From: Streptacidiphilus sp. ASG 303
GTDB lineage: Bacteria > Actinomycetota > Actinomycetes > Streptomycetales > Streptomycetaceae
Direction: 5' to 3'
Assembly (NCBI RefSeq): GCF_020991365.1
Contig: NZ_JAJLRA010000007.1
Span: forward strand, 1-64,000
DNA: 64,000 nucleotides
Below the pieces are notes generated by a model. That model did no database searches. It was given only the letters and a program-made list of their open reading frames with translations, and was not told where the DNA came from. Each line of letters starts with the position of its first letter. Position 1 is the first letter of the stretch. Made by a program: the position numbers and the translations under genes. Shown here one piece after another: positions 1-64,000 of the stretch.

Positions 1-1
1 C

Positions 2-1537
2 CCGGTGGTCGCGGTGATCGGCGACGGCGCGCTGACCGGCGGCATGGCCTGGGAGGCGCTGAACAACATCGCCGACGCCGAGGACCGGCCCGTGGTCATC
101 GTCGTCAACGACAACGAGCGCTCCTACTCGCCCACCATCGGCGGCCTCGCCAACCACCTCGCCACCCTGCGCACCACCCGGGGCTACGAGCGGTTCCTCT
201 CCTGGGGCAAGGACGCCCTCCAGCGCACCCCCGTCGTGGGCCAGCCGATCTTCGAGACCCTGCACGGCGCCAAGAAGGGCCTGAAGGACTTCATCGCCCC
301 GCAGGGCATGTTCGAGGACCTGGGCCTGAAGTACATCGGCCCGATCGACGGCCACGACATCGGCGCCCTGGAGTCCGCCCTGAAGCGGGCCCGCAACTTC
401 GGCGGCCCGGTCATCGTGCACTGCCTGACCCAGAAGGGCCGCGGCTACCGGCCCGCCGAGCAGCACGACGAGGACCGCTTCCACGCCGTCAACGTCATCC
501 ACCCCGACACCGGCCTGCCGGTGAAGACCGCCGGCAGGGACTGGACGTCGGTCTTCGGCGAGGAGATGGTGGCGCTGGGCCGGGAGCGGCGGGACGTGGT
601 GGCGATCACCGCGGCGATGCTGCACCCGGTGGGCCTGGCGCCGTTCGCGCGGGAGTTCCCCGAGCGGGTCTACGACGTGGGGATCGCCGAGCAGCACGCG
701 GCGGTCTCGGCGGCGGGCCTGGCCACCGGGGGCCTGCACCCGGTCGTCGCGGTGTACGCGACGTTCCTCAACCGGGCCTTCGACCAGGTCCTGATGGACG
801 TGGCCCTGCACCGCCTGGGCGTGACGTTCGTACTGGACCGGGCCGGGGTCACCGGCACCGACGGGGCCAGCCACAACGGCATGTGGGACATGTCGATCCT
901 CCAGGTCGTCCCCGGGCTGCGGCTGGCCGCGCCCCGCGACGCCGACCAGCTCCGCGCCCAGCTCCGCGAGGCCGTCGACGTCGACGACGCCCCCACCGTC
1001 GTCCGCTACTCCAAGGGCACGGTCGGCGCCCCCGTCCCCTCCCTCGGCCGGATCGGCGGCATGGACGTGCTGCGCGGCAGCGCCGAGCCCGTTGCGGAGG
1101 CCGCGGGCGCCGCGTTCGGGGGCGACGCCCCCCGCGCCCGGCGCGCCGACGTGCTGCTCGTCTCGGTCGGCGCCATGGCCGCCACCTGCCTGGAGACCGC
1201 GGACCTGCTCGCCGCCCAGGGCATCACCGCCACCGTGGTCGACCCCCGCTGGGTCAAGCCCGTCGACCCCGCGCTGCCCGCCCTCGCCGCCGAGCACCGC
1301 GTCGTGGTCACCGTCGAGGACAACGGCCGCGCCGGCGGCGTCGGCTCCGCCGTCGCCCAGGCGCTGCGCGACGCCGACGTGGACGTGCCGCTCCGCGACT
1401 TCGGCATCCCGCAGGAGTTCCTCGACCACGCCTCCCGCGACCAGATCCTCGCCGAGATCGGCCTCAACGCCCCGGACATCGCCCGCCAGGTGACCGCCCT
1501 GGTGGCCAGGCTCGACGCGGAGCCCGTCGACGCCTGA
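2..1537 (+). CDS. dxs: 1-deoxy-D-xylulose-5-phosphate synthase, 5'-truncated by window edge
   Basis: Makes 1-deoxy-D-xylulose 5-phosphate from pyruvate and glyceraldehyde 3-phosphate, using thiamine diphosphate; it is the first step of the MEP isoprenoid pathway. The reading frame is open at the left edge, so the N-terminus (roughly the first 130 residues of a family of about 640) lies outside. Visible features are the ThDP/Mg motif GDGALTGG at the very start, followed by EALNN, the central transketolase motif [24 protein letters not shown], and a C-terminal transketolase domain. Two perfect hairpins follow the stop. Streptomycetes often have a second dxs, so this copy cannot be ranked from the window alone. 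Confidence 0.96.
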
Positions 1538-1538
1538 G

Positions 1539-1573
1539 CCCGGCGGCGGCCGGCCCGTCCGGCCGCCGCCGGG
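1539..1573 (+). terminator. hairpin terminator after dxs
   Basis: Perfect 15-bp inverted repeat (1539-1553 and 1559-1573) with a 5-nt loop, starting directly after the dxs stop. There is no U-tract, as is usual for actinobacterial terminators. Confidence 0.75.
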
Positions 1574-1580
1574 ACCGCCC

Positions 1581-1615
1581 GCGGGGGCCGGGAGCACACC
1601 GCTCCCGGCCCCCGC
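1581..1615 (+). terminator. second tandem hairpin after dxs
   Basis: A second perfect 15-bp inverted repeat (1581-1595 and 1601-1615) with loop ACACC, 7 nt after the first. Tandem strong hairpins insulate dxs from the permease downstream. Confidence 0.7.
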
Positions 1616-1706
1616 GGCGCGCCGGGGGTGAACAGCCGCCCTTCCCGCCATGGAACCGCCCGTTCCGGGTATCCGCTGGAGGCGGACTTTCCCCGGGAGG
1701 CGTTCC

Positions 1707-3284
1707 ATGGCCACAGCGTCCAGTCCATCCGGCGGCACGGGAGGCGGGACCGCCCCGCCCGGCGGCCTGCTGCGCACCAAGCCCGTCGAGCAGTCCATCG
1801 CCGACACCGAGGAGCCGGAGCACGCCCTCCGCAAGTCGCTGTCGGCCCTGGACCTGGTCGTCTTCGGCGTCGGCGTGGTCATCGGCACCGGCATCTTCGT
1901 CCTCACCGGCACCGCCGCCAGGGACTACGCCGGCCCCGCCGTGGCGCTCTCCTTCGCCGGGGCCGGCATCGTCTGCGCCCTGGCCGCCCTCTGCTACGCC
2001 GAGTTCGCCTCGACCGTCCCGGTCGCGGGCTCCGCGTACACGTTCTCCTACGCCTCCATCGGCGAGTTCCCCGCCTGGATCATCGGCTGGGACCTCGTCC
2101 TGGAGCTGGCCCTGGGCGCCGCCGTGGTCGCGGTCGGCTGGTCCGGCTACGTGCAGTCGCTGCTCAGCAGCGCCGGCGTCACCCTCCCCGCGGCGATCGC
2201 CGGCGGCGGCTCCGGCGGCTCGTGGGGCTTCAACCTGCCCGCCTCCCTGCTGGTGCTGCTCCTCACGGCCGTCCTGGTGGCCGGGATGAAGCTCTCCGCC
2301 CGGGTCACCTCGGTCATCGTCGGCATCAAGGTCACCGTGGTGCTGCTGGTGATCATCGCCGGCGCGTTCTTCGTCAAGGGGGCGAACTTCCACCCCTTCC
2401 TCCCGCCGTCGCAGCACAACGGCGGCGCGTCCGGCGGGGCGACCCCGCTGGTGCAGGCGCTCTTCGGCTTCACGCCCTCCACCTTCGGCGTGATGGGCGT
2501 CTTCAGCGCCGCGGCCGTGGTCTTCTTCGCGTACATCGGCTTCGACATCGTCGCCACGGCCGCCGAGGAGACCCGCAACCCGCAGCGCGACCTGCCGCGC
2601 GGCATCCTCGGCTCGCTCGCCATCTGCACCCTGCTCTACATGCTGGTCTCCGTCGTGGTCACCGGCATGCAGAAGTACACCGAGCTCTCCACCGACGCCC
2701 CGCTCGCCGACGCCTTCAAGGCCGTGGACCAGCCCGTCTTCGCCGACCTGATCAGCGTCGGCGCGGTCGCCGGCCTCACCTCGGTCACCATGATCCTGCT
2801 GCTCGGCCAGAGCCGGGTCTTCTTCGCCATGAGCCGCGACGGGCTGCTGCCCCGGACCTTCGCCGAGGTCCACCCGCGGTTCGGCACCCCCTGGAAGAGC
2901 ACCCTGCTCCTCGGCCTGGTGGTCGCCGCGGTGGCCGGCGTCATCCCGCTCAAGGAGCTCTCGGAGCTGGTGAACATCGGCACCCTTTTCGCCTTCGTCA
3001 TCGTCTCCGTCGGCGTGGTCGTCCTGCGCCGCACCCGGCCCGACCTGCCCCGGGCCTTCCGCACTCCGGCCGTGCCGCTGGTGCCCGTCCTCGCGGTCCT
3101 CAGCTGCGTCTGGCTCATGGTCAACCTGCCGGTCGCGACCTGGTGGCGGTTCGGCATCTGGATGGTGCTCGGGCTCGTCGTCTACTTCGCCTACGGCCGC
3201 TCCCACAGCCGCCTCGGCCGTACCGAGGGGCCGCCCCGCGGAGCCGCCGGGGCCACGCCCGGCGCCGGCCGCAGCGGGACGTGA
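1707..3284 (+). CDS. APC-family amino-acid permease (cationic amino-acid transporter type)
   Basis: Membrane transporter of 525 residues, with about 12 hydrophobic segments. The N-terminus carries the conserved RKSLSALDLVVFGVGVVIG stretch followed by GTGIFVLTG, typical of the first helix of YfnA/CAT-like APC permeases, then AEFASTVPVAGSAYTFSY. The start is ATG 1707, preceded by GGGAGG at 1695-1700; an upstream in-frame ATG at 1650 lacks a ribosome-binding site. It stands alone between the dxs terminators and the glycosyltransferase. The substrate cannot be told from sequence; amino acids or polyamines are likely. Confidence 0.88.
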   Translation: MATASSPSGGTGGGTAPPGGLLRTKPVEQSIADTEEPEHALRKSLSALDLVVFGVGVVIGTGIFVLTGTAARDYAGPAVALSFAGAGIVCALAALCYAEFASTVPVAGSAYTFSYASIGEFPAWIIGWDLVLELALGAAVVAVGWSGYVQSLLSSAGVTLPAAIAGGGSGGSWGFNLPASLLVLLLTAVLVAGMKLSARVTSVIVGIKVTVVLLVIIAGAFFVKGANFHPFLPPSQHNGGASGGATPLVQALFGFTPSTFGVMGVFSAAAVVFFAYIGFDIVATAAEETRNPQRDLPRGILGSLAICTLLYMLVSVVVTGMQKYTELSTDAPLADAFKAVDQPVFADLISVGAVAGLTSVTMILLLGQSRVFFAMSRDGLLPRTFAEVHPRFGTPWKSTLLLGLVVAAVAGVIPLKELSELVNIGTLFAFVIVSVGVVVLRRTRPDLPRAFRTPAVPLVPVLAVLSCVWLMVNLPVATWWRFGIWMVLGLVVYFAYGRSHSRLGRTEGPPRGAAGATPGAGRSGT

Positions 3285-3339
3285 CGCACGCCGCACCCCC
3301 GCCCCGGAGCCCGGCACCCGTGGTGCCGGGCTCCGCGGG

Positions 3340-3345
3340 TAGGTT
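3340..3345 (+). promoter_or_regulatory. -10 element (TAGGTT) of a probable leaderless promoter
   Basis: TAGGTT lies 7 nt before the GTG at 3353, so transcription would begin at or very near the start codon. No convincing -35 element or Shine-Dalgarno sequence is seen. Confidence 0.45.
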
Positions 3346-3352
3346 GTCCTCC

Positions 3353-4882
3353 GTGCCCAGGGACCCGATCAGCCGACCGCTCGCCGCGCTCGCCGCACGC
3401 CTGCCGCAGCGCCTGCGCACCGGCTACTGGACCCGGCTCGTCCCGGCCCTCGCCGCCCTCGCCGCGCTGACCCACGCCCCCTCGTTCGTCCGCCCGGTGT
3501 GGAGCCCCGACGAGGGCTACCTCGCCACCCAGGCCCGCATGCTCGCCGACGGCGGGGTGCTCTACGACACGGTGGTGGACCGCAAGCCGCCGCTGCTGCC
3601 CTGGCTGTACGAGGCCGCCTTCTGGGTCTTCGGCTCGCTCTCCCTGTGGCCGCTGCGGGTCCTGGCCATCGTCGCGCACCTGGCCACCGCGCTGCTGCTC
3701 GCCTCCGTCGCCCGCGGCCGCTGGGGCGACCGGGCCGGGGCCGCCGCCGGGGCCCTGTACCTCCTGGTCTCCATCGGGCTCTCCCCGGAGGACACCCAGG
3801 CGGCGACCTTCGAGGTCTTCATGCTGCCGGCCATGGTCGCGGCCTTCCGCTACGCGGAGCGCCGCCGCTGGCTGGCGGCGGGCGTCGCCACCGCCGTCTG
3901 CGCCCTGACCAAGCAGACCGGCGGCGCCGTCCTGCTGCCCGTGCTGTGGATGCTCCTCCAGGACGCCCGCCACCGCGGGGTGCGCCGGCCCGCCGCCCTC
4001 GGCAGGGTCCTGGCCGGCTTCGCCATCCCGGTGGCGCTGGTGGCCGTGATCCTCACCAAGCCCGGGGGCTTCCTGTTCTGGGTGGTCACCGGCAGCGGCG
4101 ACTACGCCTCGTTCGACGGCTCGGTGCTGCTGATGGCCGGCCGGGCCCTCGGCAACGCCGCCATCCTCGCCGCCGCCTTCCTCGGCCTCGCCGTCCCGCT
4201 GCTGCGGCGGCGCCGGGCGCTGCGGCGGGCGGCCCCCGGGGCGTCCGCGCCGCCGCGGCGCGGGGCCGCCGGCGGCTCGGTCTCCGACCTGTGGGTGTTC
4301 CTGGCCTCCGCCGTGGTCGCGGTCTGCACCGGCTTCCACTTCTTCGGCCACTACTACCTGCAGCTGATGCCCCCGCTGGTCCTCCTCGGGGTCGGCGCCG
4401 CCTCCGCGTCCGCCGTGCGCTGGCGGCCGGTCCTCGTGTACAGCGCGGTCGCCGCGACCGCCTTCTGGGGCCTCGCCCTGGCCTGGCCGGGCCACCGCCT
4501 GGACCGGTCGGCCAAGGTCGCCACGGCCGTCGCCGAGCAGACCGGGCCCGGGGACACCATGCTGGTCTGGGGCATGCACCCGGAGATGTACTGGCTCGCC
4601 GACCGCCGCCCCGCCACCCGCTACCTCACGGCGGGCTTCCTCACCAACTACAGCGGCGGCAAGGGCGACCGCCAGGTCGGCGAGGCCTACAGCGTGCAGG
4701 ACGCGTGGAAGACCTTCGACCGGGAGCTCAGCCGCAACCTGCCGGAGATCGTGGTCGACGACTCCGGCACCTCGCCCTACTCCCCGGTCCGCATCCCCCG
4801 GATCGAACGCCTGCTGGACGCCCACTACCAGATGGTCGGCCTGACCGGCGACACGGTGATCTACCGCCTCGTGCGCCGCTGA
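3353..4882 (+). CDS. GT-C membrane glycosyltransferase (PMT/ArnT, GT39-like)
   Basis: Integral membrane protein of 509 residues. The first extracytoplasmic loop carries the acidic motif WSPDEGYLATQARML, followed by DTVVDRKPPLLPWLY, which is typical of polyprenyl-phosphate-sugar-dependent glycosyltransferases of the GT39/ArnT kind. Multiple hydrophobic helices follow, then a soluble C-terminal region (WGMHPEMYWLADRRP). It probably transfers a sugar from a lipid-phosphate donor to an acceptor outside the membrane; donor and acceptor are unknown. GTG 3353 was chosen because the homologous region begins just after it and a -10 element sits 7 nt upstream. It converges with the phosphatase gene, with only 18 bp between them. 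Confidence 0.8.
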   Translation: MPRDPISRPLAALAARLPQRLRTGYWTRLVPALAALAALTHAPSFVRPVWSPDEGYLATQARMLADGGVLYDTVVDRKPPLLPWLYEAAFWVFGSLSLWPLRVLAIVAHLATALLLASVARGRWGDRAGAAAGALYLLVSIGLSPEDTQAATFEVFMLPAMVAAFRYAERRRWLAAGVATAVCALTKQTGGAVLLPVLWMLLQDARHRGVRRPAALGRVLAGFAIPVALVAVILTKPGGFLFWVVTGSGDYASFDGSVLLMAGRALGNAAILAAAFLGLAVPLLRRRRALRRAAPGASAPPRRGAAGGSVSDLWVFLASAVVAVCTGFHFFGHYYLQLMPPLVLLGVGAASASAVRWRPVLVYSAVAATAFWGLALAWPGHRLDRSAKVATAVAEQTGPGDTMLVWGMHPEMYWLADRRPATRYLTAGFLTNYSGGKGDRQVGEAYSVQDAWKTFDRELSRNLPEIVVDDSGTSPYSPVRIPRIERLLDAHYQMVGLTGDTVIYRLVRR

Positions 4883-4900
4883 GCCCACCCCGCCGGGCCC

Positions 4901-7438
4901 TCACCCGCCTGCCGGGGGCCGGCCGGTGAGCAGCAGCGCGATGTCGTCCAGCCGGTCCGGGGACTGCCGCGCCTCCCGGACCAGCCGCTCGGCCACGTCG
5001 GCCAGCGAGGGCGCCCTGGTGTGCGCCAGCGCCGAGCGCAGCCGGTCGATGCCCTGGCCGACGTCCGCGCCCGGCTGCTCCACCAGGCCGTCCGTGTACA
5101 GGGCCAGCACCGACCCCGGCGGCAGCAGCAGCTCCGCCACCGGGTAGCGGGCCTCCGGGTCGACCCCCAGCAGCACGCCGCCCGGGACGTCCAGCACCTC
5201 CGTGCGCCCGTCCGCGTGCCGCAGTAGCGGCGGCAGGTGCCCCGCCCGCACCGCCTGCGCCCTGCCGGTCGCCGGGTCCAGCTGGACGTAGCAGCAGGTG
5301 GCGAAGAGGCCGGCGTCCAGGTCGGCGAGGAGCCGGTTGGTGCAGGCCATCACCCCGTCCGGGGACTGGCCGCCGGTCGCGAAGGCCCGCACCGCGCTGC
5401 GCAGCTGCCCCATGACCGCCGCCGCGGCGACGCTGTGCCCCTCCACGTCGCCGATCACCACCGCGACCCCGTGCGCGGTCTCCACCACGTCGTACCAGTC
5501 GCCGCCGATGTCCATGCCCTGGGTGCCCGGCAGGTAGCACCCGGCGGTCTCCACCCCCGCCACGGCCGGCAGCCGGTGCGGCAGGAGGGCCTCCTGCAGT
5601 CCGCGGGCCACCGCCGACTCCGCGTCGTACAGCCGGGCCCGCTCCAGCGCCTGGGCGATCAGCCCGCCCAGGGCGGTGAGCACGCTGCGCTCCTCGGCGG
5701 TGAAGGTGCGCGGGCGGTCGAAGCCGAGGATGCACGAGCCGACCGGCCGGCCCGACGCGATGAGCGGCAGGAACGCCCAGGAGCGCATCAGGTCCACCGG
5801 GATGCCCGGGTAGGCGGAGGTCAGGTGCCGCTCGGACTCGAAGAAGATCGGGCTGCCGGACGTCAGCGCCTGCACGCCCGGCAGCCGGGCGTGCAGCGAC
5901 ACCCCCTCGAACGGTTCGAGGAACCCCTCCGGGTAGCCCCGCTGCCAGGCGAGGTGCATGTGCCGGTCGCGCACCGTGTACAGGGCCAGCTCCTGGCCCG
6001 CGAAGGCGGGCAGCAGCTGGTCGGTGACGACCTCGCAGACCTGGCGCACCGTCACGGCCTCGGTCAGCGCGCTGGCCATCTGCAGCACCCGGTACAGCGC
6101 CCCGGGGCGGGCGACGGCGGCGGGCGGCCCCCCGGCGGCGGGCCCCTCCTCCGCAGGCCCGGCCGGCCCGCCGGGACCCCGGTGCTCCCCGGGGCCGCCC
6201 CGCCCGCCGCGCCCGGCGCGGTCCGGGCGCCCCCCGGCGTCCCCGTGCTCCCCGGGAGGCGGCTCCACCGGCACCACGCGGCCCGTCAGGCCGTGCACGT
6301 CCGGGTAGAGCGTGAACGCCAGCCAGTGGCCCTCCGCGCGCCGCACCAGGAACGACGTCGGCTCCTGGGAGAGCATCGCCGCCCGGTACCGGTCCTCGTA
6401 CGAGGGGTCGGAGAGCCACGGCAGGACGTCCCACGGGTGGCAGCCCACCAGCCCGGACCGGTCCGCCCCCAGCAGGGCCTCCGCGCGGTGGTTGGCGTAG
6501 GTCAGCCGCCCGTCCTGGTCGAGCGAGAAGAGGCCGTCGGGCAGCCGCTCCGCCGCCTCGGCGGCCGTGACGCCGCTCCCCAGGTCCACGAGCGCGCCGA
6601 CCATGTACCGGCCCGGTCCCGGCCCGCCGGACTCCGGACCGGCCGGCCGTGCCCGCAGCTCCACCAGGCAGGGCCGGTCCTGCGGCCCCAGCACCCGCAG
6701 CCGGTGCACGGACACCGCTCCGCTCTCCACGGCCTCCCGGGCGGCGGCCCGCAGCGCGTAGAGGTCCTCGGGCACCACCCGGGCGGCGAGCGCCGCCACC
6801 GTCCCCCCGAACGACGCCCGGTCCTGCCCGAGGATGGCGCAGCACTCGTCGTCCGCGGCGAACACGCCCGTCTCCGGGTACCAGTCGAACTGGCCCACCC
6901 GCGCGGGGCGGGCGGCCGTGACGGGCAGCTGCACCGAGATCGGCTCGGCCTCCCAGCGGACGGACACCCCCTGCTCCCGCAGCCCGGCCAGGGCCGTGCC
7001 CAGCCGGTTCGCCGCGCCGCGCACCCGGCGGCGCGCGGGGCTCGCCAGTACCCGGCGCGGCACCGCCGCCCGCAGCACCACCAGGACGCCCACGGTCTCC
7101 CCGTCCGCCGTCACCGGCGTGTAGACCGAGGCGAACGGGTACGGGAGCGCGATCGCCAGCTGGGGGAAGCGGCGCATCGTCTCGTCCGCGTCGTCCAGGT
7201 GGATGCTGCGCCCCGAGCGGTAGGCCTCCGCGACGGGGAAGGGGCCCGCCACCGGTACCCGCCAGGTGGCCCGCAGCAGCGAGCGCGGCACCCCGGCGAC
7301 GGCGGCCAGCACCAGCGAGCGCCCGCTGCGGGAGGACAGGTACACGCCGCCGCCGTAGCCGCCGGCGGCGGCGACGGCCCTGACGGTGCCCTCCGCCAGC
7401 ACCCGCTCGAACTCGGCGGTGCGCGGCACGCCGCTCAC
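4901..7438 (-). CDS. PP2C/SpoIIE-type serine phosphatase with GAF and PAS sensor domains
   Basis: A protein phosphatase of 845 residues, probably cytosolic. Predicted order: GAF (about 10-150), PAS (about 175-260, around YPETGVFAADDECCAILG), a second PAS (about 300-390, LFSLDQDGRLTYANHRAEAL), a Pro/Gly-rich linker, a second GAF (about 455-610), and a C-terminal PP2C/SpoIIE domain with GGDWYD, GDVEGH, YTDGL and DDIALLL metal-site motifs. Such proteins usually dephosphorylate anti-anti-sigma factors, but no sigma-factor partner lies nearby. The start is uncertain: GTG 7438 is the earliest start codon in frame, has no clear Shine-Dalgarno sequence, and abuts a tandem-repeat tract. Confidence 0.88.
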   Translation of the reverse strand: MSGVPRTAEFERVLAEGTVRAVAAAGGYGGGVYLSSRSGRSLVLAAVAGVPRSLLRATWRVPVAGPFPVAEAYRSGRSIHLDDADETMRRFPQLAIALPYPFASVYTPVTADGETVGVLVVLRAAVPRRVLASPARRRVRGAANRLGTALAGLREQGVSVRWEAEPISVQLPVTAARPARVGQFDWYPETGVFAADDECCAILGQDRASFGGTVAALAARVVPEDLYALRAAAREAVESGAVSVHRLRVLGPQDRPCLVELRARPAGPESGGPGPGRYMVGALVDLGSGVTAAEAAERLPDGLFSLDQDGRLTYANHRAEALLGADRSGLVGCHPWDVLPWLSDPSYEDRYRAAMLSQEPTSFLVRRAEGHWLAFTLYPDVHGLTGRVVPVEPPPGEHGDAGGRPDRAGRGGRGGPGEHRGPGGPAGPAEEGPAAGGPPAAVARPGALYRVLQMASALTEAVTVRQVCEVVTDQLLPAFAGQELALYTVRDRHMHLAWQRGYPEGFLEPFEGVSLHARLPGVQALTSGSPIFFESERHLTSAYPGIPVDLMRSWAFLPLIASGRPVGSCILGFDRPRTFTAEERSVLTALGGLIAQALERARLYDAESAVARGLQEALLPHRLPAVAGVETAGCYLPGTQGMDIGGDWYDVVETAHGVAVVIGDVEGHSVAAAAVMGQLRSAVRAFATGGQSPDGVMACTNRLLADLDAGLFATCCYVQLDPATGRAQAVRAGHLPPLLRHADGRTEVLDVPGGVLLGVDPEARYPVAELLLPPGSVLALYTDGLVEQPGADVGQGIDRLRSALAHTRAPSLADVAERLVREARQSPDRLDDIALLLTGRPPAGG

Positions 7439-7440
7439 CC

Positions 7441-7512
7441 GGCCACCCCCGGCGCCCGCCGCCCGGCCACCCCCGGCGCCCGCCGCCCGGCCACCCCCGG
7501 CGCCCGCCGCCC
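7441..7512. repeat. three perfect copies of a 24-bp tandem repeat
   Basis: Units at 7441-7464, 7465-7488 and 7489-7512 are identical. The tract lies directly upstream of the phosphatase GTG. The rest of the 352-bp gap (7439-7790) is very GC-rich and shows no convincing gene or promoter. Confidence 0.9.
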
Positions 7513-7790
7513 GGCCGTCGCCGGCCGGCCCCGCGCAGGGCGGCCCGGCGCCGCCGGGTCCGGACCCGTCCGGCCCCGCCGTGCGCGGCCGGACGGGTGC
7601 CCGGCCGTGCTGCAGCGACCGCGCCGCCCGGGCCCGCCGACCGGCCCGCCCGTCCCGCCGTCCGCGTCCACCGCGTCACCGCCCGGGTCCGGTGCCTGCA
7701 CGCACCACCGCCAGTACCTCCAACCTGGTACGGCCCGTACGCCCCGGCAACCCGGACCGCCCCCGCGCCCGGATCCGCGCCCCGGCGCGC

Positions 7791-8234
7791 TCACCGGGGC
7801 CGCACCGCGCGCGGGCCGACCACCTCGGCGCCGAGCGCCGCCACCCGGGCCCGCAGCCCCCGGTCGGCGGTCGCCACCAGGCAGCGGCGCGGCGCCGCCC
7901 CGTCCCCGGCCCGTCCGGCGGCCACCAGCTCCACCACCAGGTCGTCCCCGCTGCCCGCCGCGGAGGCCACCCGCACCCCGGGGACCTCCGCCACCCCCCG
8001 GGCGGCCCCCTCGACCACCAGCACCACCTCCAGCGCGACGCCGCAGGCCCACCCCGGCGCACCGCTGCCCTCCGGCAGCCCGTGCGCCGCCACCCCGGCC
8101 AGCGCGTCGCGCAGCCGCTCGGCCGCCCCGCGCCGGTCCCGCCACCAGCCGTCGGGCACCGACCCGACGACGTTGGCGCCGTCGACCACGAGGACGGGGC
8201 GCGGCTCCCGCGGCGGCCCCTCCGGCTCTCCCAT
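7791..8234 (-). CDS. NYN/PIN-like domain protein
   Basis: A 147-residue protein. It opens with VLVVDGANVVGSVPDGWWRDR, in which the acidic DGANV motif marks the first strand of the NYN (PIN-like) nuclease fold; a second acidic cluster is at GDDLVVELV and a third at VATADRGLR. These would make up the metal site of a small RNase. Homologues in streptomycetes are often labelled NTP pyrophosphohydrolase, which the sequence does not support. ATG 8234 follows a GGAAGGGTGG stretch. It is followed on the minus strand by the phosphatase about 350 bp away. Its RNA substrate is unknown. Confidence 0.7.
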   Translation of the reverse strand: MGEPEGPPREPRPVLVVDGANVVGSVPDGWWRDRRGAAERLRDALAGVAAHGLPEGSGAPGWACGVALEVVLVVEGAARGVAEVPGVRVASAAGSGDDLVVELVAAGRAGDGAAPRRCLVATADRGLRARVAALGAEVVGPRAVRPR

Positions 8235-8441
8235 TCCGCCACCCTTCCCCGCGCCGCCCGCCACCGCACCTGCCGGGCCGGCCGTGCGGGCCCCCGGCGC
8301 CCCGGGCCGCCGCCCGTCCCGCCCGGCGCCCCTTGATCGGAGCAGTATGCCGCTCCGGGGGCCCGTGCGGAACGCAACGGCGCCACGGGCGGGACCGGCC
8401 CCGCCCGCCGGGTCCCGCGGGCGGGCGCCGGTCCCGTGACG

Positions 8442-8484
8442 CGCCGGTGCCCGGCACACCGCGGGGGTGTGCCGGGCACCGGCG
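8442..8484 (-). terminator. strong hairpin terminator of the fadA-fadB pair
   Basis: Perfect 18-bp inverted repeat (8442-8459 and 8467-8484) with a 7-nt loop, 34 bp past the fadB stop on the minus strand. Confidence 0.85.
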
Positions 8485-8518
8485 TCGCTGTGCGGGACTC
8501 CGCCCGCGGGGTCCGGCG

Positions 8519-10645
8519 TCAGGCCGGGATGCTGGCGACGCCCCTCGCGAGGAACGGCTTGCCGTTGACCCGCTCGGAGACGCCCGCGCGGTCCAGGTAC
8601 GGCGTGATGCCGCCCAGGTGGAAGGGCCAGCCGGCGCCCGTGATCAGGCAGAGGTCGACGTCCTGCGCCTCGGCGACGACGCCCTCCTCCAGCATGAGGT
8701 GGATCTCCTCGGCGATGGCGTCGAGCGCCTTGTCGCGCACCTGCTCCTCGGTGAGGACCGTGGAGCCGACCTGGAAGAGCGCGGCGACCTCGGGGTCGAC
8801 CTCCTGCTTGCCCGACGCCCAGGTGTAGATGCCGCGCTTGCCGGCCTTCACGACGCGGCCCAGGTTCTCGGAGACGCCGAAGCGGTCCGGGTAGGCGGCG
8901 TGCAGCGTGCCCGCGACGTGGTGGGCGACGGCGGGGCCGACCAGCTCCAGCAGCACGATCGGGGACATCGGCAGGCCGAGGGGCTCCAGGGCCCGGTCGG
9001 CGACCTCGATCGGGGTGCCCTCGTCGATGGTGCCGAGGACGGTGCCGAGGAAGCGGGTGAGGACGCGGTTGACGACGAACGCCGGGGCGTCCTTCACCAG
9101 CACCGCGGTCTTCTTCAGCTTCTTCGCGGTGGCGAAGGCCGTGGCCAGCGAGGCGTCGTCGGTCCTCTCGCCGCGGACGATCTCCAGCAGCGGGAGGACG
9201 GCGACCGGGTTGAAGAAGTGGAAGCCGACGACCCGCTCGGGGTGCTGCAGCTTCGACGCCATCTCGGTGACCGACAGCGAGGAGGTGTTGGTGGCCAGGA
9301 TCGCGGTCGGCGAGACCACGGCCTCCAGCTCGGCGAAGACGTCCTGCTTGACGCCCATCTCCTCGAACACGGCCTCGATGACGAAGTCCGCGTCGCCGAA
9401 GGCGGCGGCCTTGTCCAGCGAGCCGCTGACCAGCGCCTTGAGGCGGTTGGCCTTGTCCTTGCCGATGCGGCCCTTGTCCAGCAGCTTGTCGATCTCGCCG
9501 TGGACGTAGCCCACGCCCTTGTCGATCCGCTCCTGGTCGATGTCGGTGAGGACCACCGGCACCTCCAGGCGGCGCGCGAAGAGCAGCGCCAGCTGGGAGG
9601 CCATCAGGCCCGCGCCGACGACGCCGACCTTGGTGACCTTGCGGGCCAGCGACTTGTCCGGGGCGCCGGCCGGCCGCTTGGCGCGCTTCTGCACCAGGTT
9701 GAAGGCGTACAGGCCGGCCCGCAGCTCGCCGCTCATGATGAGGTCGGCGAGCGCCTCGTCCTCGGCGTCGAAGCCCTTCTGGAGGTCCCCGTCCTTGGCG
9801 GCGGCGATGATGTCCAGCGCCCGGTACGGGGCCGGGGCGGCGCCGTGGACCTTGGAGTCGGCGACGAGGCGGCCGTGGGCGACGGCCTGGTCCCAGGCCT
9901 CGCCGCGGTCGATCTCCGGGCGCTCGACGGCGGTCTCGCCGGTGAGGACCGAGGCCGCCCAGAGCAGCGACTGCTCCAGGAAGTCGGCGGGCTCGAAGAT
10001 CGCGTCGGCGATGCCGAGCTCGAAGACCTGCCTTCCCTTGAGCTGCTTGTTCTGGCTCAGGGCGTTCTCGATGATCACCTGGACGGCCTTCTGCGGGCCG
10101 ATCAGGTTGGGGAGGATCGTGCAGCCGCCCCAGCCCGGCACCAGGCCGAGGAAGCACTCCGGCAGCGAGAACGCCGGGACGCCCGAGGAGACGGTGCGGT
10201 AGGTGCAGTGCAGGCCGATCTCCACGCCGCCGCCCATGGCGGCGCCGTTGTAGAACGCGAAGCTCGGCACCGGCAGCGCGGCGATGCGCTTGAAGACGTC
10301 GTGGCCGCCCTTGCCGATGGCGACTGCGTCGCTGCGCTCCTTGAGCACCTCGACGCCCTTCAGGTCGGCGCCGACCGCGAAGATGAACGGCTTGCCGGTG
10401 ACGGCGACGGCGACGATCTCCCCGGCGGCGGCCTCGCGCTCGACCTGGTCCAGCGCCTCGGAGAGCTTCGCGAGGGAGCCCGGGCCGAAGGTGGTCGGCT
10501 TGGTGTGGTCGAAGCCGTTGTCCAGGGTGACCAGCGCGAGGCGCCCGGCGCCCTTGGGCAGGTCGACGTGGCGGACGTGAGCCGTGGTCACGACCTCGTC
10601 CGGGAAGAGCTCGGCGGCGCGCTGCAGCAGCTCGGTGGTGGTCAC
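8519..10645 (-). CDS. fadB: fatty-acid oxidation multifunctional enzyme (enoyl-CoA hydratase / 3-hydroxyacyl-CoA dehydrogenase)
   Basis: Catalyses the hydration and the NAD-dependent dehydrogenation steps of beta-oxidation. The 708 residues comprise an N-terminal crotonase domain (about 1-300; NGAAMGGGVEIGLHCTYR oxyanion-hole region, PECFLGLVPGWGG with the catalytic Glu) and a 3-hydroxyacyl-CoA dehydrogenase part starting with the Rossmann motif GVVGAGLMASQLA near residue 335, ATNTSSLSV, and VGFHFFNPV with the catalytic His. The GTG start overlaps the thiolase stop in GTGA (10642-10645), so the two are translationally coupled and presumably form one complex. It resembles SCO6026 of S. coelicolor from memory. 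Confidence 0.95.
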   Translation of the reverse strand: MTTTELLQRAAELFPDEVVTTAHVRHVDLPKGAGRLALVTLDNGFDHTKPTTFGPGSLAKLSEALDQVEREAAAGEIVAVAVTGKPFIFAVGADLKGVEVLKERSDAVAIGKGGHDVFKRIAALPVPSFAFYNGAAMGGGVEIGLHCTYRTVSSGVPAFSLPECFLGLVPGWGGCTILPNLIGPQKAVQVIIENALSQNKQLKGRQVFELGIADAIFEPADFLEQSLLWAASVLTGETAVERPEIDRGEAWDQAVAHGRLVADSKVHGAAPAPYRALDIIAAAKDGDLQKGFDAEDEALADLIMSGELRAGLYAFNLVQKRAKRPAGAPDKSLARKVTKVGVVGAGLMASQLALLFARRLEVPVVLTDIDQERIDKGVGYVHGEIDKLLDKGRIGKDKANRLKALVSGSLDKAAAFGDADFVIEAVFEEMGVKQDVFAELEAVVSPTAILATNTSSLSVTEMASKLQHPERVVGFHFFNPVAVLPLLEIVRGERTDDASLATAFATAKKLKKTAVLVKDAPAFVVNRVLTRFLGTVLGTIDEGTPIEVADRALEPLGLPMSPIVLLELVGPAVAHHVAGTLHAAYPDRFGVSENLGRVVKAGKRGIYTWASGKQEVDPEVAALFQVGSTVLTEEQVRDKALDAIAEEIHLMLEEGVVAEAQDVDLCLITGAGWPFHLGGITPYLDRAGVSERVNGKPFLARGVASIPA

Positions 10646-11859
10646 TTGTCCCCCTCGAAGTGCGGGTTCTCCCAGATGACGGTCCCGCCCATGCCGAAGC
10701 CGATGCACATGGTGGTCAGGCCGTAGCGGACGTCCGGGCGCTCCTCGAAGCGGCGGGCCAGCTGGTTCATCAGGCGGACGCCGGAGGAGGCGAGCGGGTG
10801 GCCGAAGGCGATGGCGCCGCCGTACGGGTTGACGCGCTCGTCGTCGTCGGCGATGCCGTAGTGGTCCAGGAAGGCGAGCACCTGGACGGCGAAGGCCTCG
10901 TTGACCTCGAAGGCGCCGATGTCGGAGATCGACAGGCCGGCCTTGGCCAGGGCCTTCTCGGTCGCCGGGACCGGGCCGACGCCCATGACCTCGGGCTCCA
11001 CGCCGGCGAAGGCGTAGGAGACCAGGCGCATCCTCACCGGCAGGCCCAGCTCGACCGCGACGTCCTCGGCGGCCAGCAGCGAGGCGGTGGCGCCGTCGTT
11101 GAGGCCCGCGGAGTTGCCGGCGGTGATCCGGCCGTGCGGGCGGAACGGGGTCTTGAGGCCCGCCAGGCTCTCCAGGGTGGTGCCCGGGCGCATCGGCTCG
11201 TCGCTGACGGCCAGGCCCCAGCCGGTCTCGCCGGCCTCGGGGTTGGTGCGGCGCACCGCGATCGGCACCAGGTCGGGCTGGATCTTGCCGTCGGCGTACG
11301 CCTTGGCGGCCTTCTCCTGCGAGGCGACGGCGTAGGCGTCGCAGCGCTCCTTGGTCAGGTGCGGGAACCGGTCGTGCAGGTTCTCCGCGGTCATGCCCAT
11401 GAAGAGGGCCGACTCGTCGACCAGCTTCTCCGAGACGAAGCGCGGGTTGGGGTCGACGCCCTCGCCCATCGGGTGGCGGCCCATGTGCTCCACGCCGCCC
11501 GCGACGACCACGTCGTACGCGCCGAAGGCGATGCCGCCCGCGGTGGTGGTCACGGCGGTGAGCGCACCGGCGCACATGCGGTCGATGGCGTAGCCGGGAA
11601 CCGACTTCGGCAGCCCGGCCAGCAGGGCGGCGGTGCGGCCGATGGTCAGGCCCTGGTCGCCGATCTGGGTGGTGGCCGCGACGGCGACCTCGTCGATCCG
11701 CTCGACGGGCAGGTTCGGGTTGCGGCGGACGAGCTCCCGGATGCACTTGACGACCAGGTCGTCGGCGCGGGTCTCGTGGTAGATGCCCTTCGGGCCCGCC
11801 TTGCCGAACGGGGTGCGGACGCCGTCGACGAAGACGACGTCCCTCGCGGTACGAGGCAC
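10642..11859 (-). CDS. fadA: acetyl-CoA acyltransferase (thiolase)
   Basis: Cleaves 3-ketoacyl-CoA to acetyl-CoA and a shortened acyl-CoA, the last step of beta-oxidation. It has 405 residues. The nucleophilic Cys is in DRMCAGALTAV (near residue 95); the C-terminal half has GHPLASSG (catalytic His) and TMCIGFGMGG (second Cys). The start GTG 11859 is preceded by GGGAGGAG with good spacing; longer upstream frames have no homology. First gene of a two-gene operon with fadB. A possible operator lies about 90 bp upstream. Confidence 0.95.
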   Translation of the reverse strand: MPRTARDVVFVDGVRTPFGKAGPKGIYHETRADDLVVKCIRELVRRNPNLPVERIDEVAVAATTQIGDQGLTIGRTAALLAGLPKSVPGYAIDRMCAGALTAVTTTAGGIAFGAYDVVVAGGVEHMGRHPMGEGVDPNPRFVSEKLVDESALFMGMTAENLHDRFPHLTKERCDAYAVASQEKAAKAYADGKIQPDLVPIAVRRTNPEAGETGWGLAVSDEPMRPGTTLESLAGLKTPFRPHGRITAGNSAGLNDGATASLLAAEDVAVELGLPVRMRLVSYAFAGVEPEVMGVGPVPATEKALAKAGLSISDIGAFEVNEAFAVQVLAFLDHYGIADDDERVNPYGGAIAFGHPLASSGVRLMNQLARRFEERPDVRYGLTTMCIGFGMGGTVIWENPHFEGDK

Positions 11860-11949
11860 GGTGGCTCTCCTCCCAGGTCCCAGAATCAGGAGCCCAACAC
11901 GTCGGTGGTGCAGCGGCCGCGCACACGGAACCCGCCGCTTCGCGGTCAT

Positions 11950-11965
11950 GCTACTCGTCGGTAAC
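11950..11965 (-). promoter_or_regulatory. candidate promoter/operator of the fadA-fadB operon
   Basis: On the minus strand this reads GTTACCGACGAGTAGC. It contains a TAGCAT-like -10 (TANNNT) overlapping the partly symmetric TTACC/GAGTA element. It is the only AT-richer patch in the 366-bp gap 11860-12225. Role inferred only from position. Confidence 0.3.
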
Positions 11966-12122
11966 CAGGATGCACAGGGCGGCCGCCCCTTCGCGCGCCG
12001 GGTGTGGTGCGTGCCACTGCCGGTACGCCGCGGCCCGCCGCCCCGGACGGGGGCGGCGGGCCGCGGTGGCACGGAATCCGGGGCCTGCGGCCGCCGCGGG
12101 GAGCTCCGGACGGGGCCGCGTG

Positions 12123-12167
12123 CGTCGTCCGGTCGGCCGTCGTCCGGTCGGCCGTCGTCCGGTCGGC
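12123..12167. repeat. three copies of a 15-bp tandem repeat
   Basis: Units at 12123-12137, 12138-12152 and 12153-12167 are identical. They lie between the RNase D stop and the fad promoter. No gene is seen in 11860-12225. Confidence 0.85.
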
Positions 12168-12225
12168 CCCGGACGGGTGCGCCGCGGACGGGCCGCCCAC
12201 CGCGGGAAGGACGCCGGCGGGTGCC

Positions 12226-13473
12226 TCAGGCGTCCTTGCCGGCGGCGGCGAAGGCGGCCGCGAGCGCGGGCGCCACCAGCTCCACCTGCCAGCGCCGGGC
12301 GCCCCGGCCCCGCAGGGCGGCCGCCACCGCCTCGGCGTCCGCCTCGGCCGGCGGCTCCCAGCTGACCCGGCGGACCAGGTCGGGGGTGATGAGGTTCTCG
12401 GCCGGCAGGCCGTGCTCCTCGGCGAGCGCGCTCACGGCGGCCCTGGCCCCGGACAGCCGGGCGGCGGCCACCGGGTCCTTGTCGGCCCAGGCGCGCGGCG
12501 GCGGCGGGCCGTCGTGCGGCGCGGTGGCCGGCGGCAGCTCCGCCTCGGGGACGGCCCGCGCCCGCTCCACGGCGGCGAGCCACTGCTCCAGCTGCCGCCG
12601 GTGGACCCGGGGGCCGAAGCCCTGGACCGCCTGGAGCGCCTGGGCGGTGGCCGGCATGGCGAGGGCGGCCGCCACGATCGCGGCGTCGGAGAGGACCCGG
12701 CCCGGGGAGACGTCCCGCTCGCGGGCGACGCGGTCGCGCAGCTGCCACAGCTCGCGCACCGCGGCGAGCTGCCGGCGGCGGCGCACCTTGTGCAGTCCGG
12801 AGGTGCGGCGCCACGGGTCGACCCGGGGCGCGGGCGGCGGGGCGGCGGCGATCGCCGCGAACTCCTCCAGGGCCCAGTCCAGCTTGCCCTGGCTGTCCAG
12901 CTCCTGCTCGAGCGCGTCGCGCAGCTCGACCAGCACCTCGACATCCAGGGCCGCGTAGCGCAGCCAGGGCTCCGGCAGCGGGCGGGTGGACCAGTCGACC
13001 GCCGAGTGCTCCTTGGCCAGCGAGTAGCCGAGCACGTTCTCGGTCATCGGGCCGAGGCCGACCCGCGGGAAGCCGGCGATGCGGCCGGCGAGCTCGGTGT
13101 CGAAGAGCCGGGCGGGGCGCATGCCCACCTCGGCCAGGCAGGGCAGGTCCTGGGTGGCGGCGTGCACCACCCACTCGGCGTCGGCGAGCGCGGTCCCCAG
13201 GGCGGTGAGGTCGGGGCAGGCGATCGGGTCGATCAGGGCGGTCCCGGCCCCGGCGCGGCGCAGCTGGATGAGGTAGGCACGCTGCCCGTACCGGTAGCCG
13301 GAGGCGCGTTCGGCGTCCACCGCGACCGGACCGTCGCCCGAGGCGAAGGCGGCCACCGTCTCGGCGAGCGCCCCGGCGTCGGTCACGACCGGCGGGATGC
13401 CCTCCCGCGGCTCCAGCAGGGGGACCGGCCCCGGGTTCACGTCTACGGCGATGGCTTCTCGGGCGTCGGTCAC
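12226..13473 (-). CDS. rnd: ribonuclease D-family 3'-5' exoribonuclease with HRDC domain
   Basis: A 415-residue DEDD-family exonuclease expected to trim the 3' ends of structured RNAs. Exo motif I is VAVDAERASGYRYGQRA (D-x-E), followed by LIQLRR; motif II is in VVHAATQDLPCL; motif III is in YAALDVEVLVEL (Y-x3-D). An HRDC-type helical region follows (about 220-300), and the C-terminus is a second helical domain. The start is GTG 13473 (reads MTDAREAIAVDV). It lies downstream of whiI on the same strand with a 186-bp gap. Matches the neighbour of whiI in S. coelicolor (SCO6028) from memory. Confidence 0.92.
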   Translation of the reverse strand: MTDAREAIAVDVNPGPVPLLEPREGIPPVVTDAGALAETVAAFASGDGPVAVDAERASGYRYGQRAYLIQLRRAGAGTALIDPIACPDLTALGTALADAEWVVHAATQDLPCLAEVGMRPARLFDTELAGRIAGFPRVGLGPMTENVLGYSLAKEHSAVDWSTRPLPEPWLRYAALDVEVLVELRDALEQELDSQGKLDWALEEFAAIAAAPPPAPRVDPWRRTSGLHKVRRRRQLAAVRELWQLRDRVARERDVSPGRVLSDAAIVAAALAMPATAQALQAVQGFGPRVHRRQLEQWLAAVERARAVPEAELPPATAPHDGPPPPRAWADKDPVAAARLSGARAAVSALAEEHGLPAENLITPDLVRRVSWEPPAEADAEAVAAALRGRGARRWQVELVAPALAAAFAAAGKDA

Positions 13474-13659
13474 CCCCCAAGGGTACGCCGGGGCGTGTGT
13501 CGGGGGTCGGACAAGCGTCGGGAGCGGGGGAGGGGGCCCGCGGGCGCCTCCGCCCGCGACCCCGGACGGGGCGCGGGCGGAGGCGGGTGGTGGCGGGCGG
13601 CGGAGTCGGGTCGGAAGGGCAGGGAAACGTTCCTCCGGCCGGGTGGTGGGCGGGTGGGG

Positions 13660-14358
13660 TCAGTGGATGATGCCGGTCCGCAGGGCCACTGCGACCATGC
13701 CGGCCCGGTCGCCGGTGCCCAGCTTGCGGGCGATCCGCGCCAGGTGGCTCTTCACGGTCAGTGCGGACAGGCCCATGGCGACGCCGATGGCCTTGTTGGA
13801 CTGGCCCTCGGCGACCAGGCGCAGCACCTCCACCTCCCGGCCGGAGAGCTCCCGGTAGGTGGTGGGCTGCGCCCCGGGGGTCCCGGGTGCGGCGGGTGCG
13901 CCCGGGGTGCCGGGCATGCCCGGGCGGCGCATCCGGCCGGCCATCCCGGCGGCGCCCAGCGGCATGCCCGGGCGTCCCGGCATGCCGATGGACCCGCGGG
14001 TGCCGGTCACCACGTAGCCCTTGACGCCGCCGGCGAGGGCGCTGCGGACGGCGCCGATGTCGTCGGCGGCGGAGAGGGCGAGGCCGTTGGGCCAGCCCGC
14101 GGCCCTGGTCTCGGCCAGGATGGTCAGCCCGGAGCCGTCCGGGAGGTGGACGTCGGCCACGCAGATGTCGCGGGGAGTGCTGACCCGCGGCCTCGCCTCT
14201 GCGATGGAGGACGCCTCGATGACGTCGCGCACGCCCAGGGCCCACAGGTGCCGGGTGACGGTGTTGCGGACACGCGGGTCCGCCACGACCACCATGGCAG
14301 TGGGCTTCGTCGGACGGTAGGCGACCAGGTTTGCGGGGTGCTCGAGAAGGACCGACAC
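13660..14358 (-). CDS. whiI: atypical response regulator WhiI (sporulation septation)
   Basis: An orphan NarL/LuxR-type regulator needed for late sporulation; with BldM it forms a heterodimeric activator (established for Streptomyces). It has 232 residues. The receiver (about 20-120) retains D27 and D69, the numbering I recall for S. coelicolor WhiI, but the second acidic residue next to D27 is missing (A26) and the conserved Lys is Thr (T118 in GYVVTG), so phosphorylation is doubtful. A Gly-Pro-Met-rich, collagen-like linker (122-165) joins a C-terminal HTH (LSGREVEVLRLVAEGQSNKA). GTG 14358 follows AGGAGGCCTG. It is preceded by DUF3000 and a WhiG-type promoter, and followed by RNase D, as in S. 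coelicolor SCO6028-SCO6030 from memory. Confidence 0.92.
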   Translation of the reverse strand: MSVLLEHPANLVAYRPTKPTAMVVVADPRVRNTVTRHLWALGVRDVIEASSIAEARPRVSTPRDICVADVHLPDGSGLTILAETRAAGWPNGLALSAADDIGAVRSALAGGVKGYVVTGTRGSIGMPGRPGMPLGAAGMAGRMRRPGMPGTPGAPAAPGTPGAQPTTYRELSGREVEVLRLVAEGQSNKAIGVAMGLSALTVKSHLARIARKLGTGDRAGMVAVALRTGIIH

Positions 14359-14438
14359 CAGGCCTCCTGATAGGGGAGTGGCGGGACGGAACCCCGGTGG
14401 GGGCGCTGGGGTTCCGCTTGCGGAAAGGGTCACTCACT

Positions 14439-14466
14439 GCTTCGGCACCGACCCCGGGGGGCTTTA
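14439..14466 (-). promoter_or_regulatory. candidate sigma-WhiG promoter of whiI
   Basis: On the minus strand: TAAA (14466-14463), 16 nt, then GCCGAAGC (14446-14439). This is close to the flagellar/WhiG-type consensus TAAA-N15-GCCGATAA. It would give a leader of roughly 70 nt before the whiI GTG. whiI is a known WhiG target in S. coelicolor. The 250-bp gap also holds palindromes CGATC-AC-GATCG (14472-14483) and GGTCGA-GT-TCGACC (14520-14533), and two GACAC words (the WhiA core site). Confidence 0.6.
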
Positions 14467-14608
14467 GCGGGCGATCACGATCGAGGGACACGCAATCCGG
14501 ACAAATCGTGCACTAGATCGGTCGAGTTCGACCAGAGGGCGCTCAAGTTCGATCGACAACGGTCATTTTGTCGACACTCTGAGTCAAAAAAGGGGGCGCG
14601 CGGGCTAC

Positions 14609-15259
14609 TCAGCGTGAGCGCGGACGCCGGCGGGCCGGCATCGGAACCACTCCGCCGAGCGACGGCGCGTCCGGGGGCGCGCCGTGCGCCGGTGCCGCCG
14701 GGGGCAGCCCGGCGCAGGCGCACAGCAGGTCGCCCCAGGCCGCCAGGTGCCGTTCGAACCGCCCGTCGGCGGGCGTCCACGACGCCCGCACCTCGATCTC
14801 GGTGGAGCTGTCGCGCTCCGCGAGGGCACCGAAGTACTGGGAGGCGCAGCGGGTCACCGTGCCCCCTGCCTCCGTGTACCGGGCGGCGTTCGCACCCAGC
14901 GCGTCGAGCAGCCACGCCCAGCCCACCTCGGACAGCAGCGGGTCGCCCGCCATCTCCGGCTCCAGCTCGGCCCGGGTCAGGGTCACCACCCGGAAGCTCC
15001 CCTGCCAGGCCTCGTGTCCGGCCGGGTCGTGCAGCAGCACCAGCCGCCCCTCGGCCAGCTCCTCGCCGTCGACCTCCACGGAGGCGGTCAGGGCGTGCGC
15101 GTACGGCGCGAGGCGGCGCGGCGCCGGCGCGGAGCCGAGCCGCACCTCCGGCCGCAGCCTGGCCGCGGACAGCGCCCCGACAGCGTCGCGGAACGCCGCG
15201 GGCCGGGCGTCCTCGCCCGTGCCGCCGCCGTGTGCGGGACCTCCGCTGACCGCTGCCAT
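14609..15259 (-). CDS. DUF3000 family protein
   Basis: A 216-residue soluble protein with no recognised catalytic motif. It has a compact N-terminal domain (about 20-190) with [20 protein letters not shown] and [16 protein letters not shown], and a basic Pro/Arg tail ([11 protein letters not shown]). It is conserved beside hemE and whiI in streptomycetes. It diverges from hemE (237 bp apart). The function is unknown and proximity to heme genes is only suggestive. The start ATG 15259 is the first one matching the conserved domain. Confidence 0.75.
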
Positions 15260-15411
15260 GAGCCGAAGCGTAGGGCGGGCGGCCCGCGGATCGGTGGAAC
15301 GCGCCCGGCGCGGCGCGGCGGAGAGCGCTCCCGGCGGCCGGGGCGTGACCGGGGCGGGACCGGGGCGGTCCGCGCCCGCGCGCCGCGGGGGACCGGCGCT
15401 CCCGGGCAGCA

Positions 15412-15438
15412 GGGCGGGCAGGGCGGGCAGGGCGGGCA
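15412..15438. repeat. 9-bp tandem repeat upstream of hemE
   Basis: Three identical GGGCGGGCA units and a partial fourth, about 60 bp before the hemE start. No function inferred. Confidence 0.7.
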
Positions 15439-15496
15439 GGGCGGCAGGGCCGCCGGGCGGCACGGGCGCCGCGGGGCGCGTGCGAAGATTTCCCCC

Positions 15497-16606
15497 GTGA
15501 GCGATACCAGCGCAGCGACCCCCGTACCGACGCCCGGCACCAGCACCCGGCAGCCCGCCGCGGCACGCGGCGCCGCCCACGACTCGGCCTTCCTGCGCGC
15601 CTGCCGGCGCGAGGCCGTGCCGCACACCCCCGTGTGGTTCATGAGGCAGGCCGGCCGGTCGCTGCCCGAGTACCTCAAGGTGCGCGAAGGCGTGGCGATG
15701 CTCGACTCCTGCATGCGGCCCGACCTGGTCAAGGAGATCACCCTGCAGCCGGTGCGCCGGCACGGGGTGGACGCGGCCATCTACTTCAGCGACATCGTGG
15801 TGCCGCTCAAGGCCATCGGCCTGGACCTCGACATCAAGCCCGGCGTCGGCCCCGTCGTCGCCGACCCGATCCGCACCCGCGCCGACCTGGAGCGGCTGCG
15901 CCCGCTGGAGCCGGACGACGTCCGCTACATCACCGAGGCCGTCGGCCTGCTGGTGGACGAGCTCGGCGCCACCCCGCTGATCGGCTTCGCCGGCGCGCCC
16001 TTCACCCTCGCCAGCTACCTGGTCGAGGGCGGCCCGTCCAAGAACCACGAGCGCACCAAGGCGATGATGTACGGCGAGCCCGGGCTCTGGGCCGACCTGC
16101 TCGACCGCCTCGCCGACATCACCGCGGCCTTCCTGAAGGTGCAGATCGAGGCGGGCGCCTCCGCCGTGCAGCTCTTCGACTCCTGGGTCGGCGCCCTCGC
16201 CCCCCGGGACTACCGTGCCTCCGTGATGCCCGCCAGCCGCAAGGTCTTCGACGCCGTCGCCGGGTACGGCGTGCCCCGCATCCACTTCGGCGTGGGCACC
16301 GGCGAGCTGCTCGGACTGATGGGCGAGGCCGGCGCGGACGTCGTCGGCGTCGACTGGCGGGTGCCGCTGGACGAGGCGCACCGGCGGGTCGGCCCCGGCA
16401 AGGCCCTCCAGGGCAACCTCGACCCGGCGGTGCTCTTCGCCCCCGAGTCGGCGGTGCGGGCCAAGGCCGACGAGGTGCTCGCCGCCGCCGGGGCCCTCGG
16501 CGGCACCGGCCACGTCTTCAACCTCGGCCACGGCGTGCTGCCCACCACCGACCCCGACGCGCTGACCCGCCTGGTGGCGTACGTCCACGAGGCGACCGCC
16601 CGCTGA
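15497..16606 (+). CDS. hemE: uroporphyrinogen decarboxylase
   Basis: Decarboxylates uroporphyrinogen III to coproporphyrinogen III. It has 369 residues, with an N-terminal extension of about 30. Family motifs present: [15 protein letters not shown] (substrate-binding Arg residues), [30 protein letters not shown], and [13 protein letters not shown] 15497 has no clear Shine-Dalgarno; AAGATT lies 6 nt upstream and might be a -10 of a leaderless transcript. It heads the heme genes of the window, with cgoX and chdC about 1.5-3 kb downstream on the same strand, separated by the opposing DUF4349 gene. Confidence 0.96.
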
Positions 16607-16747
16607 CCGGTACCGCCCGCTGACCGGCACCGCTTCCCGACCGGTGCCGTCCGCCGATCCGGCATCGCCCGCCGGTCCGGCTGCCCGCCCCGCCGCCCTC
16701 CGGCCCGGGGCGGGCCGCCGCGCCGGGGCCGGGGGCGGCCCCTCCGG

Positions 16748-17767
16748 TCAGCTCCCCCCGGCCGGGGCCGCCGGCTCCACGGGCCCCGGCGGGGCGGCCG
16801 GTACGCGGCCCGCCGCCCGGCGGCGCCGCGCCAGCCGCACCGCCAGCCATCCGGCGGGCGCCAGGACCAGGGCGAAGGGCGCGACGGCCGCGAGGCACAC
16901 CAGCAGCCCGCGCGCGGTCACGTACAGCGCGTGCCAGCCCGCCCCCAGTGCGTGTCCCGCCGACGCCCAGAACCCCCGGTGCCCGCCGCCCGGCGCCGCG
17001 GCCGGGTCCGGCGAGGGGGCGACGAGGTCGACCGTGAGGGTGGAGAGCGCCGTCCGGGAGGCCAGCTCCTGCTGCTGCCGCTCCAGCGACTCCAGGTCGG
17101 CCTCCCGCCGGCCCAGTTCGGCCTCCAGGGCCACCACGTCGGTGATGCCGGCCGCCCGGTCCATGAGCGCGCGGACGCGCGCCACGCTGGCGCGCTGCGT
17201 CCTCAGCCGACTCTCCACGTCGACCACCCGGTCGGTGACGTCCTCGGCCTCGCGGTGCCGCCGGAGCACCCGCCCCAGCCGTCCGGCGCCCGCCAGGGTC
17301 CGGTCGAAGGCGGCCGCCGGCACCTTGGCCACCAGCTGCGCCCCCTCCTGCGGATCCCCGCCGGGCGTGGCCGCACCCCCCTGGCCGGACGCCGTCTCGC
17401 TGCTCACGTAGCCGCCCGCGCCGGTGACCAGGCCGTGCAGGCGCTCCAGCGTGCCCGCCACGTCCGCGGCCTCCAGCTCCAGCTCGGCGGTGTACGCGAT
17501 GGACCGCCCCGCGGTCGCCGCGGCGGACGGACTCCCCGCCGGGGTCCCCGCCCCCGTGGGGCCGGCGCCCGGCAGGGCCGCCGCGGCCCTGCCGCCGCCC
17601 TCCTTCGCCGCGCCGCCCGCCGCGGAGTCCTGCGCCCGGGCCGCGCCCGGCACCGCTTTGTCCGCCGCGCTCGGGCCGCTGCCGCTCCCGGCGCTGCACC
17701 CCGCGCCCAGCAGGGCCAGCGCCGCCAGCAGCGCACCCCCCGCGGCGGTGGCCGCTCTGCCGCTCAT
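16748..17767 (-). CDS. DUF4349 lipoprotein
   Basis: A 339-residue envelope protein. The signal peptide ends in the lipobox LLGAGC (Cys at about 24). A low-complexity Ala/Gly linker precedes the DUF4349 core (about 90-255), which begins IAYTAELELEAADVAGTLERL and includes a predicted coiled coil (DVVALEAELGRREADLESLE). A C-terminal hydrophobic segment (about 285-310) and a basic Arg tail follow, suggesting an extracytoplasmic domain tethered at both ends. Function unknown. It lies between hemE and cgoX but on the opposite strand. Confidence 0.82.
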   Translation of the reverse strand: MSGRAATAAGGALLAALALLGAGCSAGSGSGPSAADKAVPGAARAQDSAAGGAAKEGGGRAAAALPGAGPTGAGTPAGSPSAAATAGRSIAYTAELELEAADVAGTLERLHGLVTGAGGYVSSETASGQGGAATPGGDPQEGAQLVAKVPAAAFDRTLAGAGRLGRVLRRHREAEDVTDRVVDVESRLRTQRASVARVRALMDRAAGITDVVALEAELGRREADLESLERQQQELASRTALSTLTVDLVAPSPDPAAAPGGGHRGFWASAGHALGAGWHALYVTARGLLVCLAAVAPFALVLAPAGWLAVRLARRRRAAGRVPAAPPGPVEPAAPAGGS

Positions 17768-17911
17768 CCCCGTTCCCCCTCGTCCTGTCCCGCCGGCCCC
17801 TGCGGACCGCCCGCACCGTCCCGCCGCCGATCCGGCGGCGACGGGGATGGGACGCGGCCGGCCGTCCCGCGTTCCCGACCGTGCGTTGCGAAAGGGTCAC
17901 GGTCCGGAACG

Positions 17912-17925
17912 CCCGCGATCGCGGG
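17912..17925. promoter_or_regulatory. perfect 14-bp palindrome between divergent DUF4349 and cgoX genes
   Basis: CCCGCGATCGCGGG in the 294-bp divergent intergenic region (17768-18061). It could be an operator; such GC-rich palindromes are also expected by chance. Confidence 0.25.
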
Positions 17926-18061
17926 TCCTTTGCCCGCTCCACGCCGGGGTCCCGCCCGGCTCCGCTCCGGGTTCCGCCTGCTCCCCGCCGGGCCGGACGG
18001 CCCCCGCGGACGGGCCGCCCGTCCGTCCTGCCCGTCCGCCCCGGTCTGCGAGAGTGGGACC

Positions 18062-19555
18062 ATGAACCCGAGCGCAGCCGCCGACCGACGCACCGATCCC
18101 GCAGCCGGCCCGGAGGGCGGGCCGCCGCACGTGGTCGTCGTCGGCGGCGGTATCGCCGGCCTGGCCGCAGCCGCGTTCCTCACCGGCGCCGCGGGCGGGG
18201 GCGGCCCGCGCGCCCGGGTGACCGTCCTGGAGGCCTCCGCCAGGTTCGGCGGCAAGCTCCGCCCCGGCGAGGTCGGCGGCGTCGCCGTGGACCTCGGCGC
18301 CGAGTCCATGCTGGCCCGCCGCCCCGAGGCGGTCGACCTCGCCCGCGACGTCGGCCTGGCCGACGCGATGGAGCCCCCGGCGACCGCCAGGGCCGCCGTC
18401 TGGACCCGCGGCGCGCTGCGCCCGCTGCCCACCGGCCACGTCATGGGCGTGCCCGGCGACCTGGAGGCGCTGGAGCGCAGCGGCGTGCTCTCCCCCGAGG
18501 GCCTGGAGCGCGTCCGGCAGGACCTCGTCCTGCCCCCCACCGAGGTCGGCGACGACGTCTCCATCGGCGACTGGGTCGCCGCCCGGGTCGGCAGGGAGGT
18601 CGTGGACCGCCTGGTCGAGCCGCTGCTCGGCGGCGTCTACGCCGGCCACGCCGACCGGATCTCGCTCCGGGCCGCCGTGCCCCAGCTGCTGCCCCTGGCC
18701 CGGAGCGGCGGCTCCCTCGTGGAGGGCGTCCGAGCCCTCCAGCAGCGCGCCGCCGCGGCCGCGCCGGCGGTGCCCCCGCCGGTCTTCCAGGGCATCGCCG
18801 GCGGTGTCGGCCGCCTCCCCGGCGCGGTCGCCGACGCGGCCCGCGCCGCCGGGGCCGAGCTGCGCCCCGGCACCGAGGTCCGCGCGCTGCGCCGCACCCC
18901 GCACGGCTGGCGGCTGGCCGTCCGTGACGCCGACGGCGAGCACGGCCTCGACGCCGACGCCGTCGTGCTGGCCGTCCCCGCTCCCGCCGCGGCCCGGCTC
19001 CTCGCCGCCGAGGAGCCCGCGGCCGCCGCCGAGCTCGCGGCGGTCGAGTACGCGGGCATGGCCCTGGTGACCCTGGCCTTCGACCGCGCGGCGATGCCCG
19101 CCGGGCTGACCGGCAGCGGCTTCCTGGTGCCGCCGGTGGACGGCCGCGCGATCAAGGCGTCCACCTTCTCCACCAACAAGTGGGGCTGGCTCGACCGCTC
19201 CGCGCCGGACCGCTTCCTGCTGCGGACCTCGGTCGGCCGGCACGGCGAGGACGCCGAGCTGGGCCTGCCCGACGAGGAGCTGGTCGCCCGCTCGCTGGCG
19301 GCCCTGCGGGAGGCCGTGGGGCTGGAGGCCGTCCCGTACGCGACCGAGGTGACCCGGTGGCAGGGCGGCCTGCCGCAGTACCCGGTGGGGCACCCCGACC
19401 GGGTGCGGCGGATCCGGGAGCGGGCCGCCCGCCACGGCACGCTCGCACTGTGCGGCGCCGCGTACGACGGCGTCGGCATCCCCGCCTGCGTCGCGAGCGC
19501 GCGGCAGGCCGCCGACGCGGTCGCCGGCGCCCTCGCCGCGGCGGCCGCCCGGTGA
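18062..19555 (+). CDS. cgoX: coproporphyrinogen III / protoporphyrinogen oxidase
   Basis: FAD-dependent oxidase of the HemY family (497 residues). In actinobacteria it oxidises coproporphyrinogen III to coproporphyrin III. The N-terminal dinucleotide fold [17 protein letters not shown] is near residue 22, followed by [13 protein letters not shown] and [12 protein letters not shown]. The C-terminal FAD motif is [23 protein letters not shown] 18062 sits 6 nt after GAGAGT, so the transcript may be near-leaderless. The companion decarboxylase gene chdC follows 80 bp downstream, supporting the coproporphyrin rather than the classical route. Confidence 0.93.
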
Positions 19556-19635
19556 GACCGCCCGGGGGCGGCGCCCCGGCGAGCCGCCCGGGACCCGGTG
19601 GACCGGGGACCCCCGACGAGGAGGAGAATGAGGCC

Positions 19636-20343
19636 ATGAGCGAGAGCACCCAGCCCGAGAAGAAGAAGGCCCGCGACCTCAACCAGGTCGTCCGCTACAC
19701 CATGTGGTCGGTCTTCCGCCTCAAGGAGGCGCTGCCGGAGGACCGCTCCGCGTACGCCGCCGAGGTCGACGAGCTCTTCGCGCAGCTGAGGGAGAAGGAC
19801 GTCGTGGTGCGCGGCACCTACGACGTCTCCGGGCTGCGCGCCGACGCCGACGTCCTGGTCTGGTGGCACGCGGAGACCTCCGACGCCCTGCAGGACGCCT
19901 ACAACCGCTTCCGCCGCACCGGGCTGGGCCGCCACCTGGAGCCGGTCTGGTCGAACATGGCGCTGCACCGGCCCGCGGAGTTCAACAAGTCGCACATCCC
20001 GGCCTTCCTCGCCGACGAGGAGCCGCGCGGCTACGTCTGCGTGTACCCGTTCGTCCGCTCGTACGACTGGTACCTGCTCCCCGACGAGGACCGCCGCCGG
20101 ATGCTCGCCGAGCACGGCATGATGGCGCGCGGCTACCCCGACGTGCGGGCCAACACCGTCGCCTCGTTCGCGCTGGGCGACTACGAGTGGCTGCTCGCCT
20201 TCGAGGCCGACGAGCTGCACCGCATCGTGGACCTGATGCGCCACCTGCGCGCCTCCAGCGCCCGGCTGCACGTCCGCGAGGAGGTGCCGTTCTACACCGG
20301 CCGCCGCAAGTCGGTCGCCGAGCTGCTGGCCGGCCTGGTCTGA
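19636..20343 (+). CDS. chdC: coproheme decarboxylase (HemQ)
   Basis: Converts iron-coproporphyrin III to heme b by two oxidative decarboxylations with peroxide. It has 235 residues, the usual length. The actinobacterial-type core includes [46 protein letters not shown] (Y143 is a candidate for the catalytic Tyr) and [22 protein letters not shown] 19636 follows GAGGAG. Cotranscription with cgoX is likely (80-bp gap, no hairpin). It converges with the Cys-repeat membrane protein gene. Confidence 0.95.
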
Positions 20344-20351
20344 CGCCCCGT

Positions 20352-20392
20352 CGCCGCCGCCCCGTGCCGTCCCCCGGCGCGGGGCGGCGGCG
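20352..20392. terminator. shared hairpin between convergent chdC and the TIGR04222-like gene
   Basis: 13-bp inverted repeat (20352-20364 and 20380-20392) filling the 51-bp convergent gap. It could stop transcription from both sides. Confidence 0.7.
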
Positions 20393-20394
20393 CG

Positions 20395-21468
20395 TCAGGT
20401 GCTGCTGCCGCAGCTGGACGAGGACCCGCAGCTGGAGGGCGACCCGCAGCTGGAGGACGACCCGCAGCTGGACGAGGACCCGCAGCTCGACGACGAACCG
20501 CAGCTCGAGGACGAACCGCAGCTGGACGAGGACCCGCAGCTCGACGACGAGCCGCAGCTCGACGACGACCCGCAGCCCGACCCGCCGCCGTCCGATCCCC
20601 CCGGCGACGCCCCGCACCAGACCGCCGGCGACCAGTCCGCACCGGAGCCCGCGGACCCCGGGCCGCCCGCGCCGGTCCCGCCCGGCACCGGCGTCAGCGC
20701 CGACCGCAGCGCCGGGTCGGCGATCATCGCCGTGCCGCCCAGCGCCAGCGCGCCCAGCAGCGCCGGGTCCGGCGCCGTCATCGCGTCGTGCGGCCGCCAC
20801 GGCCCGCCGCCGGCCCGCATCAGCTGCAGCTGGCGCCGTCCCGCCGGGCTGATCCGGCCGCGCCCCGGCGACGTCACCACCATCACCAGCAGCCCGTACA
20901 CGAAGACCCCCAGGAAGGCGGGGAACGGCGGGAAGAGGCCGCCGTCCCCGGAGAGGCCCGACAGGGCGTCCACCCACCGGTAGGTCGCCACCGCCCCCAG
21001 CACCAGCGTCAGCGCCATCGCCCAGCCCAGCAGGTTCCGGGCGGTCCGGACGCGCCGGTGCGCGGCGGGCCGCCGCATCAGGCCGCGGTCGGCCAGCCGG
21101 TCGCCCACCGCCTGGACGGCGGGGCTGCGCATCAGCGCCGGCCGGAGCTCCGCCACGTGCCGCTGCCGGCCCGGTCCGGCGGCGGCGACCAGCGCGGCCT
21201 CCACCTCGTCCCACGGCTGCGGGTCGGTCACCGTGACCGTCCCGCCGCGGGAGACGACGGCCCGCCCCTGCTGCTGCATGCGCACCAGCGCGACCTCCGC
21301 CGCCCGCCTCGGCCCCCCGGCCAGGAACGCCGCCTCCAGCAGCGGCAGACCGCGCCCCGGCAGGCCGTGCGGCGCGGGTGCCCGGCGCATCCGGGCGCCC
21401 GCCCAGCCGGCGTCGACCGACGCGGCCAGCACCGCCGTGCTCGCCACCGCGAACTCCGTCCCCCACAT
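20395..21468 (-). CDS. TIGR04222-like membrane protein with C-terminal Cys-Gly-Ser repeat tail; putative MNIO substrate
   Basis: A 357-residue protein with three parts. The N-terminal domain (about 1-140) carries FAVASTAVLAAS at its very start and a basic loop. Two hydrophobic segments follow (about 147-166 and 185-205), so the protein is membrane-anchored. After a linker come ten cysteines at exact 6-residue spacing, C299 to C353, as CGSSSS (eight units), CGSPSS (one) and a final CGSST. ATG 21468 shares its A with the TGA of the upstream gene. Last gene of a three-gene operon with an MNIO (DUF692) enzyme and a DUF2063-like partner. I infer the tail is the peptide modified by the enzyme. Confidence 0.85.
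   Translation of the reverse strand: MWGTEFAVASTAVLAASVDAGWAGARMRRAPAPHGLPGRGLPLLEAAFLAGGPRRAAEVALVRMQQQGRAVVSRGGTVTVTDPQPWDEVEAALVAAAGPGRQRHVAELRPALMRSPAVQAVGDRLADRGLMRRPAAHRRVRTARNLLGWAMALTLVLGAVATYRWVDALSGLSGDGGLFPPFPAFLGVFVYGLLVMVVTSPGRGRISPAGRRQLQLMRAGGGPWRPHDAMTAPDPALLGALALGGTAMIADPALRSALTPVPGGTGAGGPGSAGSGADWSPAVWCGASPGGSDGGGSGCGSSSSCGSSSSCGSSSSCGSSSSCGSSSSCGSSSSCGSSSSCGSPSSCGSSSSCGSST
20398..20574 (-). repeat. 18-bp coding tandem repeat (CGSSSS tail)
   Basis: Ten units of period 18 encode the Cys-Gly-Ser tail. DNA copies differ, mainly at third codon positions (GGG/GGC/GGT for Gly; TCC/TCG for Ser), while the peptide is constant except for one Ser-to-Pro change and the shortened last unit. 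Confidence 0.95.
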
Positions 21469-22025
21469 CAGCGTCCCCCTCCCCGCCGCCCCGTGGGCCC
21501 CCGCCCCGCGGCTCCCCGTCCTGCGGCCCCCCGCCCCGCGGGCCGGCCCCCGGGGCGCGGCGACGGCCCCGCGAGCGAGCCCGGCAGCGAACCCAGCAGG
21601 GCCCGGACCGTGCGGCGCGGCGCCGGTCCGGCCCGGTCGGCGTACCACCTCTCCAGCGCGCGCCTCTGACGCTTCGTCATCCCGTCCGCGTGGTCCAGGG
21701 CCCAGCGGGCGAACGCGAGCGCGTCCGCCCGGTAGCCGCCCGACAGCGCGGAGCCCTCCGCGTACCGCCGGAAGGCCGGGGCGAACCCGCCGCCCAGCAG
21801 CACCGGCAGCTCCGGCGCCACCTTGGCCACCGTGTCCCGCCGCTTCGCGGCCAGGCCCGCCGCCTGCACCCGCACCTGCGCCGCGTCGAAGCCGTCCGGC
21901 AGGGGCCCGCCCGCCACCAGGGCCGCCAGCAGCTCCGCCTGGCGGTGCGCCAGCCGGGTGCGGGCGAGGACCGTGCCGGGCTCCCCGGCACCCCGGGCCA
22001 CCAGGTACTCGTACTCCTCAGACAC
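21468..22025 (-). CDS. DUF2063-like partner protein of the MNIO enzyme
   Basis: A 185-residue protein. Residues about 20-125 ([39 protein letters not shown] and [21 protein letters not shown]) resemble the DUF2063-type partner proteins that bind precursor peptides for MNIO enzymes. It ends in a basic, low-complexity tail of Gly, Arg and Pro. The start overlaps the end of the MNIO gene by 8 bp, and its TGA shares a base with the ATG of the membrane protein, so all three are translationally coupled. By analogy with MbnC/TglI-type partners it would bring the substrate tail to the enzyme. Family assignment rests on pattern similarity only. Confidence 0.7.
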
Positions 22026-22875
22026 CTGCCGACACCCCCCTCCGCAGCACCCCGCGCACCGCGTCCAGCTCGGCGGCCAGCGCGGCGGGCGGCGGGAAGG
22101 CGTCGTCCCGCTCCAGCAGCACGCCGGGCGGGTCGGTGCGGGCGCACAGCTCGGCCAGCACCTCCAGCACCGGCCCGGTCACCGGGTGGGCGTGGGTGTC
22201 GTGCCACACCCCGTCGACCATCACCCCGCCGCCGACGTGCACGTAGGCGAGCGCGTCCAGGGGCAGGCGGTCCAGCTCGGCCGCCGGGTCCAGGCCGAGG
22301 TTGACCCGGTTGGTGTGCAGGTTGGCGACGTCCACCAGCAGCCCCACCCCGGTCCGCTCCACCAGTTCGGCGAGGAACTGCCCCTCCGTCAGCTCGTCGT
22401 CCGGCCAGGCCAGGTGCGCGGCGACGTTCTCCAGCGCCAGCGGCACCGGCAGCTCCTGCTGGGCGATGCGGACGTTCTCCGCCACCACCGCGAGGGCGTC
22501 GCGGGTGCGCGGCACGGGCAGCAGGTGGCCCGCCTCCATGCGGGGCAGGCCGGTGCCCGCCCCGCCCGCGCGGACGAAGGCCAGGTGCTCGGTGACCAGC
22601 GGCGCGTCCAGCGCCCGCGCCGTCGCGGCGAGCGAGGCCAGCCGGTCCGGGTCGGGCAGGTCCGCGCCGCCCAGGCCCAGCGAGACGCCGTGCGGGACGA
22701 CGGTCGTGCCGCGCTCCCGCAGCAGCCGCAGCGACTCCGGCAGGTGGCCCGGGCAGACGTTCTCCGCGACCACCTCCACCCAGTCGACGCCGGGCATCCG
22801 CTCCACCACCGTGTCGATCTCCGCCCGCCAGCCGATGCCCACTCCGAGACGGGGGAGTGGTGTGCCGCGTCCCAT
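22018..22875 (-). CDS. MNIO-family (DUF692) multinuclear non-heme iron oxidative enzyme
   Basis: A 285-residue TIM-barrel enzyme of the MbnB/TglH family, which uses two or three iron ions to rearrange cysteine or other side chains in ribosomal peptides. Candidate metal ligands are in place: H62 ([12 protein letters not shown]), E96/H97 (TEHLAF), E149 (ALENVAAH), D182, N185 and H187 ([11 protein letters not shown]), H213 (YVHVGGG), D226, H228 and H230 (HDTHAHP) and E255 (LLERDD). The N-terminus [10 protein letters not shown] is typical. ATG 22875 has AAGGGGG upstream. First gene of the operon. The natural substrate is presumably the Cys-repeat tail encoded two genes downstream. Confidence 0.9.
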
Positions 22876-23039
22876 GGGCGCCCCCTTCGTGAGGCGCGGT
22901 CCGGCCGGCCGGGCTCCGTCGCCCCTGCGTGCCGCCGCGCTGTGGTGATCCGCCCCCGGGGGCGGGCCGCTCCCCGAGGAGGGCGTGCCTCCCCGGGGGC
23001 GGTGCCGGGTCGAGACCCCCGTGCCCGACCCGGATGCCG

Positions 23040-23068
23040 ATGATGTATCCCGCAGGCGCGTCCGCCAA
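23040..23068 (-). promoter_or_regulatory. candidate promoter of the MNIO operon
   Basis: On the minus strand TTGGCG (23068-23063), 17 nt, then CATCAT (23045-23040), each 4 of 6 against the housekeeping consensus. It would give a leader of about 160 nt. It lies in the 315-bp divergent gap 22876-23190, which otherwise shows only the acetyltransferase promoter. Confidence 0.35.
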
Positions 23069-23176
23069 CCGGGGGAGGCCGTTCTCAGAGCTTCATTTGA
23101 GCTTCGCCGCCCCCGCCCGCCGCCGAGGGGCCCCCGAGGGCCGGAAAACCGCGCGCGGCCGGGCTTCCGCGGGGCG

Positions 23177-23182
23177 TACGGT
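23177..23182 (+). promoter_or_regulatory. -10 element (TACGGT), leaderless start
   Basis: TACGGT lies 8 nt before the GTG at 23191; no Shine-Dalgarno sequence is present. Confidence 0.5.
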
Positions 23183-23190
23183 GCCGGATC

Positions 23191-24108
23191 GTGACCACGA
23201 CCGTGCGCGGGTACCGGCCCGCAGACGCGCCCGCCGCCGCCGAGGCGGTCCGCTCCGCCTACCCGCACCTGGTGACCACGCCGGAGACGGTGGCCTGGCA
23301 GGTCGGCCGGGCCCCCGCCGGGCAGTGCTTCCGCCTCCTGGTCGCCGAGTGCGGCGGCGAGGTGGCGGGCGTCGCCCACACCGGCCTGGTGGCCGACGCC
23401 GCCGAGCCCGGCCAGGGCTTCTGCAACCCGGCCGTGCACCCCGCCCACCGGGGCCGGGGGGCGGGCACCGCCCTGCTCGCGGCCGCCGAGGAGTACCTGC
23501 GCGGCCGGGGCGCCGTCCGGGTCCACGCCTGGACGGTGGACGACGGCGTCTCGCCGGGCTTCGCCGAGCGGCGCGGCTACCGGCGGGGCCGGCGTTCCCG
23601 CGCCCTGCGGCTCGACCTCGCCGGAACCCCGCTGCCGCCCGTCCCGCCCGTCCCGGAGGGGGTCCGCCTGTGCACGGCGGCGGACCTCGCCGCCGACCCC
23701 CGCCCGCTGTACGCGGCGGACGTCGAGGCGTCCCGGGACGAGCCGGGCGACGTCGCGGTCGGCACGATCGCGTACGAGGACTGGCTCGCCACCACCTGGG
23801 ACCACCCCGCCCTCGACCGCTCCCTGAGCACCGTCGCCCTCGCGGACGGCGCCGTCGCCGCCTTCACCCTCGCCCACACCGACCGGCGCGGCCGGTACCT
23901 CTCCGGGATGACCGGCACCGTCCGGGCCCACCGGGGCCGGGGCCTGGCGCGGCTGGTCAAGGCGGACTCGCTGCACCGCGCCCGCGTCGCGGGCTGCACC
24001 GAGGCCCTCACCGGCAACGACGCGGGCAACGCGCCCATGCTCGCGGTCAACGCCCGGTTCGGCTACACCCCGTACCTCGCGGAGTGGCGCTGCGTGCGGG
24101 ACCTCTGA
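23191..24108 (+). CDS. tandem GNAT acetyltransferase
   Basis: A 305-residue protein with two GNAT folds. The N-terminal domain (about 1-140) has the acetyl-CoA loop [20 protein letters not shown]. The C-terminal domain (about 160-305) has a second loop, [19 protein letters not shown], then [13 protein letters not shown] near the end. The MshD-like tandem arrangement is common in actinobacteria, but the acceptor substrate cannot be deduced. GTG 23191 is just downstream of a -10 element. It diverges from the MNIO operon. Confidence 0.83.
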
Positions 24109-24248
24109 GCGGCCGCCCGGGCCGGGCGCGCCGCCGCGCGGGGCGGGGCCCGGCCCCGCCGGCCCCGCCCTCGGGACCATCGGGCCCTTCTCCGGAGCGG
24201 CGGCCCGGAGCAGCGTGGAGGACGGGGCGCGAGGGAGAGGAGCCCGCC

Positions 24249-25448
24249 TTGGACGGCTCGATCGGCATCGGCCGCGTCTTCGGCATCCCGCTGAAGGTGC
24301 ACTGGAGCGTCCCGCTGCTGCTGGTGGTGCTCGGCTACGGCCTGGGACGGCAGGTGCTGCCGGCGTGGGTGCCCGGGCGGACGGGCGCCGCCTACGCGGC
24401 CGCCGGGCTGGTCGGCGCCCTCGTGCTGCTGGGGAGCCTGGTGCTGCACGAGGGGGCGCACGCCGTGGTCGCCCGCCGGTCCGGGGTCAAGGTCGAGGAC
24501 ATGACGCTCTGGGCGCTGGGCGGGGTGACCCGGATGGGGCAGCCGCAGACCCCCGGCACGATGCTGGCCGTCTCCGGCAGCGGGCCGCTGACCAGCCTGG
24601 TCCTGGGCGGCGCCTTCCTGGGGGCGGGCCTGGGGCTGCGCGCGGGGCTGGGCTGGGGGATGGCGGCGGCGCTGCTGGCCTGGCTGGGCTCGGCCAACCT
24701 CCTCCTGGGCGTCTTCAACCTGCTGCCCGCCGCGCCGCTGGACGGCGGCCGCGTCCTCCAGGCGCTGCTGTGGCGGCGCTCCGGGGACCGGGCGCGGGCC
24801 GAGCAGGTGGCCGACCAGAGCGGCCAGGTCGTCGGGTACGTGCTGATCGGGCTGGGCGTGCTCTCGGTGCTCGGCGGCTCGTCCGGCGGGTTCTGGATCG
24901 CGCTGATCGGCTTCTTCGTGGCGGTCAGCGCGGGAGCCGAGCGGCGGCGCGCGGCGCTGGGCGGCGCGCTGCACGGACTGCGGGTGTCGGACGCCATGTC
25001 CGCGCCGGTGGAGACCGGCCCGGACTGGCTGACCGCGGCCCGCTTCGTCGACGAGGTGGTGGCCCGCGGCCACCACTCCGCGCTGCCCCTGGTGGACGTG
25101 GACGGGCGGCCCACCGGCCTGGTCACCCTCCGCCGGATCGCCGCCCTCCCGCCCGCGCAGCGCGCCACGACCCGGGTGCGGGACGTGGCCCTGCCGCTGG
25201 CCCGCTGCACCACGGCCGCGCCGGGCGAGCCGCTCACCGAGGCCCTGGAGCGGGCCGCCGAGCACGGCGGCTCCCGCCTGCTGGTGGTGGACGGCGGCCG
25301 GCTGGTGGGCATCGTCACCGGCCACGACATGGCCCGGATCGTCCAGCGGCGCGCCCTGGTCGGCCCGGCCGACCGTGCCGACCTGTCCGGCCGGGACAGC
25401 CGGGTCGACCCGGGAGACCAGGCGGGCCGGGCCGGGCAGGCCGCCTAG
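24249..25448 (+). CDS. site-2 protease family membrane metalloprotease with CBS pair
   Basis: A 399-residue intramembrane zinc protease (M50). Several transmembrane helices are seen; the zinc motif is [16 protein letters not shown] (HExxH) near residue 67, and the second ligand motif is [16 protein letters not shown] near residue 157. A C-terminal pair of CBS motifs (about 250-375; [16 protein letters not shown] and [19 protein letters not shown]) may sense a nucleotide. The start is a TTG at 24249, following GGGAGAGGAG, because the N-terminal [14 protein letters not shown] is conserved and no ATG/GTG is in frame. Substrate unknown. Confidence 0.85.
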
Positions 25449-25533
25449 CGGCCCCGCCCGGCCCGGGTCCGTCCCGGGTGCGCCGTCAGCCCTCGGCGCC
25501 GTCGGTCTTCAGTACCCTCGGCCCCCGGTGCCG

Positions 25534-25965
25534 TCAGCCCTCGGCGCCGTCCGCGGGGCGCAGCCGCAGCGAGATGCTGTTGATGCAGTACCGCTGGTCG
25601 GTGGGCGTGTCGTACCCCTCGCCCTCGAAGACGTGCCCGAGGTGCGACCCGCAGGACGCGCAGCGCACCTCCACCCGGCGCATGCCGAGGGACGTGTCCT
25701 CGATGTACTCCACCCGGTCCTCGGCCAGCGGGGAGTAGAACGAGGGCCAGCCGCAGTGGCTGTCGAACTTGGTGCCGGAGGTGAACAGCTCCGCGCCGCA
25801 CGCCCGGCAGGAGTACACGCCCACGGTCCTCGTGTCGGTGTACTCGCCGGTGTGCGGCCGCTCGGTGCCCGCCTCGCGGAGCACGTGGTACTCCGCGGGG
25901 GTGAGCTCCTCGCGCCACTCGGCGTCGCTCTTCTCGACCCTGTACTTCCCGGTCTGCGGTTCCAC
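25534..25965 (-). CDS. msrB: peptide-methionine (R)-S-oxide reductase
   Basis: Repairs methionine-R-sulfoxide in proteins. It has 143 residues. Two CxxC zinc motifs are visible (SCRACGAELF and RCASCGSHLGHVF) along with the catalytic RYCINSISLRL. KFDSHCGWPSFY is the substrate-binding segment. GTG 25965 was chosen over an in-frame ATG at 26037 because GGAAGGAGC precedes it and homology starts there. It lies downstream of murC on the same strand with the coding regions 52 bp apart. Confidence 0.95.
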   Translation of the reverse strand: MEPQTGKYRVEKSDAEWREELTPAEYHVLREAGTERPHTGEYTDTRTVGVYSCRACGAELFTSGTKFDSHCGWPSFYSPLAEDRVEYIEDTSLGMRRVEVRCASCGSHLGHVFEGEGYDTPTDQRYCINSISLRLRPADGAEG

Positions 25966-26017
25966 TGCCCGCTCCTTCCGTGTGCCTGCCGTCCCCGGCC
26001 CGGGCGCGCCGCCCGGT

Positions 26018-27424
26018 TCAGGCACTGGCCACAACACCGTCGAGGCGGCCCAGGATTTCCGGGCCGAGGGCGGTGACGTCGCCGGCGCCCATGGTGAGCA
26101 CCAGGTCGCCCTCCCGCGCGAGCGCCGCGACGGCGTCCGGGACCTCGGCCATGGTGTGGACCGCGGTGGCGTCCAGGCCGTGGCTGCGGGCCGCCTCGAT
26201 GATGACGTCGCTGGTCACGCCGGGGATGGGGTCCTCACGGGCCGGGTAGACGTCGAGCACCAGGGCCGCGTCCGCCAGCGCCAGCGCCTGCCCCATCTCG
26301 GCCCCCAGCTGCTGGGTGCGGCTGAACAGGTGCGGCTGGAAGACCACCAGGACCCGGCCGCCGTCGGCGTTCTCCCGGATGGCGTCCAGGTCGGCGGCGA
26401 TCTCGGTGGGGTGGTGGGCGTAGGAGTCGATCACCTGCACCCCGCGGGCCGCACCCTTGAGCTGCAGCCTCCGGTTGACGCCCGTGTACCGGCCCAGCGC
26501 CTCGGCGAGGTCGGCGGCGGGCACGCCCAGGGCGGCGCCCGCGGCGAGGGCGGCGACGGCGTTGTGGGCGTAGTGGCGGCCCGGCACCGAGACGGTGAAG
26601 GCCAGCGGTGCGCCCTCCAGCTCCACGGTGACCTCGCTGGACATGCCCTTCGGCACCACGGAGAGGATGCGCAGCGACGCGTCGGGGGACTCGCCGACCG
26701 TGACGATCCGCAGGTCGGGGCGGCCCGAGACGCGGGCGGTCAGCTCGCGGGCGCCCGGGTGGTCGGCGGAGACGACCAGGGTCCCGCCGGGCGCGACGCG
26801 GCCGACGAAGGTCTCGAACGACTCGTGGATCTCGTCGATGGAGGCGTAGTTGGCGTGGTGGTCCAGCTCCACGTTGAGCACGATCGCCACCTCGGGCGCG
26901 TACTTGTGGAACGAGCGGTCGCTCTCGTCCGCCTCGGCGACGAAGATCTCGCCGCCGCCGTGGTGCGCGTTGCTGCCCGGCCCGTCCAGGTCGCCGCCGA
27001 TCGCGTACGACGGGTCGAGGCCGAGGGCGCGGAGGCTGACCGCGAGCATGCTGGTGGTGGTGGTCTTGCCGTGGGTGCCGGCGACCGCGATGGCGCGCCG
27101 GTCCGCCATCAGCGCGGCGAGCGCGTCGGCGCGGTGGATCACCGGCAGGCCGCGCCGGGCGGCCTCGGCCAGCTCCGGGTTGTCCGGGCGGATGGCGCTG
27201 GAGACGACGACACAGCCGGCCCCCGCCGGGAGGTTCTCCGCGGCGTGCCCGACGGACACCCGCACGCCGTGGGCCCGCAGGGCCGCCACGGTCTCCGACT
27301 CCCGGGAGTCGCTGCCCGACACCTCGGCGCCGCGCAGGGCGAGGATCTTCGCCAGGCCGGACATGCCGGCCCCGCCGATGCCGATGAAGTGCGGGGCGCG
27401 CAGGTCGCTCGGGGCGTCGCTCAC
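26018..27424 (-). CDS. murC: UDP-N-acetylmuramate--L-alanine ligase
   Basis: Adds L-Ala to UDP-MurNAc in peptidoglycan precursor synthesis. It has 468 residues. The N-terminal Rossmann motif FIGIGGAGMSGLAKIL is followed by GSDSRES, the ATP P-loop AVAGTHGKTTTTSM near residue 115, VAEADESDRSF, LDHHANY, and SYAHHPTEIAADL in the C-terminal domain. GTG 27424 is preceded by CGGAGA. It stands apart from a division cluster, as does SCO6060 in S. coelicolor. Confidence 0.96.
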   Translation of the reverse strand: MSDAPSDLRAPHFIGIGGAGMSGLAKILALRGAEVSGSDSRESETVAALRAHGVRVSVGHAAENLPAGAGCVVVSSAIRPDNPELAEAARRGLPVIHRADALAALMADRRAIAVAGTHGKTTTTSMLAVSLRALGLDPSYAIGGDLDGPGSNAHHGGGEIFVAEADESDRSFHKYAPEVAIVLNVELDHHANYASIDEIHESFETFVGRVAPGGTLVVSADHPGARELTARVSGRPDLRIVTVGESPDASLRILSVVPKGMSSEVTVELEGAPLAFTVSVPGRHYAHNAVAALAAGAALGVPAADLAEALGRYTGVNRRLQLKGAARGVQVIDSYAHHPTEIAADLDAIRENADGGRVLVVFQPHLFSRTQQLGAEMGQALALADAALVLDVYPAREDPIPGVTSDVIIEAARSHGLDATAVHTMAEVPDAVAALAREGDLVLTMGAGDVTALGPEILGRLDGVVASA

Positions 27425-27665
27425 GAATGTCTCCGAGGGGTGGTGGGCTGAGGCTGCTCGGTCCGGCGGCGCGCGGCGCGGGGCGTCGCGGGCGCCGCGG
27501 ACGCAAGGACGATTCTGCACCACCCGCCGCGCGGGCCGCCGCGCCCCGCGTCCGGACGGGGTGCGGCGGGCCGTCCCGCCCGGGCTCCCCGGCGGGGCCG
27601 TCCCGCGCCCGGGGCCGCGGCCGCGGACGCCCCGGGGCCCGGGGCTCCGGATGCGGGGTCCGGGC

Positions 27666-28124
27666 TCAGGAGTCGTGCGCGAAGAGCTTCAGGACGGGCA
27701 CCCCGGCCCGGTGCCGGGCCCGCGAGGCCCAGTCGCGGTGGAAGAACTCCTCCACGAAGTGCGGCGCGGCCAGCACGATGACCTCGTCGGCCTTGGTGTC
27801 CTCCACCACGGTCCGCAGGATGCCGAGCGGGTTGTCCGCCACCACGTGCCCGACGGCCTGCGCCCCGGCGGCCCGCAGCCGGTCCAGGGTGTGCGCCAGC
27901 GCCTGGTCGGCGGGGGTGGCGCCCTCGTCCTCCCCGCGCTCGTGCATCGCCTGCTCCAGGTGCCCGAGCGCCACGTCGTCCAGCGCCCTCAGCAGCTCGT
28001 CCTGCCGCCCGCGCGGCTGCATCAGCACGACGAAGGAGACCTCCTCCTCGCCGTGGAGCGTGGTGACCGTCTCGATGTCGGCCTCGGAGAGCGCCTTCTC
28101 GATCATCAGTACGGTGGTGAACAC
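27666..28124 (-). CDS. small UspA-like protein
   Basis: A 152-residue soluble alpha/beta protein. The pattern of strands and helices, with a late segment DEVIVLAAPHFVEEFFHRDW then ARHRAGVPVLKLF, is that of a single universal-stress-type Rossmann domain, but the ATP loop G-x2-G-x9-G-S/T is not seen. Homologues have been labelled indole-3-glycerol-phosphate synthase, which nothing here supports. GTG 28124 was selected for its AGAGGGGA Shine-Dalgarno; an in-frame ATG at 28232 is less likely. It may be cotranscribed with murC (241-bp gap). Confidence 0.6.
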   Translation of the reverse strand: MFTTVLMIEKALSEADIETVTTLHGEEEVSFVVLMQPRGRQDELLRALDDVALGHLEQAMHERGEDEGATPADQALAHTLDRLRAAGAQAVGHVVADNPLGILRTVVEDTKADEVIVLAAPHFVEEFFHRDWASRARHRAGVPVLKLFAHDS

Positions 28125-28334
28125 GTGAGTCCCCTCTTCTGCCAGGCCCCCGGTCCCTGCCTGGTCCCATAGTGCCCTTCCCCGCATCCGCGCACGTGCG
28201 AACGGTGCGGGCGGCGGAGTCGCCGAGATCACACGGGGACGCTGGGCCGTCCGGGTGCGGGGCCGCCGGGACGTGCCGGACGGGGCGGCGGGAGCGGCCC
28301 GGCCCCGGGAGGGAGCGGCCCGCCCCCGGCCCGG

Positions 28335-29123
28335 CTACCGGCCGGCCCGCGCGTAGCGGGCGAAGAGGAAGCCGTCCTCCTCCAGCAGCGAGCGCAGCTC
28401 CATCCGCTGCGCCGCCGCGAGCTGCGGGCCGTGCATGATCCGGGGCGCGTCGCCCGCCACGACCAGCGGCGCCAGCGACAGGCACAGCTCGTCCAGCAGC
28501 CCGGCCGCCGCCAGCTGGCCCAGCAGCCGCGGGCCGCCCTCGGTGAGCAGCCTGGTCCAGCCGCGGTCGGCGAGCGCCCGCACCGCCGCCGCCATGTCCA
28601 CCTGCTCCCCGCCCGCCACCACCACGTCGGCGACCTCCGCGGCGGCCCGGCGCGCCCCGGCGGGCGCCGCCTCGGCGGTGACCACCACCGTGCGCACCAG
28701 CGGCCCGGTGAAGAGCGGGGCCGAGAAGTCGAGGTCCAGGTTGCGGCTGACCACGGCGACCGCCGGCGCCGGGGCCTGGCCGCGCGCCGCCCGGGCCGCC
28801 GCGAAGGCCTCCCGGGCCCGCGCGGGCCGGTACCCCTCGCTGCGGACGGTCTCCGCGCCCACCAGCACCACGTCCGACAGGGCCCGCAGCACCCCGAAGA
28901 CCCGCTTGTCGGCGGTGCCCGACAGGCCCTCGGAGTGGCCGTCCCAGCGGGCGGCGCCGTCCAGCGAGGCGACCATGTTGGCCCGCAGCCACGGGGTGCC
29001 GACACCCCGGTCCGCGGCGTCGGGGTAGGCGTAGACGGCGGCCAGCCCCTCCAGGGTCCCCGGATCGGCGGCGGGGCGGCGGGCGTCGGCGGCGCCGGCG
29101 GGATCGGTGAGGAGGCTGCGCAT
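28335..29123 (-). CDS. RibD C-terminal / dihydrofolate-reductase-fold pyrimidine reductase
   Basis: A 262-residue NADPH-dependent reductase of the RibD C-terminal family. Motifs: WLRANMVASLDGAARWDG (substrate region), SDVVLVGAETVRSEGYRPAR (NADPH-binding), and RLLTEGGPRLLGQLAAAGL. No deaminase domain is attached, so it is not a full RibD; it could serve riboflavin synthesis or a separate reductase role. ATG 29123 is 38 bp from the divergent zapE GTG, so the two share a promoter region. Confidence 0.8.
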   Translation of the reverse strand: MRSLLTDPAGAADARRPAADPGTLEGLAAVYAYPDAADRGVGTPWLRANMVASLDGAARWDGHSEGLSGTADKRVFGVLRALSDVVLVGAETVRSEGYRPARAREAFAAARAARGQAPAPAVAVVSRNLDLDFSAPLFTGPLVRTVVVTAEAAPAGARRAAAEVADVVVAGGEQVDMAAAVRALADRGWTRLLTEGGPRLLGQLAAAGLLDELCLSLAPLVVAGDAPRIMHGPQLAAAQRMELRSLLEEDGFLFARYARAGR

Positions 29124-29146
29124 ACCGGGCAGTCTTCCACGCCCCG

Positions 29147-29152
29147 TAGGCT
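29147..29152 (+). promoter_or_regulatory. -10 element (TAGGCT), leaderless start of zapE
   Basis: TAGGCT ends 8 nt before the GTG at 29161. There is no Shine-Dalgarno sequence and only 37 bp to the divergent gene. Confidence 0.5.
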
Positions 29153-29160
29153 GTACCACC

Positions 29161-30210
29161 GTGCCAGCCGTTCCCCACACCCGCCCCGCCGGCCTCTGCG
29201 AGCGCCACCCCGTCGTGCCCGCCGACCGCCTGGTGGCCGAGATGGTGCCGCCGCCGCGCTTCGGCGGCGTCAGCTTCTCCTCGTACATACCCGACGCCGG
29301 GCAGCCCAGCCAGGCCGAGGCGGTCCGGGTGCTGGAGGGGTTCGCCGCCGGCCTGGACGGCCGCGCGGGCGGCGGCGGCCGCCGCCGCTGGTTCCGCCGG
29401 GCCGCCCAGGAGCCGTCCGGCCCCGCCGGGGTCTACCTCGACGGCGGCTACGGCGTCGGCAAGACCCACCTGCTGGCCTCCCTGTGGCACGCCGTCCCCG
29501 GCCCCAAGGCGTTCGGCACCTTCGTCGAGCTGACCAACCTCGTCGGCGCCCTCGGCTTCCAGCAGGCCGTGCAGGCGCTCTCCGGGCACCGGCTGCTCTG
29601 CATCGACGAGTTCGAGCTGGACGACCCGGGCGACACCGTCCTCGTCTCGACCCTGCTCGGCAGGCTCGTGGAGAACGGCGTCCGGCTCGCCGCCACCTCC
29701 AACACCCTCCCCGACCGGCTCGGCGAGGGCCGCTTCGCCGCCGCCGACTTCCTGCGCGAGATCCAGGGCCTCGCCGCCCACTTCCGCCCGCTGCGCATCG
29801 ACGGCGAGGACTACCGCCACCGCGGCCTGCCCGAGGCCCCGGCCCCGCACGCCGACGACGCCGTCACCGCCGCCGCCGCCCGCACCCCGGGCGCCTCGCT
29901 CGACGACTTCGGCGACCTGCTCGACCACCTCGCCACCGTCCACCCCAGCCGCTACGGCGCGCTGCTCGACGGCGTGGAGGCGGTCTTCCTGCGCGGCGTG
30001 CGGCCGGTCCCCGACCAGGCCACCGCGCTGCGCCTGGTGGTGCTCGCCGACCGCATGTACGACCGCGAGCTGCCGGTCGTCGCCTCCGGCACGCCCTTCG
30101 ACGCGGTCTTCGGCGAGGAGATGCTGCGGGGCGGCTACCGCAAGAAGTACCTGCGGGCCGTCTCCCGGCTGGTCGCGCTCGCCCGCGACGGCGCCCGGAC
30201 CGTCTCCTAG
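29161..30210 (+). CDS. zapE: ZapE/AFG1-type ATPase
   Basis: A 349-residue AAA-type ATPase of the AFG1/ZapE family, linked to cell division in proteobacteria; its role in actinobacteria is not established. The Walker A motif GGYGVGKTHLLAS is near residue 95, Walker B is LLCIDEFELDDPGD, and the sensor-type motif ATSNTLPDRL follows. The N-terminal region PPPRFGGVSFSSYIPDAGQPSQ is the family signature. The GTG start lies behind a leaderless promoter. Followed by uvrB on the same strand after a 153-bp gap with its own promoter. Confidence 0.88.
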   Translation: MPAVPHTRPAGLCERHPVVPADRLVAEMVPPPRFGGVSFSSYIPDAGQPSQAEAVRVLEGFAAGLDGRAGGGGRRRWFRRAAQEPSGPAGVYLDGGYGVGKTHLLASLWHAVPGPKAFGTFVELTNLVGALGFQQAVQALSGHRLLCIDEFELDDPGDTVLVSTLLGRLVENGVRLAATSNTLPDRLGEGRFAAADFLREIQGLAAHFRPLRIDGEDYRHRGLPEAPAPHADDAVTAAAARTPGASLDDFGDLLDHLATVHPSRYGALLDGVEAVFLRGVRPVPDQATALRLVVLADRMYDRELPVVASGTPFDAVFGEEMLRGGYRKKYLRAVSRLVALARDGARTVS

Positions 30211-30334
30211 GCCCGCGCGCCCGCCCGTCGGCCCGCGCGCCCGCCGGCCGGCCGCCCGCCCGTCGGGCCGTCAGGCCGGTGCCGCGGGCCGGTGCGGCCC
30301 GCCGGGTCCGGCCGCGGCGGGATCCGGCCCCGGT

Positions 30335-30356
30335 TGTCGGCGGCGGGTCGTACGGT
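30335..30356 (+). promoter_or_regulatory. candidate PafBC-type (RecA-NDp) DNA-damage promoter of uvrB
   Basis: TGTCGGCG (30335-30342), 8 nt, then TACGGT (30351-30356), compared with the mycobacterial consensus TGTCRGTG-N8-TANNNT; one mismatch. The GTG at 30364 lies 7 nt after the -10, so the mRNA would be leaderless. Confidence 0.55.
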
Positions 30357-30363
30357 GGGTGTC

Positions 30364-32463
30364 GTGCGACCCATCACCGAGATCAAGCGGTCCGTGGCGC
30401 CCTTCGAGGTCGTCAGCCCCTACCAGCCCAACGGCGACCAGCCCGCCGCCATCAACGAGCTGGAGCGCCGCATCCGCGCGGGCGAGAAGGACGTGGTGCT
30501 CCTCGGCGCGACCGGCACCGGCAAGTCCGCCACCACCGCGTGGATGATCGAGCGCCTCCAGCGCCCGACCCTCGTGATGGCGCCCAACAAGACCCTCGCC
30601 GCCCAGCTCGCCAACGAGTTCCGCGAGCTGCTGCCCAACAACGCCGTCGAGTACTTCGTCTCGTACTACGACTACTACCAGCCCGAGGCGTACGTCCCGC
30701 AGACGGACACCTACATCGAGAAGGACTCCTCGATCAACGAGGAGGTCGAGCGGCTGCGCCACTCCGCGACCAACTCGCTGCTCACCCGCCGCGACGTGGT
30801 CGTGGTCGCCTCCGTCTCCTGCATCTACGGCCTGGGCACCCCGCAGGAGTACGTCGACCGCATGGTCCCGCTGAAGGTGGGCGAGGAGGTCGACCGCGAC
30901 GCCCTGCTGCGCCGCTTCGTCGACATCCAGTACACCCGCAACGACCTCGCCTTCACCCGCGGCACCTTCCGGGTGCGCGGCGACACCGTCGAGATCTTCC
31001 CGGTGTACGAGGAGCTGGCCGTCCGGATCGAGATGTTCGGCGACGAGATCGAGGCGCTGTACACCCTGCACCCCCTCACCGGCGAGATCGTCTCCGAGGA
31101 CAGCGAGCTCTACGTCTTCCCCGCCTCCCACTACGTGGCCGGGCCGGAGCGGATGGAGCGGGCCATCGGCGAGATCGAGAAGGAGCTCGCCGAGACCCTG
31201 GAGCGCATGGAGAGGCAGGGCAAGCTGCTGGAGGCCCAGCGGCTGCGGATGCGCACCACCTACGACATCGAGATGATGCGCCAGATCGGCACCTGCTCCG
31301 GCATCGAGAACTACTCCCGGTTCATCGACGGCCGCGCCCCCGGCACCGCGCCCAACACCCTCCTCGACTACTTCCCGGAGGACTTCCTCCTGGTCATCGA
31401 CGAGTCGCACGTCACCGTGCCGCAGATCGGCGCCATGTACGAGGGCGACGCCTCCCGCAAGCGCACCCTGGTCGAGCACGGCTTCCGGCTGCCCTCGGCG
31501 ATGGACAACCGGCCGCTGAAGTGGGAGGAGTTCCAGGAGCGGATCGGCCAGACCGTCTACCTCTCCGCCACCCCCGGCCCGTACGAGCTCTCCCGCGGCG
31601 ACGGCCAGGTGGAGCAGATCATCCGCCCCACCGGCCTCGTCGACCCCGAGGTGATCGTCAAGCCCACCCAGGGGCAGATCGACGACCTCGTCCACGAGGT
31701 GCGCACCCGCACCGAGAAGGACGAGCGCGTCCTCATCACCACCCTCACCAAGAAGATGGCCGAGGACCTCACCGACTACATGCTGGAGCTGGGCATCCGC
31801 GTCCGGTACCTGCACAGCGACATCGACACCCTGCGCCGGGTGGAGCTGCTGCGCGAGCTGCGGGCCGGCGAGTACGACGTCCTGGTCGGCATCAACCTGC
31901 TCCGCGAAGGCCTGGACCTGCCCGAGGTGTCGCTCGTCGCCATCCTCGACGCCGACAAGGAGGGCTTCCTGCGCTCCGGCACCTCGCTGATCCAGACCAT
32001 CGGCCGCGCGGCGCGCAACGTCTCCGGCCAGGTCCACATGTACGCCGACCGGATCACCCCGGCGATGGAGAAGGCCATCGAGGAGACCAACCGGCGCCGC
32101 GAGAAGCAGACGGCGTACAACCGGGAGCACGGCATCGACCCGCAGCCGCTGCGGAAGAAGATCGGCGACATCCTCGACACCATCGCCCGCGAGGACGTCG
32201 ACACCGCCGAGCTGCTCTCCACCGGCTACCGCGGCGCGGGCAAGGGCAAGGCGCCCGTCCCCGCACTCGGCAAGGGCGGCACCGACGGGCGCGACGCGAA
32301 GTCCCTGCCCGCCGCCGAGCTGGCCGAGCTGATCCAGAGCCTCACCGACCAGATGCACACCGCCGCGGCCGAGCTGCAGTTCGAGGTCGCGGCGCGGCTG
32401 CGCGACGAGGTCGGGGAGCTGAAGAAGGAGCTCCGCCAGATGCGCGAGGCGGGCATGGTCTGA
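30364..32463 (+). CDS. uvrB: excinuclease ABC subunit UvrB
   Basis: Damage-verifying helicase of nucleotide excision repair, working with UvrA and UvrC. It has 699 residues. The Walker A motif is [15 protein letters not shown] (K54), the beta-hairpin region is [16 protein letters not shown], the DEAD-box-like motif is [11 protein letters not shown], the helicase motifs are [13 protein letters not shown] and [12 protein letters not shown], and the C-terminal UVR motif is [19 protein letters not shown]-like. The GTG was chosen because [15 protein letters not shown] is the usual N-terminus and it follows a damage-type promoter. uvrA and uvrC are 9 and 14 kb downstream. Confidence 0.97.
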
Positions 32464-32471
32464 ACCACCTC

Positions 32472-32508
32472 CCCCCGGCGGACGCCCTCCCCGGGCGTCC
32501 GCCGGGGG
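32472..32508 (+). terminator. terminator of uvrB
   Basis: Perfect 16-bp inverted repeat (32472-32487 and 32493-32508), loop TCCCC, 9 bp after the uvrB stop. Confidence 0.85.
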
Positions 32509-32699
32509 AATGTCTCAGCAGCGCCACAAAGGGGTAGGCCCTGCGTGGCGGCGGACCCGGTTGGCCATAGGGTGTGCACGGCGGGGGCTGATCCTGTTCC
32601 CGCGGCGCGCTCCCGCGACCGCGGTGCCGCGCCGGAACACGTGTGAGGGGGGCCTCGGCCGTCAGGGCATCGGGGCGATCCGGAGGAGAGGACGGCATC

Positions 32700-33281
32700 G
32701 TGACGGTGAACCTGGCGAAGGGCCAGAGTGTCAGCCTGCAGAAGTCCACGGGAGAGTCGCTGTCGGTCGTGCGGATGGGCCTCGGCTGGAAGGCCGCCCC
32801 CCGCCGCGGCCTGTTCGGCACCCGCACCCGCGAGATCGACCTCGACGCCTCGGCGGTGCTCTACGCCGACAAGACCCCGTCCGACGTGGTCTTCTTCCAG
32901 CACCTGGTGAGCAACGACGGCTCGATCCGCCACACCGGCGACAACCTCGTCGGCGGTGTCGGTGCGGGCGGCGACGACGAGTCGATCCTGGTGGACCTGC
33001 CCCGCGTGCCGGTCCACATCACCCAGATCGTCTTCACCGTCAGCTCCTACACCGGACAGAACTTCCAGCAGGTGGAGAACGCCCACTGCCGCCTGGTCGA
33101 CGAGGCCACCGGCCAGGAGCTCGCCCGCTACGACCTGGCCGGCGGCGGCGCCCACACCGGCCAGATCATGGCCAAGGTCTACCGCGACGGGTCCGGCGGC
33201 TGGCAGATGGCCGCGATCGGCGCCCCGGCGCAGGCCCGCACCTTCCAGGACATGCTCCCCGCCATCGCGCCGTTCCTGTAG
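32700..33281 (+). CDS. TerD family protein
   Basis: A 193-residue single-domain TerD protein (cytosolic, stress/tellurite-type; calcium-binding in characterised members). It begins MTVNLAKGQSVSL, as usual, and contains RMGLGWKAAPRRGLFG, EIDLDASAVLYADK, and a GGDDESILVDLPRVP stretch with the acidic residues that bind calcium. GTG 32700 follows GGAGGAGAGG. It is 40 bp upstream of a larger TerD-containing gene and about 2 kb upstream of terC, so a small ter locus is present; no TerB or other classical ter genes are visible. Confidence 0.92.
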   Translation: MTVNLAKGQSVSLQKSTGESLSVVRMGLGWKAAPRRGLFGTRTREIDLDASAVLYADKTPSDVVFFQHLVSNDGSIRHTGDNLVGGVGAGGDDESILVDLPRVPVHITQIVFTVSSYTGQNFQQVENAHCRLVDEATGQELARYDLAGGGAHTGQIMAKVYRDGSGGWQMAAIGAPAQARTFQDMLPAIAPFL

Positions 33282-33321
33282 CAGGCGGCGGGGGAGGGGC
33301 GCAGGGGGAGGGGCACGGGCG

Positions 33322-35103
33322 GTGACCGCCGAACTGGTACCGGGGCAGAACCACCCGCTGCCCTCCGCACGACTGGAGGTCCGGGTCTCGGCCGCCCGGC
33401 CGGTGGCCGCCGCGGTGGTGCTCACCGACGGCTCCGGCCGCGCCCCCGGCCCCGGCCGTGTCGCCCACTGCGGCGCCGCGCCGCCCCCGGGCGTCGCCGC
33501 GCCGGGGCCGCCGGCGGCCGGCCACCACCTCGCCCTCGACCTCGGCGCTCTGCCCCCGGGGGTCGAGCGGCTGCACCTCGCCCTGGCACTGCCGCCCGGT
33601 GCGGGCGCCTTCGGTGCCACCGCGGCCCCGCACACCGACGTGGCCACCCCGGACGGCACCGGGGTGGCCTCCTTCACCCTCGCGGGGCTCACCGCGGAGA
33701 CCGCCGTGGTCGCCCTGGAGTTCTACCTCCGGGCGGGGGCCTGGAAGGTGCGCGCCGTCGGCCAGGGCTACGCGGGCGGCATGGCGGCACTGCTGCACGA
33801 CCACGGTGTGCCGGACGCCGCCGCGCTGGCGGCCGCCGTCACCGCCGGACCCGACCGCCCCGTGCACCCCGGCTCCGGGCTTCCCGGCCCCGGGCGTCCC
33901 CGTCCCACCCCGTCCGCCACCGCCCCCAACGCCACCGCCCCGACGCCTCCGCCCGCCACCGCCGGGCCGCCGGTGCCCGTCGCCGGCGACGCCCCGGGCC
34001 TGACCATGGACGAGCGCCTGTACAACCAGGTGTGGGGCGTCTTCGAGGACGCCGCCCGCTCCGCCGCCGCCTACCGCTCCGCCGCGGACTTCGCCGACAG
34101 CCGGCAGGAGGCCGAGCTCGAAGCCCTGCTCGCCGATCCCGCCGCCCGCTTCGGGCCCGCCGCCGAGTCCGCCCGCCGGGAGATCCGTGCCCGCCGCGAC
34201 GACCTGGAGCGGCGGGCACGGGAGGTCCTGGAGCGCGACAGCGCCCAGCTGCTGGCCGAGATGCGGGCGGTGGAGGCCGCGATGCCCGCACCCATGGCCC
34301 GGTGGGACGCCCCCGTCTGGGCCGACTGGCGCGCCCCGCGGGAGGAGCCCCCGTACGCGGTGCGCCTCGGCGACCTCCACCTGCCCGACCACCCCGGGCT
34401 GCGCGTCCCCATGCTGGTCCGGATGCCGCTGCCGCGCGGCCTCTGGGTCGACGCCGGCGCCTCGCCCGACCACGGCGTCCCGGGCCCCGGTGTCCCCGGC
34501 CCGCCGCCTGGCCGCGGAGGGCTGCGCGGCACCGCGGCGGCGGTCGCCGCGGCCCTCGCCGCCCGCCTGCTGGCCTGCCGTCCGCCGGGCGGCATGCTGC
34601 TGCACGCCGTGGACCCCGACGGTGCGGCGGCCGCCGCACTGGCGCCCTTCGCCCGCGCGGGCCTCCTGGCCGGACCGCCCGCGACCGGCCTCCCCGCCGT
34701 GGCGGCACTGGTGGACTCGCTCGTGAAGCGCGTCGACCTGGTCCGGATGGCGCTGCGGGGCGGGGCGGACGACGCCCTCCCGCCGTCCGTGGACCGGGCC
34801 GCGCGGCTGCTGCTGGTGCACGACTTCCCGTACGGGTTCGACGACCGGACGGTGGGCGGGCTGCGCTACCTCGCCGAGGAGGGGCCGGCCGCGGGGGTCC
34901 ACCTGCTGCTCGTCGCGGACCGGGCGGACGCCGCCGGGTACGGGCCGGCGCTGGACCCGTTCTGGCACGGCCTGACCAGGCTGTCCCCGGTTCCCCAGGA
35001 CTGCCTGGCGGACCCGTGGGTGGAGCACGTGTGGACCTTCGAGCCGCTGGTCCCGGCACCCGGCAGCACCGTCGTCACCGACCTGCTGCACCGGCTCGCC
35101 TGA
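33322..35103 (+). CDS. TerD-domain fusion protein with C-terminal ATPase-like region lacking a P-loop
   Basis: A 593-residue protein. Residues about 1-165 form a TerD domain (MTAELVPGQNHPLP and VALEFYLRAGAWKVRAVGQG). A Pro-rich linker (about 175-225) leads into an Arg/Glu/Ala-rich helical, probably coiled-coil stretch (about 230-320). The C-terminal half (about 345-593; VRLGDLHLPDHPGLRVPMLV, RLLACRPPGGMLLHAVDPDG, RLLLVHDFPYGFDD) has the flavour of FtsK-type ATPase domains, but no Walker A motif GxxxxGK[ST] is visible, so ATP hydrolysis is doubtful. GTG 33322 is preceded by GGGGGAGGGG. Probably in operon with the TerD gene. Function unknown. Confidence 0.75.
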   Translation: MTAELVPGQNHPLPSARLEVRVSAARPVAAAVVLTDGSGRAPGPGRVAHCGAAPPPGVAAPGPPAAGHHLALDLGALPPGVERLHLALALPPGAGAFGATAAPHTDVATPDGTGVASFTLAGLTAETAVVALEFYLRAGAWKVRAVGQGYAGGMAALLHDHGVPDAAALAAAVTAGPDRPVHPGSGLPGPGRPRPTPSATAPNATAPTPPPATAGPPVPVAGDAPGLTMDERLYNQVWGVFEDAARSAAAYRSAADFADSRQEAELEALLADPAARFGPAAESARREIRARRDDLERRAREVLERDSAQLLAEMRAVEAAMPAPMARWDAPVWADWRAPREEPPYAVRLGDLHLPDHPGLRVPMLVRMPLPRGLWVDAGASPDHGVPGPGVPGPPPGRGGLRGTAAAVAAALAARLLACRPPGGMLLHAVDPDGAAAAALAPFARAGLLAGPPATGLPAVAALVDSLVKRVDLVRMALRGGADDALPPSVDRAARLLLVHDFPYGFDDRTVGGLRYLAEEGPAAGVHLLLVADRADAAGYGPALDPFWHGLTRLSPVPQDCLADPWVEHVWTFEPLVPAPGSTVVTDLLHRLA

Positions 35104-35144
35104 CACCCCGCACCCCGGTGCTCTTTACCTTCGCAGGGTCTTTC

Positions 35145-35174
35145 TTTACCTTTCCTTGGTTCTTCGGGTAGAGT
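35145..35174 (+). promoter_or_regulatory. promoter of terC
   Basis: TTTACC (35145-35150), 18 nt, then TAGAGT (35169-35174). CTTTACCTT is repeated at 35123-35131 and 35144-35152, 21 bp apart (two helical turns), the second copy covering the -35, as expected of a regulator-binding site. This is one of the most AT-rich patches in the window. Confidence 0.6.
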
Positions 35175-35183
35175 TCTTTGCAT

Positions 35184-35327
35184 CGGAGGGGAGTACTCCC
35201 CCGCAGCGTCCTCGTCATCACGGCGCCGTCCGGCAGAGCCGGCGGCACCCGGGGGCGTTGGTCCGCCCAGCCGCGGACGGAAGAGACCTCCGGCAGCCGA
35301 CGAATGTCCGCCGAATCTGCCGGAGGT
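35184..35327 (+). ncRNA. putative yybP-ykoY (manganese) riboswitch with RBS-sequestering platform
   Basis: The leader begins CGGAGGGGAGTA (35184-35195), matching the conserved 5' segment of yybP-ykoY aptamers, and ends GAAGAGACCTCCG-like at 35280-35292. CGGAGG (35184-35189) pairs with CCTCCG (35287-35292) to close P1, with internal hairpins and a CGTCATCACGG segment between. Downstream, ACCTCCGGCAG (35286-35296) is perfectly complementary to CTGCCGGAGGT (35317-35327), which contains the terC ribosome-binding site. P1 and the sequestering hairpin are mutually exclusive, predicting that ligand binding frees translation. yybP-ykoY elements sense Mn2+ and often precede terC-family exporters. Confidence 0.72.
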
Positions 35328-35330
35328 GCA

Positions 35331-36311
35331 GTGGACGTCTCCCTGGCCATGTGGGCCTCGACCATCCTGGCGCTGTGCGCCCTCATCGCTGCCGACTTCT
35401 TCATCGGCGGCCGCAAGCCGCACGAGGTCTCCCTGCGGGAGGCCGGTGCCTGGACCGCCGTCTGGGTCGTGCTGGCGGTCCTCTTCGGCGGCTTCCTGTG
35501 GTGGCACTCCGGCGCGCAGCCGGCCGGCGAGTTCTTCGCCGGGTACATCACCGAGAAGTCGCTCAGCGTCGACAACCTCTTCGTCTTCATCCTGATCATG
35601 GCGAAGTTCGCCGTGCCGCGGGCCTACCAGCAGCGCGTGCTGATGGTGGGCGTGCTGATCGCCCTCGTGCTCCGCGCCGTCTTCATCGCGGCCGGCGCCG
35701 CCGTGATCGGCAGCTTCTCCTGGGTCTTCTTCCTCTTCGGCGCGTTCCTGATCTGGACCGCCTGGAAGCTCGTCCAGGACGCGCGCTCCGACGAGGAGGA
35801 GGACGAGTTCGAGGAGAACCGCCTGCTCAAGGCCGTGCAGAAGCGTTTCCCCGCCACCGACCGCTACCACGGTACGAAGCTGGTCGTCCGGGAGGGCGGC
35901 CGGCGCCTGATCACCCCGATGCTCGTCGTCATGGTGGCGATCGGCACCACCGACGTGCTCTTCGCCCTCGACTCCATCCCCGCGATCTTCGGGCTGACGC
36001 AGGACCCGTACATCGTCTTCACCGCCAACGCCTTCGCCCTCATGGGCCTGCGGCAGCTGTACTTCCTCATCGGCGGCCTGCTGACGAAGCTGGTCCACCT
36101 CTCCTACGGCCTGTCGATCATCCTGGGCTTCATCGGTGTGAAGCTGGTGCTGCACGCCCTGCACGAGGCGGGCGTGCACGTCCCCGAGATCGGCATCCCG
36201 CTCTCGCTGGGCGTCATCTGCACCGTGCTGGCCGTCACCACGGTGACCAGCCTCGTCGCCTCCCGCCGCAGGGCGGACGACGAGGCCGCGCGGGAGCGGG
36301 TCGACGCCTGA
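35331..36311 (+). CDS. TerC-family integral membrane protein
   Basis: A 326-residue membrane protein (TerC/Alx family, about 8-9 hydrophobic helices), probably an exporter of manganese or another metal. Signature motifs: EKSLSVDNLFVFILIM, with the acidic SVDN in a helix, and GTTDVLFALDSIPAIFGLT, the second acidic D-x4-D motif; LMGLRQLYFLIGGLL follows. The start is GTG 35331 with GGAGG at 35322-35326; an in-frame ATG at 35304 lacks a ribosome site and lies inside the regulatory hairpin. Controlled by the putative Mn riboswitch directly upstream. Confidence 0.92.
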   Translation: MDVSLAMWASTILALCALIAADFFIGGRKPHEVSLREAGAWTAVWVVLAVLFGGFLWWHSGAQPAGEFFAGYITEKSLSVDNLFVFILIMAKFAVPRAYQQRVLMVGVLIALVLRAVFIAAGAAVIGSFSWVFFLFGAFLIWTAWKLVQDARSDEEEDEFEENRLLKAVQKRFPATDRYHGTKLVVREGGRRLITPMLVVMVAIGTTDVLFALDSIPAIFGLTQDPYIVFTANAFALMGLRQLYFLIGGLLTKLVHLSYGLSIILGFIGVKLVLHALHEAGVHVPEIGIPLSLGVICTVLAVTTVTSLVASRRRADDEAARERVDA

Positions 36312-36347
36312 CCGCTCCGCCCCTCCGGCCGCGCCCCCGCGCCGCCC

Positions 36348-36388
36348 GGCCGCGCCCCCTCCCGGGTCCCCCGGCAGGGGGCGCGGCC
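36348..36388 (+). terminator. terminator of terC
   Basis: 13-bp inverted repeat (36348-36360 and 36376-36388) with a 15-nt loop, 37 bp after the stop. The rest of the gap to 36594 has a TACGGT -10-like word at 36535-36540, which may serve the lamin-tail gene. Confidence 0.65.
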
Positions 36389-36594
36389 GTGCCGCCCCCT
36401 GGAGCGGGGGCGGTGCGCGGGAACCGGGACCGGCGCGCGTCCGGTACCCGGCCCCGGCCCGGGGCCCCCGCCCCAGGACCACCTATCCGAGCGAATACCG
36501 CCGCGAGCAGGGGCGACGCGCCCCGAACCCCTCATACGGTCATTCCAACGGCGCAGCCGCACCTGGGCGGCGCCAACGAACCATGGGGACACAC

Positions 36595-37257
36595 ATGCAC
36601 GCACGCCGCATCGCCTCCACCCTCCTCGCCGCCGCCACGGCGGTCGTCCTCGGTGCCGGCGCGGCCCAGGCCGCCGACCACGACCACGGGCGCCACGGCC
36701 TCGAGCGCGACCCGCGCGCCTCGGTCGAGCTCGGCCGGGTCCATCACGACCGCGACGCCCGCCGTGAGTGGATCACCGTCGTGAACACCGGCCGCCACGG
36801 CGTGGACCTGGAGGGCTGGACCCTCTCGGACCGCGACCGCCACACCTACCGCTTCGGCCACCTCTACCTGCGCGGGCACGACGAGGTCCGGGTCTACACC
36901 GGGCGCGGCCGCGACCACCGCCACGAGGTGTTCCAGGGCCGCTGGCGGCCGCTGTGGGACCGCGAGGACACCGCCGTCCTGCGGGACGACCGGGGCCGCG
37001 TGATCGACCGCGAGACCTGGGGCGACCGCGACCGCGACCACGACGGCCGTGGCCGCGGCGACCACGACGGCCGTGACCACGACGGGCGGGGTCGCGGCGA
37101 CCACGACGGCCGCGGCGACCACAACGACCCGGGCACCCCCGGCAACCCGAACCCGGGCACCCCGGGCACCACCACCCCGGTCGGCACCGGCGGCCAGGGC
37201 GGCTCCGGAAACCAGGGCGACCACGGCAACCAGGGCGACCACGGCCGCGGCCGCTGA
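36595..37257 (+). CDS. secreted lamin-tail (LTD) domain protein with His/Asp/Gly-rich tail
   Basis: A 220-residue exported protein. The signal peptide has HARRIASTLLAAATAVVLGA, ending AAQAA (cleavage near residue 27). An LTD-like beta domain (about 40-145) has WITVVNTGRHGVDLEGWTLSD, HTYRFGHLYLRGHDEVRVYTG and DTAVLRDDRGRVIDR. The tail (about 145-220) is built of repeated GDHDGR-type and DHDGRG units and then a Pro/Thr/Gly stretch; the many His and Asp residues suggest metal binding, which is speculative. ATG 36595 was preferred for the GGGGAC ahead of it; ATG 36583 is in frame too. A perfect terminator follows. Confidence 0.8.
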   Translation: MHARRIASTLLAAATAVVLGAGAAQAADHDHGRHGLERDPRASVELGRVHHDRDARREWITVVNTGRHGVDLEGWTLSDRDRHTYRFGHLYLRGHDEVRVYTGRGRDHRHEVFQGRWRPLWDREDTAVLRDDRGRVIDRETWGDRDRDHDGRGRGDHDGRDHDGRGRGDHDGRGDHNDPGTPGNPNPGTPGTTTPVGTGGQGGSGNQGDHGNQGDHGRGR

Positions 37258-37269
37258 CCCCAGGACATG

Positions 37270-37310
37270 CCGCAGGGCCGCCCGCACCCCCGGTGCGGGC
37301 GGCCCTGCGG
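37270..37310. terminator. perfect hairpin between convergent LTD and MBL genes
   Basis: 18-bp perfect inverted repeat (37270-37287 and 37293-37310) with a 5-nt loop. Placed to terminate transcription from both sides. Confidence 0.85.
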
Positions 37311-37364
37311 TGCGGGCGGCGGGCCCCGGCGGGGTCCGCCGCCCGCGGTGTCACCGGCCCCGTG

Positions 37365-38012
37365 TCACCAGCCCCGGGCGCGCCACTCCGCCAGGTGCGG
37401 CCGCTCCGCGCCGAGGGTGGTGTCGTCGCCGTGGCCGGGGTAGACCCAGGTCTCGTCGGGCAGGGTGAAGACCTTGGCCTCCAGCCCGTCCATCAGCGAG
37501 GTGAAGTCCTCGGGCCGCGTCGTCCTCCCCGGCCCGCCGGGGAAGAGGCAGTCCCCGGTGAACAGGTGCGGGTGGCCCTGCGGGTCGTCGTAGACCAGCA
37601 CGACGGCTCCGGGCGTGTGGCCGACCAGGTGGTGGACGGTCAGCTCCACCTGCCCGACCCGGACCGTGCCGCCCTCGTCCAGGAGCAGGTCGGTGGGGAC
37701 GGCGATGCCCTCCGCGTCGTGGCGGCCCGCGGCGGTGCGGGCCCCGGTGGCCGCGACCACGTCGGCCAGCGCGGACCAGTGGTCGCGGTGGCGGTGGGTG
37801 GTGACCACGGTGGCGAGCCGGTCGCCGACCGTCTCCAGCAGGGTCGGCGCGTCCGCCGCGGCGTCGACCAGCAGCTGCTCGTCGGTGGCCCGGCAGCGCA
37901 GCAGGTAGGCGTTGTTGTCCATCGGCCCCACCGCCACCTTGGTGATCATCAGGTGGGCCAGCTCGCGCACCTCCGCCGGCCCGCCGACCCTCACCGCTCC
38001 GTGGTACGGCAT
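37365..38012 (-). CDS. metallo-beta-lactamase-fold hydrolase (glyoxalase II-like)
   Basis: A 215-residue soluble hydrolase. The zinc motif VTTHRHRDHWSAL (HxHxDH), then HHLVGHTPGAVVLV, LFTGDCLFPGG and WVYPGHGDDTTLGAERPHL follow the order typical of hydroxyacylglutathione hydrolase-like enzymes. In mycothiol-using actinobacteria the thiol substrate would more likely be a mycothiol adduct, which fits the neighbouring mycothiol-dependent gene. ATG 38012 is preceded by AGGAGG. It is 104 bp downstream of the isomerase-family gene, probably one operon. Confidence 0.88.
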   Translation of the reverse strand: MPYHGAVRVGGPAEVRELAHLMITKVAVGPMDNNAYLLRCRATDEQLLVDAAADAPTLLETVGDRLATVVTTHRHRDHWSALADVVAATGARTAAGRHDAEGIAVPTDLLLDEGGTVRVGQVELTVHHLVGHTPGAVVLVYDDPQGHPHLFTGDCLFPGGPGRTTRPEDFTSLMDGLEAKVFTLPDETWVYPGHGDDTTLGAERPHLAEWRARGW

Positions 38013-38116
38013 GCCGTCCTCCTCTTCCTCGTCCTCGCCGTCCGCACCGGCCTCCCGGCCATGATCGCGCACCCGGCCCCGGGCCTCATCCCGCCCCCGC
38101 CGTTCCCGGCGGGCCG

Positions 38117-38905
38117 TCACGCCATGGGCGGCAGCTCCGGCAGCGCGGTCCGCGGGTCGGCCAGCGGGTCGTCGCCGCGGTGGACCTGGAGGCCGTCGCC
38201 GTCCGAGCGGCCGGAGAGCCAGGCCACCAGCCCGCGGACCGGCCCCTCCACGGTCAGCTCCGGCTCCCCGTCCGCCGCGCCGATGCGCAGGTCGTGCTCC
38301 CCGCCCTCCGTGAGCAGCCGGACCGCCGGCACGCCCTCCTCGCCGCGGTACCGTGCGGCCAGCCGCTCCAGCTCGCGGGCGGCGAAGCCCGCCGTCCAGT
38401 GCGCGGGCGTGTAGCCGGCGCCGAGGTCCACGTGGTGGTACTCCAGCTCCTGGAGCCGCTTGGCGGGGATCTCCGAGGCCGGGAACAGGTACCCGCTGCG
38501 GTGGCGGACCCGGGAGGACCACGCCTCGTCCGGCAGGGACGCGGCCGCCGCCGCGAAGCGCTCCTGCGCGGCCGCGAGGTCGGCGAGCTGCTCGTCGAGC
38601 GGGCGCCCCGCCCCCTCCCGGATGCCCCGCTCGCGGGCGTCGCCGTCGGCGTACGCGGGGATGTCCCGCCCCTCGCGGGCGCCGGTGAGCAGGTTGACGA
38701 GCGAGTCGGCGTTCCGGGCGAGGTGGGCCAGCACGTGGCCGCGGGTCCAGCCGGGCAGCAGCGAGGGCCCGGCCAGGCCGTCGGGGTCCAGCTCCGCCGC
38801 GGTGCGCAGGACGCGCTCGGCGGCCTCGGCGACCTCCGCCAGGTCGTCGCGGACGGCGGCGGGCGCGCCGGGGGCCGGGGTGGCGGGCTCGGTCGCTGCG
38901 GACAT
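38117..38905 (-). CDS. maleylpyruvate isomerase family (mycothiol-dependent, DinB-fold) enzyme
   Basis: A 262-residue protein of the MDMPI family. The N-terminal DinB-like bundle has LLPGWTRGHVLAHLARNADS with the first metal His, and ELEYHHVDLGAGYTP with the second. A C-terminal SCP2-like/MDMPI domain covers about 175-262. Such proteins use mycothiol and a divalent metal; true maleylpyruvate isomerase activity is not implied. ATG 38905 follows AGGAGGTCCC, a strong ribosome site, so the longer frame from 38971 is rejected. Confidence 0.85.
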   Translation of the reverse strand: MSAATEPATPAPGAPAAVRDDLAEVAEAAERVLRTAAELDPDGLAGPSLLPGWTRGHVLAHLARNADSLVNLLTGAREGRDIPAYADGDARERGIREGAGRPLDEQLADLAAAQERFAAAAASLPDEAWSSRVRHRSGYLFPASEIPAKRLQELEYHHVDLGAGYTPAHWTAGFAARELERLAARYRGEEGVPAVRLLTEGGEHDLRIGAADGEPELTVEGPVRGLVAWLSGRSDGDGLQVHRGDDPLADPRTALPELPPMA

Positions 38906-39086
38906 GGGACCTCCTGCGGGTCGACGGCGTTTCCCTTGCGCGTCCCGGTCGTTGGTCCGGGGGAGGCGCACTGCGGACGCTACCCGCGATCCCCGTTCCC
39001 AACGGGGGTTTCCCCGGCCGGTGCGGCGCGCCGGGGCGGGAGCCGCGTCACCCGTTCGGGTGGTCCCGGCTGGACAGGCTCGATAT

Positions 39087-39108
39087 TCGAACGCGTGAGC
39101 TATAGGCT
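39087..39108 (+). promoter_or_regulatory. candidate uvrA promoter with LexA-like half-site
   Basis: TAGGCT at 39103-39108 is a plausible -10. Immediately upstream, TCGAACGCGTGAGCTA (39087-39102) matches the left half of the actinobacterial LexA box TCGAAC-N4-GTTCGA exactly and the right half at 3 of 6. The transcript would have a leader of about 200 nt. The remainder of the 413-bp gap 38906-39318 shows nothing else. Confidence 0.35.
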
Positions 39109-39318
39109 GTCTTTCCGAACCTGGAAGAAACGCCCGACCCGCGTGGTTACGATCCCTGTGGGCCTGACGACGCGGCCCCGCAGCGCCGCGTCCGCTCGAC
39201 CACGGGCCGAGAACGCCGGGCGGGGCCGACCAGCCCCGTCGCGCTCCGCCCGGCCCCCCGCCACGGGGGCCGCGGCACCGACCAGCCCCTGCCCCCTCCC
39301 CGGAGAAAGGCGCACAGC

Positions 39319-42213
<2,895 letters not shown>

Positions 42214-42303
42214 CGGTACGCGCCCCCGCCGACCGTGTGGTTCCGTCCCCGGGCGGAGCGCCGGTCGGCGGGCGGCGGGGGCGCGGTGCCCACCATGGGC
42301 GGT

Positions 42304-43893
42304 ATGTCCGCACCGAGTGCCGCCGCAGAGGCCCCCGATCCGCTGGACCGCGCCGCCGCCCCGTCGGGTCAGGACGACCCGTCGGGTCAGGGCGTCCTGC
42401 CGGGCCCGGACGGCCCGGCGGGCCAGGACGGCTCCTCGGCCCGGGACGCGTCATCGGGCCACTCCGGCCCGCCGGTCCGGGACGCGCCGGTCCAGGACGG
42501 CCCGGCGGAGCAGTGCGGGCCGTCGCAGCCGCACACGCATCCCAGGCCCGCCGCAGCCCGGCCCCGCCGGTCCGCGGCCACGCTGCCGCTGCTGGTGGTC
42601 CTGGTGTTCGCCGCCCTCCAGACGGTCGCCCACCCCGTCTGGACCCTCTCCAACGACTCCTACCGCTACGCCCGGCAGAGCCTGGAGTTCCTGGGCGTGC
42701 CGCCCGCCGAGGCCCGCAGCCGCGCCGTCGCCGCCTACTGCGCGAGCGACGCCGCCCGCCTCGCGCGGATCCGCCGGCTGGACCCGGCGGCCTCCGGCCC
42801 GGCGGACGCCGCCCGCCGGGCCGACCTGCGCTCCTGCCTCCGGGCCAACGCCGCCGGCCTCTCCCCGACCGACCCCCGGTACGAGCGGATCTTCACCACC
42901 CGGCCCGGCTACCCGCTGCTGATCTCCCCGGCCGTGGCCCTCCTCGGCGTCGCCCGCGGCATGTGGCTGACCGGCCTGCTGCTCACGGCGGGCTCCTCCC
43001 TGCTCGTCGTCGCCCTGCTGCGCCAGGCGGGCGCCTCGCCGACCGCGGCCACCGCCGGGCAGCTGCTCTTCCTCTGCTGCCGCCTCGGCTGGTGGTCCAC
43101 CCAGCCGCTCGCCGAGGGGGCGGTCACCACCGGGGTGCTCGCCGCGCTGCTCGGCGGCTGGTGGCTGCTGCACGGCCGCACCCGCGCGGGCGCGGCGCTC
43201 CTGCTCGGCGCCCTCGCCGCCACCACCGCGGTCAAGTACCCCACCGCCCTCATGCTGGCCTGCGCCCTGGCCGCCGCGGCCGTCTGCCGCCTGCTCGGCC
43301 GGGCCGCCCGCCCCCGGCCCGGCGCCGGCACCCGTACCGGCACCCGCACCGGCACGGACACCGCCGCCGACACCGCTGCCGGGACCCGCTCCGGGGCCGT
43401 CCTGCTGGCGGCGCTCGCCGGCTCCGCGGCGGCGCTGATCGCGGTCGGCACGACCGCGCTGCGCCTCCCGGACGCGGCCGAGACCCTCCAGGACACCTTC
43501 ACCCGCAGCTTCCACCGCCCCCCGGTCGCCGACGTCTGGCAGCGGCTGCTCCGCCTGGACGCCCACTACGGGGAGCAGTGGCTGCGCGACCAGGCCGCCC
43601 AGCCCCTGCTCCCGGCGCTGCTCTGCCTCGCCGGCTGGGCCCTGGCCCGCCGCTGCCGCACCCTCGGCGTGCTGGCCGCGGCCGCCGCCGCGGTCGGCGC
43701 CGCCACGGCCGCCGCCCACCCCGTCGCCGCCCAGCAGGACCGGCTCTGGGCCCTCCTCTGGGTCCCGGCGGTGCTCGGCGCGCCGTTCGCGCTCGACCTG
43801 CTCCGCCCCGTACCGCGCGCGGAGCCCGCCTCCTCCGCCGCGGTACCCGCCGCCCCGCAGGGCTCCGGAGCCGTCGCGGCCTTCCGGCGGTAG
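42304..43893 (+). CDS. polytopic membrane protein, GT-C-like
   Basis: A protein of about 529 residues. A Pro/Gly/Ser-rich cytoplasmic N-terminus (about 1-90) is followed by some 9-10 hydrophobic helices. The first extracytoplasmic loop has [19 protein letters not shown], then a long loop with Cys residues and [13 protein letters not shown], an arrangement like GT-C glycosyltransferases, but the family cannot be named with certainty. A Thr/Gly/Asp-rich stretch ([19 protein letters not shown]) interrupts it near residue 350. Start uncertain: ATG 42304 or ATG 42295, nothing decisive. Its stop codon lies within the TAGAGT at 43891. Confidence 0.6.
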
Positions 43894-43896
43894 AGT
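43891..43896 (+). promoter_or_regulatory. -10 element (TAGAGT) for the Rieske gene
   Basis: TAGAGT overlaps the preceding stop codon and lies 37 nt before the ATG, with CAGGAG between. No clear -35. Confidence 0.35.
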
Positions 43897-43933
43897 GCGA
43901 CGACCAGGAGCCGGGACCCACGGAGCAGCGACC

Positions 43934-44512
43934 ATGCACCACGCCGACAGCGGACGTTCCGACACCCCCACCGCCACCCCGGCCGGTACCGCCACCCCGG
44001 CCGGCGCCGGCCGTCCCGCCTGCACGGGCTGTGCCGCCGTCCCGGCGGACGCCCGGCCCGCGGCGTCGGCCCGGCCCGCGGCCGCCCCGCAGCCCGCAGC
44101 CCCTGCCGGCGCCCCCACGCGGCGCGCCGTCCTGCGCGGCGCCGCCGCAGCCGGCGCCGGAGCGCTCGGCCTCGCCGCCTGCTCCCCCTCCGGGGGCTCC
44201 TCGGCGCCCGCGTCCGCCGGTCCGGTCGACCTCGGCGACGCGGCGGCGGTCCCGGTCGGCGGCGGCGTCGTCCACCGCGACGACCGGATCGTCGTCACCC
44301 AGCCCGCCAAGGGCGAGTTCAAGGCGTTCAGCGCCCGCTGCACGCACGCCGGCTGCATCGTGGACAAGGTCGCCGACGGCCTCATCCAGTGCCCCTGCCA
44401 CGGCAGCCGGTTCCGCATCGCCGACGGCTCGGTGGCCGACGGCCCGGCCCCCCGGCCCCTGCCCGCGGTCCCCGTCGCGGTCCGGGGCGGCCGCCTGGTC
44501 GCGGGCGGCTGA
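43934..44512 (+). CDS. Tat-exported Rieske [2Fe-2S] lipoprotein
   Basis: A 192-residue electron-transfer protein. A low-complexity N-terminus (about 1-60) precedes a Tat-type signal, [20 protein letters not shown], ending in a lipobox-like LAAC. The Rieske domain (about 95-190) has CTHAGCIV and CPCHGSRF, which supply the two Cys and two His ligands of the cluster; the disulfide Cys are present as well. The fold is exported after cofactor insertion, as the Tat signal implies. Redox partners are unknown. ATG 43934. Confidence 0.9.
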
Positions 44513-44660
44513 CGCCCCGCCGTCCCGGCCGCCGCCGCGCCGGCCGCCGCCGCACCGCCGTCCCGCGCCCGGCCCGTCCGCCGGGCGCGTCCGCCGGGCG
44601 CGTCCGCCCGGTCCGTCCGCCGGGCCCGTCCGCGCCGCCCGGGATGTCCTCCCCAGTCGG

Positions 44661-44666
44661 TACGGT
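44661..44666 (+). promoter_or_regulatory. -10 element (TACGGT) of uvrC
   Basis: TACGGT ends 6 nt before ATG 44673. TGTC lies 12 nt upstream of it (44645-44648), the spacing of PafBC-type promoters, though the rest of the motif does not match. The 160-bp gap 44513-44672 otherwise holds short CGTCCGCCGGGC-type repeats. Confidence 0.4.
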
Positions 44667-44672
44667 GGGGGC

Positions 44673-46745
44673 ATGGCCGACCCGTCGACGTACCGCCCCG
44701 CGCCCGGGCAGATCCCGGACTCCCCGGGTGTCTACAAGTTCCGCGACGCCCACGGGCGGGTGATCTACGTCGGGAAGGCCAAGAGCCTGCGCTCCCGGCT
44801 CTCCTCGTACTTCCAGGACCTGGCGAACCTCCACCCCCGCACCGCCACCATGGTCACCACGGCCGCCGCCGTCGAGTGGACCGTGGTCGGCACCGAGGTG
44901 GAGGCCCTCCAGCTGGAGTACACCTGGATCAAGGAGTTCGACCCCCGGTTCAACGTCAAGTACCGCGACGACAAGAGCTATCCGTCGCTCGCGGTCACGC
45001 TGAACGAGGAGTTCCCCCGCGTCCAGGTGATGCGCGGGCCGCACCGCAGGGGCGTGCGCTACTTCGGCCCGTACGGCCACGCCTGGGCCATCCGCGAGAC
45101 CGTCGACCTCCTGCTGCGGGTCTTCCCCGTGCGCACCTGCTCCGCGGGCGTCTTCAAGCGCGCCGGGCAGGTCGGCCGCCCCTGCCTGCTCGGCTACATC
45201 GGCAAGTGCTCCGCGCCCTGCGTCGGCCGGGTCACCCCCGAGGAGCACCGGGCGCTCGCCGAGGACTTCTGCGACTTCATGGCCGGCCGCACCGGCGCCT
45301 ACGTGCGCCGGCTGGAGGATCAGATGAAGGAGGCCGCCGCGGCGATGGAGTACGAGCGCGCCGCCCGGCTGCGCGACGACATCGGCGCCCTGCGGAGGGC
45401 GATGGAGAAGCAGGCCGTCGTCCTCGCCGACGGCACCGACGCCGACGTCCTGGCCCTCGCCGAGGACGAGCTGGAGGCCGCCGTCCAGATCTTCCACGTC
45501 CGCGGCGGCCGCATCCGCGGCCAGCGCGGCTGGGTCACCGACCGGGTCGAGGACGTCGACACCCCGGGGCTGGTGGAGCACGCCCTCCAGCAGCTGTACG
45601 GCGGCGGCGACGAGGCGGTCCCGAAGGAGGTGCTGGTCCCCGCGCTGCCCGAGCCCGTCGAGCCGCTGGCCGACTGGCTCACGGACCTGCGCGGCGCCCG
45701 CGTCGACCTGCGGGTGCCACAGCGCGGCGACAAGAAGGACCTGATGGCCACGGTGCAGCGCAACGCGCAGCAGACCCTGGCCCTCCACAAGACCCGGCGT
45801 GCCTCGGACCTCACCACCCGCAGCGTGGCCCTCCAGGAGATCGCCGACGCACTCGGCCTGGACTCCGCCCCGCTGCGCATCGAGTGCTTCGACATCTCCC
45901 ACCTGCAGGGCGAGGACGTGGTCGCCTCCATGGTGGTCTTCGAGGACGGCCTGGCCCGCAAGGGCGAGTACCGGCGCTTCGCCATCAAGGGTTTCGCCGG
46001 CCAGGACGACGTCCGCTCCATGCACGAGGTGCTCACCCGCCGCTTCCGCCGCTACCTCCAGGAGCGGCAGGAGACCGGCGAGTGGGAGGCCCCGGATCCC
46101 GGCGCCCCCGGGCACGGCGACCCGGGGGGCGGCGGTGCGCCAGGGGCCGACGGCGCGCCAGGGGTCGACGGCACGTCCGGGGCCGACGGCGGCGCACCCG
46201 CGTCCGGCCCGATCGACCCGGAGACCGGCCGGCCCCGCCGCTTCGCCTACCCGCCCCAGCTCGTCGTGGTCGACGGCGGGCAGCCCCAGGTCGCCGCCGC
46301 CAAGCGGGCCCTGGACGAGCTCGGCATCGACGGCGTGGCCCTGTGCGGCCTCGCCAAGCGGCTGGAGGAGGTCTGGCTGCCGGACGAGGACGACCCGGTG
46401 GTCCTGCCCCGCACCAGCGAGGGCCTGTACCTGCTCCAGCGGGTCCGCGACGAGGCCCACCGGTTCGCCATCTCCTACCAGCGCACCAAGCGCTCCAAGC
46501 GGCTCACGACGGGCGGCCTGGACGAGGTGCCGGGCCTCGGCGAGACCCGGCGGCAGGCGCTGCTGAAGCACTTCGGGTCGCTGAAGAGGCTGCGCGCCGC
46601 CACCGTGGAGGAGATCTGCGCGGTGCCGGGCGTCGGCCGGCGCACCGCGGAGGCCGTTGCCGCCGCGTTGGCGTCCCGTACACCCGCCGCTCCCGCCGTG
46701 AACACCTCCACGGGGGAGATCATCGAAGACCAGGAGGCGCGATGA
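44673..46745 (+). CDS. uvrC: excinuclease ABC subunit UvrC with Gly-rich insert
   Basis: Dual-incision nuclease of excision repair, 690 residues. GIY-YIG domain at the N-terminus ([26 protein letters not shown]), a UVR motif ([18 protein letters not shown]) near 220-240, and an RNase-H-like endonuclease with [19 protein letters not shown] and [16 protein letters not shown]. Helix-hairpin-helix motifs at the end ([28 protein letters not shown]). Unusual: a collagen-like Gly/Pro/Ala/Asp insert (about 470-520) interrupts the endonuclease domain. The TGA overlaps the ATG of a small ORF in ATGA. Confidence 0.96.
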
Positions 46746-46879
46746 CGGCCGACGCCGCCCGTCCGCTCCACGGTGCCCCCGGGCGGTCCCGCGTCACCCT
46801 CCCGGGTGAGAGAGGGAAGCCCCGGGGCGTCCGGCGCGTTCTCCTCAGCAGAACCACCGAAAGCGGGGAAGAACAGTGA
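46742..46879 (+). CDS. possible 45-aa bridging ORF between uvrC and rapZ
   Basis: The ATG overlaps the uvrC stop (ATGA, 46742-46745) and its TGA overlaps the rapZ GTG (GTGA, 46876-46879), so it exactly fills the gap between the two. It encodes a basic, low-complexity peptide ([14 protein letters not shown] and so on) without recognisable domain. G/C at third positions is high in the first two thirds and falls at the end. It may serve translational coupling or be chance. Confidence 0.35.
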
Positions 46880-47760
46880 CTGTGTCCGGTGCGGGGGAGA
46901 ACGTCCCCGAGCTGGTGATCATCTCCGGCATGTCCGGGGCGGGCCGCAGCACGGCGGCGAAGTGCCTGGAGGACCTGGGCTGGTTCGTCGTCGACAACCT
47001 GCCGCCGTCCCTGATACCGACCATGGTCGATCTCGGCGCCCGCTCCCAGGGGGCGGTCGCGCGCATAGGCGTGGTGGTGGACGTCCGCGGCCGCCGCTTC
47101 TTCGACGACCTGCTGACCTCGCTGGAGGAGCTTGAGCGGCGCGGCGTGCGCCTGCGGGTGGTCTTCCTGGAGGCCTCCGACGACGCGCTGGTCCGCCGCT
47201 TCGAGAGCGTCCGCCGCCCGCACCCGCTGCAGGGCGACGGCCGGATCGTCGACGGGATAGCGCGTGAGCGCGACCTGCTGCGGGAGCTCCGCGGCGAGGC
47301 CGACCTCGTGATCGACACCTCCAGCCTCAACGTCCACGAGCTGCGGGCCAAGCTGGACGCCCAGTTCTCCGGCGAGGGCGAGCCGGAGCTGCGCGCCACG
47401 GTCATGTCCTTCGGCTTCAAGTACGGCCTGCCGGTCGACGCCGACCTGGTGGTGGACTGCCGCTTCCTGCCCAACCCCCACTGGGTCCCGGAGCTGCGCC
47501 CCCGCACCGGCACCGACGACGAGGTCGCCCGCTACGTCTTCGACCAGCCCGGCGCGAAGGAGTTCCTGGACGGCTACTCCGAGCTGCTGCGCATCGTCAC
47601 CGCGGGCTTCCGACGGGAGGGCAAGCGGTACATGACGCTTGCCGTAGGCTGCACCGGCGGGAAGCACCGGAGTGTCGCCATGTCGGAGCGCCTGGCCAAG
47701 CGGCTGATAGCGGACGGCGTGGAGACGGTCCTGGTCCACCGCGACATGGGACGGGAGTGA
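46876..47760 (+). CDS. rapZ: RapZ/YvcJ-family nucleotide-binding protein
   Basis: A 294-residue P-loop protein. The Walker A motif is [18 protein letters not shown], with Arg where most families have Lys, as in actinobacterial members. Further motifs: [46 protein letters not shown] and the C-terminal [18 protein letters not shown]. It binds nucleotides (and RNA in Escherichia coli); in Gram-positives the role is regulatory and tied to yvcK and whiA. GTG 46876 was chosen because an in-frame stop at 46807 limits the frame; GGGGAAG precedes it. Confidence 0.92.
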
Positions 47761-47839
47761 CCGCAGCGACCCTCCCGCCCCGGGCCGGTCCGGTCCGGGG
47801 CGGCGGGCCGCCCGGTCGGCGGAGGAACGTGGGGCACGT

Positions 47840-48898
47840 GTGACGGGACACTCTCCGGGGCGGCAGCTCCAGCGCAGGGCTGCCGACCGGGCGCAGGGAG
47901 GTGCCCACAGGGCCGCCGCTCCCAGGATCGTCGCGCTCGGCGGCGGGCAGGGGCTCTCCGCGTCGCTGTCCGCGCTGCGCAGGCTCACCGCGAACCTGAC
48001 CGCCGTGGTCACCGTCGCCGACGACGGCGGCTCCAGCGGCCGGCTCCGCGAGGAGCTGGGCGTGCTGCCCCCGGGCGACCTGCGCAAGGCGCTCGCCGCG
48101 CTCTGCGGCGACGACGAGTGGGGCCGCACCTGGTCCGAGGTCATCCAGCACCGCTTCACCAGCGACGGCGAACTGCACGGCCACGCGGTGGGGAACCTGC
48201 TCATCGTGGCGCTGTGGGAGAAGCTCGGCGACCACGTCGCCGCCCTGGAGTGGGTGGGGCGGCTGCTCGGCGCCCACGGCCGGGTCCTGCCGATGTCCGC
48301 CGTGCCCCTGGACATCGAGGCCACCGTGCGCGGCCACGACCCGGCGCGCCCCACCGAGACCGGGACCGTCCGCGGGCAGGCCCACGTCGCGGTGACCCCG
48401 GGGACGGTGCAGTCCATCCGGCTGCTCCCCGAGGACCCGCCGGCCGTCCCGGAGGCGGTGGCCGCCGTCCTGGACGCCGACTGGGTGGTCCTCGGCCCCG
48501 GGTCGTGGTTCACCAGCGTGCTCCCGCACCTGATGGTGCCGGAGCTCGCCGAGGCGCTGCTCGCCACCAAGGCGCGGCGGCTGCTCACCCTCAACCTCGC
48601 CCCGCAGCCGGGCGAGACGGAGGGCTTCACCCCGCAGCGGCACCTGGAGGTGCTGGCCCACCACGCCCCGCGGCTCTCCGTGGACGCGATCCTGGTGGAC
48701 GAGGGCGCGGTGACCGGCGGCGCCTTCGGCGACGCCGACCTGCCCGGTCTTGAGAAGGCCGCCGGGCGGATGGGCGGCGAACTGGTGCTCGACCGCGTGG
48801 CGGCGGCGGACGGCACCCCGCGACACGACCCCGAGCTCTTGGCCGCCGCGTACGACCGGATTTTCCGGACACATGGAAGGATCGGCGCATGGCGATGA
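47840..48898 (+). CDS. yvcK: YvcK/GlmR-type gluconeogenesis factor
   Basis: A 352-residue CofD-like protein that binds UDP-sugars and controls carbon flow to the cell wall in firmicutes. The motifs [65 protein letters not shown] and [16 protein letters not shown] are diagnostic. It has a basic extension of about 28 residues at the N-terminus. GTG 47840 with GGAGGAAC 15 nt upstream. The stop overlaps whiA by 10 bp, giving the conserved rapZ-yvcK-whiA order of Gram-positives. Confidence 0.94.
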
Positions 48899-49869
48899 CG
48901 GCAGCGGTGAAGGACGAGATCAGCCGGCTCCCCGTCACCCGGACCTGCTGCCGCAAGGCGGAGGTGTCGGCGGTCCTGCGGTTCGCGGGTGGTCTGCACA
49001 TTGTGAGCGGACGCATCGTGATCGAGGCGGAGCTGGACACCACCTTTGCGGCGAGGCGGCTGAGCAAGGACCTCCTGGAGATCTTCGGCCACTCCTCGGA
49101 GCTCGTGGTGATGGCCCCCGGCGGCCTGCGGCGCGGCAGCCGGTTCGTGGTGCGCGTGGTCAAGGACGGCGACCTGCTGGCGCGGCAGGTCGGGCTGGTG
49201 GACGGGCGGGGACGGCCGATCCGGGGCCTGCCCCCCGCGGTGGTCTCCGGCGCCACCTGCGACGCGGAGGCGGCCTGGCGCGGCGCGTTCCTGGCGCACG
49301 GCTCGCTGACCGAGCCCGGCCGGTCCTCCTCCCTGGAGATCACCTGCCCCGGCTCCGAGGCCGCGCTCGCCCTGGTCGGCGCGGCCCGCAGGCTCGGCAT
49401 CGCCGCCAAGGCCCGCGAGGTCCGCGGCGTGGACCGGGTCGTGGTGCGCGACGGCGACGCCATCGGCGCGCTGCTCACCCGCCTCGGCGCCCACGAGGCG
49501 GTCCTCGCCTGGGAGGAGCGGCGGATGCGCCGCGAGGTCCGGGCCACCGCCAACCGGCTGGCCAACTTCGACGACGCCAACCTGCGCCGTTCCGCCCGCG
49601 CGGCGGTCGCGGCCGGGGCCCGGGTCCAGCGGGCGCTGGAGATCCTCGGCGAGGAGGTCCCCGAGCACCTGGCGGCCGCGGGCCGGCTGCGCATGGAGCA
49701 CAAGCAGGCGTCCCTGGAGGAGCTGGGCTCGCTCGCCGACCCGCCGCTGACCAAGGACGCCGTCGCCGGCCGCATCCGCCGCCTGCTGGCCATGGCCGAC
49801 AAGCGCGCCCAGGAGCTGGGCCTGCCCAGCACCGAGGCCAATCTGACCGAGGAGATGGTCGCGGGCTGA
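48889..49869 (+). CDS. whiA: sporulation transcription regulator WhiA
   Basis: In Streptomyces WhiA works with WhiB to switch on genes such as ftsZ and ftsK at the start of sporulation septation, binding sites with GACAC. It has 326 residues: N-terminal two-lobed LAGLIDADG-type domain (about 20-215, starting [19 protein letters not shown], without homing-nuclease catalytic residues) and a C-terminal helix-turn-helix (about 270-315, [19 protein letters not shown]). ATG 48889 or ATG 48895 (two codons later); the first is kept. Overlaps yvcK. Confidence 0.97.
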
Positions 49870-49881
49870 GCCCGCGCCCTG

Positions 49882-49917
49882 CCCGTCCGCCCGGTGCGGC
49901 CGCACCGGGCGGACGGG
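49882..49917 (+). terminator. terminator of the rapZ-yvcK-whiA operon
   Basis: Perfect 16-bp inverted repeat (49882-49897 and 49902-49917) with a 4-nt loop, 12 bp after the whiA stop. The rest of the gap to 50163 is featureless GC-rich DNA. Confidence 0.85.
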
Positions 49918-50163
49918 CCGCCGGGCCGCCGGGCCGTCCCGGGGCGGACCCCCGCGACGGCCCGCCCCGCGTCGACCGCCCCGCCCGGCCGCGCACCCCC
50001 CGCCGCGCCGGCACGTCCGCACGGAACGGCCGCACCGCCCGCCCGCCCGGCCGCGGCCGGCCCGGCCCCGGACGGCGCTCCCGGCGGGTCCGCCCGGAAT
50101 CCGGACGGGACCCGGCGCGGACCGCCCCGACCCGCCTCCCGCGACCGAAGGGACGGTGCCGCC

Positions 50164-50835
50164 GTGCCGGAGTTCCGGTCCGACCCGCAGGTCGCCGCCC
50201 TGCTGGCGCTCACCTTCGTCAGCGGGGTGCTGGACGCCGTCAGCTTCCTCGGCCTCGGCCACGTCTTCACCGCCAACATGACCGGCAACCTGCTCATCCT
50301 CGGCTTCTCCGCCGCAGGTGCCCCCGGCTTCTCGGTCGGCCGGTCGCTGACCGCGCTCACCGGCTTCGTCCTCGGTACCGCCGTCGGCGGCCGCCTGGCC
50401 GCGGGGATGGCGGACGGGCCCCGGCACCGCTGGGTCGGCACCGCGCTCGCCGCCGAGGCGGTCCTCGTCTCCGTCGCGGCGGCCGTCGCGGCGACCGCGG
50501 CGGGCCGGACCGCCGAGCACGCCGTCGTCGCGGTCCTCGCCCTGGCGATGGGCATCCGCAACGCCACCGTCCGGCGGCTCGCCGTGCCCGACATGACCAC
50601 CACCGTGGTCACCAGGACCCTCACCGGCCTGGTCGCGGACTCCTCCCTGGCGGGCGGCTCCAACCCCCGGGCGCTGCGGCGGGCCGGCGGCATCCTCGCC
50701 CTCGTGGCGGGCGCGGCCGCCGGGGCCTGGATCCTCCCGCACCACGGTGCGGCCGCGGGCCTCCTCCTCGCCGCCGTCCTGGCCGCCGCCGTCGCGACCT
50801 CCCACACCGCCTGGGCGCACCGCGCCGCCCGGTGA
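50164..50835 (+). CDS. DUF1275 (YoaK) family membrane protein
   Basis: A 223-residue polytopic membrane protein with about six hydrophobic segments. The segment LTFVSGVLDAVSFLGLGHVF, then TANMTGNLLILG, is the hallmark of DUF1275, and MGIRNATVRRLAVPDMTTT is the second conserved motif. Function unknown; transport is often presumed. GTG 50164 is preceded by GAAGGGACGG, and homology begins with it. It is not linked to its neighbours by overlap. Confidence 0.85.
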   Translation: MPEFRSDPQVAALLALTFVSGVLDAVSFLGLGHVFTANMTGNLLILGFSAAGAPGFSVGRSLTALTGFVLGTAVGGRLAAGMADGPRHRWVGTALAAEAVLVSVAAAVAATAAGRTAEHAVVAVLALAMGIRNATVRRLAVPDMTTTVVTRTLTGLVADSSLAGGSNPRALRRAGGILALVAGAAAGAWILPHHGAAAGLLLAAVLAAAVATSHTAWAHRAAR

Positions 50836-50971
50836 CCGCGGGGCCGGCCCCGGCCCGATCGCGGCCCGATCCCGGTCCGACGAGTCCGGCCGCCCCGGCC
50901 GCGCCGTCTCCGCCCCGGCCGCGCCGCCTCCGCCCCGGCGGCACCGCCTCCGTCCGGCGGCCGTGTCCGGA

Positions 50972-51000
50972 TTGCCGGACCTGCGGCGGTTACCTAACGT
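50972..51000 (+). promoter_or_regulatory. promoter of dacB, leaderless
   Basis: TTGCCG (50972-50977), 17 nt, TAACGT (50995-51000), and the ATG follows 6 nt later at 51007. Confidence 0.55.
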
Positions 51001-51006
51001 CGAGGG

Positions 51007-52824
51007 ATGAGGACTCCCCGCATCCGGGGCCCCCGTCGGCCGGGACGGCGGGCCAGGGCCGCAGCCGTCACCGCCGTGCTGGCCGCCGCCGCCCTCCCGG
51101 CGGTCGCCGCCGGGCCCCTGGCCGCCGGGCCGGCGGGTGTCACCGCAGGCGCCCCCGCGGACGGTCCGGGGGGCGGCCTCCCGACGGGCCTCGACCCGCG
51201 GATCACCGCGATCACGGAGAAGCCCGCCTACCGGCACGCCCACTGGGGACTGCTGGAGGAGGACCCCGCCGACGGCCGCGTCCTGCACGCCGTGGCGGCG
51301 GACGAGTTCTTCATCCCCGGCTCCGCCGCCAAGCTCTTCACCGTCTCCGGCACCTGGCACACCCTCGGCGGCGACCACCGCTTCACCACCCCGGTCCACG
51401 CCGTCGGCACCCGCGCCGGCTCCGCCCTCCACGGCGACCTGGTGCTCGTCGGCCGGGGCGACCTCACGATGGGCGGCCGCACCAGGCCGGACGGCACCGT
51501 CGACTACCGCGCCGTCGACCACACCTACGCCGACTCCGTCCCCGGTGCCGAGCTCACCCCCGAGGACCCGCTCGCCGGGATCGACGACCTCGCCCGCCAG
51601 GTCCGGCGGTCCGGCATCACCCGCGTCACCGGCGACGTGGTCGTCGACGACCGGCTCTTCACCGCGTACCCGGAGCTCGACCCCGCCCCGGCGCCGCTCA
51701 TCGTCAACGACGACGTCATCGACCTGCTCACCACGCCGGGCAGCGCCCCCGGCCGCCCCGCCGTCCTCAGCTGGCGCCCGCAGGTGGCGCCGTACCGGGT
51801 CACCTCCACCGTGCGGACGGCCGCCGCCGGCACGCCCGCCGACGTCAGCGTCTCCGCCTCGCCCGACGGCACCCGCATCACCCTCTCCGGCACCGTCCCC
51901 GCCGGCGGCGCGCCCGTCCTGCGGGTCTCCCCGGTGAAGGACCCGGCCGCCTTCGGCCGCACCGCGTTCGTCGAGGCCCTGCGCCGTGCCGGGGTCTCCG
52001 TCGCCGCCCCCGCCACCGGTCCCAACCCGGTCCGCCGCCTGCCGGCCTCGTATGCGGGGGCGCCGCGCGTCGCGGCCCACGTCTCACCCGTCTACTCCGA
52101 GTACGCGAAGCTGATCCTGAAGACCAGCCACAACCTCGGCGCCAACCTGGGCATCTGCCTCATGGCGGCCGCGGCCGGGAAGCACGGCTGCATCGACGGC
52201 TTCCCCGTGCTCACCCGGTTCCTGCGCACCGCCGGGGTCGACCCGGCGCAGGTGCAGCTGCTGGACGGCCGGGGCGGCAACCCCGTGGACCGGGCCACGC
52301 CCGCCGCCCAGACCCGCATCCTGCGGTACTGGCTGGGGACCCCCGACGCCGACCGGTTCCGCCGGGCACTGCCGCTGCTGGGCGTGGACGGCACCCTCGC
52401 CGGCTCGTGCACCGCCTGCCCGGCCCGCGGCAGGGTCTCCGCCAAGACCGGGACCGTCGCCGGTTTCGACGCGGTCAACCAGGGCCTGGCCGTCGGGGCC
52501 GAGACGGTCGCGGGCTACCTGGACGCCGGCCGCGGGCGGCGGCACACCTTCTACGTCGGCGTGAACGGGGCGGCCGTCCGGGACATCCAGGGGCTGCTGG
52601 CGGTCGCCGACGACCTCGCCCGGATCTCCGCCCTGCTCCAGGAGGACGCCGCCGGGCCCCCCGTCGGCCGCGCCCTGGGCCCACGGGAGGCGGCCCGGCC
52701 CCCGTCCCGGTGGGACGCCGCCGCGCTCCCGTCCCGGCCGGCGACCGCGGTCCGGCTCCCGTCCGGGGCCCGGTCCCGGCTCCCGTCCCGGACGTCCGCC
52801 GCCGTCTGCCCCCCGGCCCGGTGA
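51007..52824 (+). CDS. dacB: D-alanyl-D-alanine carboxypeptidase/endopeptidase (PBP4, peptidase S13)
   Basis: An exported penicillin-binding protein that trims or cleaves peptidoglycan stem peptides outside the membrane. It has 605 residues with a signal peptide ([20 protein letters not shown]). Catalytic motifs: SxxK at S106/K109 (IPGSAAKLFTVSG), SxN at S374-N376 (KTSHNLGANLG) and KTG at K480 (VSAKTGTVAGFD). The large insert domain of class C PBPs lies between the first two motifs. A Pro/Arg/Ser-rich C-terminal tail of about 60 residues is unusual. Promoter directly upstream. Confidence 0.93.
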   Translation: MRTPRIRGPRRPGRRARAAAVTAVLAAAALPAVAAGPLAAGPAGVTAGAPADGPGGGLPTGLDPRITAITEKPAYRHAHWGLLEEDPADGRVLHAVAADEFFIPGSAAKLFTVSGTWHTLGGDHRFTTPVHAVGTRAGSALHGDLVLVGRGDLTMGGRTRPDGTVDYRAVDHTYADSVPGAELTPEDPLAGIDDLARQVRRSGITRVTGDVVVDDRLFTAYPELDPAPAPLIVNDDVIDLLTTPGSAPGRPAVLSWRPQVAPYRVTSTVRTAAAGTPADVSVSASPDGTRITLSGTVPAGGAPVLRVSPVKDPAAFGRTAFVEALRRAGVSVAAPATGPNPVRRLPASYAGAPRVAAHVSPVYSEYAKLILKTSHNLGANLGICLMAAAAGKHGCIDGFPVLTRFLRTAGVDPAQVQLLDGRGGNPVDRATPAAQTRILRYWLGTPDADRFRRALPLLGVDGTLAGSCTACPARGRVSAKTGTVAGFDAVNQGLAVGAETVAGYLDAGRGRRHTFYVGVNGAAVRDIQGLLAVADDLARISALLQEDAAGPPVGRALGPREAARPPSRWDAAALPSRPATAVRLPSGARSRLPSRTSAAVCPPAR

Positions 52825-52955
52825 GTCGCGGCGCCGCCCCCGGCCCGACGGACGGCCTCACCGACGGCCCGCCGGACGGCTCCCGAGCCGTCCGTCCGGA
52901 CCCCGCCGTCCGCCCTGGGAGGAGTCGCGCCCCCCGGACCGGGTACGGGAGAGCT

Positions 52956-54311
52956 GTGAGAACCGGTCGGCCGGTCCCGGTCCAGGCGCTCCTGGCCGTG
53001 CTGCTCGCCGCCGTGGCGGCGCTGCTCGGCCCGGTGGGTGCCGCACGGGCCGCCACCGGCACCGGTGAGATCGCGGCCGCGCTGCGGCGCGACCCCGTCT
53101 ACGTCGACCCCGCCGTGCGGGGCCGGCTCTCCGCGGCGGACACGGCCGCCCTGTCCGCGCGGATCCGGGAGAGCGGCGTCCCCGTCTTCGTCGCCGTGCT
53201 GCCCGACGACCCGGCGTACGGCGGGAACGCCGTCTTCGACCGGCTGCGCACCGCGGTGGGCCGGCCCGGCGTGTACGCGGTCGCACTGGGCTCCCGGTTC
53301 GGCGCCGCCTCCGACTCCTCGGTGCTGCCCGGCCGCACCGCGCAGCAGCTCGCCGCCCGCAACGTGCGGGAGCACCGCGGGCAGCCCGCCGCCATCCTCG
53401 ACGGCTTCGTCGCCGACGTCGAGGCGTCCCTGCAGGGCGGCGGCGCCCCGCGGAGCGGCGGGGGAGGCGGCGGAGGGGGCGGCGGGCTGCTGGTCGGCGT
53501 GCTGGCCGCGGCCGCCGTCGCGGGCGGCGGACTGCTGCTGGTCCGCAGGGCCTCGCGCCGACGGCGCCGCGAGGAGGAGCGGGCCGCGCTGGAGCAGGTC
53601 CGCGGCGCCGTCGACGAGGACATCACCTCCTACGGCGAGACCCTCGACCGGCTCGACTTCGACCCGGCCGCACCCGGTACCGGCCCGGAGATGCTGGACG
53701 ACTACCGCACCGCCCTGGACGCGTACGAACGGGCCAAGCAGGCGCAGGCCGCGGCCGCCCGCCCGGAGGACGTCAGGGCCGTGACCGAGGCGCTGGAGGA
53801 GGGCCGGTTCGCGCTCGCCCGCCTCGACGCCCGCCGCACCGGCCGCCCGCTGCCCGAGCGCCGTCCCCCCTGCTTCTTCGACCCCCGGCACGGCCCCTCC
53901 GTGCGGGACGCCGACTGGGCGCCGCCCGGCGGCGCCGTCCGCCCGGTGCCGGTGTGCGCGGCGGACGCCGTCCGGATCGAGGACGGCCTGGAGCCGGTGT
54001 CCCGCACGGTGCCTACGGCCGGGGGCCGGGTGCCGTACTGGGAGGCGGGCCCGGCGTACGCGCCGTGGAGCGCGGGCTACTTCGGCGGCTACGGGTCGAT
54101 GCTGCTGCCGGGCCTGCTGGTCGGCACCGCGCTGGGCGGGAGTCTGGGCCCGTGGGGGTACGGCGACGGCGGCTTCTCGGGCGGCCTCGGCGACGGCGGG
54201 GGAGACGGCGGCGACGGCGGCGACTTCGGGGGAGGCTTCGGCGACGGCGGGGGCGGCGGTGACTTCGGGGGCGGCTTCGGCGGCGGTGACGGAGGGGGCG
54301 GCGGCTTCTGA
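52956..54311 (+). CDS. TPM-domain (YgcG-like) secreted/membrane protein with Gly-rich C-terminus
   Basis: A 451-residue protein. Signal peptide at the N-terminus (LLAVLLAAVAALLGPVGAA), then a TPM-like domain (about 30-165; DPVYVDPAVRGRLSAADTAA and GVPVFVAVLPDDPAYGG), a Gly linker, one transmembrane segment (about 178-198, LLVGVLAAAAVAGGGLLLV), and a cytoplasmic helical region with RRRREEERAALEQV. Near the C-terminus come YFGGYGSMLLPGLLVG and a tail of Gly, Asp and Phe ending GGGF. Function unknown, possibly membrane-protein turnover. GTG 52956 by start of the signal peptide. Confidence 0.78.
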   Translation: MRTGRPVPVQALLAVLLAAVAALLGPVGAARAATGTGEIAAALRRDPVYVDPAVRGRLSAADTAALSARIRESGVPVFVAVLPDDPAYGGNAVFDRLRTAVGRPGVYAVALGSRFGAASDSSVLPGRTAQQLAARNVREHRGQPAAILDGFVADVEASLQGGGAPRSGGGGGGGGGGLLVGVLAAAAVAGGGLLLVRRASRRRRREEERAALEQVRGAVDEDITSYGETLDRLDFDPAAPGTGPEMLDDYRTALDAYERAKQAQAAAARPEDVRAVTEALEEGRFALARLDARRTGRPLPERRPPCFFDPRHGPSVRDADWAPPGGAVRPVPVCAADAVRIEDGLEPVSRTVPTAGGRVPYWEAGPAYAPWSAGYFGGYGSMLLPGLLVGTALGGSLGPWGYGDGGFSGGLGDGGGDGGDGGDFGGGFGDGGGGGDFGGGFGGGDGGGGGF

Positions 54312-54505
54312 CCGGACCGCCCGGCGGGGCGCGCCGGTCCGGCGGACCGCCCCCGCCGTCCGGTCCCCGGCCCTCCCGTGCGTGCCCGAACGGGCCGTGC
54401 CCGCACGGCGCGGCGAGGGGTGCGGGGCGGGCCCCGGGGCCCCGTCCGGCGGGCCGTACGGCCCCGTCGGCCCGACCGCGTGTGCTGCCGGACACGTGGG
54501 CGAGG

Positions 54506-54511
54506 TAGGGT
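54506..54511 (+). promoter_or_regulatory. -10 element (TAGGGT) of the gap promoter
   Basis: TAGGGT 75 nt before gap. No clear -35 at 17 nt. The gap gene has its own GAGGAG ribosome site. Confidence 0.4.
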
Positions 54512-54570
54512 CGTACTCGGTCGGGGACATCCCAAATCCACCCCGTCGGCTCAACGTCCGGCGTACCTAA

Positions 54571-55590
<1,020 letters not shown>

Positions 55591-55614
55591 CACCCGCGGG
55601 CTGACGCGATGTGA

Positions 55615-55662
55615 GGGACGGGGCCCGGACGGCGCGCACGGCGCGCGTCCGGGCCCCGTCCC
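55615..55662 (+). terminator. strong hairpin between gap and pgk
   Basis: 16-bp perfect repeat (55615-55630 and 55647-55662), with an inner GCGCGC stem extending the helix. Could cap gap transcripts and raise gap over pgk-tpiA levels. Confidence 0.8.
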
Positions 55663-55773
55663 CTGTCCCGCCCGCGCACGCGGGCGCACCGCACCCTCAG
55701 CGCACCGCCCGGCGGCCCGCCGCAGCGCCGCCGTCCTCTCCGCACCTCGGCACCGCCATCAGGAGACCCCACC

Positions 55774-56979
55774 GTGAAGACCCTCGACGACCTGGACGTC
55801 GCCGGCAAGCGGGTGTTCGTCCGCGCCGACCTCAACGTCCCGCTCTCCGGTGAGACCATCACCGACGACGGCCGGATCCGCGCCGTCGCCCCCACGATCG
55901 CCAAGCTGGCGCAGTCCGGCGCGAAGGTGGTCGTCGCCTCCCACCTGGGCCGCCCCAAGGGCGCCCCGGACCCGCAGTTCTCCCTCGCGCCCGTCGCCCG
56001 CCGCCTGGGCGAGCTCCTCGGCCGCGACGTCGTCTTCGCCGCCGACACCGTCGGCGACAGCGCCCGGGCCGCCGTGGCCGCGCTGGCCGACGGCCAGGTG
56101 GTGCTGCTGGAGAACCTGCGCTTCAACCCCGGCGAGACCAGCAAGGACGACGCCGAGCGCGGCGCCTTCGCCGACGCCCTCGCCGCCCTGGCCGACCTGT
56201 ACGTCGGCGACGGCTTCGGCGCCGTGCACCGCAGGCACGCCTCGGTGTACGACCTGCCGGCCCGGCTGCCGCACGCCGCCGGCCAGCTCGTCACCGCCGA
56301 GGTCGGCGTCCTCAGGCGCCTCACCGAGGACGTCGCCCGCCCCTACGCGGTGGTGCTCGGCGGCTCCAAGGTCTCCGACAAGATCGGCGTCATCGAGAAC
56401 CTGCTCGACAAGGCCGACCGCATCCTCGTCGGCGGCGGCATGGTCTTCACCTTCCTCAAGGCCAAGGGGTACGAGGTCGGCTCCAGCCTGCTGCAGGAGG
56501 ACCAGATCCCGGTCGTGCAGGAGTACCTGGAGCGGGCCGAGAAGGCCGGCGTGGAGTTCGTCCTCCCCGTCGACGTCGCCGTCTCCGCCTCCTTCCCCGA
56601 CGTCAAGGGCGGCGCCCCGGTCGAGGACTTCGAGGTCGTGCCCGCCGATGCCATGCCCGAGGGCAGGCTGGGCCTGGACATCGGCCCGGAGAGCGGCCGG
56701 CTGTTCGCGTCCAAGCTGGCCGACGCCGCGACCGTCTTCTGGAACGGCCCGATGGGCGTCTTCGAGCACCCCGCCTTCGCCGAGGGCACCAAGGCCGTCG
56801 CGCAGGGCCTGCTCGACAGCCCGGCGTTCACCGTGGTCGGCGGCGGCGACTCCGCCGCGGCCGTCCGCACCCTGGGCTTCGACGAGAACGCCTTCGGCCA
56901 CATCTCGACCGGCGGAGGGGCCAGCCTCGAGTACCTCGAGGGCAAGACGCTCCCCGGCCTCGCCGCACTGGAGGACTGA
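55774..56979 (+). CDS. pgk: phosphoglycerate kinase
   Basis: Transfers phosphate from 1,3-bisphosphoglycerate to ADP. It has 401 residues. Substrate site: KRVFVRADLNVPL, with the catalytic Arg; VVVASHLGRPKG; LLENLRFNPGE; and DGFGAVHRRHASVYDL. The C-terminal nucleotide domain has VLGGSKVSDKIGVIENL, WNGPMGVFEHPAFAEGT, VGGGDSAAAVRTLG and HISTGGGASLEYLEGKTLPG. GTG 55774 follows CAGGAGACC. tpiA starts 6 nt after its stop, so they are coupled. Confidence 0.98.
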   Translation: MKTLDDLDVAGKRVFVRADLNVPLSGETITDDGRIRAVAPTIAKLAQSGAKVVVASHLGRPKGAPDPQFSLAPVARRLGELLGRDVVFAADTVGDSARAAVAALADGQVVLLENLRFNPGETSKDDAERGAFADALAALADLYVGDGFGAVHRRHASVYDLPARLPHAAGQLVTAEVGVLRRLTEDVARPYAVVLGGSKVSDKIGVIENLLDKADRILVGGGMVFTFLKAKGYEVGSSLLQEDQIPVVQEYLERAEKAGVEFVLPVDVAVSASFPDVKGGAPVEDFEVVPADAMPEGRLGLDIGPESGRLFASKLADAATVFWNGPMGVFEHPAFAEGTKAVAQGLLDSPAFTVVGGGDSAAAVRTLGFDENAFGHISTGGGASLEYLEGKTLPGLAALED

Positions 56980-56985
56980 ACCACC

Positions 56986-57780
56986 ATGAGCGACACCACC
57001 CCCCGCACCCCGCTGATGGCGGGCAACTGGAAGATGAACCTCAACCACCTCGAGGCCATCGCCCACGTCCAGAAGCTCGCCTTCGCCCTCACCGACAAGG
57101 ACTACGACGCGGTCGAGGTCGCGGTGCTGCCGCCCTTCACCGACCTGCGCTCGGTGCAGACGCTCGTCGACGGCGACAAGCTCCGCATCCGCTACGGCGC
57201 CCAGGACGTCTCGGCGCACGACGGCGGCGCCTACACCGGCGAGGTCTCCGGGCCGATGCTGGCGAAGCTGAAGTGCACCTACGCGGCGATCGGGCACTCC
57301 GAGCGCCGCCAGTACCACGGCGAGGACGAGCCGCTCGTCAACGCCAAGGTCAAGGCCGCCTTCCGCCACGGCATCGTGCCGATCCTCTGCGTCGGCGAGG
57401 GCCTGGACGTCCGCAAGGCCGGCAACCAGGTCGCGCACACCCTCGCCCAGGTCGACGGCGCCCTGGAGGGCGTGCCGGCCTCCGACGCCGAGCGCGTCGT
57501 CGTCGCGTACGAGCCGGTGTGGGCCATCGGCACCGGCGAGGTCGCCACCCCCGAGGACGCCCAGGAGGTCTGCGGGGCGATCCGCGCCCGCCTGGCCGAG
57601 CTCTACGACGCCGACCTGGCGTCGAAGGTCCGCGTCCTGTACGGCGGCTCGGTGAAGGCCTCCAACGCGGCCGGCATCATGGCGCAGCCCGACGTGGACG
57701 GCGCCCTGATCGGCGGCGCGGCCCTGGACCCGGACGAGTTCGTCAAGATCGTGCGCTACCGCGAGCAGGCGGTAGGCTGA
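56986..57780 (+). CDS. tpiA: triosephosphate isomerase
   Basis: Interconverts dihydroxyacetone phosphate and glyceraldehyde 3-phosphate. It has 264 residues, a TIM barrel with [11 protein letters not shown] at the N-terminus, the catalytic His in [15 protein letters not shown] and the catalytic Glu in [20 protein letters not shown], and phosphate-binding [13 protein letters not shown] and [13 protein letters not shown]. The ATG is 6 nt after the pgk stop. A hairpin follows before secG. Confidence 0.98.
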
Positions 57781-57816
57781 CGGCCCCAGGCTGTCATACC
57801 CTGGCCGTGACACTGT

Positions 57817-57850
57817 GAGGGGCCGGACCGCCACGGCGGTCCGGCCCCTC
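57817..57850 (+). terminator. hairpin between tpiA and secG
   Basis: 16-bp inverted repeat (57817-57832 and 57835-57850; the central bases form the loop), between tpiA and secG. It may lower readthrough into secG. Confidence 0.65.
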
Positions 57851-57878
57851 GCTCCGGAACGAGAGAGTTGGTCCCGCC

Positions 57879-58112
57879 GTGATCCTCGGCTTCTCGATCG
57901 CCCTGATCCTCTTCAGCCTGCTGATGATCCTGCTCGTGCTCCTGCACAAGGGCAAGGGCGGCGGCCTCTCCGACATGTTCGGCGGCGGCATGTCCTCCTC
58001 CATCGGCGGCTCCTCCGTCGCCGAGCGGAACCTGGACCGCATCACCATCGTGGTCGGCCTCGGCTGGTTCGCCTGCATCGTCGTGCTCTCGCTGCTGCTG
58101 AAGTACAAGTAG
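57879..58112 (+). CDS. secG: preprotein translocase subunit SecG
   Basis: Accessory membrane subunit of the SecYEG channel. It has 77 residues with two hydrophobic helices (about 2-24, LGFSIALILFSLLMILLVLL, and about 54-74) joined by a Gly/Ser loop with HKGKGGGLSDMFGGG, the SecG hallmark. GTG 57879 follows GAGAG about 12 nt upstream. Sits in the conserved gap-pgk-tpiA-secG order. Confidence 0.95.
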   Translation: MILGFSIALILFSLLMILLVLLHKGKGGGLSDMFGGGMSSSIGGSSVAERNLDRITIVVGLGWFACIVVLSLLLKYK

Positions 58113-58348
58113 CCGACGGCCCGGCTGCGGAGGAGAACTGACGCACCGTCGCCGCCCCGCCTATCCTGGGGGGAGGGCCGGCCCCGTCCGGGGACCGGCT
58201 TTCCCGGAGGCGGTGCGGACGTGCTGCCCGCACCTCCGTACACTGGGACGCCCTTGCCGCCGTCCCGCGGCCGCCCGCGCCTCGCGCCGGGCCCGTCGTG
58301 CGGGGGAGGGGCGGGAACGCATCGCACCAGCACGCAGGGAGTCAGACC

Positions 58349-58684
58349 GTGGCAAGTGGCAACGCCATCCGTGGCAGCAGGGTCGGGGCCGGGCCGATGG
58401 GTGAGGCGGAGCGCGGCGAGTCCGCCCCGCGGATCCGCATCTCCTTCTGGTGCGCCAACCGGCACGAGACCCGCCCCAGCTTCGCCTCCGACGCGGCGGT
58501 CCCCGAGACCTGGGACTGCCCCCGCTGCGGCTTCCCCGCCGGGCAGGACCAGGACAACCCCCCGGCCCCGCCGCGCACCGAGCCGTACAAGACCCACCTC
58601 GCCTACGTCCGCGAGCGGCGGAGCGACGCCGACGGCGAGGCGATCCTCGCCGAGGCCCTCGCCAAGCTCCGCGGCGAGATCTGA
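58349..58684 (+). CDS. rbpA: RbpA-family RNA polymerase-binding protein
   Basis: A 111-residue actinobacterial protein that binds RNA polymerase and the principal sigma factor and assists open-complex formation. Features: basic N-terminal RGSRVGAGPM, a zinc-ribbon-like core with WCANRHETRP and WDCPRCGFPAG, a basic linker PPRTEPYKTHLAYVRERR and a C-terminal sigma-binding helix (DADGEAILAEALAKLRGEI). It may be the second paralogue (RbpB-like) that streptomycetes carry beside RbpA, since the cysteine arrangement differs from the RbpA I remember. GTG 58349 with CAGGGAG upstream. TATCCT (58162-58167) and TACACT (58239-58244) are possible -10 elements. Confidence 0.85.
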   Translation: MASGNAIRGSRVGAGPMGEAERGESAPRIRISFWCANRHETRPSFASDAAVPETWDCPRCGFPAGQDQDNPPAPPRTEPYKTHLAYVRERRSDADGEAILAEALAKLRGEI

Positions 58685-58914
58685 CCCGACCGCGAGCCGG
58701 CGGCGGCCGCCGCGTGCGGACCCGTGCGGCCCGCCCCGGCGGGGCCCGGTCCTTCGGTGTCCGGCCTCTGTGCCCGCTCCGGCGGGGCCCGGTCCGCAGC
58801 CGCCGGCGCCGCGGGCCGCCACCGCGGACACCTCCCCCCGGGCGTGTCCGGTGCGCCCGCGGCGCCGTTCCTCCCCCTCCCCTCCCGGGGAGGCCCCCGG
58901 CCCCGCGGCGCCCC

Positions 58915-60333
58915 TCAGCCCTGGGGCGCCGCCGCGTACGGGTACGGGCCGCCCTGCTGTGCCGGGTAGCCGTAGCCGTACCCCGGCGGCATCGCCTGCG
59001 GGTGCATCTGCTGCACCGCGATCTGCGGCACGGCCACCTGCGGGATCCCGGCCTGCGGCAGCGGGACCTGCTGCACCTGCGCCGGGTACGCCTGCCCCGC
59101 GGGCAGCTGGGGCACGGCGCCCGCAGGCGGCGCGGGCGCCGTCCCCTGGCCGGCGGGCAGCTGCGCCGCCGCGCGGGACGGCGGAAGCGGCGTGCTCGGC
59201 CACCCCGGCGCCGCACCCGTCCCGTACAGCACCGCGAGCATCCCGGCCACCAGCCGCTGCTGGTCGTGGACCGGGCGCACCGCCAGCCGCAGGAACCGGG
59301 GCCCCATCCCCAGCCGGTCGCCGCACGCGCCGACGGACACGCCGTGCCCGTCGAGGAGCGCCTCGCGCATCCGGGCGCCGTCCACGCCCTCCGGCAGCCG
59401 CGTGAGCAGGTAGTTGGCCTGCGAGGGCAGCACCCCGAGCCCCGGCACCGCCTGCAGGTTCCGGAACATCGCCTGCCGGTCGCGGACCACGATCCGCAGG
59501 CTCTCGCGGTACTCGGCCATGCGCTCGCGGAGCAGCAGCACCATCGCCTCGGCGAAGGAGTTGAGGTTGCGCGGCGGCAGGGCGCCGCGGATCCGGTGCG
59601 CCAGGGCCGGGTTGGCCACCAGGTGGCCCAGCCGCACGCCGGGGAGCCCGGCGTTGCGGCCGAGGCTCCGCAGCACGACCACGTTGGGCCGCAGCACGGC
59701 CTGGTCGGCGACCGACGGCTCCTGCTCGGCGTCGGCGAAGTCCACGGCCGACTCGTCCACCACCACGAGGTCCAGGTCGGCGAGGCCGTCCAGCAGCCGC
59801 AGCACCTCGCTCCGGGGGAGGTGGGTGCCGTCCGGGTTGTTCGGGTTGCACAGGACGGCGGCCCGGGAGCCGCGCTGCCGCACGAACGCCAGGTAGGCGT
59901 CGACGTCCAGCCGGAAGCCGTCCTCCTCGCGGAGCAGGAACATGTCGACCCGCTTCCCGGTCCCCAGCGGCTGGTCGGTCCAGCGGCGCGAGGTGGGGAC
60001 GGGGACGGCGACGCTCTCGCGCAGCAGCAGGTGGTCGATCCAGGTGACCAGCTCGGTGGAGCCGTTGCCGAGGACGACCGTCTGCGGGTGGAGGCCCAGC
60101 GCCGCGCACGCCTCGGCGGTGACGGCCCCCGCGTCCAGGGGGTGGTGGGTCAGGAGGGCGGCCATGCCCTGCCGCAGCCGGTCCATCAGCTCGGGGCCGG
60201 GGAAGTACGGGTTGCCGGGTGTGCGGAAGTCGGCCAAGCCGGCGTGCCCGCCGTGCGGGGACGGCGGCGACGGGGACCACGGGGGGCCGGGCGCGCCCTG
60301 CTGGGGCGGCGGGACGTCGAGGGCCTGGGACAT
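58915..60333 (-). CDS. aminotransferase-fold protein lacking the PLP lysine, with Gln/Pro/Tyr-rich tail
   Basis: A 472-residue protein of the class I/II (HisC/CobD-like) aminotransferase fold. Conserved parts: PLP phosphate loop VVLGNGSTELVTWID (89-95), NPNNPDGTHL near 163-172, and VVDESAVDF (D193). At the position of the PLP-binding lysine in the HisC motif (SKxxGLxGLRxG), this protein reads SLGRNAGLPGVRLG, so R226 replaces Lys; the usual Tyr after DEA is Ala (A196). It is therefore probably not a working transaminase. The last 80 residues are a low-complexity Gln/Pro/Val/Tyr tail. ATG 60333 follows GGGAGGAG. Function unknown, perhaps a binding or regulatory protein. Confidence 0.8.
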   Translation of the reverse strand: MSQALDVPPPQQGAPGPPWSPSPPSPHGGHAGLADFRTPGNPYFPGPELMDRLRQGMAALLTHHPLDAGAVTAEACAALGLHPQTVVLGNGSTELVTWIDHLLLRESVAVPVPTSRRWTDQPLGTGKRVDMFLLREEDGFRLDVDAYLAFVRQRGSRAAVLCNPNNPDGTHLPRSEVLRLLDGLADLDLVVVDESAVDFADAEQEPSVADQAVLRPNVVVLRSLGRNAGLPGVRLGHLVANPALAHRIRGALPPRNLNSFAEAMVLLLRERMAEYRESLRIVVRDRQAMFRNLQAVPGLGVLPSQANYLLTRLPEGVDGARMREALLDGHGVSVGACGDRLGMGPRFLRLAVRPVHDQQRLVAGMLAVLYGTGAAPGWPSTPLPPSRAAAQLPAGQGTAPAPPAGAVPQLPAGQAYPAQVQQVPLPQAGIPQVAVPQIAVQQMHPQAMPPGYGYGYPAQQGGPYPYAAAPQG

Positions 60334-60596
60334 GGTCCGGGGTACTCCTCCCAGGGGGCGGGCGGCGGCGCCCCGCCCCCGTCGGCGGCTGCGGCGGGGC
60401 CCCGGGACGGGAACGGCACCGGGGCCCGGCGCTTCCTACGCGCGGGTACCGGGTGCGGTTCAGCCGCGCGTCCCGGCCCGCCCCGGCCCGCCCCGGCACG
60501 CCGGTCCCGCGTCGGTCCTGTGCCGGTCCCGCGCCGGACCGGACCGGGGGTGCGGGCGGCGGGCGCTGCGGGCGCGGTGCGGTGCGGCGTCCGGAG

Positions 60597-60664
60597 GGCG
60601 GCCCGGCTGCGGCCGGGATCGGCGGCCGGGGGCGGCCCGGCTGCGGCCGGGATCGGCGGCCGGG
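60597..60664. repeat. perfect 34-bp tandem duplication upstream of the conservon
   Basis: Copies at 60597-60630 and 60631-60664, in the 392-bp divergent gap 60334-60725. Nothing else of note is seen in this gap. Confidence 0.9.
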
Positions 60665-60725
60665 GGCGGCCTCCGGGCCCCCGCCGGAGGCGTTAGGAAA
60701 CGATTCGGGCAAGGGGAGCTACCGA

Positions 60726-63383
60726 ATGGTCACTTCTTCCCTGCCAAAGGGTACGGTTCTGCGCACTGACGCCGCGGCCCGCCGCCGCGGCCGTGCGCGG
60801 CTGTCCGGGGGAAGCATGCATCTGCCTTTCAGGGGTCCGACCATCCGTGCCAGGATCTTCCGCCTGGTCCTCGTCCCCGTGGTCGCCCTGCTGGCGCTCT
60901 GGACCTTCGCCGTGGTGTCGACCGTCGGCGACCTGCGGGCGCTGATCAAGGTCGAGGGCGTCTACGGCTGGTTCGGCGCCTCCGTGGACCACGTCGTCGG
61001 CGAGGTCCAGGTCGAGCGGCGCTACGCCGCCGAGTACCTGGCCTCCGGCGGCAGTGCGGCGTCGCTCGCCCGCCTGACCACCGCGCAGCACAGCTCCGAC
61101 GAGGCGGTGCGCGGCCTGCGCACGGCCGTCGCCGACCGGGGCCACTGGGGGGACCTCACCGCGGGTCAGAAGGCCTCCCTCACCGCCATGGTCGCCGCGA
61201 CCGACCGCCTGACCGCCCTGCGCGCCGAGGTGCTCGGCCGGAAGACCACCTGGGACCGCGCGATCGACGGCTACAGCGCCGTCATCGAGCCCGCGGCCGC
61301 CGTGGAGTCCGCGCTGACCGCCCTCCAGGCGGGCCACCTCGCCCGCGAGGTGCAGAACCTCTTCGAACTGGTCCGCGACCGCGAGTTCGTCTCCCGCACC
61401 GACGCCATGGGCTCCGCCGCCGCGGCCGCCGGGCGCTTCACCCCCGCCCAGTACCGGGCCTTCGCCTCCACGGTGGAGGACCGCCGGATCTTCTACCGCA
61501 CCTACGTCCCGACGCTCCCCGCCGACTCCCGCGCCGCCTTCGACGCCTTCTCCCGCAGCCCCGAGTACGCGGCCCTGGAGCGCGCGGAGGACGCGGTGCT
61601 CGCAGGCGGACCGCAGGGGGTCCGCCCCGCCGTGGCCCGCTCCGACTGGCGCCCCACCATGGAGCACGCCCTGGGCCGCTACGAGCACCTGGCGAAGGAC
61701 GCCGGCCACAACTTCGCCGTCCGCGGCCGGTCCTACGCCGACGGCCAGCTCCTCCACGCCGGGATCGCCGGCGGCCTCGGCCTGCTCGCCGTCGTCCTCT
61801 CCGTGTGGTTCTCGGTCCGCACCGGCCGCGGCATCTCCCGCAGCCTGGCCGGCCTGCGCGACTCCGCCGACCTGCTGGCCTCCCGCCAGCTGCCCGACGT
61901 GGTGCGCCGGCTGAGCGCCGGCGAGCAGGTCGACGCCGCCGTGGAGGCGCCGCCGCTGCCCTTCGGCGACGACGAGGCGGGCCAGGTCGGACGGGCCTTC
62001 AACGAGGCCCGCCGCGCGGCGGTGGAGGCCGCCGTCGAGCAGGCCCGGCTCCGCCGCGGCGTCTCCGCGGTCTTCCTCAACATCGCCCGGCGCAGCCAGG
62101 CGCTGGTGCACCGCCAGCTCAAGCTGGTCGACGCCCTGGAGCGCCGCACCACCGACCCGGACGAGCTGGAGGCCCTCTTCCGCATCGACCACCTCACCAC
62201 CCGCATGCGCCGCCACGCCGAGAACCTGATCATCCTCTCCGGCGCGACGCCCGGCCGGATGTGGCGCCGGCCGGTCCCCCTGGTGGACGTGGTCGCCGCG
62301 GCCGCCGGCGAGGTGGAGGACTACGCCCGCGTCGTGGTGCCGTCGATGGCCCCCGCGGCCGTCGTCGGGGAGGCCGTCGCCGACGTCGTCCACCTGCTGG
62401 CCGAGCTGGTGGAGAACGCGACCGCCTTCTCGCCCCCGGACACCCAGGTCACCCTGCGGACGGGATCGGTGGCCCACGGGTTCGTCCTGGAGATCGACGA
62501 CCGCGGTCTCGGCATGGACGCCCGGGAGATGGCCGAGGCCAACCGCGCGCTCGCCCGGCCCGACGCCGACGTCGACCTCACCCGCACCGAGCGACTGGGC
62601 CTCTTCGTGGTGGGCCGCCTCGCCGGCCGCCACGGCATCGAGGTCACGCTCTGCCGCTCGCCGTACGGGGGGACCACGGCCGTGGTCTTCCTGCCGAAGG
62701 CCGTCCTGGCGGACCCCGCCGACCCCGCCGGCCCGGACGACCCGGCCGCCGCGCCCGTCCCCGCGGACACCGCCGGCCCGGTCCCGGCCGGGGCGGGCGC
62801 CGGCCTGGCCGCGGTGCCGTCCCGGCCCCGCCCGGACGCGCTCCGCCCCCTGGCGGCCGCGGGGGCGCCCGCCGGGGCCGCACCCGCACCGGCCGCCCGG
62901 CCGGTCCGCGCCCTGGCGGCGGTCCCCGCCGTCCCCGCCCGCGCCCCCGGTGCGGCGGAGGAGCCCGCCGCCGCGGAGGCCCCGGCGACGGCACTGCCCC
63001 GGCGCGTCCGGGAGGGCGCCGCCCCGGCCGGCCGCCCCGGCGCGGCCCCGCACCCCGACCCCGACCCTGGGCCGGAACCGGACCTGGTCCCGGCCGGCAC
63101 CGCAGACGCCCCCGCCCGCACCCCCGCCCCCGCCCCCGCCGCGGGACTGCCCCGCCGGGTGCGGCAGGCCAACCTCGCCCCCGGGCTGCGCGAGGAGCCC
63201 GCCCGACCGTCCCCCCGCAGTTCCGCCGGGACCGCGACCCCGGAGCAGGTGCGCGCCGTCTTCGGCGCCTTCCAGCACGGACTGGCCCTCGCCCGCGCCG
63301 ACGACGCCCCGCCGCGCCCCGGCGCGACCGGCGCCCCCGGCACGGCCGCAGCCGACGCCACCGCCGAGGAGGACCACAGATGA
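60726..63383 (+). CDS. conservon sensor histidine-kinase-like protein (CvnA type) with nitrate/nitrite-sensing domain
   Basis: A membrane sensor of 885 residues. One helix near residues 43-63 (LVLVPVVALLALWTFAV), an extracytoplasmic NIT-type helical domain (about 65-335), a second helix (about 345-368), a HAMP-like linker, a dimerisation region with NIARRSQALVHRQLKLVDALE, and a GHKL ATPase (HLLAELVENATAFSPP near 556, DDRGLGMD). A Pro/Ala-rich tail fills the last 200 residues. No standard H-box is obvious. Conservon sensors signal to small G-protein modules. ATG 60726 with GGGGAG upstream. Its TGA overlaps the next start. Confidence 0.9.
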   Translation: MVTSSLPKGTVLRTDAAARRRGRARLSGGSMHLPFRGPTIRARIFRLVLVPVVALLALWTFAVVSTVGDLRALIKVEGVYGWFGASVDHVVGEVQVERRYAAEYLASGGSAASLARLTTAQHSSDEAVRGLRTAVADRGHWGDLTAGQKASLTAMVAATDRLTALRAEVLGRKTTWDRAIDGYSAVIEPAAAVESALTALQAGHLAREVQNLFELVRDREFVSRTDAMGSAAAAAGRFTPAQYRAFASTVEDRRIFYRTYVPTLPADSRAAFDAFSRSPEYAALERAEDAVLAGGPQGVRPAVARSDWRPTMEHALGRYEHLAKDAGHNFAVRGRSYADGQLLHAGIAGGLGLLAVVLSVWFSVRTGRGISRSLAGLRDSADLLASRQLPDVVRRLSAGEQVDAAVEAPPLPFGDDEAGQVGRAFNEARRAAVEAAVEQARLRRGVSAVFLNIARRSQALVHRQLKLVDALERRTTDPDELEALFRIDHLTTRMRRHAENLIILSGATPGRMWRRPVPLVDVVAAAAGEVEDYARVVVPSMAPAAVVGEAVADVVHLLAELVENATAFSPPDTQVTLRTGSVAHGFVLEIDDRGLGMDAREMAEANRALARPDADVDLTRTERLGLFVVGRLAGRHGIEVTLCRSPYGGTTAVVFLPKAVLADPADPAGPDDPAAAPVPADTAGPVPAGAGAGLAAVPSRPRPDALRPLAAAGAPAGAAPAPAARPVRALAAVPAVPARAPGAAEEPAAAEAPATALPRRVREGAAPAGRPGAAPHPDPDPGPEPDLVPAGTADAPARTPAPAPAAGLPRRVRQANLAPGLREEPARPSPRSSAGTATPEQVRAVFGAFQHGLALARADDAPPRPGATGAPGTAAADATAEEDHR

Positions 63384-63808
63384 GCGCAGCACGCCCCGAC
63401 CGCGGCCTCGACTGGCTGCTGGAGGACCTGGTCACCCGGACGGGCGCCGTCCGCCAGGCCGTCCTGCTCTCCGCCGACGGCCTCGCCACGGCGGCGTCCA
63501 CGGGCCTCGCCCAGGACGACGTGGAGCACCTCGCGGCCCTCTGCGCCGGCTTCCACAGCCTGGCCAAGGGCGTCGGCACCCAGTTCGAGGCGGGCGCCGT
63601 CCGGCAGACCATGGTGGTGCTCGACGACGCGTACCTCTTCGTCGTCCCGGCGGGGAACGGCAGCTGCCTCGCCGTCCTCGCCGACCCGGGCGCCGACGTG
63701 GGCCAGCTCGCCTACGAGACGGCGCTCCTGGTCAAGCGGACCGGCCAGCACCTGCAGACCCCGGCGCGGGCCGCCTCCGCCGGGGCGGCCGCCGAACGGA
63801 CGCCGTGA
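63380..63808 (+). CDS. roadblock/LC7-domain protein (CvnB type)
   Basis: A 142-residue protein of the roadblock/LC7 (MglB-like) fold; in conservons it acts as the G-protein-activating partner. Features: LDWLLEDLVTRTGAVRQAV, LLSADGLATAASTGL and YLFVVPAGNGSCLAVLADP. ATG 63380 overlaps the sensor stop in ATGA, and its own stop overlaps the next GTG in GTGA. So the three are translationally coupled, as in other conservons. Confidence 0.93.
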   Translation: MSAARPDRGLDWLLEDLVTRTGAVRQAVLLSADGLATAASTGLAQDDVEHLAALCAGFHSLAKGVGTQFEAGAVRQTMVVLDDAYLFVVPAGNGSCLAVLADPGADVGQLAYETALLVKRTGQHLQTPARAASAGAAAERTP

Positions 63809-64000
63809 CCGCGGCCCGCGGCGCCGACGGGCCCGGCGCGCACTGGTTCGAGGAGGAGGCGGGGCCGCTGGTCCGCCCCTACACCTTCACCCGGGGCCGC
63901 ACCCGGCCGGCCCGCGAGCACGAGCTGGAGCTGATGTCCGTCGTCACGCCGGTCCCCGGCGCCGCGGCGCCGGTGCTGGACCACGCCCGCAGCTCGCTGC
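63805..64000 (+). CDS. DUF742 protein (CvnC type), 3'-truncated by window edge
   Basis: The first 65 codons are visible: a basic/acidic N-terminus, then GPLVRPYTFTRGRTRPA, the diagnostic start of DUF742 conservon proteins, which carry a winged-helix-like domain. The GTG overlaps the upstream stop. The G protein (CvnD) should follow outside the window. Confidence 0.88.
   Translation, partial: MTAARGADGPGAHWFEEEAGPLVRPYTFTRGRTRPAREHELELMSVVTPVPGAAAPVLDHARSSL

Follow-up and report, generated by a model that had tools for sequence, protein, structure and literature searches.

Three genes, all on the minus strand, lie side by side in the window, the 64,000-nucleotide stretch of DNA from Streptacidiphilus sp. 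ASG 303 that was analyzed here. The first gene (22018..22875) encodes a DUF692 protein of 285 residues that is predicted to be an oxidative enzyme of the MNIO type. It is directly followed by the gene (21468..22025, GTG start codon) for a partner protein of 185 residues with a DUF2063-like helical domain, and these two genes overlap by 8 bp. The third gene (20395..21468), which has one base in common with the partner gene, encodes a TIGR04222 membrane protein of 357 residues that is the putative substrate. Rechecking the open reading frames gave the same coordinates and the same three-gene structure as the original prediction. The order MNIO, partner, and then TIGR04222 is that of more than 10% of the cases in the available passages of Antoine et al. 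(2025, PMC12452194). A search of PHROGs returned no match.

The MNIO Enzyme

The product of the first gene matches Pfam PF05114 with a score of 258.7 bits (E = 7e-77, cut-off 25). Residues H62, H97, E149, D182, N185, H213, D226, H228, E255, and D257 are invariant across all 142 related MNIOs compared, which come from two partly overlapping sets picked among the matches listed, and these ten metal-site and base positions are also kept in five proteobacterial MNIOs. As in the family at large, the conserved residues other than D257 are taken to be putative metal ligands. All of the ten except H97 and D257 had been placed at metal-site positions from the sequence at the outset; the two additional residues have the same conservation. 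From its ERD motif and the description of FonB in PMC12668002, D257 is likely equivalent to Asp249 of FonB and would be the candidate catalytic base.

The top NCBIfam model is that of the bufferin maturase BufB (NF050167), with a score of 181.9 bits that is well below the cut-off of 310, and the protein scores under every equivalog cut-off among the NCBIfam models listed. The fold was assessed with a model (pTM 0.89) of a relative in which MNIO and partner are naturally fused, rather than of the window protein. This model matches TglH (8hi7) with a Z-score of 27.3 over 271 residues (rmsd 2.8), and the MNIO fold is likewise common to MbnBC (7dz9, 7tcr; Z = 25.8), at 19–25% identity for the two systems. 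In both TglHI and MbnBC, the MNIO acts with a partner subunit, as is proposed for the window. For TglHI, the reported target is a Cys that has been added to the peptide TglA; for MbnBC, it is a methanobactin precursor. MNIO matches (E ≤ 0.001) were found in 204 of the 247 genomes of the window's family.

The Partner Protein

The description of the partner as DUF2063-like can be upheld through its relatives, since 10 of the 39 members aligned give a DUF2063 match at E ≤ 1 (the strongest at 1.5e-5), but not for the window protein itself, which matches no Pfam or NCBIfam family. Comparison of the partner profile with six bufferin-type partners using hhalign gave a weak match (probability 27%, E = 6.7e-4), and a search against PDB sequences gave chance-level matches only, the best being a homeobox protein (E = 0.018). 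The protein lacks a full second (RRE) domain, and its C-terminus is rich in Gly, Arg, and Pro. No partner structure appeared among the fold matches listed for the fused relative; these mainly span residues 8–283 and therefore say nothing against a partner fold.

A partner was found at 169 of the 175 MNIO loci sampled (62 of 63, 77 of 80, and 30 of 32 in three overlapping sets), and MNIO and partner share a single open frame at 75 loci (21, 45, and 9 per set). Such fusions are absent from the 12 passages on fusions that a word search finds in PMC12452194. With 185 residues and no Pfam match, the window protein falls outside the PME-type 1 partners of that paper, which carry the DUF2063 signature and an RRE and have 250–260 residues. 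The PME-type 2 partners lack the signature, are structurally related to NGO1945 (3dee) or TglI, as described in the passages available, and have their gene directly behind that of the MNIO, as in the window. They are predicted there for at least 10% of the clusters, and many TIGR04222-MNIO clusters seemingly have no partner, whereas a partner is present at nearly all of the loci sampled here.

The Membrane Protein and Its Cysteine-Rich Tail

The third gene product matches NCBIfam TIGR04222 with 104 bits (cut-off 43) and no Pfam family. TIGR04222 matches (E ≤ 0.001) occur in 208 of the 247 genomes of the window's family. The AlphaFold2 model has a mean pLDDT of 80 and a disordered C-terminal tail. 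No PDB fold match to the TIGR04222 domain was obtained at E ≤ 0.001, and so the fold offers no functional clue.

Two transmembrane segments had been claimed; the model and hydropathy instead give three long hydrophobic helices, at residues 2–28 (21385..21465), approximately 147–166 (20971..21030), and approximately 183–200 (20869..20922). The hydrophobicity of the first helix is weak in the window protein and clear in relatives. A weakly hydrophobic helix-DP-helix element (residues 235–258, 20695..20766) precedes the tail and, judging from the model, probably does not span the membrane in the window protein. This fourth segment is weak and short here but strongly hydrophobic in several members, including one encoded at a window-type locus. 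Together with the positive-inside pattern, the weak and short fourth helix favors a cytosolic tail. In this the window protein may differ from the other TIGR04222 members that are read as having a periplasmic tail in the available text of PMC12452194.

The tail holds ten CGSSSS-type repeats of 18 bp, the last one incomplete (20398..20574), and a tandem repeat was called at 20408–20576. The reported spacing of ten Cys at every sixth residue, from C299 to C353, is exact, but an eleventh tail Cys had been missed. This is C285, the first of the tail, within W284-C285-G286 (20611..20619); the WC pair is found in 70 of 105 homologous tails. The nine full units (residues 299–352) differ almost entirely at third codon positions, with a single amino acid change, S344P. 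Across the 105 tails, Gly follows 619 of 776 Cys (80%, against a background of 33%) and a charged residue follows only three, and relatives differ in having between 2 and 14 Cys per tail. One tail that appears to be frame-shifted is kept in the counts of the first set. The near-synonymous differences between units and the recurrence of Cys-Gly motifs at different spacing in homologues indicate that the repeat tail is not a product of chance. The window tail contains no Lys, and so the KCG and CK motifs of known substrates are absent from it.

Distribution of Tail and MNIO

The suggestion that the Cys tail and the MNIO co-occur was examined across genomes. A tail was scored when at least two [GSW]C[GSA] motifs were present in the last 130 residues, the motif having been set after the first tails were inspected. 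Outside the family, the TIGR04222 C-terminus met this definition in 37 of 39 genomes with an MNIO and in 0 of 19 without, in a sample of 58 genomes of the class hand-picked, among the matches listed, from 114 above the cut-off (part of which are inside the family). One genome was scored as having an MNIO from the start of the gene visible at a contig end. Within the family, none of the 25 genomes that lack the window-type MNIO has a Cys-rich TIGR04222 tail; in one of the 25, the TIGR04222 match is just a sub-cut-off one.

In the TIGR04222 tree, the tailed clade of the window comprises 28 rows (support 94, not starred) with an MNIO near all of them, within 0.8 kb in 27 and at 1.6 kb for one second copy. 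All 47 rows of a second, separate clade are without a Cys tail. Nine Cys-tailed genes of the first set lack an MNIO within 2.6 kb, though each of these genomes carries one on another stretch. The Fisher tests of the association ignore kinship. A kinship-aware test on 8 supported pairs, in which the tail tracks the MNIO in 2.6 (mean) and does the opposite in 0.0, was not significant, and neither were further tests of this kind, because there are too few pairs.

Two other tail definitions were rejected. Counting Cys past the profile end gave 13 MNIO-less genomes with at least two Cys, in distant, low-scoring TIGR04222 proteins. Adding a requirement for a Gly/Ser-rich segment still left 6 MNIO-less genomes, five of which have an LC-x-FA-x-LC-like segment, with two Cys each, before a Gly-rich end; the sixth (G689) shows the start of an MNIO at a contig end. 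In one further MNIO-less genome (L203), a sub-cut-off match precedes a stretch of 432 residues that holds 6 Cys; this was taken as an unrelated protein and is left out of the pair-test tree, as are the sub-cut-off matches L199 and L202.

The original prediction had named loss of the tail with retention of the MNIO as evidence against it, and this was found in part. At 44 of 142 MNIO loci, drawn by hand for both sets among the matches listed, the metal-site residues are intact and no Cys-tailed TIGR04222 gene lies within the fetched stretch; at least 3 kb of downstream sequence is present at 36 of the 44. Two of these loci had been picked for the absence of TIGR04222 (L117, L118) and one for its other MNIO (L153). 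Two genomes, G633 (a single contig) and G541, have the MNIO-partner locus and no TIGR04222 match. Inspection by eye of 16 tail-less loci gave no convincing Cys-rich Gly/Ser substrate beside the MNIO, and a wider scan gave none among the matches listed. Nine of the 15 genomes searched encode a TIGR04222-like protein, unlinked and lacking an evident membrane helix, whose short Gly-rich end has mostly one or two Cys.

Relation to Known Systems

The locus had been regarded as a probable undescribed system. This does not hold, because both the arrangement and the idea that the tail is the substrate are already present in the available passages of Antoine et al. (2025, PMC12452194), and the window locus belongs to the kind that they predict. 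Those passages describe TIGR04222-MNIO clusters, mostly in Actinomycetota, with PME-type 2 partners, and propose the Cys-rich tail as the MNIO substrate. The window has the same three components and a Ser/Gly-rich, disordered, Cys-bearing C-terminus beside an MNIO. In the largely open-access literature searched, TIGR04222 is treated in depth by this paper alone. New here are the near-constant partner and the natural MNIO-partner fusions at the sampled loci, the confinement of Cys-motif tails to the MNIO-bearing genomes of the samples, and the Cys-Gly rule across 105 homologous tails.

The bufferins and captophorins (BufABC and FonABC, in the available text of PMC12668002) resemble the window in having an MNIO, a DUF2063-type partner, and a target with many Cys, which is putative here. 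Their precursors are peptides with a DUF2282 domain and Lys-Cys or Cys-Lys motifs, whereas the window encodes a membrane protein without these, and bufferins have Sec signals and a DUF2063-RRE partner of 250–260 residues in contrast to the short partner of the window. FonBC is reported there to prefer a Cys-Gly dyad and not to process Cys followed by a charged residue, and the absorbance given there for 5-thiooxazole is at roughly 305 nm.

Proposed Function

In the related genomes examined, no Cys tail was seen without an MNIO of this kind, which makes the tail a likely substrate but is not proof, and we consider it probable that the tail is what the MNIO acts upon. That enzyme, partner, and tail belong together, as first proposed, agrees with the open frames common to MNIO and partner and with the lack of Cys-motif tails in the MNIO-less genomes examined. 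The MNIO and the DUF2063-like partner would form one cytosolic enzyme that oxidizes the Cys of [Ser/Gly]-Cys-Gly units in the disordered tail. The partner would bring the tail to the MNIO active site, where independent, variably spaced Cys-Gly units could be processed in succession. If the tail is the substrate, the product is somewhat more apt to be a 5-thiooxazole at several Cys, as with the bufferin and captophorin MNIOs, than anything else; the Cys-Gly rule agrees with the dyad preference of an MNIO that makes 5-thiooxazoles, which counts for this reading. Formation of this ring would lower the mass by 4 Da per modified Cys. The modified tail would stay attached to the membrane and bind copper or another soft metal, a role that we infer. 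Counting against this reading are the MNIO loci and genomes without a Cys-tailed gene, the nine Cys-tailed genes with no MNIO close by, the non-significant kinship-aware tests, the low score to the bufferin maturase, and the missing Lys in the window tail. As a whole, oxidation of the tail Cys by an MNIO-partner enzyme, probably to 5-thiooxazoles that form a membrane-tethered, metal-binding brush, is the best overall explanation, and we hold it with moderate confidence.

It is also conceivable, though we think it unlikely, that the pair modifies the tail in another manner, by forming an oxazolone/thioamide or a 2-mercaptoglycine-type group or by acting at Ser, the tail then serving, for example, in redox buffering or cross-linking. 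MNIOs are diverse (MbnB, TglH, ChrH, and ApyH are all named in the Pfam and NCBIfam matches), the closest solved structure by Z-score is that of TglH, and the enzyme is below all of the equivalog cut-offs listed. Against this, the top NCBIfam model is a bufferin maturase, and the Cys-Gly rule fits a 5-thiooxazole former. A different substrate for the MNIO, with an unmodified, metal-binding or disulfide-forming tail that requires the same conditions and is simply co-inherited, appears improbable. The 44 tail-less loci with intact metal-site residues would be accommodated by it, and the unlinked, soluble-looking TIGR04222-like protein is a possible candidate; however, no Cys tail was found in either group of MNIO-less genomes (0 of 19, and 0 of 25 for the window-type MNIO), the window genes overlap, and partner and MNIO occur in one frame in relatives. 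Repeat slippage in GC-rich DNA giving a functionless low-complexity tail could account for an 18-bp tandem repeat and a variable number of Cys, but it is very improbable given the almost entirely synonymous differences between units, the strong enrichment of Cys-Gly over tails of different spacing, and the Gly/Ser-rich ends without Cys motifs in several MNIO-less relatives.

MNIOs are known mainly from short peptides. Should they also act on the tail of a membrane protein, as proposed here, MNIOs would be protein-modification enzymes as well, widespread in Streptomyces and its relatives. The fullest form of this proposal is possible but, taken as one statement, doubtful: the MNIO, fused with its partner in many Streptomyces, would modify a protein and release no peptide, converting about ten tail Cys to heterocycles that remain in place at the cytosolic side of the membrane and form a lasting copper-binding brush. 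In the samples, a partner is almost always present, MNIO-partner fusions occur naturally, and Cys tails are restricted to MNIO-bearing genomes; these findings make the question of the substrate directly testable.

The window locus adjoins hemQ and the genes for protoporphyrinogen oxidase and hemE. Within the fetched stretch, hemQ was found at 26 of 26 window-type loci, at none of the 9 Cys-tailed loci that lack an MNIO close by, and at 16 of 16 loci with neither MNIO nor tail. A link of the locus to haem was dropped because hemQ is equally present beside the last of these, and the haem neighborhood is read as conserved gene order.

Results and Discussion

Three overlapping minus-strand genes make up the trio in the window. 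The first encodes the MNIO, a DUF692 iron-dependent peptide-modifying enzyme of 285 residues (22018–22875; Pfam PF05114, 258.7 bits), and the second a partner of 185 residues (21468–22025) that has no match in Pfam or NCBIfam. The third encodes a TIGR04222 membrane protein of 357 residues (20395–21468; NCBIfam TIGR04222, 104 bits, cut-off 43), which is the single TIGR04222 match in this genome. Eleven cysteines are found at its end: C285 within WCG, and then C299 to C353 at every sixth residue. Gene calls and a residue check confirmed the coordinates and residues of the original prediction, which for the membrane protein had missed C285 and an N-terminal hydrophobic helix.

The trio is a real and conserved system, with its closest named loci in Kitasatospora and Streptomyces. 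The ten metal-site and base residues of the MNIO (H62, H97, E149, D182, N185, H213, D226, H228, E255, and D257) are invariant across all 142 relatives, which come from two sets with partial overlap. They are also kept in five MNIOs on proteobacterial plasmids, four of which are adjoined by DUF2282 genes. The nearest NCBIfam models are the bufferin maturase (181.9 bits), HvfB (140.6), and ApyH (123.2), and the window MNIO scores under the cut-off of each. Folds were compared using an AlphaFold2 model (mean pLDDT 91, pTM 0.89) of a natural MNIO-partner fusion encoded at a Streptomyces locus, the MNIO part of which matched the solved structures of TglH (Z 27.3) and MbnB (Z 25.8). A separate, higher-scoring MNIO group (~350–376 bits) occurs in some genomes of the Streptomycetaceae (genome:contig G544:C195, G572:C1, G538:C1, G530:C1, G500:C22, and G627:C1).

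The partner was found in 62 of 63 MNIO loci of the first set, 77 of 80 of the named set, and 30 of 32 of the class-wide set, and enzyme and partner occupy a single open frame in 21, 45, and 9 of these loci, respectively; since these sets overlap in part, the partner counts are not independent. Only L153 lacks a partner in the first set; its score with the window-type profile is low, and its MNIO probably belongs to another subfamily. The three such loci of the named set all have a contig end within 0.5 kb. In the class-wide set, the MNIO of L358 is itself truncated by the contig end, and no partner was detected in L349. Natural fusions include L118, L126–L129, L131–L136, L216, and L237, some with long low-complexity linkers. 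DUF2063 was matched at E ≤ 1 in 10 of 39 aligned partner members (best E 1.5e-5). The partner profile aligned with the expected region of six bufferin-type partners as a weak match (probability 27%, E 6.7e-4). From these sequence comparisons we take the window partner to be, probably, a short DUF2063-like protein, as in "PME-type 2".

The original prediction regarded this system as probably undescribed. Its kind had already been predicted in print: the main passages of Antoine et al. 2025 (PMC12452194) report TIGR04222 proteins near MNIO genes with Ser/Gly-rich tails containing Cys, PME-type 2 partners in at least 10% of the TIGR04222-MNIO clusters, and the proposal that the tails are MNIO substrates. 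According to the same passages, the C-proximal Cys is absent from over a quarter of the TIGR04222 proteins and a third of TIGR04222-bearing genomes have no MNIO; these passages draw no relation between the two. In the parts of Gadgil et al. (PMC12668002) that bear on the chemistry, MNIO and PME1 were shown to form 5-thiooxazole, and FonBC was shown to prefer Cys-Gly. The mechanism proposed here joins the tail-as-substrate idea of the former to the 5-thiooxazole chemistry of the latter. The distribution, sequence rule, and fusions presented here strengthen the hypothesis that the tail is the substrate.

Association of the Cysteine Tail with the MNIO

The window protein falls, in a tree of 122 TIGR04222 domains, within a group whose 28 members are tailed (support 94, not starred). 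Each of the 28 has a nearby MNIO, 27 at ≤0.8 kb and one, a second copy, at 1.6 kb. A separate well-supported clade holds 47 tailless proteins, present with and without an MNIO. Across the tree, 51 rows have an MNIO within 2.6 kb and a tail, 26 an MNIO and no tail, 36 neither, and 9 a tail without a nearby MNIO; each source genome of these nine has an MNIO on another fetched stretch.

Within the family, 25 genomes lack a window-type MNIO: in 22 of them no MNIO exceeds the cut-off, and the other 3 have divergent ones only. TIGR04222 is matched over the cut-off in 24 of these genomes, and a Cys-rich TIGR04222 tail was found in none of the 25. Outside the family, we picked 58 genomes from 114 over the cut-off and searched for at least two [GSW]C[GSA] in the last 130 residues of the TIGR04222 protein. 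This motif was present in 37 of 39 genomes with an MNIO versus 0 of 19 without. The two exceptions are G753, in which a single frame encodes enzyme and partner and the tail has no Cys, and G790, whose sole MNIO is unlinked and from another, higher-scoring group. G663, counted as MNIO-positive, has a Cys tail and an MNIO match that is only partial and unlinked. At its locus (L363), the Cys-tailed TIGR04222 frame continues into partner-like residues; this locus may be decayed. Five MNIO-less loci (L359, L361, L362, L370, and L371) retain an end rich in Gly/Ser/Asp that lacks the Cys motif and follows a Cys pair in an LC-x-FA-x-LC-like segment. Kinship-aware pair tests, which were too small, pointed in the same direction as the association.

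The original prediction held that homologues retaining the MNIO without the repeat tail would refute the tail as substrate. This was the case in part: within the fetched stretch, 44 of the 142 MNIO loci show no tailed gene, all with the ten residues intact and 36 with at least 3 kb of downstream sequence; a few of these loci had been fetched because TIGR04222 was missing. Cys tails were found in none of the MNIO-less genomes examined. Therefore, a Cys tail appears to depend on an MNIO, whereas the MNIO does not depend on this tail.

Every candidate was scored in 15 genomes with tail-less MNIO loci. Two have no TIGR04222 match. In nine (L171–L179), an unlinked TIGR04222-like protein shows no evident membrane helix and ends in a short Gly-rich stretch containing mostly one or two Cys; it is a possible second MNIO substrate. 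One of the nine, G487, has an additional unlinked TIGR04222 protein with two [GSW]C[GSA] motifs. In window-type loci, a second, tailless TIGR04222 gene often lies in tandem 3′ of the tailed one (L061, L075, L084, L122, and others), and its relatives are also present in genomes without an MNIO.

Sequence Rule and Topology of the Tail

The composition around 776 Cys was determined for 105 distinct tails of the first and second sets. At +1, Gly accounts for 80% of residues, Ser for 14%, and Ala for 5% (background Gly 33%); at −1, Ser accounts for 59%, Gly for 29%, and Trp for 9%. The Cys-to-Cys spacing is variable, mostly 4 to 10, and thus the period of six residues seen in the window tail is a local feature. 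The nine full repeat units of this tail differ almost exclusively at third codon positions. In the AlphaFold2 model of the window protein the domain is confident and the tail disordered, with pLDDT <50 at 267–278 and 288–348.

Hydropathy and charge place helix 1 at residues 2–28 and helices 2 and 3 near 147–166 and 183–200. Segments at 25–144 and 203–232 are rich in Arg/Lys, and the loop joining helices 2 and 3 is poor in both. In the window protein, a fourth segment forms a helix of 14 residues with low hydropathy; in several members encoded 5′ of the MNIO, and in the window-type locus L144 as well, this segment is strongly hydrophobic. The charge pattern and weak fourth segment therefore favor a cytosolic tail, predicted to lie within reach of the enzyme, for the window protein, whereas a periplasmic tail is inferred in the passages of Antoine et al. 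(PMC12452194) on the TIGR04222-MNIO cluster members they modeled.

Neighboring Genes

Genes for hemE, protoporphyrinogen oxidase, and hemQ lie at 15617–20340 of the window, convergent to the trio, and the hemQ frame ends ~55 bp from the TIGR04222 stop. Fetched stretches contain hemQ in 26 of 26 window-type loci and in 16 of 16 MNIO-less tailless loci. A gene for the methionine sulfoxide reductase MsrB is found near the trio (25537–25965), and 10 of the 26 window-type loci have it in their fetched stretch.
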